The position numbers and the translations under genes are program-made. Below, piece after piece: positions 1 through 51,994 of a stretch of 51,994 nt of DNA (positions are counted from its first letter, which is position 1; every line of letters begins with the position of its first letter). The stretch spans positions 1-51,994 of the forward strand of contig JAILMY010000029.1 in NCBI GenBank assembly GCA_024692165.1, given 5' to 3'. The stretch is from Butyrivibrio sp. GTDB lineage: Bacteria; Bacillota; Clostridia; Lachnospirales; Lachnospiraceae. Below the pieces are notes generated by a model. It searched no databases. It was not told where the DNA came from and was given only the letters and a program-made list of their open reading frames with translations.

Positions 1-55
1 GTAGAGCACCTGACTCTTAATCAGGTTGTCCAGGGTTCGAGACCCTGGCGGTGCA
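1..55 (+). tRNA. tRNA-Lys (CTT), 5' truncated by window edge
   Basis: The anticodon arm CCTGA-CTCTTAA-TCAGG gives anticodon CTT (Lys). It is followed by a five-pair T arm (CAGGG TTCGAGA CCCTG) and the 3' acceptor strand GCGGTGC. The window starts inside the D loop (GTAGAGC), so the 5' acceptor strand and part of the D arm are missing. No CCA is encoded after the discriminator A, so CCA must be added after transcription. Confidence 0.93.
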
Positions 56-60
56 CGCCG

Positions 61-106
61 AGTACTGTTTTCGTGGGTATATCCCATGGGGATGGTACTT
101 TTTTTC
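61..106 (+). terminator. Intrinsic terminator of tRNA-Lys
   Basis: AGTAC...GTACT outer arms and an inner CGTGGG/CCCATG stem linked by U-G pairs make one long hairpin, immediately followed by seven T residues. It begins six bases after the tRNA end. Confidence 0.8.
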
Positions 107-114
107 GCGTTAAA

Positions 115-371
115 GTGAGCCACGCAAGATAAAAGACATAAAATATTGTTCGTGGGGAGCTTGCTCACCTAAGAACTGTATTTTATGTCTTTTAATTTAT
201 GCGGCGAACGCCGCGTAAATGAGAAATTCGCAAAGCGAATTTCGAATCTTGCGTACCTAATCGAATGCCGCGACAACGACGCCAGAAGTGCAGAAATCTA
301 TGATTTCGTCGCACTTCACGCACAGCGTGTGAACAAGCGCAGCGGTTACGAGTCTGTCGGCATGGCTTCAC
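115..371. repeat. Two-lobed nested inverted-repeat element (possible structured RNA or palindromic mobile element)
   Basis: Outer arms GTGAGCCA (115-122) and TGGCTTCAC (363-371) close the whole element with one bulged base. Lobe 1 is closed by CGCAAGAT (123-130)/ATCTTGCG (246-253). It contains three hairpins: a perfect 14-bp stem AAAAGACATAAAAT (131-144/180-193), an 11-pair stem with a GAAC loop (195-220), and GAAATTCGC/GCGAATTTC (223-243). Lobe 2 is closed by ATGCC..GACA (266-275)/TGTCGGCAT (355-362). It contains GAAGTGC/GCACTTC with an inner GAAATC/GATTTC stem, and ACGC-ACA-GCGT. The right end overlaps the stop codon of the CapA-like gene. I see no ORF that deserves annotation here. The strand of function is unknown; multi-copy status could not be tested. 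Confidence 0.7.
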
Positions 372-1687
372 CTCACCCCCACATACGCATCTACATCCTT
401 CACCTCATACTCCTTTATCCTCACCCCATCATAGCAGTGTTCAAACACAACCACCGCCTCGGCGCCCTTCTTTGTCTCATCCATCTTTCCCTGATAGGCC
501 CTGAAATTCCCCAAAGAATAAAACACCACGGTTTTTCTTCCAGATTCGCAGCTGATCTCGCTTACCTCCTGCACCACATGAGGATGACTTCCAATGACCA
601 CATCAGCTCCTGCCTCAGCCAAAAACTGTGCCATCTCCTTCTGTTCATCACTTACTTCGCTCTCATATTCATTCCCCCAATGGGCAAATACGATCACAAA
701 ATCCACCTCTGCCTTTGCATCTTCAATATCCTTCCTTACCTGCTGCCTCTCCTTCTCATCCCGGGGAAGGTAGTGTACCGCAAAAGGATATTTATCCGAA
801 GCATCCATTCCATTTGTCCCATATGTATAGGAAAAAAGCGCAAACTTAAGTCCGTTTCTTGAAATCACTTCATAGGGCCTGTATTCTTTATCTCCACTAT
901 TTTGTACTCCAATGGCCTTGATCCCATTTTCCTCATAAAAGGCAGTTGTCACATCAATTCCATAGATTCCCTTGTCGAGAGCATGGTTATTTCCACAGAC
1001 CGCAATATCAAATCCTGCAGCTGCCAATACCTTACCTACTTCCATGGGTGATCCAAACAACGGATATCCACTCACCGCAGATTCCTTATCCACAAGAACG
1101 GTTTCCGCCCCAAAAGCTGCTATATCGGCCTCTTTGATCTCTTTTTCAAAACCCTCATATAAAAATCCGTATTCGCCACCTTCATGGCTATTGGCGTAGT
1201 CCATGATCTCACGATGAATGATGTTATCCCCAAAAGCTATAAATCTGACCTCATTATCCACATTTTTCAGGCCAAAGGACTCCCATCTCCAAAGGGTATT
1301 ATTCCCCTCTGTATCCTCCAAAAGAAGGGTATCCTCATTCTCCCCTATAACCTTCATCCTGGTCACTTCACGGCCTATGTCAGAAGCAAACCATAACGGC
1401 TTAAGCTCTCCGTCTTTCAAAACGTCATAGATAAAAATATGCTGTGAAAGCTCCTTTTCATCCTCCAAAACCCAGAATGGCCTGTGCTTCCCAAATCGCC
1501 CTCTTTTCCATAAAAGCTCGATCTTTTCCGGCTCTCCGTCTCTGTCTATATCCGCAAAAAGAGTGTCCTGAACCTTTGTTGAAATACTGCGCTTCCACAG
1601 GAAAAATATGCAGCAAAAGGCTACTGCTATCCCAAAGAGAAGCAGTAGCCCCAAATATATCTTTCTTTTTTCTGATTTGCCCGTCAT
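368..1687 (-). CDS. CapA-family (PGA_cap) metallophosphoesterase-like membrane protein
   Basis: Probable envelope protein of the CapA/PgsA poly-gamma-glutamate synthesis family, whose fold is calcineurin-like. A single N-terminal membrane anchor (LGLLLLFGIAVAFCCIFFL) is followed by a short beta-rich region. The CapA domain covers roughly residues 145-430 and shows FGDNII near its start, the CGNNHALD metal-site motif, FAHWG, GSHPHVVQ and the terminal YSLGNF. The track start (1717) is replaced by ATG 1687, because it forms an ATGA overlap with the DUF3160 stop and has AGGAA upstream; this implies translational coupling. The stop codon lies inside the right arm of the palindromic element. The exact substrate is unknown; CapA relatives are not all capsule enzymes and no capBC genes are nearby. 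Confidence 0.85.
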   Translation of the reverse strand: MTGKSEKRKIYLGLLLLFGIAVAFCCIFFLWKRSISTKVQDTLFADIDRDGEPEKIELLWKRGRFGKHRPFWVLEDEKELSQHIFIYDVLKDGELKPLWFASDIGREVTRMKVIGENEDTLLLEDTEGNNTLWRWESFGLKNVDNEVRFIAFGDNIIHREIMDYANSHEGGEYGFLYEGFEKEIKEADIAAFGAETVLVDKESAVSGYPLFGSPMEVGKVLAAAGFDIAVCGNNHALDKGIYGIDVTTAFYEENGIKAIGVQNSGDKEYRPYEVISRNGLKFALFSYTYGTNGMDASDKYPFAVHYLPRDEKERQQVRKDIEDAKAEVDFVIVFAHWGNEYESEVSDEQKEMAQFLAEAGADVVIGSHPHVVQEVSEISCESGRKTVVFYSLGNFRAYQGKMDETKKGAEAVVVFEHCYDGVRIKEYEVKDVDAYVGVR

Positions 1688-3927
1688 CTGTTTCCTACTC
1701 GGTAGCTTGATGTCCACTGAGGCTGCTCCGGAGCCTTGTCGGCCTCAACCCAGTTCCAGTCATCATCCAAATATCCGCCGGCTAATCTGTTTCTCCACTC
1801 GCTATCTGTCATGCGCTCAGATATAGGCATTTCAAACTGGTAGAAGCTGTAAACACTTCCTCTTCCAATGTGAAGCTTTCCGTCAATAGGGAATACCACG
1901 TACAAAGTATCAACCTTGCCTGTTCCAACCTCCAAAACTGTTCCATTTGGATCAGTAGCGATATCCGCAACAACAGGAGAAGGAGCCTGAAAACTGTCGG
2001 AAGGAGCCTCTTCCATTTCCTCCTTGTTCACTTCAATCCAAAAATGCTCTATATATCCGCCGTAGCATCTGATAAACTCGTAGTCATCCTCTGTTATCTC
2101 GGCATTTGTCAGCTCTTTTTCCGAAATCTCAAGAAGCCTTTTGGCAATCTCAGTAAGCTTTTCAAGGTTCTCCTTCTCACCGCTTCCTAACATTCCGCAT
2201 TCCTCAAGACCTTTCTTTGTCTTTTCAGAAAGAGCGATGAACCTGCTGTAGATCACCGGCTGAGGATCGACATATCCTCTGTCATCAAGGACTTCCATGT
2301 CTCCGCCGCCCATCTCCGCCATAAGCTGCTTCGAATAGAGAATGGTGTCGTGCTTAAGCTCTGCAAAAGAACCTGCAAAGGTCTCCAGATTCTTTTTTGT
2401 CCACTCTTCCGACTGCATGTAGGAAGGGTATCCCTCTTTCTTCTGCTCAAAAAGTGGTCTTAAAATATTAAGCCATCCGGAATACAGGCTTGCATCCCAC
2501 AGACTTGCATCAGAATTATCAAAATGCTCCCGGGCAAAAAACAGATTCTCATTATAGTTCTTGTACTCTGTGTCACCCTGCTCTTTCAATATATCAAGTG
2601 CAGTCTCGGAGCCAAGAGCTGCTGCCACGTCCAGAGTATCCGGAAGGTATCTTCTTTCGCCGTTTTCGTTTTCCTCAACAGCACTGTACACAAGTCTTTG
2701 CATGATTGCAGCGTCGATTGTAAAACGCTGGCCCAAAAATCGGTAGGACGGAATGACAGGATTCTCGCCCTCTCTTACAGGAATTGAATTGATCTTTGGG
2801 GGATCCAATGCCATGAGCTTCTCTCCACAGTCATTTAAGGCCGCTTCATTTCCGACAAGGTCTTTCGCCTCCGGAATCTGTCCGTAGGCACTTTCAATCT
2901 GTGTAATAACCTGGTCGTATCCGGGATCATCGGATGCTCCGGCAAAAAAGCCTGTGATCTTGTAAATGTCCTTCCAGGCCTCAGGATCCTTGTCTATGGC
3001 AAGACTCATTAAAACTGCACTCTTTACCATCTCCTGGCTTTCAAAAGGAAAACCGATTCTGCCATACCACATCATTGTGCGGAAATACTTCTCAAGGTTC
3101 TCATCACCCTCATAGTATCCCCTTGGCTTGTACTGGGTATAATCCTCATTTTTGCCGGTGAGGGCACATTCCTCAATCCCGGCAGCTTCCATTATCTTGT
3201 CGTACTCTGCATGTACTACGCTGTTAAATTCGGCATCATTGGGCACAGCAGATACTGCATTATCCTGCAAAAGCTCAGCTACGTAAAAGAACTCCATATT
3301 GCGAAGGGCTGCTTCTTTCCACTCAGATCCCTGAAGCTCCTTGTACTGGTTTACTGACTCCTCCATCATGCTCTGGGTAAGGGTCTTAAGCCTGTCGGAA
3401 AGAAAGTCCCTTTCTGTCTGTTTCATCAGATACGCAAAATACAGATGATACGTGTGCATAAGAGAGTCAACAGTTACAAAATTCGGGAACATCAGGTATC
3501 TGTTGCTTTCATATACATCAAAAAACTCATTATATGAATCTCTTACAACCGCAAAATTGTTTGTAATAAGCCCCTGTCTCAGCTCTGCAGCAGTCTCCGA
3601 GGCATATTCGTGAGATGGATTAAACCAGTTGTCAAATTCATCCTCATATTCAACATTGGAAAAATCCTCAGCAACCTTGTAGGGCTCCACAGAGGGCACA
3701 AGATTCACGTCATAGTATATTTCTTCATCAGTTACTTCATTTTCATTCTGTGCCTCAGCCACAGGCTCTTTTTCCGCCTCTGCCCCTGTCTGGAAATCAT
3801 CACTGTTATCTTCAGTTACCTGCTGCGAAGTAACATCACCGGCTGCTTCATCAGCCCTGGGCGCACTTCCACAGGCGCTCATCACCATTGTTGCTGCAAT
3901 AAGCGCCGCCAACACTCTTTTCTTCAT
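1684..3927 (-). CDS. DUF3160 domain lipoprotein
   Basis: A 747-residue secreted lipoprotein. The N terminus MKKRVLAALIAATMVMSACG is a typical lipoprotein signal with lipobox MSAC. An acidic, low-complexity linker (about residues 25-75) precedes a long helical domain that I assign to DUF3160 from its VDSLMHTYHLYFAYLMK segment and overall length. The C-terminal part has a beta-rich stretch (YVVFPIDGKLHIGRG) and ends EWRNRLAGGYLDDDWNWVE. It is first in a two-gene operon with the CapA-like gene, and its TGA overlaps the next ATG. The biochemical function of DUF3160 is unknown to me; a surface role is inferred from the lipid anchor. A good ribosome site lies just upstream. Confidence 0.85.
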   Translation of the reverse strand: MKKRVLAALIAATMVMSACGSAPRADEAAGDVTSQQVTEDNSDDFQTGAEAEKEPVAEAQNENEVTDEEIYYDVNLVPSVEPYKVAEDFSNVEYEDEFDNWFNPSHEYASETAAELRQGLITNNFAVVRDSYNEFFDVYESNRYLMFPNFVTVDSLMHTYHLYFAYLMKQTERDFLSDRLKTLTQSMMEESVNQYKELQGSEWKEAALRNMEFFYVAELLQDNAVSAVPNDAEFNSVVHAEYDKIMEAAGIEECALTGKNEDYTQYKPRGYYEGDENLEKYFRTMMWYGRIGFPFESQEMVKSAVLMSLAIDKDPEAWKDIYKITGFFAGASDDPGYDQVITQIESAYGQIPEAKDLVGNEAALNDCGEKLMALDPPKINSIPVREGENPVIPSYRFLGQRFTIDAAIMQRLVYSAVEENENGERRYLPDTLDVAAALGSETALDILKEQGDTEYKNYNENLFFAREHFDNSDASLWDASLYSGWLNILRPLFEQKKEGYPSYMQSEEWTKKNLETFAGSFAELKHDTILYSKQLMAEMGGGDMEVLDDRGYVDPQPVIYSRFIALSEKTKKGLEECGMLGSGEKENLEKLTEIAKRLLEISEKELTNAEITEDDYEFIRCYGGYIEHFWIEVNKEEMEEAPSDSFQAPSPVVADIATDPNGTVLEVGTGKVDTLYVVFPIDGKLHIGRGSVYSFYQFEMPISERMTDSEWRNRLAGGYLDDDWNWVEADKAPEQPQWTSSYRVGNR

Positions 3928-3995
3928 AACCTCTTCCTTCCTTCTGACTGAAATTCACGTTTACTCCAATTATCATAGTACATAAAGCGGCACAA

Positions 3996-4040
3996 ATCAA
4001 AAACGCGCCGACTCCGGGGTTAGCCGAAGCGGCGCGTAAG
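3996..4040 (-). terminator. Intrinsic terminator of the suf operon
   Basis: Read on the minus strand, ACGCGCCG and CGGCGCGT form an 8-bp GC-rich stem, followed by TTTTTGATTTG. It lies 15 bases after the sufU stop and isolates suf from the DUF3160 operon. Confidence 0.85.
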
Positions 4041-4054
4041 CGTCATTATTTAGC

Positions 4055-4498
4055 TTATTCGTTGGCTTTTTCAGGGTGCTCAAGCATCTCCTGCATTGTG
4101 TGCCAGCCAAGGACCGCACATTTTACTCTGGCGGGCATATGAGCCACATCCTGAAGCGCTGCTGCCTCATCAAGAGCCTCAATGCTCTCCTCATCAGTGA
4201 TCTCGCCCTTGATCATGCCCATGAAGGTTCCGGCAAGCTTTATGGCCTCATCCTTCTTCTTTCCTATGATCTGGTCAGCCATCATATCCACGGAAGCCTG
4301 GGATATAGCACATCCGCTTCCCTCATACATGGCATCTGTAATAACATCTCCGTCTATCTTAAGCTGCAAGGTGATATCATCGCCGCAGCTTGGATTAACA
4401 CCTCGAAGCACCAGGTCTGCCGACTCCATCTTGCCTTTATGAACAGGATGCATGTTATGCTCATTTACTATTTCACGATATAACTGCTTAAGCTCCAT
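4055..4498 (-). CDS. sufU: SufU iron-sulfur cluster assembly / sulfur-transfer protein
   Basis: A zinc-containing partner that accepts persulfide sulfur from SufS in Gram-positive Suf systems. The 147-residue protein has the three expected cysteine motifs: NPSCGDD (about residue 37), GSGCAIS (about 62) and VKCAVLGW (about 125). A conserved Asp follows the first Cys. It is the last suf gene, and its ATG overlaps the end of sufS by 11 bp, which suggests coupled translation. Length and motifs match full-length SufU rather than IscU. Function in the cytosolic Fe-S pathway is well supported by context. Confidence 0.95.
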   Translation of the reverse strand: MELKQLYREIVNEHNMHPVHKGKMESADLVLRGVNPSCGDDITLQLKIDGDVITDAMYEGSGCAISQASVDMMADQIIGKKKDEAIKLAGTFMGMIKGEITDEESIEALDEAAALQDVAHMPARVKCAVLGWHTMQEMLEHPEKANE

Positions 4499-5708
4499 AA
4501 CCCATAACCTCTCTTACAAGAGACAGCTTCTCAAGGAATCTGTCGACTTCCTCTTCTGTATTATAGAAATATACACTTGCTCTGGAAGTGGACCCAGCTC
4601 CGATAAACTGCATAAGAGGCTGTGCACAGTGATGTCCTGCCCTGATGCAAACATGATCATCATTGAGAACTGAAGACATGTCATGAGGGTGAACGCCATC
4701 CATTGTAAAAGTAACAATTCCACAGTGCTTTGAAGGATCCTTTGAGCCGTAAACCTTGATATAAGGGAGCTTTGCAAGGCCTTCCATAAGACGCTTTGTA
4801 AGTTTCTCCTCCTGCTCTTTTATGGCATCAAAGCCAACCTTTTCAAGATAATCAATAGCAGCGGCAAGACCTACAGCATCTCCTGCGTTTACTGTACCTG
4901 CCTCAAACTTATGAGGAAGCTCAGCATAGGTCGCATCTTCTCTTGTAACATATTCTATCATTTCTCCGCCTGTTAAAAAAGGCTGCATATTTTCCAAAAG
5001 CTCTTTTCTTCCATATAAGACACCGATTCCCATTGGTGCCATCATCTTGTGTCCTGAGAAGGCAAAAAAATCTGCACCAAGCTCCTTAACATCCACCTTC
5101 ATATGAGGTGTGGACTGTGCTCCGTCAACAACTACAACGGCGCCCTTTTTATGAGCATATTCGGCTATCTCTTTTACCGGATTTGTTACTCCCATTACAT
5201 TGGAAACATGGCCCAGTGCAACAATCCTGGTTCTGTCCGTGATCTTGGATTCATATTCCTCTTTGGAAATAACACCCTCTTCATCAGGCTCTAAGTATAC
5301 GAGCTTTGCGTGATTTTTCTTTGCTACCATCTGCCATGGAAGCATGTTGCTATGATGCTCCATAACTGTAATTACGATCTCATCACCCTCGCCTACGTTA
5401 TCCATGCCGTAACTGTAAGCCACCAGGTTCAGGGATTCTGTGGTATTTCTGGTAAAAATGATCTCCTCAGTGCCTACGCCCCCTATGAATCCTGCAACCT
5501 TCTTTCTTGCATCTTCATAGGCTTCGGTAGCTGCCATACTCCAGTCGTAAAGACCTCTTAAAGGATTGGCATTAGCTGTTTTATAAAAATTTGTCACAGC
5601 ATCCAGCACCTGATTGGGTCTCTGGGCTGTAGCCGCATTATCAAAATATACGTAATCGCCGGATTTCAGGATATCGAAATCCTCGCGAAATTCTGCCAGA
5701 TTGCTCAT
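4488..5708 (-). CDS. sufS: SufS group II cysteine desulfurase
   Basis: A PLP enzyme that takes sulfur from cysteine as an enzyme persulfide for Fe-S assembly. The PLP lysine lies in SGHKMM, followed by APMGIGVLYG. The catalytic cysteine lies in RAGHHCAQP (about residue 358), with the longer loop typical of group II. The N terminus has YFDNAATAQRP. The track start (5723) is a TTG. I prefer ATG 5708 (MSNLAEF), which has GTGAGGAG at proper spacing. It sits between sufD and sufU, the standard Firmicute arrangement. Confidence 0.95.
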   Translation of the reverse strand: MSNLAEFREDFDILKSGDYVYFDNAATAQRPNQVLDAVTNFYKTANANPLRGLYDWSMAATEAYEDARKKVAGFIGGVGTEEIIFTRNTTESLNLVAYSYGMDNVGEGDEIVITVMEHHSNMLPWQMVAKKNHAKLVYLEPDEEGVISKEEYESKITDRTRIVALGHVSNVMGVTNPVKEIAEYAHKKGAVVVVDGAQSTPHMKVDVKELGADFFAFSGHKMMAPMGIGVLYGRKELLENMQPFLTGGEMIEYVTREDATYAELPHKFEAGTVNAGDAVGLAAAIDYLEKVGFDAIKEQEEKLTKRLMEGLAKLPYIKVYGSKDPSKHCGIVTFTMDGVHPHDMSSVLNDDHVCIRAGHHCAQPLMQFIGAGSTSRASVYFYNTEEEVDRFLEKLSLVREVMGYGA

Positions 5709-5741
5709 AAATCTCCTCACCAAAGTATGATATCGGATAGA

Positions 5742-6911
5742 TCATACAATGTTCTGAATATAGTAATGTACTCTCTGCATAAGCTCAGGATCAGGAATCA
5801 TTCTGGCTACACTCTCAAGTCTTGCCTTGATCATGATGCGCTTTGCCTCTTCCTCATCGATGCCTCTTGACTGCATGTAGAAAAGAAGATCCTCACCAAG
5901 CTGTCCGATAGTAGCTCCGTGTCTTCCGTCCACGTCCTCCTCCTGACAGAGGATAATAGGCATGGTTCTGTTGATAACGTCCTGACTAAGAAGCAGAGTA
6001 TCCTCCTGCTCATCGCCTGCAGAACCTGAACTTCCGTTTTTGAAATCAATGGTAAAACGAAGTGTCTTCTGGGCTTCTTCCATTAAAACGCCCTTAAACT
6101 GCATATTGGCGTTTGTCTTCTTACCTCTGTGATCAGCCACATAATTGATATCCAGGCTGTGGTCGCCCCTTCTAAGATATCCCATATCACTGGTAAAATC
6201 AGACTCTTTCTCTGAAAGGTTTGTATAACAGCCGGTCCATACATTCTTTCCCCCAAGTTCCAGGGAAATGACTCTGATAGCGCCCTTTTCAAAGCAGGCA
6301 CCGCCAAGATCATCGAAATGCACAAACTCTTTTCCCAAAAGCTGTGATCTTACAACTGTAACCTTTGCACCTTCCTCCGCAAGGATCCTGGTGCTGAGGC
6401 CAAGGAATCCCTTTGCCTCATTGTCTGAAGTAATGTCCATGATGATTGTCACTTCAGAATTCTTACGGGCATGGATGACATGAGCCGAAAGAGCCCCGTC
6501 TCCATCCTGCATGTCATAGCTTAGGATAATGGGCTTTTCTACCTTTACTCCCTCTTCCACAGTGTAGACATCTGCCTTTACTCCAAGAGAGTTCATCAGA
6601 TTGTCCACATCAATTCCCATACCGGTTCTAAGGGCCTGTTCCTTGTCCCTTGCGGAGGTATCGCCGTTTGGCTCTCCCGGAACACCGGTGGAAGAAAGGA
6701 TCCTCTCCTTGTTATCTCTAAAGATCTGTCCGGCCTCTTCAAAGGAAACCTCGCTCTTTAGACTAACGCCCTGAGGAACCTCCTTAGGCTTGGGAGACGA
6801 AAGCTTTTCAATTTCAATATCTGAAGCGTTTATCGCGCTGTCGTTTACATGAAGAAAATTGTAGGTAAATACAGGCAGCACGTTTACTTTCATATTTAAA
6901 TCAGTATTCAT
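5742..6911 (-). CDS. sufD: SufD, Fe-S scaffold complex subunit
   Basis: The shorter SufB/SufD-family subunit (389 residues), which assembles with SufB and SufC into the cytosolic SufBC2D scaffold. A divergent N-terminal helical part (to about residue 110) is followed by the right-handed beta-helix core. The conserved C terminus includes RHGATIGQLGEDLLFYMQSRGI and EEAKRIMIKARLE, as in other family members. ATG 6911 is preceded by AAAGGAGCAGG. The gene lies 13 bp after the sufB stop. The assignment as SufD rather than SufB rests on length, divergence and gene order. Confidence 0.93.
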   Translation of the reverse strand: MNTDLNMKVNVLPVFTYNFLHVNDSAINASDIEIEKLSSPKPKEVPQGVSLKSEVSFEEAGQIFRDNKERILSSTGVPGEPNGDTSARDKEQALRTGMGIDVDNLMNSLGVKADVYTVEEGVKVEKPIILSYDMQDGDGALSAHVIHARKNSEVTIIMDITSDNEAKGFLGLSTRILAEEGAKVTVVRSQLLGKEFVHFDDLGGACFEKGAIRVISLELGGKNVWTGCYTNLSEKESDFTSDMGYLRRGDHSLDINYVADHRGKKTNANMQFKGVLMEEAQKTLRFTIDFKNGSSGSAGDEQEDTLLLSQDVINRTMPIILCQEEDVDGRHGATIGQLGEDLLFYMQSRGIDEEEAKRIMIKARLESVARMIPDPELMQRVHYYIQNIV

Positions 6912-6924
6912 AAAACCTGCTCCT

Positions 6925-8334
6925 TTAATGTCCGCTCATTTCAAGCTTGATAAGATTGTTCATCTCAACCGCATACTCAAGCGGAAGCTCCTTGGAAACC
7001 GGATTTGCAAATCCGCTGACGATCATGGCCTTTGCATCCTCCTCAGTGATACCACGGGACATGAGATAGAATACAGCTTCATCACTGATTCTTCCAATCT
7101 TGGCCTCGTGTCCTACATCAGCATCATTGGTACGGATATCCATTGCAGGAATAGTATCTGCTCTGGAAATACTATCGAGCATCAGTGAATCACAGGATAC
7201 GGAAGCCTTAGCCTTTTTAGCTGTCTTCTGAATTGTGACACTGCTTCGATAAGTTCCGATTCCGCCGTCCTTGGAGATGGACTTTGTGGAAATAACCGAA
7301 GATGTTCTCTCTCCGATGTGAACAACCTTCGCGCCTGTATCCAGGTTCTGTCCCTTGCCGGCAAAGGTGATACCGGTAAACTCCATCTTGGAACCATCGC
7401 CCTTGAGGATTGTCATAGGATAGAGGTATGAGGTATGGGACCCAAAAGAACCTGAAACCCACTCCATTATTCCGCCTTCCTCAACAACTGCTCTCTTGGT
7501 GTTAAGGTTGTACATATTCTTTGACCAGTTCTCAATAGTTGAGTAACGAAGTCTCGCATTTTTACCAACATAAAGTTCTACGCAGCCGGCATGAAGATTG
7601 GCAACGTTGTACTTTGGTGCTGAACACCCTTCTATGAAATGAAGGTCTGCACCCTCATCTACGATGATAAGTGTATGCTCGAACTGTCCTGCGCCTGCTG
7701 CATTTAATCTGAAGTATGACTGAAGTGGAATATCCACCTTTACTCCCTTTGGTACATATACAAAAGAACCGCCGGACCATACAGCGCCGTGAAGAGCTGC
7801 AAACTTGTGATCTGTAGGAGGCACAAGCTTCATGAAGTGCTCTTTTATCATATCAGCGTACTCGCCGTGAAGAGCGCTCTCAAGATCAGTGTAGATAACG
7901 CCCTGGGCTGCCACTTCATCTTTTACATTGTGGTAAACGAGCTCTGAGTCATACTGAGCTCCAACTCCGGCAAGAGATTCTCTCTCGGCCTGAGGAATTC
8001 CCAGTTTCTCAAAGGTGTTCTTGATTTCCTCCGGAACATCCTCCCATTTTCCCTTCATGTCAGACTTATGTCTTACATAGGAAGAGATTCTGGCCATATC
8101 GAGACCTTCTATGCTTGGTCCCCAGTTAGGCATCTTGATATTCTCGTAATGCTCAAGGCACTGGAGTCTGAAGTCTCTCATCCACTCAGGGTCATTCTTT
8201 TCCTCAGAAACCTTAAGAACTGTCTCTTTAGTAAGACCTTCTTCCATTCGGTAGAAGTCTTTTTCATTTTCTATATCTTTAAAATCGTATAAGCTGCGGT
8301 CAATGTCGGCCACAACCTGCTTGTTATCGGCCAT
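6925..8334 (-). CDS. sufB: SufB, Fe-S scaffold complex subunit
   Basis: The 469-residue scaffold subunit of SufBC2D, on which nascent clusters form. Recognisable features are the N-terminal RSLYDFKD and KPDSEWMRDFRL-like region, the WGPSIEGLDM segment, FVYVPKGVKV and the beta-helix. The conserved ending contains DVGHEAKIGRISDEAVFYLMSRG and a family-typical helix. Several Cys occur in the core (FIEGCSAPKY). ATG 8334 is preceded by GAGGG. It follows sufC by 12 bp, consistent with a single transcript. Confidence 0.96.
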   Translation of the reverse strand: MADNKQVVADIDRSLYDFKDIENEKDFYRMEEGLTKETVLKVSEEKNDPEWMRDFRLQCLEHYENIKMPNWGPSIEGLDMARISSYVRHKSDMKGKWEDVPEEIKNTFEKLGIPQAERESLAGVGAQYDSELVYHNVKDEVAAQGVIYTDLESALHGEYADMIKEHFMKLVPPTDHKFAALHGAVWSGGSFVYVPKGVKVDIPLQSYFRLNAAGAGQFEHTLIIVDEGADLHFIEGCSAPKYNVANLHAGCVELYVGKNARLRYSTIENWSKNMYNLNTKRAVVEEGGIMEWVSGSFGSHTSYLYPMTILKGDGSKMEFTGITFAGKGQNLDTGAKVVHIGERTSSVISTKSISKDGGIGTYRSSVTIQKTAKKAKASVSCDSLMLDSISRADTIPAMDIRTNDADVGHEAKIGRISDEAVFYLMSRGITEEDAKAMIVSGFANPVSKELPLEYAVEMNNLIKLEMSGH

Positions 8335-8346
8335 CTGATATCCCTC

Positions 8347-9093
8347 TTAAATAAATCTCTCGAATCCGTGCTCGTTAATTTCATCAACCAAAGAGCCGTC
8401 GCCGGTGTGAACGATATTTCCCTTAACAAGAACATGAGTATAGTCAACGTGAAGTGACTCTAAGATCTTGGTGCTGTGGGTGATGATAAGAAGTGCTCCG
8501 TCCTTTTTCTTCTGATATTCCTCAACACCCTTAGATACTGTACGAACTGCATCTACATCAAGGCCTGAATCTGTCTCATCAAGGATTGCAAACTTAGGGC
8601 TGAGCATAAGAAGCTGAAGGATCTCTGCCTTCTTCTTCTCACCGCCTGAAAATCCAACGTTGAGATCTCTGTCTGCATAGGATTCATCCATGGAAAGAAT
8701 CTCCATTGCAGCCTTAAGAGATTTCTGGAAAGCAAGAAGCTTTACCGGTGCTCCTGTCTGCGCATGGTATGCATTTCTGATGAAGCTGCTAAGGGATATT
8801 CCCGGAACCTCATATGGGTTCTGGAAAGAAAGGAACATTCCGGCCTTTGCTCTCTTATCAGAAGAAAGATCTGTAATGTCCTGTCCCTCAAATATGATAT
8901 TTCCCTCGGTAACCACATAATGAGGATTGCCCATCAGTGTAAATCCCAGGGTGGATTTGCCGGCACCGTTAGGTCCCATGAGTACATGAGTCTCTCCCGG
9001 CTTAATATCAAGATTTATTCTATTAAGTATAGGAAGCTCGTTATCAATTGAAACTGATAAGTCCCTGACCTGCAATAAAGACTGCTCTGACAT
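8347..9093 (-). CDS. sufC: SufC ATPase of the Suf complex
   Basis: A soluble ABC-type ATPase that drives SufB/SufD conformational change. It has Walker A GPNGAGKST, Q-loop SFQNPYEVPG, an ABC signature written VGFSGGEKKK, Walker B FAILDETDSGLD and H-loop ITHST. The track ORF starts far upstream at 9300 and would run through the suf promoter and over tRNA-Gly. The true start is ATG 9093 (MSEQSLLQVRDLSV), with GAAAGGGA upstream. It is the first gene of the operon, with an untranslated leader of about 40 bases. Confidence 0.96.
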   Translation of the reverse strand: MSEQSLLQVRDLSVSIDNELPILNRINLDIKPGETHVLMGPNGAGKSTLGFTLMGNPHYVVTEGNIIFEGQDITDLSSDKRAKAGMFLSFQNPYEVPGISLSSFIRNAYHAQTGAPVKLLAFQKSLKAAMEILSMDESYADRDLNVGFSGGEKKKAEILQLLMLSPKFAILDETDSGLDVDAVRTVSKGVEEYQKKKDGALLIITHSTKILESLHVDYTHVLVKGNIVHTGDGSLVDEINEHGFERFI

Positions 9094-9139
9094 TGTATTT
9101 TCCCTTTCTTGGTGTTTTCCTAGTAACATAGTAGGAATT

Positions 9140-9168
9140 ATAATAACACCACAATATTGCGGTGTCAA
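9140..9168 (-). promoter_or_regulatory. suf operon promoter with a palindromic operator in the spacer
   Basis: On the minus strand, TTGACA (9163-9168), a 17-bp spacer and TATTAT (9140-9145) make a near-consensus sigma-A promoter. The spacer and part of the -35 are a 20-bp near-perfect palindrome, ACACC-R-CAATATTG-Y-GGTGT (9146-9165). A dyad placed between -35 and -10 is what a repressor site looks like. The regulator is not encoded nearby; an Rrf2/IscR-like or other Fe-S/redox sensor is a guess. Confidence 0.72.
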
Positions 9169-9215
9169 ATAAACTATATCGAAACACAAACAAATAAATA
9201 CTATCATAAAAGTGC

Positions 9216-9244
9216 TTGACATACTACATAAACTCACGTAAAAT
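9216..9244 (+). promoter_or_regulatory. tRNA-Gly promoter
   Basis: TTGACA (9216-9221), a 17-bp spacer, then TAAAAT (9239-9244); the mature tRNA begins 20 bases downstream. It diverges from the suf promoter about 50 bp away. Confidence 0.8.
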
Positions 9245-9263
9245 ACAATCTTGTCAGCACCAT

Positions 9264-9334
9264 GCGGGTGTAGTTCAATGGTAGAACACCAGCCTTCCAA
9301 GCTGGATACGTGGGTTCGATTCCCATCACCCGCT
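9264..9334 (+). tRNA. tRNA-Gly (TCC)
   Basis: A complete cloverleaf. The acceptor pairs GCGGGTG with CACCCGC. The anticodon stem/loop is CCAGC-CTTCCAA-GCTGG, giving anticodon TCC. The T arm is GTGGG TTCGATT CCCAT. The length is 71 nt. The discriminator is T and no CCA is encoded. A T-rich run follows (9343-9352) and may aid termination. Confidence 0.95.
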
Positions 9335-9360
9335 TACTGATATTTTTTTTGCAATTTTTT

Positions 9361-9403
9361 CAAATGCGAATGATTTGCATTTGCAATTAACCGACGCTAT
9401 ACT
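9361..9403 (+). promoter_or_regulatory. Promoter and Fur-box-like palindrome of the metal exporter operon
   Basis: TTGCAT (9375-9380), a 17-bp spacer and TATACT (9398-9403) form a promoter. A 23-bp near-perfect palindrome (9361-9383, arms CAAATGC.AA and TT.GCATTTG around a TGA centre) covers the -35 element. Size and AT-rich symmetry resemble binding sites of the Fur/Zur/PerR family. The second gene of the operon encodes such a regulator, so autoregulation is inferred. Confidence 0.7.
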
Positions 9404-9447
9404 ACCCTGTAGTTATTAATTGTTTTTTATTGTCAGGAGATATAAAC

Positions 9448-10344
9448 ATGGAAATGATAATTGATGTAGTTTTAGATGCAGTGATCGACTCTTTGAAGAT
9501 CCTTCCGTTTTTATTTGTCACATATCTTATTATGGAGTACTTAGAGCACAAGACCTCTGAGTTCACTTCTTCTATAGTAGAGAAAACAGAATATCTTGGT
9601 CCTCTCTGGGGCGGACTTATCGGAATCTTTCCCCAGTGCGGATTTTCAGCGGCAGCTTCCAACTTCTATGCCGGAAGAGTCATAACTTTAGGAACACTGA
9701 TTGCCATCTACCTGTCCACATCTGATGAGATGGTTCCTCTTTTTATTTCAGAGCATGTTCCGCTTCCTGTACTTATTAAGATTCTTGCCCTCAAGGCTTT
9801 GATAGGTATTATAGCAGGATTTATCATCGATTTTGTTGTACATGCTTATCACAAGGCCAAGAATAGATCCGCCAACGACCCTATCAGAATTGAAGCTCTT
9901 TGTGAAAAAGAGCACTGTCACTGCGAAGATGAGGAACATGAAGGCCTTATAGGAATCGTCCGCTCAGCTTTTGTTCACACCATTCACATTTTCCTCTTTG
10001 TTCTTATTTTTACTTTGATCCTTGGATTTGTGATCGAGCTTATAGGGGAAGAAAATCTGGCAGTGCTACTTAAGACAAGCCCTGTTATAAGCCATATTCT
10101 GGCCGGTCTCGTTGGACTTATTCCAAATTGTGCAGCATCTGTTATCATCACAGAGCTCTACCTTGATGAGATGATAACTCTGGGAACCATGATGTCAGGA
10201 CTTCTTGTCAGCGCAGGCATCGGACTTTTAGTGCTCTTTAGAGTAAATGATGACAAGAGGGAGAATTTCAACATCGCTGTTTTACTTTTCTTTGTTGGAA
10301 CAATCGTAGGTCTTTTACTTGATGGATTTAAGATAGTCCTCTGA
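9448..10344 (+). CDS. Putative multi-TM heavy-metal/arsenic-type exporter (ArsP_2, PF11449-like)
   Basis: An integral membrane protein of about 298 residues with two internal repeats. The first carries GIFPQCGFSAAASNFYAGRVITLGT, the second GLIPNCAASVIITELYLDEMITLGT; I split these as the family hallmark. Between them is a cytosolic or exposed loop, CEKEHCHCEDEEHE, rich in Cys, His and acids, likely a metal-binding loop. The track TTG start (9430) is replaced by ATG 9448, which has AGGAGA seven bases upstream. Family members are annotated as putative arsenic, manganese or heavy-metal exporters; the actual ion is not known. It is followed 16 bp later by a Fur-type regulator gene. Confidence 0.8.
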   Translation: MEMIIDVVLDAVIDSLKILPFLFVTYLIMEYLEHKTSEFTSSIVEKTEYLGPLWGGLIGIFPQCGFSAAASNFYAGRVITLGTLIAIYLSTSDEMVPLFISEHVPLPVLIKILALKALIGIIAGFIIDFVVHAYHKAKNRSANDPIRIEALCEKEHCHCEDEEHEGLIGIVRSAFVHTIHIFLFVLIFTLILGFVIELIGEENLAVLLKTSPVISHILAGLVGLIPNCAASVIITELYLDEMITLGTMMSGLLVSAGIGLLVLFRVNDDKRENFNIAVLLFFVGTIVGLLLDGFKIVL

Positions 10345-10360
10345 TACAAAAGGAGCATAT

Positions 10361-10816
10361 ATGAGCTGCAAGATACATGCCGAATCCTACAATGAGATAA
10401 TAGAACGCAACTGGCCGGCGGGAATCAAGAAGACCCGTCAGAGAATGGATATTTTCGAGATCCTGTACGCTTCGGAGAATCCAATATCCGCCAATGACAT
10501 CTTCGTTGCCATCACCAGGAGCCATCCACAGGAGATGTACGCCATCTCCACCATATACAGAAATCTGCTGGCCTTCGAAAAAGCAGGAGTCATCACCAAA
10601 CACGTCCTTTCCACAGAGGACAACGCGGTATATGAGCTTAGCAGCAGGAGACATCACCACTATGCTGTATGTCTTTTGTGCCACAAGAAATTTCCAATTA
10701 ACGCCTGTCCGCTTCATATCATCGAAGAGGATATAGATAATTCTCTTCCAGGCTTTGAGATCACAGGACACACCCTGGAAGTTTATGGCTACTGTAAGGA
10801 TTGCAAATCGGAATAA
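10361..10816 (+). CDS. Fur-family metalloregulator
   Basis: A 151-residue winged-helix repressor. The DNA-binding part includes RQRMDIFEIL and YAISTIYRNLLAFEKAGVI (recognition helix). The metal region has HHHYAVCLLCHKKFPINACPLH, and the C terminus has CKDC, giving the usual two CxxC structural zinc pairs. It is translated after AAAAGGAG, 16 bp behind the exporter gene, so it likely senses the exported metal and binds the palindrome at 9361-9383. Whether it is Fur, Zur, Mur or PerR-like cannot be decided by eye. Confidence 0.92.
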   Translation: MSCKIHAESYNEIIERNWPAGIKKTRQRMDIFEILYASENPISANDIFVAITRSHPQEMYAISTIYRNLLAFEKAGVITKHVLSTEDNAVYELSSRRHHHYAVCLLCHKKFPINACPLHIIEEDIDNSLPGFEITGHTLEVYGYCKDCKSE

Positions 10817-10834
10817 ATAAACTAAATAATATAA

Positions 10835-10880
10835 GAAAAAAACCTTCACAACCCGTTTGGATCGTGAAGGTTTTTATGTA
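10835..10880. terminator. Bidirectional terminator between the fur-like gene and the repeat lipoprotein gene
   Basis: AACCTTCAC and GTGAAGGTT pair over a 14-base loop. T-runs flank it on both sides (TTTTT on the plus strand, A-run AAAAAAA upstream). Confidence 0.85.
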
Positions 10881-10938
10881 CTGACTAAAGCAATTGATTA
10901 TTAACTAGTTACACCTGATGTTTAAAAATCTAATTGAA

Positions 10939-11268
10939 TTAGTTGTTAGCTGTAGCCTCTGTTGTTGCCTCTGTAGCAGCCTCTGTTGACTCCTCAGCAG
11001 CTTCCTCTGTTGTAGCCTCTGTAGCTTCCTCAGTAGCCTCTGTTGTCTCCTCTGTAGCAACCTCTGTTGTCTCCTCAGCAGCTTCCTCTGTTGTAGCTTC
11101 TGTAGCCTCCTCAACAGCTTCCTCTGTTGTAGCTTCTGTAGCTTCCTCAACAGCTTCCTCAACTGTTGCCTCTACAGCTGGAGCCTCTGTTGCTGCCTCT
11201 CCGCAACCAGCAAGTACTGCTGCTGAAAGTGTTAAAACTGAAAGTAATGTTACGATGTTCTTTTTCAT
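10939..11268 (-). CDS. Small Thr/Glu/Ala repeat lipoprotein
   Basis: A 109-residue secreted lipoprotein. The signal MKKNIVTLLSVLTLSAAVLAGC ends in lipobox LAGC. Nearly all of the mature part is low-complexity, built from A, T, E and V in units such as EEATEATTEEAV, about 12 residues (36 nt) repeated with variation. There is no folded domain, no aromatic residue and high acidity, so it is probably an extended, disordered surface chain. Thr-rich sequence could be glycosylated (inference). The DNA repeats are imperfect, so copy number could vary between strains. RBS GAGGAG supports the start. It is monocistronic, with its own promoter and a bidirectional terminator. Confidence 0.85.
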   Translation of the reverse strand: MKKNIVTLLSVLTLSAAVLAGCGEAATEAPAVEATVEEAVEEATEATTEEAVEEATEATTEEAAEETTEVATEETTEATEEATEATTEEAAEESTEAATEATTEATANN

Positions 11269-11341
11269 AATATTCTATTCTCCTCTTCTACTGATGCTTG
11301 CAATATAAAATTGCATGTCAATTGCTTCAGTACGAGAATAG

Positions 11342-11370
11342 ATTATACCCTTGAGTTTTTATCATGTCAT
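11342..11370 (-). promoter_or_regulatory. Promoter of the repeat lipoprotein
   Basis: On the minus strand, ATGACA (11365-11370), a 17-bp spacer and a perfect TATAAT (11342-11347). This predicts a leader of roughly 65-70 bases before ATG 11268. I see nothing else in 11371-11443. Confidence 0.6.
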
Positions 11371-11443
11371 GAACCCATTTGTGCATATTGTATTATGAAA
11401 TATCGTTTTCTTTGTACAAATGTTACAAAATTATTAATATATA

Positions 11444-12136
11444 TCAATTTGAAAAGTATCCGCCAAAGCTCACCGTACCTGAATCTGTCTCCGGATCATA
11501 GTCAAGAACCATCGACACTCCTTCATCCGACACATCCTTAAGGCTGTCACAGGCAAATACTCTCTGGGTTCCATTCAAGTCCTTTACTATAAATTCCCAC
11601 TGGAAGCTGTCTGTATGGATCTCAAGTGTTACACCCATAAGCGTATAGCCGGCTGCCAGCTTTTCACCTTCTCCGATCAGATTATCTGACAGATTATCTG
11701 TAGTCACATCTCTGAGAATTATGCTGGAAATATCAAATCCGGTCTTGTTTATAATATAGGCACCGATCTGCTTATTTTTCGCCAGCTCCTCATTGGCAGT
11801 GGTCTCTTCCTGATATGTTCCGTCCAGTTTCTTCTGGATAGCATCATATTGCCCCAGAAGAAGCTCTACTTCCGGGATCTTCTCATCGATCTTTTTATTG
11901 CTCAGCTTTGAAAAATCAGTCTCATATATGGCTGCTGCCTGGACTCCCAGCGCATCAAGCTCCGGTCTTAAGGAAGTATCTGCAATATCGAGATATTTCT
12001 CTTCTGCTGCTGCCTGATATTCCCTAAGCTGCCCTACAAATCCTTCTATCTCCCCCAGTTTCTCATCTGAGGCCTTACATCCCATCAGGGCAAACATCAT
12101 TATTATAGAAACAACTAGCGCAATTGTCTTTTTCAT
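11444..12136 (-). CDS. Lipoprotein of unknown function
   Basis: 230 residues with lipoprotein signal MKKTIALVVSIIMMFALMGC (lipobox LMGC). Residues about 25-125 look helical, possibly coiled (EIEGFVGQLREYQAAAEEKYLDIAD). From about 128 a beta-rich domain begins: GAYIINKTGFDISSIILRD, then TLEIHTDSFQWEFIVKDLNGTQRVF. The second part resembles small beta-sandwich surface modules that act on or bind ligands, but I do not recognise the family. Its ATG overlaps the DUF3810 stop (ATGA), and GGAGCAG is upstream. The two products are therefore probably made together. Confidence 0.8.
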   Translation of the reverse strand: MKKTIALVVSIIMMFALMGCKASDEKLGEIEGFVGQLREYQAAAEEKYLDIADTSLRPELDALGVQAAAIYETDFSKLSNKKIDEKIPEVELLLGQYDAIQKKLDGTYQEETTANEELAKNKQIGAYIINKTGFDISSIILRDVTTDNLSDNLIGEGEKLAAGYTLMGVTLEIHTDSFQWEFIVKDLNGTQRVFACDSLKDVSDEGVSMVLDYDPETDSGTVSFGGYFSN

Positions 12137-13293
12137 TTCTGCTCCATGCTGTAATAGTAGTCCATGATAAGTCCCACTACATATCTGTAGCTGACTTTAC
12201 CATCCGATACACCATTTACCTTCAGATTTGTATCAATAAAGGCATCTGCTGCCTTCTTTACGGTTTCAGTCTTAAATATAGCATTATCTTCCACTTCTTT
12301 CCAGCCGTCCTTGGACAGAAACTCGTTGTCGTACCTGACCCTGTCGGAAATCTTCACATGGGATTTGTATTCTTCTTTGCTCACCGCATTATAGAAATCA
12401 TTGTTTATATAGTTAAGAACCCCAAGATATCCGCTGTACTCAAAAACGATATCATCCGAGCCGATACAGGCCAGAAATCCAAAGAAATTAGCCTCATCTT
12501 CATATATATATCCGTGGGTATGGGCAAGCTCATGACACATGGTGAAGGGCTTATTCATGAGGTTCATCCTGTCGTTATAATTTGCCTCCATAGAAAAGGG
12601 AAAATAATATCCCTGCATGTACTGCTGACACATAAAGTCAGAGAAATACAGTGCCTTAGGCGTCACATAAAATCCCGACAGCCTTGGATACTGCTCTCCC
12701 AGCTTTTTCATGGCATCGATGGATGTCTTTTTCATATCACCGTAGTAAGCCACATTCCCATTTTCATCATGGGGAACCACCTTGGATAGGTCATTGCACT
12801 TTTTTACCACATAGTCCCTTAGCCTGGCCAGATCTTCGACAGTGTACTCTGTCGCCGCTTCCTCCTGACGGATGCTGAGCTTTGACGTGTGATACAAAAC
12901 GAAGCAGTTAAGGGTCATAAGAACTATGGTGATTGTCAAAAGAATCGGTGTAGTCCTGTAGAGGACATCGGAAATTGTATCAAAAGCCTTCTTTGCCGCA
13001 GAGGGCTTATCCGTCTTCCCGGTGAGCTTTCCCACTGCCATAAAGACCGTGTGGATCAGGATAAAAAGAACTGTGAAAATGATGTAGATCACCACGAGCA
13101 CCAAAAGAATTTCCCCTACAGAAAACGGAAATATGCTGGTAATTCTTCCGTAAATACCTGTTAGTAGCGGAAATATATTGGCGACATAGAAATCAGAAAA
13201 AGATCTGCTGAGCCAGGCCGCCACATTGATCAGGGCGCAGACTCCCAGAATCACGATGATGGGCAGTGAATATGCCCGATTATTCCTTCTCAA
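12133..13293 (-). CDS. DUF3810 membrane protein with HELAH metalloprotease-like motif
   Basis: 386 residues. Three predicted membrane segments lie in the N-terminal 140 residues (SLPIIVILGVCALINVAAWL; VGEILLVLVVIYIIFTVLFIL; PILLTITIVLMTLNCFVLY). A soluble C-terminal domain carries TMCHELAHTHGYIYEDEANFFGFL, i.e. HExxH plus a downstream E/N pattern typical of zinc gluzincin peptidases. This matches the DUF3810 family. The start is uncertain: the track start is TTG 13293 with a weak GGGGG site, and no ATG precedes the first membrane segment. It is coupled to the downstream lipoprotein. Peptidase activity is an inference. Confidence 0.82.
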   Translation of the reverse strand: MRRNNRAYSLPIIVILGVCALINVAAWLSRSFSDFYVANIFPLLTGIYGRITSIFPFSVGEILLVLVVIYIIFTVLFILIHTVFMAVGKLTGKTDKPSAAKKAFDTISDVLYRTTPILLTITIVLMTLNCFVLYHTSKLSIRQEEAATEYTVEDLARLRDYVVKKCNDLSKVVPHDENGNVAYYGDMKKTSIDAMKKLGEQYPRLSGFYVTPKALYFSDFMCQQYMQGYYFPFSMEANYNDRMNLMNKPFTMCHELAHTHGYIYEDEANFFGFLACIGSDDIVFEYSGYLGVLNYINNDFYNAVSKEEYKSHVKISDRVRYDNEFLSKDGWKEVEDNAIFKTETVKKAADAFIDTNLKVNGVSDGKVSYRYVVGLIMDYYYSMEQK

Positions 13294-13391
13294 TAAAAAG
13301 TAACCCCCATTACTAATTATGTAATAACATGATATCAGTTCCTATGTTAGAATTAAAGTGTCAGATTATTACTGTAAGGAATGGGAATTGT

Positions 13392-14066
13392 ATGAAACTT
13401 TTAGTTGCTGATGATGAAGTTGAACTGGCCAATGCGCTGGTTGCAATATTAAAGCATAGTAATTACACGGTTGATGCCGTATATAACGGAAATGACGCCC
13501 TGGACTATGCTCTGGCAGGGGACTATGACGGTATAATTCTGGATATCATGATGCCCGGCCTTGATGGCATGGAAGTCTTAAAGAGCCTACGCGACAAAGG
13601 CATCTCTTCACCGGTTCTTTTCCTGACTGCCAAATCCGAGGTGGATGACAGGATAAAGGGCCTTGATCTTGGAGCCGACGACTATATTCCAAAGCCCTTT
13701 GACATGGGAGAACTACTGGCAAGAGTACGTGCAATGCTCAGAAGAAAAGCGGATTTTGCTCCTTCAAATCTTAGCTGCGGAAATCTCACTCTTGACAGGG
13801 CTACCTTCGAAATGTCCACCGAGGGACATGAAAAGATACGTCTCTCCGGTAGAGAATTCCAGATGATGGAAATGCTCATGACATCTTCGGGAAGGATCAT
13901 CTCCGTAGACACATTCATGGACCGTATTTGGGCAGATGGCGAAGCTGACGTGAACGTTGTATGGGTATATATCTCAAACCTCCGCAAAAAGCTCACCTCC
14001 CTTGAGGCCACCTGTGAGATAAAGGCTTCCCGTGGTCTTGGTTATTCCATCAATAAAACTACTTGA
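13392..14066 (+). CDS. OmpR-family response regulator
   Basis: 225 residues. The receiver domain (1-115) has DDE near the N terminus, phospho-acceptor Asp in ILDIMMPGLDG (about 51), FLTAKSE and the KPF lysine. The winged-helix domain (about 130-220) includes LSGREFQMMEML and VWVYISNLRKKL. The start is moved from 13329 to ATG 13392 (MKLLVADDE), the family-typical N terminus, with AAGGAATGGGA upstream. It overlaps or abuts the kinase gene; the regulon is unknown. The upstream gap holds a palindromic ATTAC-N7-GTAAT (13308-13324) that could be an operator. Confidence 0.95.
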   Translation: MKLLVADDEVELANALVAILKHSNYTVDAVYNGNDALDYALAGDYDGIILDIMMPGLDGMEVLKSLRDKGISSPVLFLTAKSEVDDRIKGLDLGADDYIPKPFDMGELLARVRAMLRRKADFAPSNLSCGNLTLDRATFEMSTEGHEKIRLSGREFQMMEMLMTSSGRIISVDTFMDRIWADGEADVNVVWVYISNLRKKLTSLEATCEIKASRGLGYSINKTT

Positions 14067-14074
14067 GGTTATCT

Positions 14075-15370
14075 ATGGTAAAAAAACTAAGGCGCAAATT
14101 TGTTGTTACTGCAATGCTTTCTCTTCTGGCAATTCTTGTGGTAATGATCGCCGTAATTAACATCACGAATGCAGTGGGGGTCTTCAAGGATACCGATAGT
14201 CAGTTATCCATTCTGACCTCCAATAACGGCCTTTTTCCCGGCATGGAAAGAAATAGCCACTTGGGTCCCTTCGGGCCTTTTGATCCCTTCTCCTTTGACA
14301 GACTGCAAAACGCCAAAGTGATGGAAATGCCCTATCAGTCCAGATATTTCGTGGTCTGGTTCGACAGTTCTCAGAATATATCCGCCATTGATCTTATGCA
14401 CATCGCCGCCGTTTCCGCTGAAGATGCCACAAACTACGGCCTTCAGGCTGCCGTTTCCGGCAAAGAAAAAGGTATGCTGCACTCCTACCGCTATCAGAAG
14501 GCAACCACTGATGAAGGCACCCTGTTCATTGTCTTTGTGGACATGTCCAACGCGCTACTGAACATTTACAGCCTCTTGTCGAAATCGATGCTTGTAGGGT
14601 TATTTGCTCTGGCAGCCATGTTTCTTTTAGTATTCATGTTCTCAACTCACGCTGTTGCGCCCGTTGTGGAATCCCTTGAAAAGCAAAAGCGCTTTATCAC
14701 TGATGCCGGCCACGAGCTCAAGACCCCCCTTGCCGTTATCTCGGCAAACGTCGATGTTCTGGAGCTGGAAGCAGGGAAAAATGAGTGGACCTCCAGTATC
14801 CGCAATCAGATAAAGCGTATGAACAGTCTGGTAAAAAACCTTCTTACTCTCTCAAGGATGGACGAGGAGAGGATGCGCGTTGTTTTTTCCGACTTTGATC
14901 TTAGCAAAACCGTTGAAGAGACTGCCACATCATTCCAGGCTCTTGCCGAGTCCAAGGGCAAGAACTATCAGACAGAAATTGAAAGCGGCATACATATCAC
15001 CGGAGATCAGAAATCAATTGAGCAGCTAACATCGCTTCTTTTGGATAACGCCATGAAATACTCTTCAGAAAAAGGCCTGATTCGCCTTACTCTTTCAAAA
15101 GATAAGCAGATCACCATGGAAGTATCAAACACCTGCGACTCTATTCCGGATGGAAACCTTGACCGACTCTTTGACCGCTTCTACAGAGCCGATTCCTCAA
15201 GAAGCCGCGATACAGGCGGATATGGCATAGGACTTTCCGTGGCAAGAGCCATAGCAAACTCCCACGGCGGAAACATTGAAGCCCTTAGGGATGGTGATAA
15301 GCTAATACGCTTTGTCGTTAAGCTTCCAAAGACGCTTCCCAAGAATATTGCTAAAGCAAATCACCCATAA
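14075..15370 (+). CDS. Sensor histidine kinase, partner of the preceding response regulator
   Basis: 431 residues. Two membrane segments (about 12-32 and 170-190) flank an extracellular sensor domain of about 135 residues. The cytoplasmic part has H-box HELKTPLAVIS, N-box LLLDNAMKYS, G1 region around DSIPDGNLDRLFDRFYR and G2 GGYGIGLSVARAIA. No clear HAMP is visible; the linker after the second helix is short (VAPVVESLEKQKRFI). The start is moved from TTG 14063 to ATG 14075 with GAGG six bases upstream, just after the regulator stop, implying coupling. The ligand is unknown. Confidence 0.94.
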   Translation: MVKKLRRKFVVTAMLSLLAILVVMIAVINITNAVGVFKDTDSQLSILTSNNGLFPGMERNSHLGPFGPFDPFSFDRLQNAKVMEMPYQSRYFVVWFDSSQNISAIDLMHIAAVSAEDATNYGLQAAVSGKEKGMLHSYRYQKATTDEGTLFIVFVDMSNALLNIYSLLSKSMLVGLFALAAMFLLVFMFSTHAVAPVVESLEKQKRFITDAGHELKTPLAVISANVDVLELEAGKNEWTSSIRNQIKRMNSLVKNLLTLSRMDEERMRVVFSDFDLSKTVEETATSFQALAESKGKNYQTEIESGIHITGDQKSIEQLTSLLLDNAMKYSSEKGLIRLTLSKDKQITMEVSNTCDSIPDGNLDRLFDRFYRADSSRSRDTGGYGIGLSVARAIANSHGGNIEALRDGDKLIRFVVKLPKTLPKNIAKANHP

Positions 15371-15383
15371 CCACGCCATTTCA

Positions 15384-15392
15384 TGCTATAAT
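15384..15392 (+). promoter_or_regulatory. Extended -10 promoter for the next gene
   Basis: TGC-TATAAT is a perfect extended -10 with no convincing -35. The leader to ATG 15484 would be about 85 bases. No terminator was found after the kinase gene, so read-through is also possible. Confidence 0.5.
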
Positions 15393-15483
15393 TAAGTATC
15401 GAGTAAATCCAACTGAATATCGTTTTGTTCTGAATTTTGTTTTATGTCACTGAAAATCTGAAAATTCTGTATCGGAGGTGCAT

Positions 15484-15969
15484 ATGTATAAAAAAGGGGA
15501 TAAGGTTATAATTCTGGATTACAACGACAAGCCACTGGTTCCTCAGGTTGTGGGCGAGATTGAGGATGTTTATGGCCCTGACAGGGTCAGACTTATTATG
15601 CCAGATGGCGCCGGCTGCCTTGAATTCACCAACAGATTCAAGAAGATCGATGAGAAGACCTACGCCAAGTATCATGACGCAATTCTTCAAAGGGAAAAGA
15701 AACTCCCCATTGACCTTCAGCTGGATATCAGGAAGTTTGCGTCAAAACATCCCAGACGAAGAAAAGACGAAATCATCAAACAATTCGATTTGGATAAGCG
15801 CTATGTATCGATCATCAACGCATACATGGGCCGTGAAATGATGTATGGCAAAGAGAATATCAACGAGAGATTCCTCTTTGAATACAAGGAAGCCCTCTAC
15901 GGAATAGTAGAGACCAGAACCTTTTTCCATGAGCTGGATGACTCAATTGCCATCCCTGAGCTCCCTTGA
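15484..15969 (+). CDS. Unrecognised 161-residue protein with an N-terminal beta-barrel-like segment
   Basis: No family recognised. The first 45 residues (YKKGDKVIILDYNDKPLVPQ, VGEIEDVYGPDRVRLIMPDG) look like a small SH3/KOW-type barrel. A middle basic helical part, KFASKHPRRRKDEIIKQFD, could be a nucleic-acid-binding or winged-helix-like region. The C terminus is acidic (FFHELDDSIAIPELP). The start is ATG 15484 rather than GTG 15478, because GGAGG sits six bases upstream. No signal peptide or membrane helix is seen, so it is cytosolic. Its last 27 bases overlap the tail of the convergent O-antigen-ligase-like gene. Confidence 0.75.
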   Translation: MYKKGDKVIILDYNDKPLVPQVVGEIEDVYGPDRVRLIMPDGAGCLEFTNRFKKIDEKTYAKYHDAILQREKKLPIDLQLDIRKFASKHPRRRKDEIIKQFDLDKRYVSIINAYMGREMMYGKENINERFLFEYKEALYGIVETRTFFHELDDSIAIPELP

Positions 15970-17424
15970 CTTTTGCTTCCTTGTAAAGGCTATGGAAAAA
16001 CCCAAAAGGATATACACATAAGGTGTAGATACCATCTGGGAAAAAGATATCTGACTGTAAATAAAATATGAAAACACTGGGAGAATGCAGATTGTAACTG
16101 CGTTCTCCTTTTCTTTTGCTGTAAATGCATTGCAGATAACACTTATAAAAAGTCCCAGATAAAGAGATGCGCCAATAAGTCCTCTTTCAATAAGCACAGT
16201 AAGAAGCTCACAGTGGGCATTTGTCAGCACATCTGCTCCAAACACGTTGAAAAATGAGCCGTTCCATGCCGGATCCTTCATGGCGTAGGGATAGAGGCAG
16301 TCCTGGCCCACTCCCACCAGCTTTTGCCAGGGAGAAAGACCAAGGAAAATATCACTACACATTCTCCAGATGATACCCCTTCCGTTTCCGAATTCATCAC
16401 TAAAGCTTCTGTAAAACACAATAATGCCAAGGACAGATGATATCGCTACCGCCGCCAAGATAATGCGTCTTATCAGAGCCTGTCTGTAGGATACATTTAT
16501 CTCTTCCAGAAGTCTTACAAGCCTGTATAGGAAAAAAGCTGCGGCCATGATCACAATTCCAATACGCATGGATACAAGCTTTGTAAGCAGATTTTCCTCA
16601 TAGGTGTAAAGTGATCCAAACAACACAAGGAGTAAATCTGCTGCCGCCATACCCATACCCAGCACAAAAAACTGAATGAGATACCTTTTTAGTGACTCTC
16701 TGCCGGTGCCTGTCAAAGAAATAAATGCCAGAAGCACATAACAAGCTATCACAATAAGAAGCGCCCCATCACTTCCCTGAAGGAATATTGCAGTAATCCC
16801 CGGGATCACATATATTCCCGACAGAAAAAAGAGCTTTGAAAAGGGCTTTTGGGCAAACATTATGCCCACACCCAGTGGTACAAACACCGAAAGAAAACCG
16901 GCATACCAGTTGATGTTTCCGATGGTGGCAAGATAGCCTGAGTCAGCACCGCCAAAAGACATAATAGAGATTCCAAAGCGGTTTGTGATCCCCAGAACAA
17001 ATTCAAAGAATGGGACAAGGAGTATAAGGCCCGCCACCCATACTGGCATCTTCTCAAGCCTCGAAAAGACAATGGCAGCAAAAAACATTAAAAGCAGAGA
17101 AAGAAAGCCGCATCTCCAGCCTTCCATTCCAAGGAAGGCCGTTCTCTTATCTACAGAAAAAGCAAAAGACAAAAACCCCGACAGAAGCGTTCCATAGAGA
17201 CAAAGCTCCGGTGTCTGCATGGGTTCAGGCTTTTTTACAGGCGCATAGGCTGTCCTGTCCTTATTTTTACTTAGTAAGGCAAGGAAATAAAGCGCAAAAA
17301 AGCAAAGACTAACTGCGATAAAACAGCTGGCCTTTGCCTCTCCAAGCTCATAATAGCCCCTATTCATATATAAAGGAACAATGCTACACACTGCTATCAG
17401 GTATAGCACCATAAGAAGCTGCAT
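15943..17424 (-). CDS. O-antigen ligase / Wzy-like polytopic membrane protein
   Basis: 493 residues with about 12 hydrophobic segments. A long extracytoplasmic loop after mid-protein contains FGNGRGIIWRMCSDIF, GVGQDCLYPYAM and TNAHCELLTVLIERGLIGASLYL, i.e. the H/ExxxL-type pattern of the Wzy_C/O-antigen-ligase family. In Gram-positives these act in surface polysaccharide or teichuronic-type polymer assembly. It follows an RluA-type gene by 5 bp, so the two share a transcript. There is no polysaccharide cluster around it, so the polymer is unknown. The 3' end overlaps the convergent gene. Confidence 0.85.
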   Translation of the reverse strand: MQLLMVLYLIAVCSIVPLYMNRGYYELGEAKASCFIAVSLCFFALYFLALLSKNKDRTAYAPVKKPEPMQTPELCLYGTLLSGFLSFAFSVDKRTAFLGMEGWRCGFLSLLLMFFAAIVFSRLEKMPVWVAGLILLVPFFEFVLGITNRFGISIMSFGGADSGYLATIGNINWYAGFLSVFVPLGVGIMFAQKPFSKLFFLSGIYVIPGITAIFLQGSDGALLIVIACYVLLAFISLTGTGRESLKRYLIQFFVLGMGMAAADLLLVLFGSLYTYEENLLTKLVSMRIGIVIMAAAFFLYRLVRLLEEINVSYRQALIRRIILAAVAISSVLGIIVFYRSFSDEFGNGRGIIWRMCSDIFLGLSPWQKLVGVGQDCLYPYAMKDPAWNGSFFNVFGADVLTNAHCELLTVLIERGLIGASLYLGLFISVICNAFTAKEKENAVTICILPVFSYFIYSQISFSQMVSTPYVYILLGFSIAFTRKQKSRELRDGN

Positions 17425-17429
17425 TTTTG

Positions 17430-18188
17430 TTATTCTCCCAACATACTTTTTATCTGAGGATTATCAGGATTTATCTCAAAGGACAGGGCTTTTTTTGTCA
17501 CAGGGTGCTTTAGTTCAAACTTGTAGCTCACAAGACAGATATCCTTTATGCCCATTTCCTGCGAGTAGTTAACTGAAGCCTCCGATCCGTAGTTCTTTTC
17601 CCCAAGGATCGGATAGCCCAGGTGTGATAACTGAACTCTGATCTGGTGAAAGCGTCCGGTAAGGAGCTTTATCCTAAGAAGAGTCGTCTCCTCTGTCCTT
17701 TTTACTACCTCATACTCCAGCTGTGCCTTTTTTACATCACCGGCCACAGTCCTTATATTTTCCCCATTATCCAGAGTGATGACTCCGTCTTTAAGACTGT
17801 ACTTCTCCTTCTCGTTAATGACCGCCGCAAAACCATCCTCTTTTCTTATAAGATAATCCGTAAGACTGCCCCTTTCATCAGGTATCACACCATAGCAAAG
17901 GGCATAGTAGTATTTGCCTGTGGTCCGCTTTTTTATCTGCTCCGAAATATCCCCGGCGGCCTTCCTTGTCTTGGCCAGCACCACTACCCCTTCCACCGGC
18001 TGGTCAAGCCTGTGGACCGTGGCTACGTAGGGCGGCTTTCCTGCCTTTCTGTCCTTTCTGGCAAGGTAGTTCCTGGCGGCACTCACCAGATCCATGGTGT
18101 AAGCCTTTGCCCCCTCCGTTGCAACCCCGGCAGGCTTGTGGCATACCAATATGTCATTATCCTCGTAAATATATCTGATATCTCTCAT
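17430..18188 (-). CDS. RluA-family pseudouridine synthase
   Basis: 252 residues; isomerises uridine to pseudouridine in rRNA or tRNA. The family motif appears as VHRLDQPVEGVVVLAKT (catalytic Asp, about residue 62), with the usual T-S after RLD replaced by P-V-E. YYALCYG and LLTGRFHQIRVQLSHLGYPILGE are the other family blocks. There is no N-terminal S4 domain, so it is the short type. The ribosome site is weak. The target position cannot be inferred. Confidence 0.92.
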   Translation of the reverse strand: MRDIRYIYEDNDILVCHKPAGVATEGAKAYTMDLVSAARNYLARKDRKAGKPPYVATVHRLDQPVEGVVVLAKTRKAAGDISEQIKKRTTGKYYYALCYGVIPDERGSLTDYLIRKEDGFAAVINEKEKYSLKDGVITLDNGENIRTVAGDVKKAQLEYEVVKRTEETTLLRIKLLTGRFHQIRVQLSHLGYPILGEKNYGSEASVNYSQEMGIKDICLVSYKFELKHPVTKKALSFEINPDNPQIKSMLGE

Positions 18189-18254
18189 AGTGACTTAGCA
18201 TCATTGTCCGCATTTTGCGGCAGGTAATTGTTCTGAATAAAAATATAAATATAA

Positions 18255-18295
18255 AAAGAAAAAACTCCTGTCCGGAATTTACCGGGCAGGAGCAT
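18255..18295 (-). terminator. Intrinsic terminator of the kinase-regulator operon
   Basis: On the minus strand, CTCCTGCCCGG pairs with CCGGACAGGAG over a TAAATT loop, followed by TTTTTTCTTTTT. It starts a few bases after the regulator stop. Confidence 0.92.
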
Positions 18296-18299
18296 CTTA

Positions 18300-18989
18300 T
18301 CATACTTTAAATCTGTATCCAACACCCCAGATTGTTTCAATGTACTGAGGATTGGATGTATCATACTCAATTTTCTCACGGATCTTCTTGATATGAACCG
18401 TTACGGTTGCGATATCACCGATGGAATCCATGTTCCAGATCTTTCTGAAGAGCTCTTCCTTGGTAAATACGTGGTTTGGATTCTCCGCAAGGAAAGTAAG
18501 AAGATCGAACTCCTTGGTGGTGAAGCTCTTCTCCTCATCATCCACATATACTCTTCTGGCGGTCTTATCAATCTTAAGTCCACGGATCTCAACAAAGTCA
18601 TTGGACTCATGACCTGAGCCAACAAGTCTTGAGTATCTTGCCATATGGGCCTTTACGCGGGCAACAAGCTCTGAAGGACTGAAAGGCTTGGTGATATAGT
18701 CATCTGCTCCAAGACCTAATCCTCTGATCTTGTCGATGTCATCCTTCTTGGCTGATACCATGAGGATTGGCACATCCTTCTTTTCTCTGATATGCTTACA
18801 AACCTCAAATCCATCCATTCCGGGAAGCATGAGGTCAAGAATGATCAGATCAAATTCTTCTGCAAGCGCTGTGGCAAGACCGGCATCACCTGTGTTTTCA
18901 ATCTTTACTTCGAAGTCACTGAGCTCAAGATAATCCTTCTCAAGGTCGGCAATGGCTTCCTCATCCTCAACAATAAGAATTCTACTCAT
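18300..18989 (-). CDS. OmpR-family response regulator
   Basis: 229 residues. The receiver has VEDEEAIADL, phospho-Asp in LILDLMLPGMDG (about 51), MVSAKKD and TKPFSPSEL. The DNA-binding domain shows FTTKEFDLLTFLAENPNHVF, VTVHIKKIREKI and IWGVGYRF. ATG 18989 (MSRILIVEDE) is preferred over 18995 because AAAGGTG is then properly spaced. It lies 22 bp after the kinase gene, so kinase precedes regulator, the reverse of the pair at 13392. Confidence 0.95.
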   Translation of the reverse strand: MSRILIVEDEEAIADLEKDYLELSDFEVKIENTGDAGLATALAEEFDLIILDLMLPGMDGFEVCKHIREKKDVPILMVSAKKDDIDKIRGLGLGADDYITKPFSPSELVARVKAHMARYSRLVGSGHESNDFVEIRGLKIDKTARRVYVDDEEKSFTTKEFDLLTFLAENPNHVFTKEELFRKIWNMDSIGDIATVTVHIKKIREKIEYDTSNPQYIETIWGVGYRFKV

Positions 18990-19011
18990 ACACATTCACC
19001 TTTCTCTACTT

Positions 19012-20523
19012 TTAGATTTCATTCTCTACTGTAACTGCTTCAGAGTTGTCTGCATACTCAATATATTTCCTAAGAACGAAGTGCATGCAGGTTCCCTCTC
19101 CCTCATGGCTGGTAGCCCAGCTATAACCTCCATGATCCTCGATAATTTTCTTTACAATCGATAGTCCGATTCCACTTCCGCCCTGCTTGGAGTTTCTGGA
19201 AGCATCAGTTCTGTAGAATCTGTCGAAAATGTTAGGGATATCCTTTTGAGCGATTCCCTTACCATTATCCTCCAGCTCTACTCTGATGGAATCGATCTCA
19301 TCCAATATCCTGATATCGATCTGTCCTGTTCCATCATCTCTATCAAGATATTTGACACTGTTGCTGACAATATTGTTGACTACTCGCTTGATCTGCTCCG
19401 GATCCGCAACGATCTGGGTCTCCGGCCCTGTTAAGTTGGAATAGTTAAGCTGTATGGACTTGCTCTCAAGATCTGCTCCGATCTCTTCGATACAGTCTCC
19501 AAAATAATCAGCAACGTTGAGCTTAACAAAGTTATAAGGAATTCTGTTGTTATCAATGCTGGAATACAATGTCAGCTCGTTTATCAGATTATTCATATCG
19601 TTGGCTTTGCTATAAATAATCTTGATATATTTCATCTGCTTCTCAGGGTTGTCTGCAACGCCCTCGATAAGGCCCTGTGAGTATCCTTTGATAGCAGTGA
19701 TAGGTGTTTTCAGGTCGTGAGAAATGTTACTGATAAGCTCTTTGTTCTGTTTCTCACGCTCGATCTTTTCATCTGCGGATTCCTTAAGACGAAGTCTCAT
19801 GTCCTCATAATTACGGTACATGGCTCCAATCTCGCCCTTTTCCTTGATGTCCGTGGGCAGCATGTAGTCGAAATTACCGTCCTGAATATGCTGCATTGCC
19901 ACATTGAGCTCATCGATAGGTCTGAAAAAGCTTCTTCCGATCCACATTGTCAGCAAAAGGCTTGTAATAAGCAGTATCAGAATAATGGCAATCCCCATAT
20001 AAATTACCAAAGAAGCTGTGAGTGCTGTCCTGATGCCTGAGATGATGTACAGACTTCCCTGCTCACCCGTGGAAAAAAAGAAATCAATCTGTTTTACCAG
20101 ATGCTTGGAGGGTGTGTAGTAAATACCCTGGATATTTGTACCAAAGCCCGGTAATTCATCCATGACCTCATTGGCCCGGTCCATATTTGTCACATAATAT
20201 ACATCCGTGTCCCTCTTTACCAAAAGGAAGGAATACTTCGATGCTATACTCTTATCCAGGCTCTCTAAAAAAGTCTTATCCTCTAAAACGAACGGATTTA
20301 CCAAAAGGGCAAGGGCTATCTCCCTGGACACATCGTCCGCCATGTTGGAGAAGGACTCACTTGGATCAGATAACATACCATAATCCACGCCCCCCGATAA
20401 CTCCTGAACTCTCTGCTCATAATAGAGGTATCTTGCTATTGCCAAATATGATCCAACTGCCAAAACCACAGGTATAATGACTATCGCCATTGACGTAATT
20501 AAGAGTTTAGTACGAAATCGCAT
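19012..20523 (-). CDS. HAMP-containing sensor histidine kinase
   Basis: 503 residues. An N-terminal membrane helix (LLITSMAIVIIPVVLAVGSYLAIA) is followed by an extracellular domain of about 130 residues and a second helix (VIYMGIAIILILLITSLLLTMWIG). A HAMP linker (SFFRPIDELNVAMQHIQDGNFDY) leads to H-box SHDLKTPITAIKGYSQG (His about 270), N-box VNNIVSNSVKYLD, G1 DNGKGI and G2 GGSGIGLSIVKKI. It is the first gene of a two-gene operon with the response regulator. The ATG is preceded by AGGGGG. The signal is unknown. Confidence 0.95.
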   Translation of the reverse strand: MRFRTKLLITSMAIVIIPVVLAVGSYLAIARYLYYEQRVQELSGGVDYGMLSDPSESFSNMADDVSREIALALLVNPFVLEDKTFLESLDKSIASKYSFLLVKRDTDVYYVTNMDRANEVMDELPGFGTNIQGIYYTPSKHLVKQIDFFFSTGEQGSLYIISGIRTALTASLVIYMGIAIILILLITSLLLTMWIGRSFFRPIDELNVAMQHIQDGNFDYMLPTDIKEKGEIGAMYRNYEDMRLRLKESADEKIEREKQNKELISNISHDLKTPITAIKGYSQGLIEGVADNPEKQMKYIKIIYSKANDMNNLINELTLYSSIDNNRIPYNFVKLNVADYFGDCIEEIGADLESKSIQLNYSNLTGPETQIVADPEQIKRVVNNIVSNSVKYLDRDDGTGQIDIRILDEIDSIRVELEDNGKGIAQKDIPNIFDRFYRTDASRNSKQGGSGIGLSIVKKIIEDHGGYSWATSHEGEGTCMHFVLRKYIEYADNSEAVTVENEI

Positions 20524-20603
20524 TATGTCCCCCTAGTTAGTATGGGTCAGTATACCTAATAAAATTATATCATAAAAACGTCAACGATTGAAAAATTTAT
20601 AAA

Positions 20604-20636
20604 AATGTAGCACCGGTTTTTTTACCGGTGCTAATA
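20604..20636. terminator. Intrinsic terminator after the GH43 gene
   Basis: TAGCACCGGT and ACCGGTGCTA form a 10-bp stem with an A-rich loop; on the minus strand it is followed by CATTTTTATAAATTTTT. Confidence 0.8.
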
Positions 20637-20641
20637 AAGTC

Positions 20642-21580
20642 TTAATCATTAGGATATGCTTTTTTTATTCTGTCGTACTCTTCATCTGTTATTTCCATGA
20701 CTGTTCCGTGCTTAAAACCATAAGGGAAACTGAATGCATTGTCTGACCTTACAAATCGTCCTGTAGATATATCTTTTGCCACAAAGGGCACATATCCCTG
20801 CTTTTCTTTTTCACATCCGTAGAAATCAAGCATGAGGCACCAGCTTCCATCTGGAAGTTTGTAGCATGTGGGCGCTTCATACTGCCCTTCCTCAAGCTTG
20901 TTCATCTCTTCATCAAAGGCCGGCATCCTCTCATAGTCACCGGCGAGTGATCTGCCCCTCTCGAGAATTATATGCGCTGGATTGAAGTCACTTTTTACAA
21001 ATCTATAGTAATAACCATCCTCAAAAACAATGTTTGAATCGATGATCTGAGTGTCATCCTTTTTGCACAAAAGCTTTGGCTCTGAATAATTTATAAAATC
21101 ACTGGTCTTCGCATAAAAAATAGCCATGTGATTGTCTGAATTTGCCGGGTATCTGGATGACCAGTGTACCATGTAGTCTTTTGTATCCTCATCGTAAATG
21201 ATATCCGGAGCCCATGCACAGCCATAGTTTTCATCGACGACCTTTACCAGCTGCTGCTCAGACCAGTTTACAAGGTCCTCGGACTCCCATTTTGAAAGAA
21301 ATTTACTGCCCCCTCTGTTGATGCGATTCCAGTCACTCTTATATTTGCTTGAAAAATTCCTGGCAAGGGCCAGATCTGTAGCAAGAATAACAAAAGTGTT
21401 ATCCTTTTTTCTTGTTATAGTAAAGTCTCTTACTCCCATCTCCCCAAGATGGCTCTCCAGTACCGGATTTCCATTGTTTACCTGCTCCCAGTTAAATCCG
21501 TCTTTTGACAAGCCGAAATACACCTGCTCTCCATCAGGTGTAGTCTTTTCTTTGAAATGTGCAAATATATATGCGCTCAT
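20642..21580 (-). CDS. Intracellular glycoside hydrolase, family 43-like (arabinofuranosidase/xylosidase type)
   Basis: 312 residues, a five-bladed beta-propeller-type enzyme without signal peptide, so cytosolic. The three acids expected in GH43 can be placed: Asp in GVRDFTI (general base), Asp in CAWAPDIIYD (pKa modulator) and Glu in GQYEAPTCYK (acid). DMVHWSS-like and FYGCEKEKQGY blocks also fit. Activity is most likely on arabino/xylo-oligosaccharides taken up by the cell, fitting the xylanase and GH51 genes elsewhere in the window. Start ATG 21580 (MSAYIF) has GGAGGAG; the track start at 21601 lacks one. It is monocistronic. Confidence 0.85.
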   Translation of the reverse strand: MSAYIFAHFKEKTTPDGEQVYFGLSKDGFNWEQVNNGNPVLESHLGEMGVRDFTITRKKDNTFVILATDLALARNFSSKYKSDWNRINRGGSKFLSKWESEDLVNWSEQQLVKVVDENYGCAWAPDIIYDEDTKDYMVHWSSRYPANSDNHMAIFYAKTSDFINYSEPKLLCKKDDTQIIDSNIVFEDGYYYRFVKSDFNPAHIILERGRSLAGDYERMPAFDEEMNKLEEGQYEAPTCYKLPDGSWCLMLDFYGCEKEKQGYVPFVAKDISTGRFVRSDNAFSFPYGFKHGTVMEITDEEYDRIKKAYPND

Positions 21581-21609
21581 TTTCTCCTCCTGTGTCCCCA
21601 TACATTTTG

Positions 21610-21633
21610 TTTTGAATAATTCAAAATATTATA
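21610..21633 (-). promoter_or_regulatory. GH43 gene -10 element and overlapping palindrome
   Basis: On the minus strand TATAAT (21628-21633) is followed at the expected start site by a perfect 8-1-8 palindrome TTTTGAATAATTCAAAA (21610-21626). The -35 (ATGCAA) is weak. A repressor site for sugar induction is inferred. Confidence 0.5.
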
Positions 21634-21796
21634 CTATATGCTAAATACTCTTGCATCATATTTCTGCCGTATGAATCCAATTATTTTTTGACTTGCTTCT
21701 TGCTATGAGAATTTATCTCTGATACACTTGAAAACGGATAGCGGAATACGTTTTCCTTTCAGTTTTTGAACTATTAATACCCAAGGAGGTTTAATA

Positions 21797-23377
21797 ATGG
21801 TAAATTGGAATAATCTTGATACACTCAAATCATTTGATGAGCTTAAGAAGGTCCCTAAGGTTGATCTTGTAGCTGCTATGACAGGCGAGAATGGTGCGAA
21901 GAGAGTAAAGGAGTACTCCGTTCCCATGGCTGGCGATATGTCTTTTAACTATGCAGCAAAAGAGGTTGATGACAAGGTGCTTGCAGCACTTTCCGAAGTT
22001 GCTAAAGAGGCTCAACTTTCTGAGAAATATGAAGCTCTTTACAACGGCGAAGTTATCAATACCGGTGAAAAGAGAATGGTTCTTCACCAGCTCACAAGAG
22101 GCCAGCTCGGCAATAAAGTCGTTGCTGACGGCGTAGACAAGCGTGAATTCTATGTAAAAGAGCAGAAGAGAATCGCTGATTTTGCAAACAAAGTTCACTC
22201 CGGTGAAATAGCAAACGCCAAGGGCGAGAAGTTCACAACAGTTGTACAGATAGGTATTGGCGGATCTGATCTTGGCCCAAGAGCTATGTATCTCGCTCTT
22301 GAGAACTGGGCTCACAGAACCGGCAACTTTAAAATGGAAGCCAAGTTCATCAGTAATGTAGATCCTGATGATGCATCAGCTGTTCTTAACAGCGTTGATG
22401 TAGCTCATTCAATCTTTATCCTTGTGTCAAAGTCAGGTACAACCCTGGAGACACTTACAAACGAGTACTTCGTTATCGATGCTCTTAAGAAGGCAGGTCT
22501 TGATTCATCCAAGCACATGATCGCTGTAACTTCTGAGACATCACCTCTTGCAAAGAGTGATAACTACCTTGAAGCATTCTTCATGGATGATTATATCGGC
22601 GGACGTTACTCATCAACATCAGGCGTTGGCGGTGCAGTTCTTTCCCTTGCCTTTGGTCCTGACGTATTCGCTCAGTTCCTTGATGGCGCCGCTGAGGAAG
22701 ATAAGCTTGCAACAAACAAGGATCTCCTTTCAAATCCTGCAATGCTTGATGCCATGATCGGCTTCTATGAGAGAAATGTCCTGGGCTATGACAGCACAGC
22801 AGTGCTTCCTTATTCACAGGGACTTAGCCGCTTCCCGGCACATCTCCAGCAGCTTGATATGGAGTCAAACGGCAAGAGTGTAAACCGCTTCGGCGAGCCT
22901 GTAGATTATGTAACAGGTCCTGTAATCTTTGGTGAACCCGGTACAAACGGACAGCACAGTTTCTATCAGCTTCTCCACCAGGGCACTGATATTATTCCTC
23001 TTCAGTTTATCGGCTTCAAGAACAGCCAGCTCAGAAACGATGTCAACATTCAGGACAGCACAAGCCAGCAGAAGCTCTGCGCTAACGTAGCTGCTCAGAT
23101 CGTTGCATTTGCCTGCGGCAAGAAGGATGACAACCTCAACAAGAACTTTAAGGGCGGACGTCCTTCAAGCATCATCATCGGCGATGAGCTCAATCCTAAG
23201 TCTCTTGGTGCTCTTCTTGCTCACTTTGAGAACAAGGTTATGTTCCAGGGCTTTGTATGGAACATCAACAGCTTCGACCAGGAAGGTGTTCAGCTTGGTA
23301 AGGTTCTTGCCAAGAAGGTTCTTGCTCACGAGACAGACGGAGCACTGGCTGAGTACAGCAAGCTTCTGAATATCTGA
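21797..23377 (+). CDS. pgi: Glucose-6-phosphate isomerase
   Basis: 526 residues; interconverts glucose 6-phosphate and fructose 6-phosphate in glycolysis. The signature GIGGSDLGPRAMYLALENW (about 153-171) and the SIS-type phosphate-binding segment VSKSGTTLETLTNEYF are clear. Also visible are the GGRYSSTSGVGG loop and GQHSFYQLLHQGT with catalytic Glu/His region. The length and sequence match the longer bacterial form. AAGGAGG precedes the ATG. Codon usage is strongly biased, as in a highly expressed gene. It has its own promoter region and terminator. Confidence 0.97.
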   Translation: MVNWNNLDTLKSFDELKKVPKVDLVAAMTGENGAKRVKEYSVPMAGDMSFNYAAKEVDDKVLAALSEVAKEAQLSEKYEALYNGEVINTGEKRMVLHQLTRGQLGNKVVADGVDKREFYVKEQKRIADFANKVHSGEIANAKGEKFTTVVQIGIGGSDLGPRAMYLALENWAHRTGNFKMEAKFISNVDPDDASAVLNSVDVAHSIFILVSKSGTTLETLTNEYFVIDALKKAGLDSSKHMIAVTSETSPLAKSDNYLEAFFMDDYIGGRYSSTSGVGGAVLSLAFGPDVFAQFLDGAAEEDKLATNKDLLSNPAMLDAMIGFYERNVLGYDSTAVLPYSQGLSRFPAHLQQLDMESNGKSVNRFGEPVDYVTGPVIFGEPGTNGQHSFYQLLHQGTDIIPLQFIGFKNSQLRNDVNIQDSTSQQKLCANVAAQIVAFACGKKDDNLNKNFKGGRPSSIIIGDELNPKSLGALLAHFENKVMFQGFVWNINSFDQEGVQLGKVLAKKVLAHETDGALAEYSKLLNI

Positions 23378-23407
23378 TCAAAGCCTTAGCGCTGATCCAT
23401 CAAACAA

Positions 23408-23442
23408 TAAGAGAACTGGCAGTAATGTCAGTTCTCTTTTCC
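23408..23442 (+). terminator. Intrinsic terminator of pgi
   Basis: AGAGAACTG (23410-23418) pairs with CAGTTCTCT (23429-23437), followed by TTTCC. It shares its stem sequence with the next terminator and with the one at 26429. Confidence 0.85.
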
Positions 23443-23444
23443 AA

Positions 23445-23482
23445 TAAAAAAGAGAACTGACTGGTTTTCCATCAGTTCTCCG
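23445..23482 (-). terminator. Intrinsic terminator of the luxS-mtnN operon
   Basis: On the minus strand GAGAACTGA and TCAGTTCTC pair over an 11-base loop, followed by TTTTTTATT. It is back-to-back with the pgi terminator and uses the same stem. Confidence 0.88.
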
Positions 23483-23506
23483 TAGCATTTATGAACTTTA
23501 TAAATA

Positions 23507-24202
23507 TCAAAGATTTGCGATCATCTCAAGAACCAGAGCTGCGCAGTCCTTTGCAGCCTTTGCCTCGAAAACAGGGTAGTCTACGATATCACTGCCATCT
23601 GCCTTGTCGGAAATAGCGCGGATGATAAGGAATGGAATGTTGTTAAGATAGCATCCCTGGGCGATTGCTGCCCCTTCCATCTCAGTGCACATTCCGTCGA
23701 AGTCTCTTTTGATAGCGTCCTTAATCTCTCCTGAGCTGATGAACTGATCTCCGCTGCAAACTCTTCCCTCAAAAACTCCAAGATCAGGAGCTGCTGCCTT
23801 GATGGCTGCCTTAGCTTTTTCACGAAGCCCGGAATCTGCAGTAAAAGCAGCTGTTCCAAGCTGGGGAACCTCCCCCTTCTTATATCCGAATACTGTGGCA
23901 TCCACATCGTGATAGCAGGCATCCGTTGAAAGAACAATGTCGCCAATGTTGATCCTTGCGTCAAGAGATCCGGCAACACCGGAGTTTATAACATGAGTTA
24001 CACCAAAGATATCCACCAGGATCTGCACGCAGATTCCTGCATTAACCTTCGCAACGCCACTTCTTACCACAACTACTTCAGTGTTTCCGATTGTACCTTC
24101 AAAGAACTCCATTGAGGCCTTTTTCACAGTGTTCTTAATATTCATCTTACTCTTGAGGGTTTCAACCTCAACTTCCATAGCTCCGATAATTCCTATTTTC
24201 AT
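23507..24202 (-). CDS. mtnN: 5'-methylthioadenosine/S-adenosylhomocysteine nucleosidase
   Basis: 231 residues; cleaves adenine from methylthioadenosine and S-adenosylhomocysteine, giving S-ribosylhomocysteine for LuxS. GIIGAMEVEVE at the N terminus has the catalytic Glu. VINSGVAGSLD, DQFISS and MEGAAIAQ (substrate Met-Glu) are all present, as is the catalytic Asp in AISDKAD. RBS AAAGGAT. It is third in the operon after the RpiR-type regulator and luxS, so two consecutive steps of the activated-methyl cycle are linked. Confidence 0.97.
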   Translation of the reverse strand: MKIGIIGAMEVEVETLKSKMNIKNTVKKASMEFFEGTIGNTEVVVVRSGVAKVNAGICVQILVDIFGVTHVINSGVAGSLDARINIGDIVLSTDACYHDVDATVFGYKKGEVPQLGTAAFTADSGLREKAKAAIKAAAPDLGVFEGRVCSGDQFISSGEIKDAIKRDFDGMCTEMEGAAIAQGCYLNNIPFLIIRAISDKADGSDIVDYPVFEAKAAKDCAALVLEMIANL

Positions 24203-24232
24203 ACTGTAATCCTTTCGCTTTGTTTACATAGT

Positions 24233-24262
24233 AAATCTGCGGACCTTTTCAGCCCGCAGATA
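24233..24262 (-). other. Intercistronic hairpin between luxS and mtnN
   Basis: On the minus strand TCTGCGG and CCGCAGA form a 7-bp stem over an 11-base loop, followed only by TTTAC. It looks like an RNA-stability or partial-termination hairpin rather than a full terminator. Confidence 0.5.
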
Positions 24263-24269
24263 AATTAAC

Positions 24270-24749
24270 TTATTCCGGATAGACAAGATGCTTCTCGTCA
24301 ATGTTTCTCAGGGTGTTATCCAGATATTTCTTTGCAAGGAATTTGGCCATTCCCAGATTCATATCCAGATAGTTACCACAATCTCTTGCACTTGCTCCTG
24401 GAACTTCCCCCTCGAATGTGCTCATAAACTCATACATTCTTGTAATAAGGGGAACAACATCCTTAGATTCCAGATCTCCTGCAAGAACTACATAAAATCC
24501 TGTTCTGCAGCCCATAGGACCAAAGTAAATTGTTTTGTCCTTGTACTCCGGATCATTTCTAAGGAAAGTAGCTCCAAGATGCTCCATTGTATGAACTTCT
24601 GCTGTATTCATGACAGGTTCCTTGTTAGGGGCTGTCATTCTAAGGTCGAAGGTTGTGATTGTCTCCGCTCCAACCTTGTCCTTTCTGGAAACATAGATTC
24701 CAGGCTCTAAATCTAAGTGGTTTACTGTAAAGCTCGCGATTTTTTCCAT
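24270..24749 (-). CDS. luxS: S-ribosylhomocysteine lyase (AI-2 synthase)
   Basis: 159 residues; converts S-ribosylhomocysteine to homocysteine and the AI-2 precursor DPD. The iron-binding motif HTMEHLGATFLRN gives the two His ligands, with the third ligand Cys in SARDCGNYLDMN. MGCRTGFY has the second active-site Cys. The track TTG start is replaced by ATG 24749 (MEKIASFTVNHLDL), five bases after the regulator stop, with AAAGGA. AI-2 may be a signal or just a by-product; no Lsr-type uptake genes are in view. Confidence 0.97.
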   Translation of the reverse strand: MEKIASFTVNHLDLEPGIYVSRKDKVGAETITTFDLRMTAPNKEPVMNTAEVHTMEHLGATFLRNDPEYKDKTIYFGPMGCRTGFYVVLAGDLESKDVVPLITRMYEFMSTFEGEVPGASARDCGNYLDMNLGMAKFLAKKYLDNTLRNIDEKHLVYPE

Positions 24750-24754
24750 TTTTA

Positions 24755-25624
24755 TCAATCCTTTGCCGGTTCATTAAATACCTCATAAGAATCTCTAAGG
24801 TATTCACGAATTTTATTATAATCGCGATTGGCTATTGCTGTATAGAGGGTATCTACCAAAAACAGCTGGGCAAATCTTGAACTTGTAATTCCACTCTTTT
24901 TATCAATCTCAGGAGAGGTAGCAAATAAAACATAGTCACAGCCTGTGGTCAAGGCATTGTTTCCAAGCTTGGTCACCGCGATAGTGCATGCCTCGCGAGC
25001 CTTTGCAATGTTAAAGAGCTGCATGATCTCCTTATTCTTGGCATTGTCGCTAAAGAAGATTGCTACATCATCAGGACTTATCTGGGATAATGTCATCATA
25101 TTCATATGATGGTCTTCATTGAAAACTACATTGTAGTGGATTCTAAGGAGTTTACAGTAAAGGTCATAAGCGGCTACAGAAGCAGTACCTACACCAAATA
25201 CCTGAATCTGACTTGCAGCAACAATCTTGGTTACTACATCGCTGAAGGTTCCGGCATCAAATAATCTGTAGGTTGTCTGCACAGCCTGCACGCTGGTAGC
25301 ACATATGTTATCAGCGATTGACTGGAGTGAAGTATACTCATTTACATCCTTAAATGCAATCTTAGGTCCGCCCTTGTCGGCCTGTGCCAGTGATGTATTG
25401 GCCTCAGCGTAGTAGGCATTTTTCAGGTCCTTAAGACCGCTATAACCAATAGCCTGCGCAAATCTTGTCCAGGCAGCCTGGGTTGTTCCTGAGAGTCTGG
25501 CCAGCTCTTTTATGGGATATTGGAACAGATCATCTTTCCTTTCCAATACATAATCTGCAACCAGTTTTTCGGAGGATGGAAGTGATTGGTAACAACTTTT
25601 AATCTTCTCACTTACTATATTCAT
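24755..25624 (-). CDS. RpiR/MurR-family transcriptional regulator
   Basis: 289 residues. The N-terminal HTH_6 domain (1-77) contains SEKLVADYVLE, the helix-turn-helix in IKELARLSGTTQAAWTRFAQAIGYSGLKDLK, and the family-typical spacing. A SIS sugar-phosphate-binding domain (about 115-260) has VFGVGTASVAAYDLY and DVAIFFSDNAKNKEIM. The residue after TTQA is W rather than the more usual S/T-V. It is first in an operon with luxS and mtnN, so it may tune them to a phosphosugar or pentose signal (inference). RBS AGGAG. Confidence 0.92.
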   Translation of the reverse strand: MNIVSEKIKSCYQSLPSSEKLVADYVLERKDDLFQYPIKELARLSGTTQAAWTRFAQAIGYSGLKDLKNAYYAEANTSLAQADKGGPKIAFKDVNEYTSLQSIADNICATSVQAVQTTYRLFDAGTFSDVVTKIVAASQIQVFGVGTASVAAYDLYCKLLRIHYNVVFNEDHHMNMMTLSQISPDDVAIFFSDNAKNKEIMQLFNIAKAREACTIAVTKLGNNALTTGCDYVLFATSPEIDKKSGITSSRFAQLFLVDTLYTAIANRDYNKIREYLRDSYEVFNEPAKD

Positions 25625-25781
25625 AATTCACTCCTATAATGCAAATCAGTTAAAAAATAGACGTATTTCCACCACATAAATAGTATACCCCATAATTAGA
25701 TTTAGTAACGAAATAAATTTTCAAACTTTTCAAAAGTAATCATAAAACTTTTATAAAATTAAGGAAAAAGTCTGAAATTAA

Positions 25782-25790
25782 TGCTATATT
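25782..25790 (+). promoter_or_regulatory. Extended -10 promoter of the rubrerythrin gene
   Basis: TGC-TATATT (25782-25790) lies about 80 bases before ATG 25873; no good -35 is seen. The rest of 25625-25872 is AT-rich and holds a minus-strand TATACT about 65 bases before the regulator ATG, a candidate -10 for the RpiR-luxS operon. A clear PerR box was not found. Confidence 0.45.
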
Positions 25791-25872
25791 CGATATAAGG
25801 CAGAGCTTTAGGCTGCATGGGAGTTAGCGGCCAAAACAATATATTTTTTCACCAGGAAAGGAGACTGAAATT

Positions 25873-26412
25873 ATGAAATGGGTATGTCAGGTTTGCGGCT
25901 ATGTACATGAAGGCGATCAGCCACCGGAGGCTTGTCCTGTATGTAAGGCACCTGCTTCAAAATTTACGCAGCAGGGAGAGGACATGGTTTGGGCAGCTGA
26001 GCATGTTGTTGGCGTAGCAAAGGGGGTTCCGGATGATATTATCGAAGACCTTCGCTCAAACTTTAACGCTGAGTGTTCAGAAGTTGGCATGTATCTTGCT
26101 ATGAGCCGTCAGGCTTATCGTGAGGGCTATCCTGAGGTTGGTGATTACTATGCAAAGGCAGCCTGGGAAGAGGCTGAGCATGCAGCCAAGTTCGCAGAGC
26201 TTCTTGGAGAAGTTCTCACCGATTCAACAAAGAAGAATCTTCAGATGCGTGTAGATGCCGAAAACGGTGCAACACAGGGTAAGACAGATCTTGCAAAGAG
26301 AGCTAAGGCTCTTGATCTTGATGCTATTCACGATACAGTTCATGAAATGGCTCGTGATGAGGCAAGACACGGAAAAGCTTTCAAGGGACTTCTTGAGAGA
26401 TACTTCAAGTAA
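25873..26412 (+). CDS. Reverse rubrerythrin (rubredoxin domain N-terminal)
   Basis: 179 residues. The rubredoxin-like domain comes first, with CxxCG..CPVC ([12 protein letters not shown] and [11 protein letters not shown]), followed by a ferritin-like di-iron domain with glutamates in [32 protein letters not shown] and [14 protein letters not shown]. This order is inverted compared with classical rubrerythrin and is typical of the oxygen-induced NADH peroxidase of clostridia. The role is peroxide/oxygen protection in an anaerobe. A strong site AAAGGAGAC and biased codon use suggest high expression. It is monocistronic. Confidence 0.93.
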
Positions 26413-26428
26413 TATGAAATGTTTATAA

Positions 26429-26493
26429 ATGATCAGTAAAGCTAAAAAGAGAACTGGCAGCATGTCAGTTCTCTTTTTAGCTTTACTGATCAT
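26429..26493. terminator. Bidirectional terminator with a 28-bp perfect inverted repeat
   Basis: Arms 26429-26456 and 26466-26493 are fully complementary around a nine-base loop GCAGCATGT. The arm begins TGATCAGTAAAGC and ends AGAGAACTG. T/A runs inside the stem could serve both the rubrerythrin (+) and TraB-like (-) transcripts. The inner part equals the pgi terminator stem. Confidence 0.85.
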
Positions 26494-26521
26494 CAGACAT
26501 TATCCTTCTGATACTACTTAA

Positions 26522-27271
26522 TTATCTTATCTTCATTACATTCTCATACTGAATAACATCCCCATACTGTGCAAGAAGCTGCCTTGCCATGCAGTCCACC
26601 TTGCCGGAATCATCCTTCTTTCTTGGGTCGCAGTGTTGATTTCCGTAAATTCCCATGATCACAGCGTCTTTTCCAAGGGAGTCATATTCCTTTACAAAGT
26701 TCTGAACCATGGCATTCTCACGATATGCATTGTCATCATTTTCGTAGTATTTTACTGCCTGAGCAATGTTGTCCTTGGTGCGGCGATATTCCTCGCTGTC
26801 TTCACCAAAGGCCTTCAGCGCGTAGTCAAGGTACCTTTCTCCCGTTGAGAAGTACTGATGCCCCACGTCTGTTCCATGAAACACGGTATCAGGACACTGC
26901 TCTTTTATCTGCTTATAAAAGTCAAAATGCTCCGGAACATGCGCAAGGGTTCCTTCAAGATCCGCATAAACCTGCTCCAGAATAGTATCGTCCTCAGCCT
27001 TCATCCACATATTTAGGAATTGTGCTGTAAAATAAGGCTGCTCCACAAAAAGATCCCTAAGACCCTGCTCATCATAGAGCTTCTTCCAGGCCTCAAACTC
27101 CTTGTCATAAGCATGCTGCTTACCATGTTTTTCCCCGTATAGATAAATCTTTGCCTGCTCTTTTGGATAATGAGGCTTGTAGCTGACAGTATTGAAAATT
27201 AATCCGGCAATGAAACAAGCCAGCAGTACTATTGCCAAAAGTATCCCTCTAGTTTTCTTTCTGCTTACCAT
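26522..27271 (-). CDS. Membrane-anchored TraB/ChaN (Tiki/EreA-like) superfamily protein
   Basis: 249 residues with one N-terminal membrane anchor (GILLAIVLLACFIAGLIFN) and an extracytoplasmic domain. The motif pattern of the Tiki/TraB/ChaN/EreA group is visible: GEKHG at about residue 48, a Glu in FVEQPYF, His in FHGTDVGHQYF, and GNQHCDP at about 209. Members include metal-dependent proteases, haem-binding proteins and esterases, so function is open. It is the last gene of a three-gene operon, 21 bp after the ApbE gene. RBS GGGAGG. Confidence 0.72.
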   Translation of the reverse strand: MVSRKKTRGILLAIVLLACFIAGLIFNTVSYKPHYPKEQAKIYLYGEKHGKQHAYDKEFEAWKKLYDEQGLRDLFVEQPYFTAQFLNMWMKAEDDTILEQVYADLEGTLAHVPEHFDFYKQIKEQCPDTVFHGTDVGHQYFSTGERYLDYALKAFGEDSEEYRRTKDNIAQAVKYYENDDNAYRENAMVQNFVKEYDSLGKDAVIMGIYGNQHCDPRKKDDSGKVDCMARQLLAQYGDVIQYENVMKIR

Positions 27272-27292
27272 GTTTCTTGCCTCCCACTCCTT

Positions 27293-28336
27293 TTATCTTG
27301 TAAGTACTGTCACTTTGTGGTCGATGTACTCTGATGTTAGGGAAAAAGAACTCTCTATCCCTTCGGTGATATACACATCTCCATCCATAGTGATAAATAC
27401 GGCATCAAACCCCTCATGGTTCTTCCAATAATCTGTTGCCCCATCAAGTCCCTTTACAAAAAGAGCTGTGGAAAGCCCATCGCACATAAGGCCGTCCTCT
27501 CCGATTATGGTAACGGAGATAAGGCCGTTCTTAGCAGGTTTTCCTGTGCCTGGATCTAAAATATGCCAGTAGGTCTCCCCGTTTTCCTCAAAGTATCTTT
27601 CATAGCCTCCGGAGGTTATGATAGCCTTGTCCTTTGTTTCTATGACAGCAAAAACTCCGGATTTACTCTCTTTATATGGACTCTTTATTGCCACCTTCCA
27701 GTTTTCACCGCCGGGCTTTGTTCCGATGCACTGGACATTTCCCCCGAGGTTTATCAGAGCAGAGGTGACTCCCTGCCGCCTGAAATAATCAGCGATCCTG
27801 CTGCTGGTGTATCCCTTGGTAACACTGCCGAGATCGATCTGCATGCCGGGTTCTATGGTTGCGCTGCCATTATCAAGAGCTACCTTCCTGTAATCAACGC
27901 TCTGTAAAAGACTCGAAAGCTCTTTTTCCGATGGCACCTGATACTCTCCAGTGGTGAAACCCCAGGCCTTAAGGACTGGATAAATTGAAATATCAAGAGC
28001 GCCCTCTGTTTCCCTACAGATTTCAAGGGCCCTCGAAAGAAGATCACCTGTAATCTCAGAAAGCTCCGCCTTCCCATTACTGTTAAGGGCGCTGATCTCG
28101 CTCCCTTCATCGGTTACAGAGACCTTTTTCTCAATATCCCTGATCATGGCCTCAGCATCGGCAAGCACCTGATCATTACCATAGGCCTGAAGCTCCATTA
28201 TGGTGTCCATGGCAAAAAGACTTCTGGTCTCCATGATCTTAGTACCGGGCATACTGCTGCAGCCACTTAAAAGCACTGCACAGGCTCCTGCCAGCGCTAT
28301 ATTCTTTTTTAGTAGTTTCTTTAGCTCAATCCTCAT
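27293..28336 (-). CDS. apbE: FAD:protein FMN transferase, lipoprotein (ApbE family)
   Basis: 347 residues; transfers FMN from FAD to Thr/Ser of extracytoplasmic flavoproteins. A lipoprotein signal ends LLSGC. Family blocks are FAMDTIMELQAYG, ALDISIYPVLKAWGF, IDLGSVTKGYTSSRIADYF, ALINLGGNVQCIG, WHILDPGTGKPA and the Mg site around MCDGLSTALFVKG (Asp at the expected place). It lies 9 bp after the RsiV-like lipoprotein gene. No Nqr/Rnf or FMN-binding-domain substrate is in the window, so its target must lie elsewhere or be unrecognised. Confidence 0.95.
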   Translation of the reverse strand: MRIELKKLLKKNIALAGACAVLLSGCSSMPGTKIMETRSLFAMDTIMELQAYGNDQVLADAEAMIRDIEKKVSVTDEGSEISALNSNGKAELSEITGDLLSRALEICRETEGALDISIYPVLKAWGFTTGEYQVPSEKELSSLLQSVDYRKVALDNGSATIEPGMQIDLGSVTKGYTSSRIADYFRRQGVTSALINLGGNVQCIGTKPGGENWKVAIKSPYKESKSGVFAVIETKDKAIITSGGYERYFEENGETYWHILDPGTGKPAKNGLISVTIIGEDGLMCDGLSTALFVKGLDGATDYWKNHEGFDAVFITMDGDVYITEGIESSFSLTSEYIDHKVTVLTR

Positions 28337-28345
28337 AACCTGATA

Positions 28346-30088
28346 TTATCCGGCATAAACCAGCCCTTCAAACAAATCGTCAACCGAATCTCCTCCGATA
28401 GTTGCTGGGTACTCGGTGCTTGTAAACTGCATTCTGACAATTCTGCCATCCCCAAGCTGACAGTCAATCCAGTTCTCGGCATCTGTTCTAAGGGGCTTAA
28501 AGCTCTCGCCGGCAGAAATCACTGCTCCCTGCTCTGTTACATTACCATTTTCATCAACTACATCTGCTGTGATCTCTTTTGTGGAACGAATATCATCTGA
28601 GCACCATGACACTGTGTAATAGTCGCTGCTAAGCACAGGAATTCCGTCTGCTCCAACATTATAATCACCGTAGCAGATAAATGAACCAAAGCTGTCCTCT
28701 TTTCTTCCAAACTGCATCTTCTCAGGATCTGAGAAAAGAGGCTCTATATTGTATCCGTCACTATCCGAAGTCTCAAAAGAATGATAGTACATGGTGCCTG
28801 CTGCCTTTACATCGTCACCGGTAATGTCATACACCAAAAGTGCCCAGTAATCATCCATTTCAGGAATTGTCACATAGATATATTCCTTATTGTCACTAGT
28901 CTTAACATCGTAGAACTTAATAAACCTGTACTCAACAAAAAATGGCTCATCAATGGTCGCTGACTTGCCGTTTCTGATAAGTGTAAGATCCTTGGCATAG
29001 TCATCTCCGTTTTCATCCGGATCCTCAAACTCAGGAGTATATCTAAGATGCAGGCTTTCGTTGTCCTCATCATAGCTTGCGCTTGTAATATAAATATTCG
29101 CAGGAACTATATAGCTTCTGTTATCTGTTACTGCGAATCTCTCATCGATCATACCGGGAAACTCATCGTATCCGATAGTAATATCAGACATTCCGTATGC
29201 GTAGGCTGCAATCTCGTAAGGATTAAAGACCACATGAAGTCCGTCGTTTCCAAGATACCAGTTATAGCCATACTCGTAGTTTTCATAGTCCTCAGGATCG
29301 TTTTCCTTGGGATTAAATCTGTAGTGGGAAAGGCTGCTGTCCAGATCCATGAACTGGTCTTCGTCCTCAGCTGTCTCCAGGAGCTTATCCTTGATGACCT
29401 TATTAAACTCCTCTTCGTCAACCTTCACCACATCAGTAATTGCAATTTCTTTTCCGGTCTCTACATCATAGGTCTGCCCGCCGATTCCGTAGGAACCATG
29501 AACTCCGCCCAGAAAATCATAGCCATAGGAATAATAGCTGAGGATCTTCTCATCAGATCTTATTATGCTGATAGTATCCTCTGAAGCATAGGGACCATAA
29601 AATTCATATCCTTCTTTAAGGGAATTTTCAAAGTCCTCCTTGGCCATCTGTGTCTGTTCAGTGACATACTCCTCTGATCCTGCCTTGTCCGCAGCGGCAA
29701 GATCACTGAGGGTCTGATACATTTCAGGATAATAGTCCTTGCAGGAATCATCCATTAAAAGAACCTCATTGTAACCCTGGAACAGAAGGCCGTTGTTATA
29801 GGTAGAATAGTCTATCTCTGTGTCATCGGTTACCATATCGCCGTCGTAGTAGTTATAAAAATACTTTCTGGCTACGCGGTAGCTTGGCATTGGCTTTATT
29901 GTTGATACATCTGTAGCCTCGCCATCGTTGCCGCCTTCTGGAGTCTGCGCTGTTTCAGCTTCGCTACCTTCTGCGTTTTCTGTTTCTTCAAAGATACTGT
30001 CGTCTTTTCCGGCGTCATTTCCGCCTGCTCCACATCCGCAAAGTGCCAGGCATAATGCCCCCACTGTCAATAAATACTTTTTCTTCAT
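28346..30088 (-). CDS. Lipoprotein with DUF3298 / RsiV-like domain
   Basis: 580 residues. A lipoprotein signal (LCLALCGCG) and acidic low-complexity linker (about 25-70) lead to a domain at about 85-320 resembling the DUF4163/DUF3298 pair found in RsiV and PdaC. The hallmark is GGVHGSYGIGGQTYDVETGKEIAITDVV, followed by WYLGNDGLHVVFNPYEIAAYAYG. The remaining 250 residues form a beta-rich region I do not recognise. As it has no cytoplasmic part it is not an anti-sigma factor itself. A wall or lysozyme-related role is inferred from relatives. It is first in an operon with apbE and a TraB-like gene. RBS GAGGAGAG. Confidence 0.82.
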   Translation of the reverse strand: MKKKYLLTVGALCLALCGCGAGGNDAGKDDSIFEETENAEGSEAETAQTPEGGNDGEATDVSTIKPMPSYRVARKYFYNYYDGDMVTDDTEIDYSTYNNGLLFQGYNEVLLMDDSCKDYYPEMYQTLSDLAAADKAGSEEYVTEQTQMAKEDFENSLKEGYEFYGPYASEDTISIIRSDEKILSYYSYGYDFLGGVHGSYGIGGQTYDVETGKEIAITDVVKVDEEEFNKVIKDKLLETAEDEDQFMDLDSSLSHYRFNPKENDPEDYENYEYGYNWYLGNDGLHVVFNPYEIAAYAYGMSDITIGYDEFPGMIDERFAVTDNRSYIVPANIYITSASYDEDNESLHLRYTPEFEDPDENGDDYAKDLTLIRNGKSATIDEPFFVEYRFIKFYDVKTSDNKEYIYVTIPEMDDYWALLVYDITGDDVKAAGTMYYHSFETSDSDGYNIEPLFSDPEKMQFGRKEDSFGSFICYGDYNVGADGIPVLSSDYYTVSWCSDDIRSTKEITADVVDENGNVTEQGAVISAGESFKPLRTDAENWIDCQLGDGRIVRMQFTSTEYPATIGGDSVDDLFEGLVYAG

Positions 30089-30123
30089 TAATCATCTCTC
30101 CTCATAATTTGTTGTTCTGTAAA

Positions 30124-30160
30124 AATGTAAAGAGCCAAAGACTAGCCTTGACTCTTTTTA
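30124..30160. terminator. Bidirectional terminator after murG
   Basis: AAGAGCCAAAG (30130-30140) pairs with CCTTGACTCTT (30146-30156), with U-G pairs and a five-base loop. TTTTT follows on the plus strand and ATTTTT a little further on the minus strand. Confidence 0.7.
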
Positions 30161-30165
30161 TCATA

Positions 30166-31245
30166 TCACTGTAATTCATCCATGATGATCTTAACTATGG
30201 TATCAGTTGCGCTGTGAAGACTGCTCTTACTCATGTTCTCCAGGTATTTCTCCCTGTTCTCGTACAGGTCCTCAATGGTCTCCACAAGAATGTCTTCGTC
30301 AAGCTCATCGTTATCAATCACAAGAGAAAATCCCTGCTGCTCAAAGGATTTTGCATTGAGCATCTGATCTCCGCGACTGGATTTAGTTGAAAGCGGAATA
30401 AGAATATTTGGTTTTTTAAGCGCCAGAAGCTCACATATGGAATTTGCTCCGGCTCTTGAAACCACAATATCCGCCATGGCGAAGATATCCTTAAGCTCGC
30501 TCTTTACGTATTCAAACTGCTTATATCCGGGAACAGACAACTTAAGGTTATCCATCTTCTCTTTTCCACAGATATGAACGACATTAAAGTTTGGAAGGAG
30601 CCTTGGAAGGGCGAATCTTACTGTCTCGTTAACCGACTGCGCTCCAAGACTTCCGCCGATTACCATAAGAACCGGCTTGTCATCTGTAAATCCGCAAAGC
30701 TCTTTACCTGCCTGTTTGGATCCCTGGCTGAGTTCATCCCTGATGGGTGTTCCTGTAAGGATTGCCTTGTCTGCCGGAAGAACTCTCATGGTCTCCGGGA
30801 AATTACAGCAGATCTTGCTGGCTCCTGTCATGCTGAGCTTGTTGGCAAGGCCCGGTGTCATATCAGATTCATGTACAATATACGGGATCTTCAAAAAGCC
30901 AGCCGCCCTTACTACAGGTACGCTGACAAAGCCACCCTTTGAAAATACGATATCCGGATTAATTCTCTTAAGCAGGGATATTGCCTCGGAAAAGCCCTTA
31001 AGAACTCTGAAAGGATCAGAAAAGTTCTTGGGGTCAAAGTATCTGCGAAGCTTTCCGGTGGATATTCCAAAATATGGAATATTGAAGTCCTCTATGAGCT
31101 TCTTCTCGATTCCTGTGTATGAACCAATATAAAAAATCTCAAATCCTGCTTCCTTCAGTGCAGGAATAAGCGCAATATTCGGTGTTACGTGGCCTGCACT
31201 TCCACCACCGGTAAGCACGATTCTCTTTGTAGCTGTATCGCTCAC
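30166..31245 (-). CDS. murG: MurG, lipid II-forming N-acetylglucosaminyltransferase
   Basis: About 360 residues; adds GlcNAc to lipid I on the inner membrane face. The GT28 motifs are GGGSAGHVTPNIAL near the N terminus, FSKGGFVSVPVVRAA, HESDMTPGLANKLS, IGGSLGAQSVNE and the C-terminal SRAGANSICELLALKKPNILIPL. The track TTG start (31263) is not supported. GTG 31245 (SDTATKRIVLTGGG follows) has GAAGG at good spacing, 24 bp after the TSCPD gene stop. It lies outside a dcw cluster, so it may be the sole or an extra copy. Confidence 0.93.
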   Translation of the reverse strand: MSDTATKRIVLTGGGSAGHVTPNIALIPALKEAGFEIFYIGSYTGIEKKLIEDFNIPYFGISTGKLRRYFDPKNFSDPFRVLKGFSEAISLLKRINPDIVFSKGGFVSVPVVRAAGFLKIPYIVHESDMTPGLANKLSMTGASKICCNFPETMRVLPADKAILTGTPIRDELSQGSKQAGKELCGFTDDKPVLMVIGGSLGAQSVNETVRFALPRLLPNFNVVHICGKEKMDNLKLSVPGYKQFEYVKSELKDIFAMADIVVSRAGANSICELLALKKPNILIPLSTKSSRGDQMLNAKSFEQQGFSLVIDNDELDEDILVETIEDLYENREKYLENMSKSSLHSATDTIVKIIMDELQ

Positions 31246-31269
31246 TTTTTTACCTTCTTCCAACTCTTG

Positions 31270-31521
31270 TTATGCGTTAGCCAGCTTCATAGCCTCTTCA
31301 ATAGCGTATGAAAGCTGATCAGGACAAGATGTGCTTTTGGAGCCGCATCTGATGCCGCGAAGTTTTGCAATCGCATCCTCGCCCTTCATACCCTCAACAA
31401 GTCTTGATACTCCCTGAAGGTTACCGTTACATCCGTTTGTAAAGCTTACATGTTTGATGATTCCACCCTCAACGTCTATATCTATCTGGGTTGAGCATGT
31501 TCCTTTTGTCTTATAAACCAT
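31270..31521 (-). CDS. TSCPD-domain protein (TIGR03905-like)
   Basis: 83 residues. The small domain resembles the C-terminal extension of class II ribonucleotide reductases: an N-terminal beta part (GTCSTQIDIDVEGGIIKHVSFTNGCNGN) and the signature KSTSCPDQLSYAIEEA. Four Cys (CS, GC, RC, SCP) suggest metal or Fe-S binding. Standalone versions are widespread in clostridia and of unknown function. It lies just upstream of murG. The SD GGAG is unusually far (12 nt) from the ATG and sits in one arm of a 12-bp dyad. Confidence 0.88.
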   Translation of the reverse strand: MVYKTKGTCSTQIDIDVEGGIIKHVSFTNGCNGNLQGVSRLVEGMKGEDAIAKLRGIRCGSKSTSCPDQLSYAIEEAMKLANA

Positions 31522-31525
31522 AAAA

Positions 31526-31589
31526 ATACTATACTCCTGTCAAATAAAAATCTTGATACGGAGTATAGTATATCATTTTTGCCGTGCAA
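31526..31589 (-). promoter_or_regulatory. TSCPD-murG promoter with a 12-bp dyad spanning -10 and SD
   Basis: On the minus strand TTGCAC (31584-31589), 16 bp, TATACT (31562-31567). The perfect 12-bp arms are ATACTATACTCC (31560-31571) and GGAGTATAGTAT (31526-31537), separated by 22 bases. One arm contains the -10, the other the GGAG of the ribosome site, followed by TTTT-ATG. In read-through transcripts from the acyltransferase genes the hairpin could terminate or hide the SD. Confidence 0.6.
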
Positions 31590-31596
31590 AGCCAAT

Positions 31597-32688
31597 TTAA
31601 TCCTCATGGCGAATAAGTCCCTGCTCCAGATATGGAACAATGTACTCATTTTCCACCCTTTCGGAAAACTCCCTTACACCTTCGATTGTCTCTTCGTAGT
31701 TGTCCAAAGTCATCTCGTAGTCCCCTGTGATTATCTGATCCAGCATCAGCCTGTTGATATCAGGGGAAAAATGTATGGTATCCATATAGTTATCCAGATT
31801 TGTAGCAACCTCTGGCTCATTCTGGAAGCAGAAAACCCTGACATTATCATAGGATAGCAGAGCCTTTGTCATCTGCTTTTCATTATAGATATAGGCATCC
31901 CTTTCACCGCTTCTTATGATTCCATCCCACCAAAGCATGGAGTAGATGGGGTAAAAGAAAATGAATTCCGTCTCCGGATGTGCCTCCACCTGCGCCGTTA
32001 AAAGAGCTATATTTGCATCCAGCTCGTTTTGATAGGCCGTCTCCTCCATCATGGGTGTTTCCACTTTTGCCCTGGTGTAAAGTCCCAAAGGCAGCTCCTT
32101 GTTAAAGCTTTTCCACTTTGCCCAGTTGTAGGAAAGTCCCTCATCATAATTTCCTATGAAAGAATTCGCCAGCTGATATGGAATCTTCGTAAGGATGACA
32201 TCCTTATTGAAAAGATACTGCACATCATTAAAGGGATTCCTGTCATACAGGTACATAGGACAGCCTGTGGATTCGTATGTGGTCTCTGCTGATGCGGATA
32301 AAGAAGAAGGGTCTATGTTATAGAAGACTCTCTTGATCTCGTGGTCCTCATAGGCCACATCCAGAAGATAGCACAGATCCGCTGTGGCTCCGTAGGATCT
32401 TATGGCCTTTATGGATGTTCCGCCAAAGGCCTCGTCATACCAGTAATTATTGTTGTTCTCCATAACTGAAGACCCGACAAGAAGAGTGTCATAGTCAAAG
32501 TTTCGAAGCGTCCCAACACACTGATACTCCTTGTCGTGAAGCACAGCCTTAAGTCCAAACCAGGGCTTGTGATAGTGATAGAAGGGGTCCAAAGCAAACA
32601 CTACCGCTGCCACCACAAACATCACAATAAGGATGCTGATAAGAAGCCTCTTTATGAAATTTGCCTCTTTGTTTTTATTTTCGTTCAC
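31597..32688 (-). CDS. SGNH/AlgX-like membrane-anchored partner of the MBOAT acyltransferase
   Basis: 363 residues with a single N-terminal membrane helix (LLISILIVMFVVAAVVFAL) and an extracytoplasmic domain. VGSSVMENN (about residue 70) fits a GDSL/SGNH-type nucleophile block (GSSxxxN), and DTIHFSPDINRLMLD near the C terminus gives the D-x-x-H pair. This arrangement is that of DltD/AlgJ-type partners which complete transfer of acyl groups to surface polymers. The start is GTG with AGGAAG seven bases upstream. It is 18 bp after the MBOAT gene. Confidence 0.82.
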   Translation of the reverse strand: MNENKNKEANFIKRLLISILIVMFVVAAVVFALDPFYHYHKPWFGLKAVLHDKEYQCVGTLRNFDYDTLLVGSSVMENNNNYWYDEAFGGTSIKAIRSYGATADLCYLLDVAYEDHEIKRVFYNIDPSSLSASAETTYESTGCPMYLYDRNPFNDVQYLFNKDVILTKIPYQLANSFIGNYDEGLSYNWAKWKSFNKELPLGLYTRAKVETPMMEETAYQNELDANIALLTAQVEAHPETEFIFFYPIYSMLWWDGIIRSGERDAYIYNEKQMTKALLSYDNVRVFCFQNEPEVATNLDNYMDTIHFSPDINRLMLDQIITGDYEMTLDNYEETIEGVREFSERVENEYIVPYLEQGLIRHED

Positions 32689-32705
32689 GTTTCATCTTCC
32701 TGTTT

Positions 32706-34256
32706 CTAGAATTGGAAGTAAATAAAGGTACTTACATTTGATAATGATACAAAAGACCAGATAAACAGTACTGTCAAAAAGGCGATGGTCTTTTTATCAA
32801 AGGTTGTATCTTCAATGATCTGCTGCGTATTCTTTCTGGTCATTACAATGGCGCTTACCATAAGCAGCACTATCATGGTAACCATATAAACAACAATCTG
32901 CGCGGAGTCCATGCCAAGCTGGGAAAAGAGCTGCCTGAATACATAGTTTTCTGCAATCTCAAGATTCTCAGCAGTTCTATAAAAGAATCCCGGATAGGTC
33001 CAGAAAAACAGGCGCTTAAACATCTGAAAAGCATAGGTCATATTCTGAGCTCCAAAGAACACCAGCGATATTACAAACATAAGGAAGGTCAGTGCATTTC
33101 CAAGAGCTCTCGGAATTGTTAAAAGCGGGGTTTGTCTAAGCAGATATTTTGCTTTCTTGTTATTATTGCCACTTACCGCTGCTGTGTGAAGTTCGCTTTC
33201 CTTAACTCCCACAATTCCAAGATTATCCCATACTACTAAAAGGCCCTGCATCATACCCCAGCAGATATAGGTCCAGCCTGCACCGTGCCAAAGTCCGCTC
33301 AAAACAAACACAATAATTACGTTAATGATAGTGCGGATTTTGCCCTTTCGGCTGCCCCCAAGAGGGATGTAAACATATTTGATAAAGAATCTTGAAAGAG
33401 TCATGTGCCAGCGCTGCCACAGCTCTTTTGCCGTTGCCGCCTTATAAGGCGAATTAAAGTTTGTAGGAAGCTTAAAGCCCAGCATCAGGCTGACACCTCC
33501 GGCCATGTCACAGTAACCGGAAAAGTCCAGGTAAATCTGGAAAGTATAGGCCAGCATCACCACGATAACCGTAATGGTATCCAGATAGTAGGTGTATTTA
33601 AAGCCATAGACCACGATCTTTGAAAGGGTATCTGCCAGGATCACCTTCTTGGCAAGGCCTATGATAAAGGACATGATGCCCTTTGCCATCCTGTCGGCAT
33701 CGTAGGTTCTAAGACTCTTGTCGTTAAACTGATCTATCATCTCTTTGTGAAAGGCTATTGGACCCTGGATCAGCTTGGGAAAATACACTGTGTACATCAT
33801 GTACTGCAAAAGAGGATAATGAGGTGCATCGCCTCTTGCCCTGTCCACGATAAAAGAAATCTGACCAAAAGTAAAAAAGCTGATTCCTATGGGCATCAGA
33901 ATCTGACGAGTTGTAAGCGCAGCCCCTGTCAGAGCATTTATATTGTCCACAAAAAATCCCATATACTTGAAATAGAATAAAAGCGCCAGATTAAATAAGA
34001 CTCCGATGACCTTTAAAGCCCTTTTCTGCCCGGATCCTGACATTTTTTCCATAAGGGCGCTTAGTCCGTAATTAACCGCAAGGCTTACCAACAGCACCAG
34101 CAAAAATGACAGGCCAAAAGAGTAATAGAAATACAGTGACATCAATATCAAAAAGACATCTGCCACTGCATGTTTTCCTGTTTTATTTATGAAATGCCAT
34201 CCGGCCAAAAGCATCGGCAGAAACAGCAGAATAAACCTGAAGGAATTAAATCCCAT
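32706..34256 (-). CDS. MBOAT-family O-acyltransferase (AlgI/DltB-like)
   Basis: 516 residues, about ten membrane helices; moves acyl groups across the membrane onto an extracellular polymer. Family blocks: YPLLQYMMYTVYFPKLIQGPI, FSGYCDMAGGVSLMLGFKLPTNFNSPY, LWQRWHMTLSRFFIKYVYIPLGGSRKG and the catalytic His in LSGLWHGAGWTYICWG. The track start is at 34325; ATG 34256 (MGFNSFRF) carries GGAGAAAAC and is family-typical. With the next gene it forms an acetylation-type module. The polymer is unknown. Confidence 0.92.
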   Translation of the reverse strand: MGFNSFRFILLFLPMLLAGWHFINKTGKHAVADVFLILMSLYFYYSFGLSFLLVLLVSLAVNYGLSALMEKMSGSGQKRALKVIGVLFNLALLFYFKYMGFFVDNINALTGAALTTRQILMPIGISFFTFGQISFIVDRARGDAPHYPLLQYMMYTVYFPKLIQGPIAFHKEMIDQFNDKSLRTYDADRMAKGIMSFIIGLAKKVILADTLSKIVVYGFKYTYYLDTITVIVVMLAYTFQIYLDFSGYCDMAGGVSLMLGFKLPTNFNSPYKAATAKELWQRWHMTLSRFFIKYVYIPLGGSRKGKIRTIINVIIVFVLSGLWHGAGWTYICWGMMQGLLVVWDNLGIVGVKESELHTAAVSGNNNKKAKYLLRQTPLLTIPRALGNALTFLMFVISLVFFGAQNMTYAFQMFKRLFFWTYPGFFYRTAENLEIAENYVFRQLFSQLGMDSAQIVVYMVTMIVLLMVSAIVMTRKNTQQIIEDTTFDKKTIAFLTVLFIWSFVSLSNVSTFIYFQF

Positions 34257-34317
34257 TTGTTTTCTCCAATTTAAATCAAGAACATCACGAAGAGTATAAC
34301 AAATTCGAGACTGCAAG

Positions 34318-34358
34318 TAAAACATCCGGAAGGAACCTATCGTTCCCTCCGGATGTAA
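34318..34358 (-). terminator. Intrinsic terminator of the xylanase gene
   Basis: ACATCCGGA and TCCGGATGT close a hairpin with inner GGAAC/GGTTCC pairing; on the minus strand TTTTAC follows. Confidence 0.82.
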
Positions 34359-34377
34359 TAGCTTTTGTTTATTCTAA

Positions 34378-37300
34378 TTATTCAGCTGAAAGACGTATTG
34401 TTCCGAATACAGAAGGAGATGACCATCCGTTTCCTGTTGTGTCAGCCCAGCTAAGTGTTCCGCTTCTTGTGCCCTTCTCATTAGCATCGTTGATCTGAAG
34501 CTCAAGTCCAACTCTGCTTCCAGCCCACTTCTTGCTTGTCCACTTAAATGCTGCTTCAATAACATATCCGTCCTCTGTGACTGTTGCTACTGACTTCACA
34601 TTTTTCTCAACACAGTTTGTACCGTTAAAGCTGTGTTCGTTCACATAGTTGATTCTGTACTGCTTATCATCATCCTCATAAGATGTTGACTTGTTGTTGT
34701 TCTCATCGATGAACACTTCCAGAGAATCCTGCTCATGAGCCTGTGAAGAATCCTTGTTGAGAACAGCATCCTTTACCTCTACACGTACATAGAGATTCTT
34801 TTCATCCCAAAGAAGTTTTGCATTAGCAGAAACATTTGCTCCAAGGTTGATAGTAAGTGGAACTTCTTCAGCATTGTTCCATGCCTCATCACTTAAATCA
34901 CCGTCAATCTCAACTGTGCCCTTCTTAACTTCAAGAGCAGGCTTTAAGATTGTCTCTGCAAAGTATTTGCTGTTCTGATTAAGTGAAGTATCGCCAAATG
35001 CAAGTGTCTTTTCACCATCTGTTACAGCAACGTCAATCTTAACATTGCCTGTCTTCAGGGCTTCTTCATTAACATAAATACTCTTTATCTTCTGATAACC
35101 GGTATCTGTTGCATTTGCATTTTCTCTCTTAACTGTCATGGACTTTTTGCGATTGCCGTCGTCCACATAAATTGTAAAGCTGTCAGTATCATCAACTGTG
35201 TTATCAACAACAGAAACGTTGAAGAATAATTTACCGCCTTCTTCCCACATAGGAATAAATGTTGCTTTTGTCTCGGCGTCTCCAAACCCATAGCTATTGC
35301 CTGGTTTGAAGTGATTGCCTACTTTCTGTACAAGTGTTACTTCCTGCTTCTCAGGTTCAAGTTCTCCTGCACCGGCAAGAGCCCAGAAAGCGTTCTTAGC
35401 CTTGTAGTTATCATCGAAAAGAAGTGGATACTGTCTTGCACTTCCGTCTGATCCGCCGCCGTTACTATTCTGGTTCTGAAGCCATGAATGCTTATCTACA
35501 ACACCCCAGATTGTCATACCTGTGAAGTTTACGCCTTCATTCATAAGTCTTCTGATTGTGTCATAGAGCTCTTTATATCTCTCAGCAAGTCTCTCATCCT
35601 TTGAGTTAGCGCTGCCCTTATAATCAAGCTCTGTTACCTGAATCTGATCAACGATCTTATTGTAAGCTCTTGCTGCTTCCTTGAACTGCGTCATTGATGG
35701 CTGACCTGCAGCTACCTGATAGTGAGCCTGCATTCCCATACCATCAATTCTTGCACCTGGAGTAGCCTTAACTGTTCTAAGAAGTTCGCAGATACCCTTA
35801 ACCTTGCTTGTTACATACTCGTTATAATCATTGTAGAAAAGAGCAATGTTTGCAGGCATATACTTGTTAGCATATACGAATGCGTTCTGGATGAACTCAG
35901 GTGAGTGATATACTGCCCACCAGCTTGATTTCTCACTGTCACTTCTGTATGTGCCTGTGCCGTCGCTTACAGCCTCATTAACTACATCCCATCCGTAGAA
36001 CAGATCCTTATACTTGCTGCCGTCTGCTGTGAAGTGTGTAGCAACGCTCTTGATGTAGTACTCAAGACGCTTGTTCATAACTTCAGGTGTTACATAAGGC
36101 TTACTCTCATCATAATCCTCATGGAAGAAGTACTCAGGAGTCTGTGAGTGCCATACAAGTACATGACCTCTTACTCTGATCTTCTTGTCAGGATGCTCGT
36201 TGTTCCAGTTAACAAAATAATCAAGATATCTCTCAGGTGTGTCATAGTTCAGCTCAGGAACCTGAATATCTTCACCGTTAAGATTATAAGTGATGATCTG
36301 CGCACCTTTCTTGATCATTGAATCGGGCTTGAGCTCGTTACCAAGAGTTACACCGTTAAAGTGCTTTGTTACAAGATCCATCTCCATCTGATCAGAAAAC
36401 TCCATGTAACTGATTGCTGTACCAATAATGAAGTCTTCGCCAAGGATTGCTGTCATAGGATCGCGAAGATCTACGATATCGTACTCAACGCCCTTCTCAA
36501 CTGCTTCTGAAGGAGTTGTGTCAACAACGAACTCAACGCTCTCAAGTGTAGCTGAAGCAGGGAAATCCTGATCATTCATAGCCATGATAGCAAAGTGAGT
36601 AACCTCTCCGGATGTTGAAGGGAAAATAGTATATGATGTTTTTCCGCTCTGTCCATAGAAAGGCTGAAGCTCTGTGGCTTTGTTCTCAGATGTTCTGTTG
36701 TTGTCGTCATAGAGCTTAAATGCAAGGTTTAAAGTAGGCTCTTCGAACGTAACAGTAACAGATTTGATCTTTTCTGCATCAAGAGTCTCGCCGATTGGGA
36801 ACCAGTACTCCTGCCACTCAGCTTCATACTTAAGCTCCAGGGATGATTCCTCGCCTGTCCAGTGATTTGTAAGAGCAAGGTTATCTGCGTTAAATACCAA
36901 TTTGCCTTCTTCCTGTGCTGCTCCTGATCCTGGTTGTGGTGCTGGTGCATCTACAGTAATTTCTTTTACAGTTACGCTGTAGGGATATGATTCTACGCCC
37001 TCAGGCATTGACATGATTCCTACATATCTGACTGTTCCGTCATATGTAGGAACAACAGTATATTCGTCTTTACCAACGTAGGAATATCCTGCCTGTTTCT
37101 CGCTCATATCAGCATCATAAAGCTTGATGCAGATGTTGTTGCCCTGATCTGCAACCTTTACTGTTACACCCTTGAAATTTGCTGTGTCATAGGTCTGTCC
37201 AAGGTCATAGCAGAATTCCTGATACTGATCTGTGAAATTAAGCTTTCCTTTAACCTTTTCGCTCTGATTCCATCTTCCGAAGAACTCCGGACCCTGCAGC

Positions 37301-37629
37301 TCAGCTTCTTCTGCAGGAGCTTCCTCTTCCTTAGCCTCCTCAGAAGGCTCTTTGTCTTCCTTGGTCTCTTCGGCAACCTCTTTGTCTTCTGTTTCCTTGC
37401 CTTCGGCTTCAGAATCTTTTTCATCATCAGAAGCTTTTTCCTCTGAAGGTGTTTCCTTAGCTGCTTCCTCATCTTCCTGCTCGTTAGTTGTTTCACCTTC
37501 TGAAGCAACTACTTCAAGTGCCTGTTCCGGCTCAGTAGCAAAAGCTGTTACTGATGCAGGGCTTACGCTTGAAACCGCAAGCATTCCGGCCATGAGAATT
37601 GAAGACAACCCCAACGTCTTTTTGTGCAT
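34378..37629 (-). CDS. Secreted multi-domain GH10 endo-1,4-beta-xylanase
   Basis: 1083 residues; cuts the xylan backbone outside the cell. Order: signal peptide (1 to about 33, ending near AFATEP); Glu/Lys-rich linker (about 35-105); two related N-terminal beta-sandwich modules of about 130 residues (about 105-235 and 245-375), probably carbohydrate binding but unclassified; GH10 barrel (about 380-755) with acid/base Glu in WDVVNEAV (about 551) and nucleophile Glu in VTELD (about 666), plus HVLVWHSQTP; and a C-terminal part (about 775-1083) ending in a CBM9-like module (VEIDGDLSDEAWNNAEE, LYVRVEVKDAVL). No LPxTG, S-layer or dockerin is seen. Start ATG 37629 (MHKKTLGLS) has GGAGGAG; the track start is upstream. 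Confidence 0.93.
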   Translation of the reverse strand: MHKKTLGLSSILMAGMLAVSSVSPASVTAFATEPEQALEVVASEGETTNEQEDEEAAKETPSEEKASDDEKDSEAEGKETEDKEVAEETKEDKEPSEEAKEEEAPAEEAELQGPEFFGRWNQSEKVKGKLNFTDQYQEFCYDLGQTYDTANFKGVTVKVADQGNNICIKLYDADMSEKQAGYSYVGKDEYTVVPTYDGTVRYVGIMSMPEGVESYPYSVTVKEITVDAPAPQPGSGAAQEEGKLVFNADNLALTNHWTGEESSLELKYEAEWQEYWFPIGETLDAEKIKSVTVTFEEPTLNLAFKLYDDNNRTSENKATELQPFYGQSGKTSYTIFPSTSGEVTHFAIMAMNDQDFPASATLESVEFVVDTTPSEAVEKGVEYDIVDLRDPMTAILGEDFIIGTAISYMEFSDQMEMDLVTKHFNGVTLGNELKPDSMIKKGAQIITYNLNGEDIQVPELNYDTPERYLDYFVNWNNEHPDKKIRVRGHVLVWHSQTPEYFFHEDYDESKPYVTPEVMNKRLEYYIKSVATHFTADGSKYKDLFYGWDVVNEAVSDGTGTYRSDSEKSSWWAVYHSPEFIQNAFVYANKYMPANIALFYNDYNEYVTSKVKGICELLRTVKATPGARIDGMGMQAHYQVAAGQPSMTQFKEAARAYNKIVDQIQVTELDYKGSANSKDERLAERYKELYDTIRRLMNEGVNFTGMTIWGVVDKHSWLQNQNSNGGGSDGSARQYPLLFDDNYKAKNAFWALAGAGELEPEKQEVTLVQKVGNHFKPGNSYGFGDAETKATFIPMWEEGGKLFFNVSVVDNTVDDTDSFTIYVDDGNRKKSMTVKRENANATDTGYQKIKSIYVNEEALKTGNVKIDVAVTDGEKTLAFGDTSLNQNSKYFAETILKPALEVKKGTVEIDGDLSDEAWNNAEEVPLTINLGANVSANAKLLWDEKNLYVRVEVKDAVLNKDSSQAHEQDSLEVFIDENNNKSTSYEDDDKQYRINYVNEHSFNGTNCVEKNVKSVATVTEDGYVIEAAFKWTSKKWAGSRVGLELQINDANEKGTRSGTLSWADTTGNGWSSPSVFGTIRLSAE

Positions 37630-37685
37630 ACTACTCCTCCTATATAGATTTATTATTTGTGCAATTATCCCCATAATGCACATGC

Positions 37686-37705
37686 ATACTTAGATTATTA
37701 AGTAT
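37686..37705. promoter_or_regulatory. Palindrome upstream of the xylanase gene
   Basis: ATACTTA-GATTAT-TAAGTAT (7-bp perfect arms, six-base centre) lies about 57 bases before ATG 37629. It is a candidate operator, but I could not place a convincing promoter around it. Confidence 0.4.
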
Positions 37706-37779
37706 TTTTGCACATGACGCTTATCACAAAGTGCTATCCAATTGTCACATTTTGCCGAAATTTCATTATTTAGATGTAA

Positions 37780-37812
37780 TAAAAAATGGCAAAGCCCAAA
37801 GGCTTTGCCAAA
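37780..37812 (-). terminator. Intrinsic terminator of the surE operon
   Basis: On the minus strand TGGCAAAGCC-TTTG-GGCTTTGCCA, a 10-bp perfect stem, is followed by TTTTTTATT. It separates surE from the xylanase gene. Confidence 0.93.
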
Positions 37813-37851
37813 TGTTATATTATCAACATTATTTTGGATTATAAAAATAAA

Positions 37852-38571
37852 TTAGCTGATGTTCTTAACGATACCAACTGATACATAGTTGTCCAAAACA
37901 GCACCGAAATCTGTCCCTTCTTCCTGTTCGGGGGAATAAATACCGTCCACCATAAGATTAAGCCCACCGTCATGGAAGGTCTCAAGAACCTTGTATCTGT
38001 CGTTGAAAAAGGACTTTCTGGAAACCTTTCTGTCCCTTAATACGCCCTTGCACTCTGAAAGCTTGCACTGTGGGAAGTTAACGTTCCAGACCTGGCCTTC
38101 TACATACTCTTTTTCAATGAGCTCCGCCATAATCTCTTCAAGATAGCGGTCTGTTACCTCGTGGCATTCACTCATTCCCTCAGAAAAGGCAATGGACAAA
38201 TATCCCTGAAATTCACCTTCAAAAGCCGCTCCAAGAGTCGCGGAATACTGAATATCAGTAGCCAGATTATATCCGAAGTTTATACCGGACATGATGGCGT
38301 CAGGTTTTTCGTGCATTACGTTTAAAAGGCCGACTCTGATACAATCTGCAGGCATTCCGCTACAGGAAAATGCATGCACATTGTCGATACCCATATCATA
38401 GGGATGCACTTCTATAGAATTTCTAAGGGTAATACTGTGAGAGGCTGCGCTTCTCTGATCATCAGGGGCTACAACCCATACCTCACCGAATTCACTGGCT
38501 GTCAGGGCCAGACGATAAAGGCCGTCTGACTGTATTCCGTCATCATTTGTAATTAAAAATCTTTTCCCCAT
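37852..38571 (-). CDS. surE: SurE 5'/3'-nucleotidase
   Basis: 239 residues; a metal-dependent phosphatase that removes phosphate from nucleoside monophosphates. The N-terminal motif LITNDDGIQSDGL supplies the Asp pair for the metal. WVVAPDDQRSAASHSIT, YSCSGMPADCIRVGL-like and IMSGINFGYNLATDIQYSATLGAAFEG complete the family signature. ATG 38571 (MGKRFLITND) is preferred over a TTG at 38583; only a weak GGGAA precedes it. It follows a small unknown gene by 16 bp. Confidence 0.94.
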   Translation of the reverse strand: MGKRFLITNDDGIQSDGLYRLALTASEFGEVWVVAPDDQRSAASHSITLRNSIEVHPYDMGIDNVHAFSCSGMPADCIRVGLLNVMHEKPDAIMSGINFGYNLATDIQYSATLGAAFEGEFQGYLSIAFSEGMSECHEVTDRYLEEIMAELIEKEYVEGQVWNVNFPQCKLSECKGVLRDRKVSRKSFFNDRYKVLETFHDGGLNLMVDGIYSPEQEEGTDFGAVLDNYVSVGIVKNIS

Positions 38572-38587
38572 ACTTTTTCCCAATTTT

Positions 38588-38878
38588 TTATCTTGTAGTT
38601 GCCATCACATATCTCTTGCATACAAAAGAGATGGGCTGGATGAATCTGTTGAGTTTGATAGCGGCTCTCATGATGTTGAGCTCGTTATCGTTGTATGACA
38701 TGTGTCCGTCCTCAAGCTTTCTTGATATCTTGGTGTATACCTCAGGGTTGCTTGGGTGAAAATCTTCATTTATATCCTTTAAGTACTCACTGACTACTTT
38801 TCTCTGTCTCTTAGTGAGCATAACAGCAAATGTACTTGGATTCTTCTTCTGTAAATTATACAATCTTGTATTAAACAC
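38588..38878 (-). CDS. Small unknown protein upstream of surE
   Basis: About 96 residues, no signal or membrane segment, no family recognised. It is basic, largely helical (LTKRQRKVVSEYLKDINED; NELNIMRAAIKLNRFI). The listed ATG (38887) abuts AGGAG with no spacing. GTG 38878, nine bases from AGGAG, is the better start. The gene probably shares a transcript with surE, as there are 16 bp between them and no terminator. Confidence 0.65.
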   Translation of the reverse strand: MFNTRLYNLQKKNPSTFAVMLTKRQRKVVSEYLKDINEDFHPSNPEVYTKISRKLEDGHMSYNDNELNIMRAAIKLNRFIQPISFVCKRYVMATTR

Positions 38879-39029
38879 AGTCCACATCTCCTATTCTTAA
38901 TTAAACACATCTCTAAACGCAAATGATATTTTGGATAAAAAATGTGAATATTTTGTGAATAAGAGGTGATAAATTTGAGAATATTATGAAACAAATTCCC
39001 GTATTTTTACGCACCGCTGAAATAAAATA

Positions 39030-39734
39030 TTAAAGTCTCTCCACAGCAGATAAAAACTGGGTATGACTGCTGATAACCGCAGTGGCTATGCCTTGAACAT
39101 CCTCAGCTTCTTTGGTGTTGATCCATATGGATCTGACGCCGGCATTTGTAGCACCTACAATATCAGCCTCATAGGTATCACCAACATACACAACATCATC
39201 TAAAGTCTCATCAGGATTTTCTTTTATGGCATTTGAAATACCCATCATAAAGAAATCCTTGCTTGGCTTTACCTTCCCAAAATCAGAGCTGGCCCAAACA
39301 TTCTTAAAGAACTTTCCTATTCCGTATCTGTCTAAAAGTTCCTTAAGCCCCTGTGAAGAATAAATGCTGTTGGACAGAACATACATGGAAATGCCGCGGC
39401 TGTATAGCTTTTCAAGCTGCTCCGGAAGGGTTTCAAAATTATCAAGGTCCGTTGTCAGCTGGATAAAATCTGCTTCTTCAAAAGGAGTCATGTAAAGAGA
39501 TTTAGTGCCAAACTTCCGGGCGTAAAGAGGGAGCTCCTCTTTTACAAAGGCCATTTCAAGTCCCTTGGCATGAAGATCCTCCACATGATGAAAGAGCTCC
39601 AGATTATATTCCTGTAATTCTTCAAAGGAGCACTTTTCACTGAAGGATTTCTCCCATAAAAAACGAAGTCCCTTATCAAAGTCCACTGCCTTGAAATCCA
39701 TTATTGTTCCGAAACAATCAAATAAAAGAATCAT
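39030..39734 (-). CDS. HAD-superfamily hydrolase (phosphatase type)
   Basis: About 234 residues. Motif I is LLFDCFGTIMD (nucleophile Asp), motif II YVLSNSIYS, motif III lysine in FGKVKPSKDFF, motif IV VYVGDTYEADIVGATNAG. A helical cap lies between motifs I and II, as in subclass C1 enzymes. ATG 39734 (MILLFDCFG) is chosen because AGAGGA lies six bases upstream; the upstream ATG 39749 lacks a site. It is transcribed divergently from xth. The substrate is unknown. Confidence 0.88.
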   Translation of the reverse strand: MILLFDCFGTIMDFKAVDFDKGLRFLWEKSFSEKCSFEELQEYNLELFHHVEDLHAKGLEMAFVKEELPLYARKFGTKSLYMTPFEEADFIQLTTDLDNFETLPEQLEKLYSRGISMYVLSNSIYSSQGLKELLDRYGIGKFFKNVWASSDFGKVKPSKDFFMMGISNAIKENPDETLDDVVYVGDTYEADIVGATNAGVRSIWINTKEAEDVQGIATAVISSHTQFLSAVERL

Positions 39735-39799
39735 TCTGTTCCTCTTCATATCTACTAACGTCTTTTAGGTAACGCCCATTGTAACAGAAACAATCTCCG

Positions 39800-39834
39800 T
39801 TGTCATTATACCCCCATAAATATATAATTATGGG
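39800..39834 (+). promoter_or_regulatory. xth promoter with palindrome over -10
   Basis: TTGTCA (39800-39805), a 17-bp spacer, TATAAT (39823-39828). Arms CCCATAA (39813-39819) and TTATGGG (39828-39834) make an inverted repeat spanning the -10. A minus-strand TATAAT (39805-39810) nearby may serve the HAD gene, so the two promoters overlap. Confidence 0.65.
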
Positions 39835-39870
39835 AGAATTTACGATAATTTAATAGAATTGGAGAAGGCT

Positions 39871-40632
39871 ATGGGAAAAAAACTTGTATCATGGAATGTC
39901 AACGGTCTTAGAGCCTGTGTATCAAAGGGCTGCTTTCAGGAATTTATGGATAAAGAAAATCCTGATGTGATCTGCCTTCAGGAGACTAAACTTCAGGAAG
40001 GTCAGCTTGAAATGGATCTTCCGGGATATGAACAGTTCTGGAACTATGCAGAGAAAAAGGGCTACTCAGGAACAGCTATTTTTACTAAAGAAAAACCTCT
40101 TTCTGTTTCCTACGGAATGGGTATAGAAGAGCACGACCATGAGGGAAGAGTAATAACTGCAGAATACCCTGATTATTATCTTGTTACGGTTTATGTTCCC
40201 AATGCAAAAGAAGACCTTTCAAGACTTGAGTACAGACAGGTCTGGGAGGATGATTTCCTTAAGTTTATAAAAAATCTTGAAAAAAATAAGCCGGTTATCT
40301 ACTGTGGAGACCTTAATGTTGCCCACAAGGAGATAGACCTTAAGAATCCTAAGCCTAACAGAGGACATGCAGGATTTACCGATGAGGAGAGAGCAAAGTT
40401 CGACAATGTGGTTGGTTCCGGCCTCGTGGATACCTTCAGACATTTTTATCCTGATCTGGAGGGAGCTTATTCCTGGTGGTCCTACAGATTCAACTCAAGA
40501 GCCAAGAACGCAGGGTGGCGTATTGACTACTTCGTGGTTTCTGAGGCTCTTTTGCCTGAAATAGAAGATGCCAGGATTTACTCCGAGGCACTGGGTTCTG
40601 ACCATTGCCCTGTGGGACTGATACTTAAATAA
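39871..40632 (+). CDS. xth: Exodeoxyribonuclease III (AP endonuclease)
   Basis: 253 residues; Mg-dependent nuclease of base-excision repair that cuts at abasic sites. Motifs: [19 protein letters not shown] (metal Glu), [18 protein letters not shown] (Asp/Asn), [21 protein letters not shown] and the final SDHCPVGL (catalytic His). The track TTG start is replaced by ATG 39871 ([12 protein letters not shown]) with GGAGAAGG. An AEC transporter gene follows 20 bp later and likely shares the transcript. Confidence 0.96.
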
Positions 40633-40652
40633 AACTAAAGGATTTGATTCAA

Positions 40653-41627
40653 ATGGAAAACCTGGTATTTAGCTTAAATGCTACCCTTCCCATATTTCTT
40701 TTAATGGTGCTGGGATATATATTCAATAAGATTGGCATTATAGATGAGAAAGCAGCCAACTGGATGAACAAATTTGTTTTCAATGTAGCTCTGCCGGTTC
40801 TTCTTTTCGGAGATCTGGCAGAGCAGGACTTTTTCGGAACCTGGGACGGGAAATTCGTGTTGTTCTGCTTTTGCGTCACAATTATAAGCATCCTTGTAAT
40901 AACAGTTCTTGGGAAACTTCTGGTAAAAGACCCTTCGAGGAGAGGCGAGTTTATTCAGGGTTCCTACAGAAGCAGCGCAGCCCTGCTTGGTATCGCTTTT
41001 ATTCACAATATTTACGGAACTGAAAATACAGGAATGGCACCGCTGATGATTCTTGGAAGTGTGCCACTTTACAACATATTTGCAGTTATTATCCTGACGC
41101 TTTCTGCGGCAGATAACAAATCTGCTGATCCTGTTAATAAGAAGGCCAACCCTTCACTCATAAAGAAAACGGTCTTTGGCATAGTTACCAATCCGATCAT
41201 TCTGGGAATTTTCATTGGTCTTTTCTGGTCACTGCTTCGAATTCCGCAACCAAAGATTTTCTCAACCTTGGTTTCAAACTTAAGTGCTCTGGCTACGCCT
41301 TTGGGACTTATGTCCATGGGTGCCACCTTCGATTTTAAGAAAGCACTTAATAATGTCAGACCGGCACTGGTCGCCAGCTTCATCAAGCTCTTTTTACTGG
41401 TTGCCATTTTCCTGCCATTTGCCGTTATGTTCGGATTTTCCGGAGAAAAGATCGTCGCTCTGCTGGTAATGCTTGGCTCTGCCACAACCGTCAGCTGCTA
41501 CATAATGTCGAAGAGTATGGGGCATGAAGGAACCCTAAGTAGCAGTATCATCATGCTTACCACCTTCGGATGCTCATTTTCACTGACATTTTGGCTCTTT
41601 GTTCTCAAATCTCTAAGAATAATCTGA
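40653..41627 (+). CDS. AEC-family (auxin efflux carrier-like) transporter
   Basis: 324 residues with about ten hydrophobic helices in two halves, the layout of the BART/AEC superfamily (e.g. malonate or other carboxylate carriers). Family blocks include LVLGYIFNKIGIIDEKAANWMNKFVFNVALPVLLF and TTVSCYIMSKSMGHEGTLSSSIIMLTT. ATG 40653 with AAAGGA is used instead of TTG 40644. The substrate cannot be read from sequence. Confidence 0.9.
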   Translation: MENLVFSLNATLPIFLLMVLGYIFNKIGIIDEKAANWMNKFVFNVALPVLLFGDLAEQDFFGTWDGKFVLFCFCVTIISILVITVLGKLLVKDPSRRGEFIQGSYRSSAALLGIAFIHNIYGTENTGMAPLMILGSVPLYNIFAVIILTLSAADNKSADPVNKKANPSLIKKTVFGIVTNPIILGIFIGLFWSLLRIPQPKIFSTLVSNLSALATPLGLMSMGATFDFKKALNNVRPALVASFIKLFLLVAIFLPFAVMFGFSGEKIVALLVMLGSATTVSCYIMSKSMGHEGTLSSSIIMLTTFGCSFSLTFWLFVLKSLRII

Positions 41628-41649
41628 CAGATAAATTATTCCATTATGA

Positions 41650-41692
41650 AAAAACGGATGCCTATGTATCAAGCATAGACATCCTTTATTTT
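41650..41692. terminator. Bidirectional terminator between AEC transporter and alpha/beta hydrolase genes
   Basis: GGATGcCTATG and CATAGaCATCC pair (one mismatch) over a seven-base loop; TTTATTTT follows on plus and an A-run precedes it. Confidence 0.82.
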
Positions 41693-41708
41693 CTCATTAA
41701 ATCATTTC

Positions 41709-42638
41709 TTAGAATTCCGTCTTATCAAGAAAGGTCTTGATCTTGCCCCAGTAATTAGCAGAGTCTCTTACAACACCCTCGATATGTCCTGCTCCAAGAA
41801 TCATGCAATACTGCTTAGGACACTTGGCAGCCTCGTAGAGTCTTGAACACATCTGCGGATCGATGAGCTGATCGTCGTCTCCATGAATGAAAAGGGTAGG
41901 AGTACTGGATCTTGTCACTGCCTCGATGGGATTAACTTCGTTGATGTCATATCCGGCTCTTAAGTAAATGCTGATCCTTAAAAGAATAAGAACGACAGGA
42001 ATCGGTATAAATGAACCCTTAAAGCTCTTATATGTTGAAGCAAACTGCTCCCTTAATGTTGTATATGAGCTGTCGGCAATTGCTGCCTTTACATTTTCGG
42101 GAAGCTTTTCACCTGTGGTCATCAGGGTTGTGGCTGCACCCATGCTCATTCCGTGAAGAAGAATGCGGGCATCGGGATCTCTTTTTACAATCCAGTAAAT
42201 CCATTCCAGGATATCAAGCCTGTCATCGTAGCCATAGCCTACATATCTGCCTTCACTCTTGCCAAATCCCCTTAGATCCGGCATAAGACAGTTGATACCT
42301 TCCTCAAGATAATGCTTTACATAGACACCATTGCCCTCGTTATTGTCAAAGATACCGTGGATAACAATGGCATATCTGTGAGATTCATCCTTTGCCGGAA
42401 TATATGAGGCATGAAGTCTTGCCTGATCCATGGCGTCAAGGTACATGTCCTGTCTGTCAGGATGATTTCTTACAAACATTCTTCCTTCAGTTACTTCCTG
42501 ATCATAATCAGTGTCTGCATCTGTACGCTGCTTAGGTATCGATGATAGCCTGTAAAGATAATCACTAATTACATAGGTTCCACCAATCAGCGCAGAGAAT
42601 AATCCAAGTCTTAATAATGTGTTTTTCTTTTTTGCCAT
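41709..42638 (-). CDS. Membrane-anchored alpha/beta hydrolase
   Basis: 309 residues. An N-terminal hydrophobic segment (LLRLGLFSALIGGTYVISDYL) anchors a serine hydrolase domain. IVIHGIFDNNEGN is the oxyanion region. The nucleophile elbow is HGMSMGAAT (Ser about 172), the acid Asp lies in HGDDDQLIDP, and the His in GAGHIEG. These resemble BAAT/YqkD-type peptidase-like hydrolases of Firmicutes. Substrate unknown. RBS GGAG. It diverges from the GH51 gene; 42639-42785 is AT-rich with a small palindrome ATTATT-TGGG-AATAAT (42698-42713). Confidence 0.9.
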   Translation of the reverse strand: MAKKKNTLLRLGLFSALIGGTYVISDYLYRLSSIPKQRTDADTDYDQEVTEGRMFVRNHPDRQDMYLDAMDQARLHASYIPAKDESHRYAIVIHGIFDNNEGNGVYVKHYLEEGINCLMPDLRGFGKSEGRYVGYGYDDRLDILEWIYWIVKRDPDARILLHGMSMGAATTLMTTGEKLPENVKAAIADSSYTTLREQFASTYKSFKGSFIPIPVVLILLRISIYLRAGYDINEVNPIEAVTRSSTPTLFIHGDDDQLIDPQMCSRLYEAAKCPKQYCMILGAGHIEGVVRDSANYWGKIKTFLDKTEF

Positions 42639-42767
42639 CTATAACTCCAATCATAAAGCTAATAGAATTTTCTTATTCGGTCACTTATATCATATCATTA
42701 TTTGGGAATAATATAGCAACTTTTCGATTTTCTTTTTATTTGCCATGTTTTATGATTATTTATGTAG

Positions 42768-44312
<1,545 letters not shown>

Positions 44313-44340
44313 TTATTGATCTATATTAACAAATAATCTG

Positions 44341-44390
44341 CTACCGGAAAAAATGGTTGACATGCCTTTTTTCCGGTAGTATTATTTTTA
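44341..44390 (+). terminator. Terminator of the GH51 gene
   Basis: CTACCGGAAAAAA (44341-44353) and TTTTTTCCGGTAG (44367-44379) give a 13-bp perfect stem, followed by TATTATTTTT. The trp promoter is nested in it. Confidence 0.9.
44357..44385 (+). promoter_or_regulatory. trp operon promoter nested in the GH51 terminator
   Basis: TTGACA (44357-44362) lies in the hairpin loop, the 17-bp spacer is the 3' stem arm, and TATTAT (44380-44385) overlaps the T-run. The predicted start is near 44392, just before the T-box leader. Confidence 0.75.
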
Positions 44391-44391
44391 C

Positions 44392-44690
44392 CAAGTTAAT
44401 AATTTAAACCGTTGAAGCGGAGATAACGTCTATGATGCCTTCACAGAGAGCCTGAATCGCTGAGAACAGGTAAGATACACATATTCAAATGGACCGCTGA
44501 GGGTGCAGTGAAAAGCTATTCTGCTTAGTATTCTGCAACGTACGACACACGTTAGTTGTCAGGGATATGTTGGTATCCTGATAAAGCGCGTAGTTTACAC
44601 TACGAATTCAAGGTGGCACCGCGGATCATACAATTAAAGTATATTCGTCCTTGATAGAGACCTATCTCTGTCAAGGACTTTTCTTTTTCC
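44392..44690 (+). ncRNA. T-box riboswitch, tryptophan-specific
   Basis: The leader shows the stem I AGAGAG motif, the specifier region CAAATGGACCGCTGAG with Trp codon TGG (44490-44492), and the conserved T-box AAGGTGGCACCGCGG (44610-44624). The terminator pairs GTCCTTGATAGAGA with TCTCTGTCAAGGAC (44647-44678), then TTTTCTTTTT. CAAGG (44609-44613) can pair with CCTTG (44649-44653) to make the antiterminator. Uncharged tRNA-Trp is thus expected to allow read-through into trpD. Confidence 0.96.
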
Positions 44691-44783
44691 TAAGGAATTG
44701 AAAGCATTCTGACAAGATAGCTCAGAACGCTTTTTTGTTACCACGCACTATAGAAAATAGAAAAACAACCGGAGGAAAAAGAA

Positions 44784-45803
44784 ATGATCAAGGACGCAAT
44801 CGTAAAAATCGTAAACAAAGAAGACCTCACATATGATGAAGCATACACCGTAATGAATGAGATCATGAGCGGAGAAACATCTCCTACTCAGAATGCAGCT
44901 TTTTTGTCAGCTCTTTCTACAAAGAGTGCAAGAGCTGAGACCACAGAAGAAATCGCAGGATGCGCAGCAGCCATGAGAGAGCATGCTACAGCTGTTGAGA
45001 CCGGAATGGATGTCTTTGAGATTGTTGGAACAGGCGGAGATAACGCTCACAGCTTCAATATTTCCACCACATCTGCTCTTGTTGCTGCAGCCGGTGGCAT
45101 GAAGGTTGCCAAGCACGGAAACAGGGCTGCATCTTCAAAGTGCGGAACAGCAGACTGTCTCGAGGCCCTTGGAGTAAACATCGACCAGAGTCCTGAAAAG
45201 TGTATTGAGCTTCTTGAAAAAGCCGGCATGTGCTTCTTCTTTGCCCAGAAATATCACACATCAATGAAGTATGTTGGCGCCATCAGGAAAGAACTTGGCT
45301 TCAGAACAGTTTTCAATATTCTAGGACCTCTTACAAACCCTGGAAAGCCTACAATGCAGCTTCTCGGTGTATATGACGAATATCTTGTAGTACCTCTTGC
45401 ACAGGTTCTTGTAAACCTCGGTGTAAAGAGAGGAATGGTCGTATACGGTCAGGACAAACTTGATGAGATTTCCATGAGCTCTCCGACCACTATCTGTGAA
45501 ATTAAGGATGGCTGGTATAAGTCTTACACAATTTCTCCTGAAGACTTTGGATTTAAAACCTGTAAAAAAGAAGATCTGGTAGGCGGCACACCTGAAGAAA
45601 ATGCTCAGATCACAAGAGATATCCTTTCTGGCAAGGAAACCGGACCAAAACGTGATGCTGTTCTTTTGAACGCCGGCGCATCACTCTATATTGGTGGAAA
45701 AGCTGACAGCCTTAAAGATGGTATTAAACTTGCAGCTGAAATCATAAGCTCCGGAAAGGCTACAGAAACCCTTAATAACCTGATTGAACTCAGCAATAAA
45801 TAA
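44784..45803 (+). CDS. trpD: Anthranilate phosphoribosyltransferase
   Basis: 339 residues; joins anthranilate and PRPP, the second committed tryptophan step. The PRPP and metal motifs are [48 protein letters not shown] and FGPLTNPG-like [16 protein letters not shown] precedes the ATG. It is the first gene after the T-box; there is no fused or adjacent trpG/trpE. trpC begins 52 bp downstream. Confidence 0.97.
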
Positions 45804-45855
45804 AAGCCCATTACACTTGAAACAAGCTTTATGATAGATGCAAAGGAAATATATC

Positions 45856-46641
45856 ATGACAATTCTTGATGAAATCGCTGCGTATGCGAGGATAAGAGTA
45901 GAGGAAAAAAAGAAGGAAAAAGGTATTGATGCTCTTAGATTTGAAGCAGCCATGCTTATAAAAAAGGACTTTCCCTTCGAAAAAGCTTTAAGAAGCAACG
46001 ATATCTCTTTTATCTGCGAGTGCAAAAAAGCATCTCCTTCAAAAGGGATCATCGCCGAGGATTTTCCTTATACCGAAATTGCTATGGAATATGACAGGGC
46101 AGGAGCTGATGCAATCTCAGTCCTTACCGAACCTAAATATTTTCTTGGTAAAGATTCTTATCTTTCAGAGATCAGCTCACTTGTTTCCATTCCTTGCCTC
46201 AGAAAAGATTTTGTGGTTGATGAATACATGATATATGAGGCTGTTACTTTAGGGGCTTCGGCAGTTCTTTTGATCTGTTCCATTCTGTCAAAAGAGGAGC
46301 TTAGAAGGTATATAGATATTTGCCATAGCTTTGGTCTTTCAGCACTAGTTGAGGCTCACGATGAAAGAGAAGTACAAATGGCTCTTGAGTGCGGAGCGAG
46401 GATAATCGGTGTAAACAACCGAAATCTCAAGGATTTCTCGGTAGATACAGATAACAGCAAGAAGCTCAGAAGCCTTATACCGGACGATGTCATCTATGTT
46501 TCTGAAAGCGGAATAAAAGATTTTGACGATGTAAAAAAGCTTCGCGACATCGGTGTCAATGCAGTTCTTGTAGGCGAGACTCTTATGAGAGCTGAAAACA
46601 AAAAGAGAAAATTAGACGAATTAAAGGGAATTATTATTTAA
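45856..46641 (+). CDS. trpC: Indole-3-glycerol phosphate synthase
   Basis: 261 residues, TIM barrel; closes the indole ring from CdRP. CECKKASPSKGII (catalytic Lys), VLTEPKYFLG, CLRKDFVVDEYMIYEA, GVNNRNLKDFSVD and YVSESGI are all present. The start is moved from 45838 to ATG 45856 (MTILDEIAAYA) with AAAGGA. trpF follows after three bases. Confidence 0.97.
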   Translation: MTILDEIAAYARIRVEEKKKEKGIDALRFEAAMLIKKDFPFEKALRSNDISFICECKKASPSKGIIAEDFPYTEIAMEYDRAGADAISVLTEPKYFLGKDSYLSEISSLVSIPCLRKDFVVDEYMIYEAVTLGASAVLLICSILSKEELRRYIDICHSFGLSALVEAHDEREVQMALECGARIIGVNNRNLKDFSVDTDNSKKLRSLIPDDVIYVSESGIKDFDDVKKLRDIGVNAVLVGETLMRAENKKRKLDELKGIII

Positions 46642-46644
46642 GTT

Positions 46645-47277
46645 ATGACAAAAATAAAACTTTGCGGCCTGTCGAGATTTTCAGACGTAGCCGCGGCAAA
46701 TGTTTTTAAACCGGATTACGTGGGTTTTGTCTTTTGGAAAAAGAGCAGACGATACATCGGAAAAGAAACTGCCAAGCATTTAAGGCAGGAGCTCTCTCCT
46801 GACATCAAGACTGTTGGTGTATTTGTAGATGCAGATATTGATTTTGTCACCGAGCTTTTGAATGAAGGAATTATTGATCTGGCTCAGCTCCATGGCAGCG
46901 AAAATGAAAAATACATCCACCAGCTCCGGGAACAGACAGACAAACCGATCATTAAGGCATTTATCATTAAAAGTCAGGATGATATCGACACAGCAAACCT
47001 AAGCTCCGCAGACCATATTCTGGTGGATTCCGGCATGGGCGAAGGAAAAGGTTTTGACTATGAGTTATTGAAAGGGTTGAACAGACCTTACTTTCTGGCA
47101 GGAGGTCTTTTACCTGAAAATGTTAAAGATGCCATAAGTGAAGTAAGACCATTTGCAGTTGATGTCAGCTCTGGGATAGAAACTGACGGTCATAAAGATG
47201 CATCTAAAATGGGCAGCTTTGTGGCTAATGTAAGGCTGATAGATGCTCAGATTGCCACAACGACACCTGAGCACTGA
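46645..47277 (+). CDS. trpF: Phosphoribosylanthranilate isomerase
   Basis: 210 residues, TIM barrel; Amadori rearrangement of PRA to CdRP. IKLCGLSRFSDVAAAN contains the catalytic Cys; DYVGFVFWKKSRRYI, VGVFVDAD, LAQLHGSE, the catalytic Asp in LVDSGMGEGKGF, FLAGGLLPENV and VDVSSGIETDGHKD match the family. It has a weak ribosome site and starts three bases after trpC, so translation is likely coupled. Confidence 0.96.
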   Translation: MTKIKLCGLSRFSDVAAANVFKPDYVGFVFWKKSRRYIGKETAKHLRQELSPDIKTVGVFVDADIDFVTELLNEGIIDLAQLHGSENEKYIHQLREQTDKPIIKAFIIKSQDDIDTANLSSADHILVDSGMGEGKGFDYELLKGLNRPYFLAGGLLPENVKDAISEVRPFAVDVSSGIETDGHKDASKMGSFVANVRLIDAQIATTTPEH

Positions 47278-47309
47278 TCATTATATAAGTTGGATTTAGG
47301 AGAAAAAAT

Positions 47310-48509
47310 ATGACAAACGCAAAAGGAAGATTTGGAATACACGGTGGACAGTATATTCCCGAGACCCTTATGAATGCTGTTATACAGCTTGAGGAAGCAT
47401 ACAACCATTACAAGGAAGATCCGGAATTTAATCGCGAACTTACAGAGCTCTTAAATGAATATGCCGGAAGACCTTCAAGATTATACTACGCAGAGAAAAT
47501 GACAAAGGATCTCGGCGGAGCAAAGATTTACCTCAAACGCGAAGATCTTAATCACACAGGTTCCCACAAAATAAACAATGTCCTTGGCCAGGCTCTTCTC
47601 GCCAAAAAGATGGGAAAGACAAGGCTTATAGCTGAGACAGGTGCCGGTCAGCACGGTGTTGCAACAGCAACAGCAGCGGCGCTTATGGGTATGGAATGTG
47701 TAGTTTACATGGGAGAAGAGGATACTAAGCGCCAGGCTCTTAATGTTTACAAGATGAAACTTCTTGGTGCTACTGTTATTCCTGTAACTACAGGAACAGC
47801 AACACTTAAAGACGCTGTTTCAGAAGCCATGAGAGAGTGGACTTCAAGAATTGATGACACACACTATTGCCTCGGTTCAGTTATGGGTCCTCATCCGTTC
47901 CCAACAATAGTAAGAGACTTGCAGGCAGTCATTTCCAAAGAAATCAAAGCTCAGCTTCAGGAAAAAGAGGGAAGGCTTCCGGACGCTGTAATCGCCTGCG
48001 TAGGCGGTGGGTCTAATGCCATGGGAAGCTTCTACAATTTTATTGAGGATAAATCTGTCAGACTTATCGGCTGTGAAGCAGCAGGAAGAGGAATCGATAC
48101 CTTTGAAACTGCGGCCACTATCAATACAGGAAAGCTTGGAATATTCCATGGCATGAAGTCATACTTCTGCCAGGATAAATACGGTCAGATTGCGCCTGTT
48201 TATTCTATTTCAGCAGGCCTTGATTATCCTGGAATCGGTCCTGAGCACGCTTTTCTTCACGATTCAGGCAGAGCTGAGTATGTGGCTATTACTGATGATG
48301 AAGCAGTAAATGCCTTTGAGTATTTATCAAGAATTGAAGGTATTATCCCAGCAATCGAATCATCCCACGCTGTTGCTTATGCAATGAAGCTGGCACCTAC
48401 TATGGATAAGGACAAGATTATAGTTATCACTATTTCCGGAAGAGGAGATAAGGATTGCGCAGCAATTGCCAGATATAGAGGAGATAAAACCATCAGCGAC
48501 AATGAGTAA
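47310..48509 (+). CDS. trpB: Tryptophan synthase beta subunit
   Basis: 399 residues; PLP enzyme that joins indole and serine. The PLP Lys is in [13 protein letters not shown], the catalytic Glu in [14 protein letters not shown], and the phosphate loop is [27 protein letters not shown] is the usual start. This is the TrpB1 type that pairs with TrpA. RBS TAGGAG. Confidence 0.98.
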
Positions 48510-48564
48510 TCCACAAAAATCTTAAGTTATCCATATTTGTTCCTTTATTTAGGAGGTTTATCAT

Positions 48565-49332
48565 ATGAGCAAAATAAAAAACGCCTTTTCAGGCGGTAAG
48601 GCATTTATCGCATTCATAACCTGTGGTGATCCTGATCTTGAAACCACAAAAGAAGCTGTTAAAGCTGCTGCATCTAATGGTGCAGACCTTATAGAGCTTG
48701 GAATTCCCTTTTCTGATCCTACAGCAGAAGGTCCTGTTATTCAGGGCGCAAACTTAAGGGCTTTAAACGGCGGTGTTACAACAGACAAGATTTTTGATTT
48801 TGTAGTGGATCTTAGAAAAGAAGTATCTGTTCCCATGGTTTTCATGACCTACGCCAATGTGGTTTATTCCTACGGCGCAGAAGAGTTTATTGGAAAATGC
48901 AGAGAGATAGGTATTGATGGTCTGATCCTTCCGGATCTTCCCTTCGAAGAAAAAGAGGAGTTTAATGACATCTGTGTCAAGAATAATGTAGACCTGATTT
49001 CTCTTATCGCTCCAACATCCGAAAATCGTATTTCTATGATAGCAAAAGAAGCATCAGGCTTTATCTACATTGTTTCCAGTCTCGGTGTTACAGGAACCAG
49101 AAGCAGCATAACTACTGACCTTGATTCAATTATTGAACTTGTGAGGAAGAGTACCGACACACCTTGCGCCATAGGATTTGGTATTTCCACACCCGAACAG
49201 GCTGCCAAGTTCTCAGCCAAGGCAGATGGTGTTATTGTAGGATCAGCTATTATCAAGCTTCTTGAAAAGTACGGAAAAGAAGCACCTAAATATGTGGGAG
49301 AGTATGTTCACAGTATGAAGGCAGCCATGTAA
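48565..49332 (+). CDS. trpA: Tryptophan synthase alpha subunit
   Basis: 255 residues; splits indole-3-glycerol phosphate and channels indole to TrpB. The catalytic Glu is in LIELGIPFSDPTAEGPVIQGA, with the catalytic Asp in LILPDLPFEE. SLGVTGTRSS and IGFGISTPEQA complete the phosphate site. AGGAGG precedes the ATG. It is the last gene of trpDCFBA. Confidence 0.97.
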   Translation: MSKIKNAFSGGKAFIAFITCGDPDLETTKEAVKAAASNGADLIELGIPFSDPTAEGPVIQGANLRALNGGVTTDKIFDFVVDLRKEVSVPMVFMTYANVVYSYGAEEFIGKCREIGIDGLILPDLPFEEKEEFNDICVKNNVDLISLIAPTSENRISMIAKEASGFIYIVSSLGVTGTRSSITTDLDSIIELVRKSTDTPCAIGFGISTPEQAAKFSAKADGVIVGSAIIKLLEKYGKEAPKYVGEYVHSMKAAM

Positions 49333-49348
49333 ATCCGTATTAGGAGAT

Positions 49349-49396
49349 GAAAAAGACCAAGAATCAGGTAAATATCCCGGTTCATGGTCTTTTCTT
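49349..49396. terminator. Bidirectional terminator of trp and of the GGDEF gene
   Basis: AAAAGACCA and TGGTCTTTT pair around a partly paired inner region. The plus strand continues TTTTCTTTACTT; the minus strand gives TTTTTCATC. Confidence 0.8.
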
Positions 49397-49430
49397 TACT
49401 TCTTTATTTTTGAATTCACAGCACGAATCG

Positions 49431-50900
49431 TCAGCTGATGCTTCCCTTGATCCTCTGTAAGTTCTCGTCAGTCTCCTTGAGCATTTCCCGAAGAGAAAGG
49501 TTTTCATCATGTCCAAACTCGCAGATGGAATACTGAAGGTGATTCATATATCTGGTATTATCCGTAAGCAGTTTTGCATTCTGAACAGACATTTCTTCCC
49601 TAAGAAATTCTGCTTTTCCCTGCTCATCTGTAATCTCTAATACTGCAAACTCATCACCACGGATTCTTCCGTAAATACTCTTTTCTTCAAATACCTCTTT
49701 AAGGATTAAAGCCACTCTTTTAACTGCTCTGTCGCCTTCTTCCTTGCCAAACATGCTGTTAATGGTTTTCAAGGATTCCATGTGGATATATGCAACAATT
49801 GCATAGCTTCCTTCCTTAAACTCTTCCTTTAACAGATCATATGCCTTGGCAAAAAAGCCTCTTCTGTTAAGACCACCGGTCAGGTAATCCTGGTCTCCGA
49901 TATGATCAAGAACAGAGTCATCCCTTGCCAACTCTTCCTGAACTTCATAAAGTTCTTCGTTGGTCTTTTTCAGTTCTTTTTCAAGATATGAAACCCTTGA
50001 GGCTCCTGTAACAACGCTAAGAAGTGTATCAAAGAAATAATCAATGATCATATTTGCTGTGAACTCAGTTATCAGAAGTCCAAGCTGATACTCCCCTACA
50101 AATATAACTCCAGCCACAAGTACTGCAGGCTTATTCTCTGTAAGCTGAGAAATAATATCTGACACCTTTACTACTTTGTGAGCATCCATGGTGTCTTCGA
50201 GCTTTCCGTTTACAAGAGCGCTCTTAACGCAGATATGCTCAGGTCTTTTCCACCAGTATTTGACAGAATTCCTGATTTTCTGGTCATAAAGATAAATACC
50301 GCAGTTATTTAAACCGGACTTTTTGACACTCTCCGCAAAAACTTCGTAAACCTTCTCCTTGGGATACTTTCTGTTAAGGAGCATTTTTCCAACCCTTGAA
50401 ATAGCGGATAATGCTTCTGATTCAGGTTTGTCTACGAAGGAAAAAATCTTTGCCGCCTCATTAGAGGGAAGAGCCATATTATTAGCATAGAAAACCGCAT
50501 CACAAACTGCTTCATATCCCAACTGCTCAAACTGATCATGGTCAGTCTCAACTTCATTGACAGACATTACCTCCACATCCAGTCCTTCCTGCTTTGTAAG
50601 AGTAAGAACCGGAATACCCGAGAATTTATTCAGGAACGCATCCCTTTTAAGGATTGGCGCTCCTTTTCCAATCCTGTCTATATCAATGATGAGTGCATCA
50701 AAGTCCTCAGTATCTGCATAATCAAATACTGCCATATGCTGATAATCATATGGATTGTCTTCCTCATCCTCCGCAATAAGGTACTTGCCGGGCATGATGA
50801 CAAGGGTTATATCCTTGTCTCTTGCTGCCTGGCTTGCACCTACACAGATTCTTTTTACCTCTTTGTCCTCGAGCTCAGATACTAACAGTCCGATGTTCAT
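49431..50900 (-). CDS. LacI-type sensor / GGDEF protein (putative diguanylate cyclase)
   Basis: 489 residues, no membrane helix. The N-terminal part (1 to about 165) looks like a periplasmic-binding/LacI-type ligand domain used in the cytosol (MNIGLLVSELEDKEVKRICVGASQAARD). A middle region (about 165-310) has a GAF-like feel and a short coiled coil (VSYLEKELKKTNEELYEVQEEL). The GGDEF domain (about 330-489) has DYLTGGLNRRGF and signature RGDEF instead of GGDEF. No RxxD inhibitory site precedes it. RGDEF variants can be active, so cyclic-di-GMP synthesis is likely but not certain. It starts 11 bp after the gyrA stop and is probably co-transcribed. Confidence 0.82.
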   Translation of the reverse strand: MNIGLLVSELEDKEVKRICVGASQAARDKDITLVIMPGKYLIAEDEEDNPYDYQHMAVFDYADTEDFDALIIDIDRIGKGAPILKRDAFLNKFSGIPVLTLTKQEGLDVEVMSVNEVETDHDQFEQLGYEAVCDAVFYANNMALPSNEAAKIFSFVDKPESEALSAISRVGKMLLNRKYPKEKVYEVFAESVKKSGLNNCGIYLYDQKIRNSVKYWWKRPEHICVKSALVNGKLEDTMDAHKVVKVSDIISQLTENKPAVLVAGVIFVGEYQLGLLITEFTANMIIDYFFDTLLSVVTGASRVSYLEKELKKTNEELYEVQEELARDDSVLDHIGDQDYLTGGLNRRGFFAKAYDLLKEEFKEGSYAIVAYIHMESLKTINSMFGKEEGDRAVKRVALILKEVFEEKSIYGRIRGDEFAVLEITDEQGKAEFLREEMSVQNAKLLTDNTRYMNHLQYSICEFGHDENLSLREMLKETDENLQRIKGSIS

Positions 50901-50911
50901 AGGCCCCTCAT

Positions 50912-51935
50912 TTATTCCTCAATATCGTCGTCGTCTCTGCTGTCATCTTCTTGAATTTCATCTGGAATATCATCAATATTATCAATATCGTGATCACCGT
51001 CAGAAATCTTTTCTCTAACCTTCGCTATCTGTGCTACTGTTACACCCTTATCAAGATTGATCATCTTAACGCCTGATGTAACTCTGCCGTGGATTGTGAT
51101 CTCATCCATTCTCAGCTGTATGATAATTCCGGCACTTGTGATCATCATTATTTCATTATCATCGTTAACAGCCTTAACACCGATAACATTTCCGGTCTTC
51201 TCGGTAATCTTGTAACACTTAACACCCTTACCGCCTCTGAACTGACTGTGGAATTCATCCAGAGTTGTACGTTTTCCATAGCCTTTTTCTGAAACAATAA
51301 GAAGTGAATCACCCTGAGTATTCAGCTGCATTCCAACAATCTCATCCGTGTCATCAAGCATCATTCCGCGTACACCGATAGAAGATCTTCCTGTTGAACG
51401 AACATCACTTTCATCGAAGTGGATACACATACCATTCTTAGTAACAAGGAATATTTCGGCATCTTTTGTTACTGTCTTTACCTCGATAAGCTCATCATCA
51501 TCTCTGAGAACAATAGCTACAAGTCCTGTCTTTCTGACATTTGAGAAGTCTGTGATAGGAGTCTTCTTTACAGTACCCTTCTTGGTTACCATAAACAGGC
51601 TCTTTTCCTCATCCTCGAAGCCCTTTACAGGAATCATGGCTGAAATCTTTTCTCCTGGTGCAAGCTGAAGGAGATTAACTATAGCCATACCCCTGGAAGT
51701 TCTTGATGCCTCAGGAATCTGATATGCCTTAAGCCTATATACACGGCCGGTATTTGTAAAGAACATAACGTAGTTATGAGTTGTTGTCATAAGGATATCT
51801 TCAACAAAGTCACTATCGATTGTTGTGATTCCCTTGATTCCCTTACCGCCGCGGTTCTGTGATTTGAAGTTATCGATAGACATTCTCTTGATATATCCAA
51901 GGTTTGTCATGGCGATAACTGTATTAACATTTAGG
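50912..51935 (-). pseudogene. gyrA: DNA gyrase subunit A, C-terminal domain only (5' truncated)
   Basis: About 340 residues of the GyrA C-terminal DNA-wrapping beta-pinwheel. SQNRGGKGIKG is the GyrA box, and later blades repeat patterns such as RGMAIVNLL, IGVRGMML and QFRGGKGVK. The acidic tail (DDIPDEIQEDDSRDDDDIEE) is typical. The catalytic tyrosine domain is absent. Reading upstream past the listed ATG, the frame goes NTVIAM then meets TAA at 51947-51949, and the DNA beyond about 51935 encodes an unrelated EAL fragment. So either the gene is broken or, more likely, the sequence is chimeric at this end. Confidence 0.85.
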
Positions 51936-51994
51936 GTGCTGCCATCTTACCAGGGCTTCTGCTGCACCAAGACGTGGAACATCATCTTTAATAT
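51924..51994 (-). pseudogene. Fragment of an EAL-domain (c-di-GMP phosphodiesterase-type) gene
   Basis: Read on the minus strand from 51994, the frame gives IKDDVPRLGAAEALVRWQHPK, then C and TAA. GAAEALVRWQHP is the EAL signature block itself. The frame is different from gyrA and ends at the junction. Both ends are incomplete (window edge and junction). Confidence 0.8.

Follow-up and report, generated by a model that had tools for sequence, protein, structure and literature searches.

At one end of a draft contig from Butyrivibrio sp., the coding sequence of gyrA gives way abruptly to a short stretch of DNA that encodes part of an EAL domain. This raises the question of whether an essential gene has been broken in the organism, or whether DNA from two sources was joined by an error of sequencing or assembly. 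The window, i.e., the whole stretch of 51,994 nucleotides that was analyzed, is the entire contig G000:C219 (positions 1–51994) of a draft MAG consisting of 246 contigs and 3.14 Mb, which is 87% complete and 2.8% contaminated. A first-pass annotation had taken a contig-end chimera as the simplest reading of this locus, and the results described below bear this out: a donor for the foreign segment was found in a different Butyrivibrio species, and we hold it very probable that the contig end is an in vitro or in silico chimera between two species of the genus.

Results

The gyrA portion of the contig end extends over 50912..51931 on the minus strand and comprises the C-terminal part of the gene only, i.e., the DNA gyrase A beta-propeller. 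In the gyrA frame, the DNA gyrase A C-terminal domain (PF03989) was detected with E=1.4e-68, and the sequence is 77–92% identical in amino acids to the gyrA of relatives in the genus, most of which, among those searched, have a gyrA open frame of ~850–884 aa, e.g., 852 aa in G001. Alignment to 12 gyrA loci of the genus showed that these match the window up to 51931 (...AATGTTAATACAGTTATC...) and then go on upstream as gyrA (...EDLIPNVNTVIAM...), reading '...EDLIPNV-NTVIAM' in a gene of ~850 aa. Beyond 51931 the window shares nothing with these loci. Thus, the abrupt end of gyrA similarity, which the first-pass annotation had set at NTVIAM, is real, and its position is slightly further upstream, the preceding residues N-V being still gyrA-like, as seen from 'PNVNTVIAM'. 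From 50912 up to 51931, gyrA is an ordinary gene typical of the genus. Directly downstream of it, at 49431–50900, lies the gene of a 489-aa GGDEF-domain protein; a similar neighbor of 477 aa adjoins gyrA in G001.

On the minus strand, the gyrA frame reads ILKMMFHVLVQQKPW, a stop and then DGSTLNVNTVIAMTNLGYIKRM. The stop is an in-frame TAA at 51949–51947; it precedes the ATG at 51910 by exactly 13 codons, in agreement with the 11–13 codons originally proposed. The remaining stretch, for which 60–70 bases with an EAL signature in another frame had been suggested, measures 66 bases (51929..51994, minus strand) and encodes IKDDVPRLGAAEALVRWQHPKC followed by a stop in a frame other than that of gyrA. 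An open frame across the join is absent; a gyrA-EAL gene fusion was rejected, given that the frames differ and that the TAA interrupts the gyrA frame.

The source of this tail was sought with a degenerate pattern for RLGAAEALVRWQHPK. In a scan of one genome each of ~85,000 species, the pattern gave a single match, on JAILEJ010000521.1 of the MAG Butyrivibrio sp. RUI043, and the window from 51929 to 51994 was identical to that contig at 66/66 bases. The donor gene (562 aa, L063 1115–2803, minus strand) encodes response regulator, GGDEF, and EAL domains, and the tail is an internal piece of it that forms part of the EAL domain. With a 66/66 match to a real EAL gene, the EAL segment of the tail is more than a chance motif. 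When 60 other genomes of the genus were searched with the tail at the DNA level, only matches to the EAL motif of at most 34 bp were obtained, none of them full length, and a phage collection contained no match to the tail. A literature search found no paper naming the RUI043 MAG. Within the window's own assembly, the tail fragment has no other copy and lies in none of the 18 EAL-domain genes. None of their products is a close relative; the highest-scoring one is 33% identical in protein. A full EAL gene that carries the fragment, for which the first-pass annotation had proposed to look, was thus found in RUI043 but not in the assembly to which the window belongs.

We compared the two genomes through their shared genes. 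RUI043 orthologues of the window genes show ~66–76% DNA identity, except for pieces of tRNA type and a small number of short matches, and the gyrA of the window is 76% identical to the gyrA of RUI043 at the DNA level. Because the orthologues are only this similar, RUI043 is, judged from these identities, a species separate from the window organism. If 76% is taken as typical, the chance of a 66/66 identity by shared descent is ~1e-8. This bears on a reading in which the EAL gene belongs to an unassembled part of the window organism's own genome, the join being a chimera or a rearrangement within one genome. Genes must indeed be missing from a MAG that is only 87% complete, yet such a gene would have to be exactly identical to that of a different species whose other orthologues are far more diverged. 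Moreover, the neighbors of the donor gene (cmk, ispH, and their own neighbors, on contigs C186 and C4; the names cmk and ispH were assigned by eye from the protein sequences) are present in the window's assembly and are 71–80% identical to RUI043, and at this orthologous locus homology does not reach the EAL gene, for which no match was found there. We therefore regard an origin within one genome as highly improbable.

The junction itself was examined by comparing the sequences across the join, which read CCTAAATTTGG in the EAL donor, CCnAATGTTAATAC in the gyrA relatives, and CCTAAATGTTAATAC in the window; where the true EAL gene has CACCCTAAATTTGGTATGG, the window has CACCCTAAATGTTAATACAG. 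From this comparison it follows that both parents share AAT, a 3-base microhomology at 51929..51931 (minus strand), 66 bp from the contig end. A microhomology of 3 bases is only mildly unusual by chance. The junction was present in 0/78 other genomes of the genus, with up to 3 mismatches allowed; its occurrence in related strains had been named beforehand as an observation that would speak against a chimera. An exact 20-mer of the junction occurs in one IMG/VR contig (L088), where the sequences on either side of it bear no relation to EAL or gyrA; it is therefore a chance match and was rejected as a true copy of the junction.

The first-pass annotation had also reasoned that a real break in gyrA would require a second gyrA, and had proposed a search for an intact copy. 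No second gyrA was found in the assembly: the sole PF00521 protein, of 753 aa on C69, was considered for this role and rejected as a paralogue of the topoisomerase IV subunit A type. Such a copy is also not needed. The contig terminates within gyrA. Neither the 5' part of this gene nor gyrB nor recF is present in the MAG, which indicates an assembly gap; contig C75 begins on the far side of this recF-gyrB-gyrA gap and resumes upstream of dnaN. Thus, gyrA is interrupted by a gap in the assembly, at whose edge the contig carries a chimeric extension, and the evidence does not show that the gene is broken in the organism. In another MAG of the genus, gyrA is likewise cut near the start of a contig (G010:C91, L033), leaving an open frame of 407 aa, and breaks in gyrA therefore recur among draft genomes. 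The opposite end of the window, at positions 1–60, lies inside an apparent tRNA-Lys gene (CTT anticodon by eye) that was not called by ARAGORN because it is truncated; this end is 90% identical to RUI043 over 105 bp. The start of the window at this tRNA-Lys-like gene is a usual repeat-limited assembly break.

The assembly also carries an indication of how it was built. Two contigs of the same MAG, C186 and C4, overlap at their ends (C186:1–126 and C4:1–126; L076 and L077) by exactly 126 bp, and are therefore adjacent; the exact overlap is characteristic of de Bruijn assembly and suggests a k of ~127. Since the 66-bp tail is shorter than this apparent k-mer, a single short chimeric read, or a few of them, can account for it, and it forms a dead-end tip.

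These findings can be set against a genuine and very recent recombination or horizontal transfer, present in part of the population, that placed an RUI043-type EAL segment inside gyrA. In favor of this reading, the tail is genuine EAL coding sequence from a congener, and 66 bp would not suffice to tell a very recent transfer from a chimera. Recombination would, however, split essential gyrA in an assembly where a second copy was not found, its join is absent from all 78 other genomes of the genus examined, and the EAL tail stops at the contig end before it has reached the length of one k-mer. There is, in our view, very little likelihood that such an event produced the junction.

Discussion

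Donor identity, the difference in species, the uniqueness of the join, a tail shorter than k, and the position at the contig end together establish the case for a chimera, and the join was almost certainly made by a sequencing or assembly error, as an artefact rather than biology. We infer that library preparation or assembly was the step that produced it, and that the two Butyrivibrio species occurred together in one sample. One short read, or a few copies, may have joined ~66 bp of the EAL gene of the co-occurring species to the gyrA of the window organism, with the join placed at the 3-base microhomology; at the recF-gyrB-gyrA gap, where assembly was poor, the assembler would then have retained the chimeric read as a dead end that lengthened the contig.

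The relevance of the locus is one of quality control only. The final 66 bases (51929–51994, or alternatively 51932–51994) should be trimmed, there is no gyrA-EAL fusion to annotate, and the gyrA of this MAG should be marked as partial on account of the gap.

Chimeric reads joined at microhomologies have been described as a library-preparation artefact of FFPE samples (PMC8674242). These reads resemble the present junction in that two unrelated sequences share a few bases at the join; they differ in that the present case comes from a metagenome, with ~3 bases shared. The contig end also resembles the chimeric contigs that join two species, and the dead-end tips shorter than k, of short-read metagenome assemblies, and among the sequence features compared no difference was found: a verbatim piece of a related species stands at a contig end, and the tail is shorter than the k-mer and adjoins an assembly gap. 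With its donor traced, the present contig is a clear illustration of an end that is chimeric between species.
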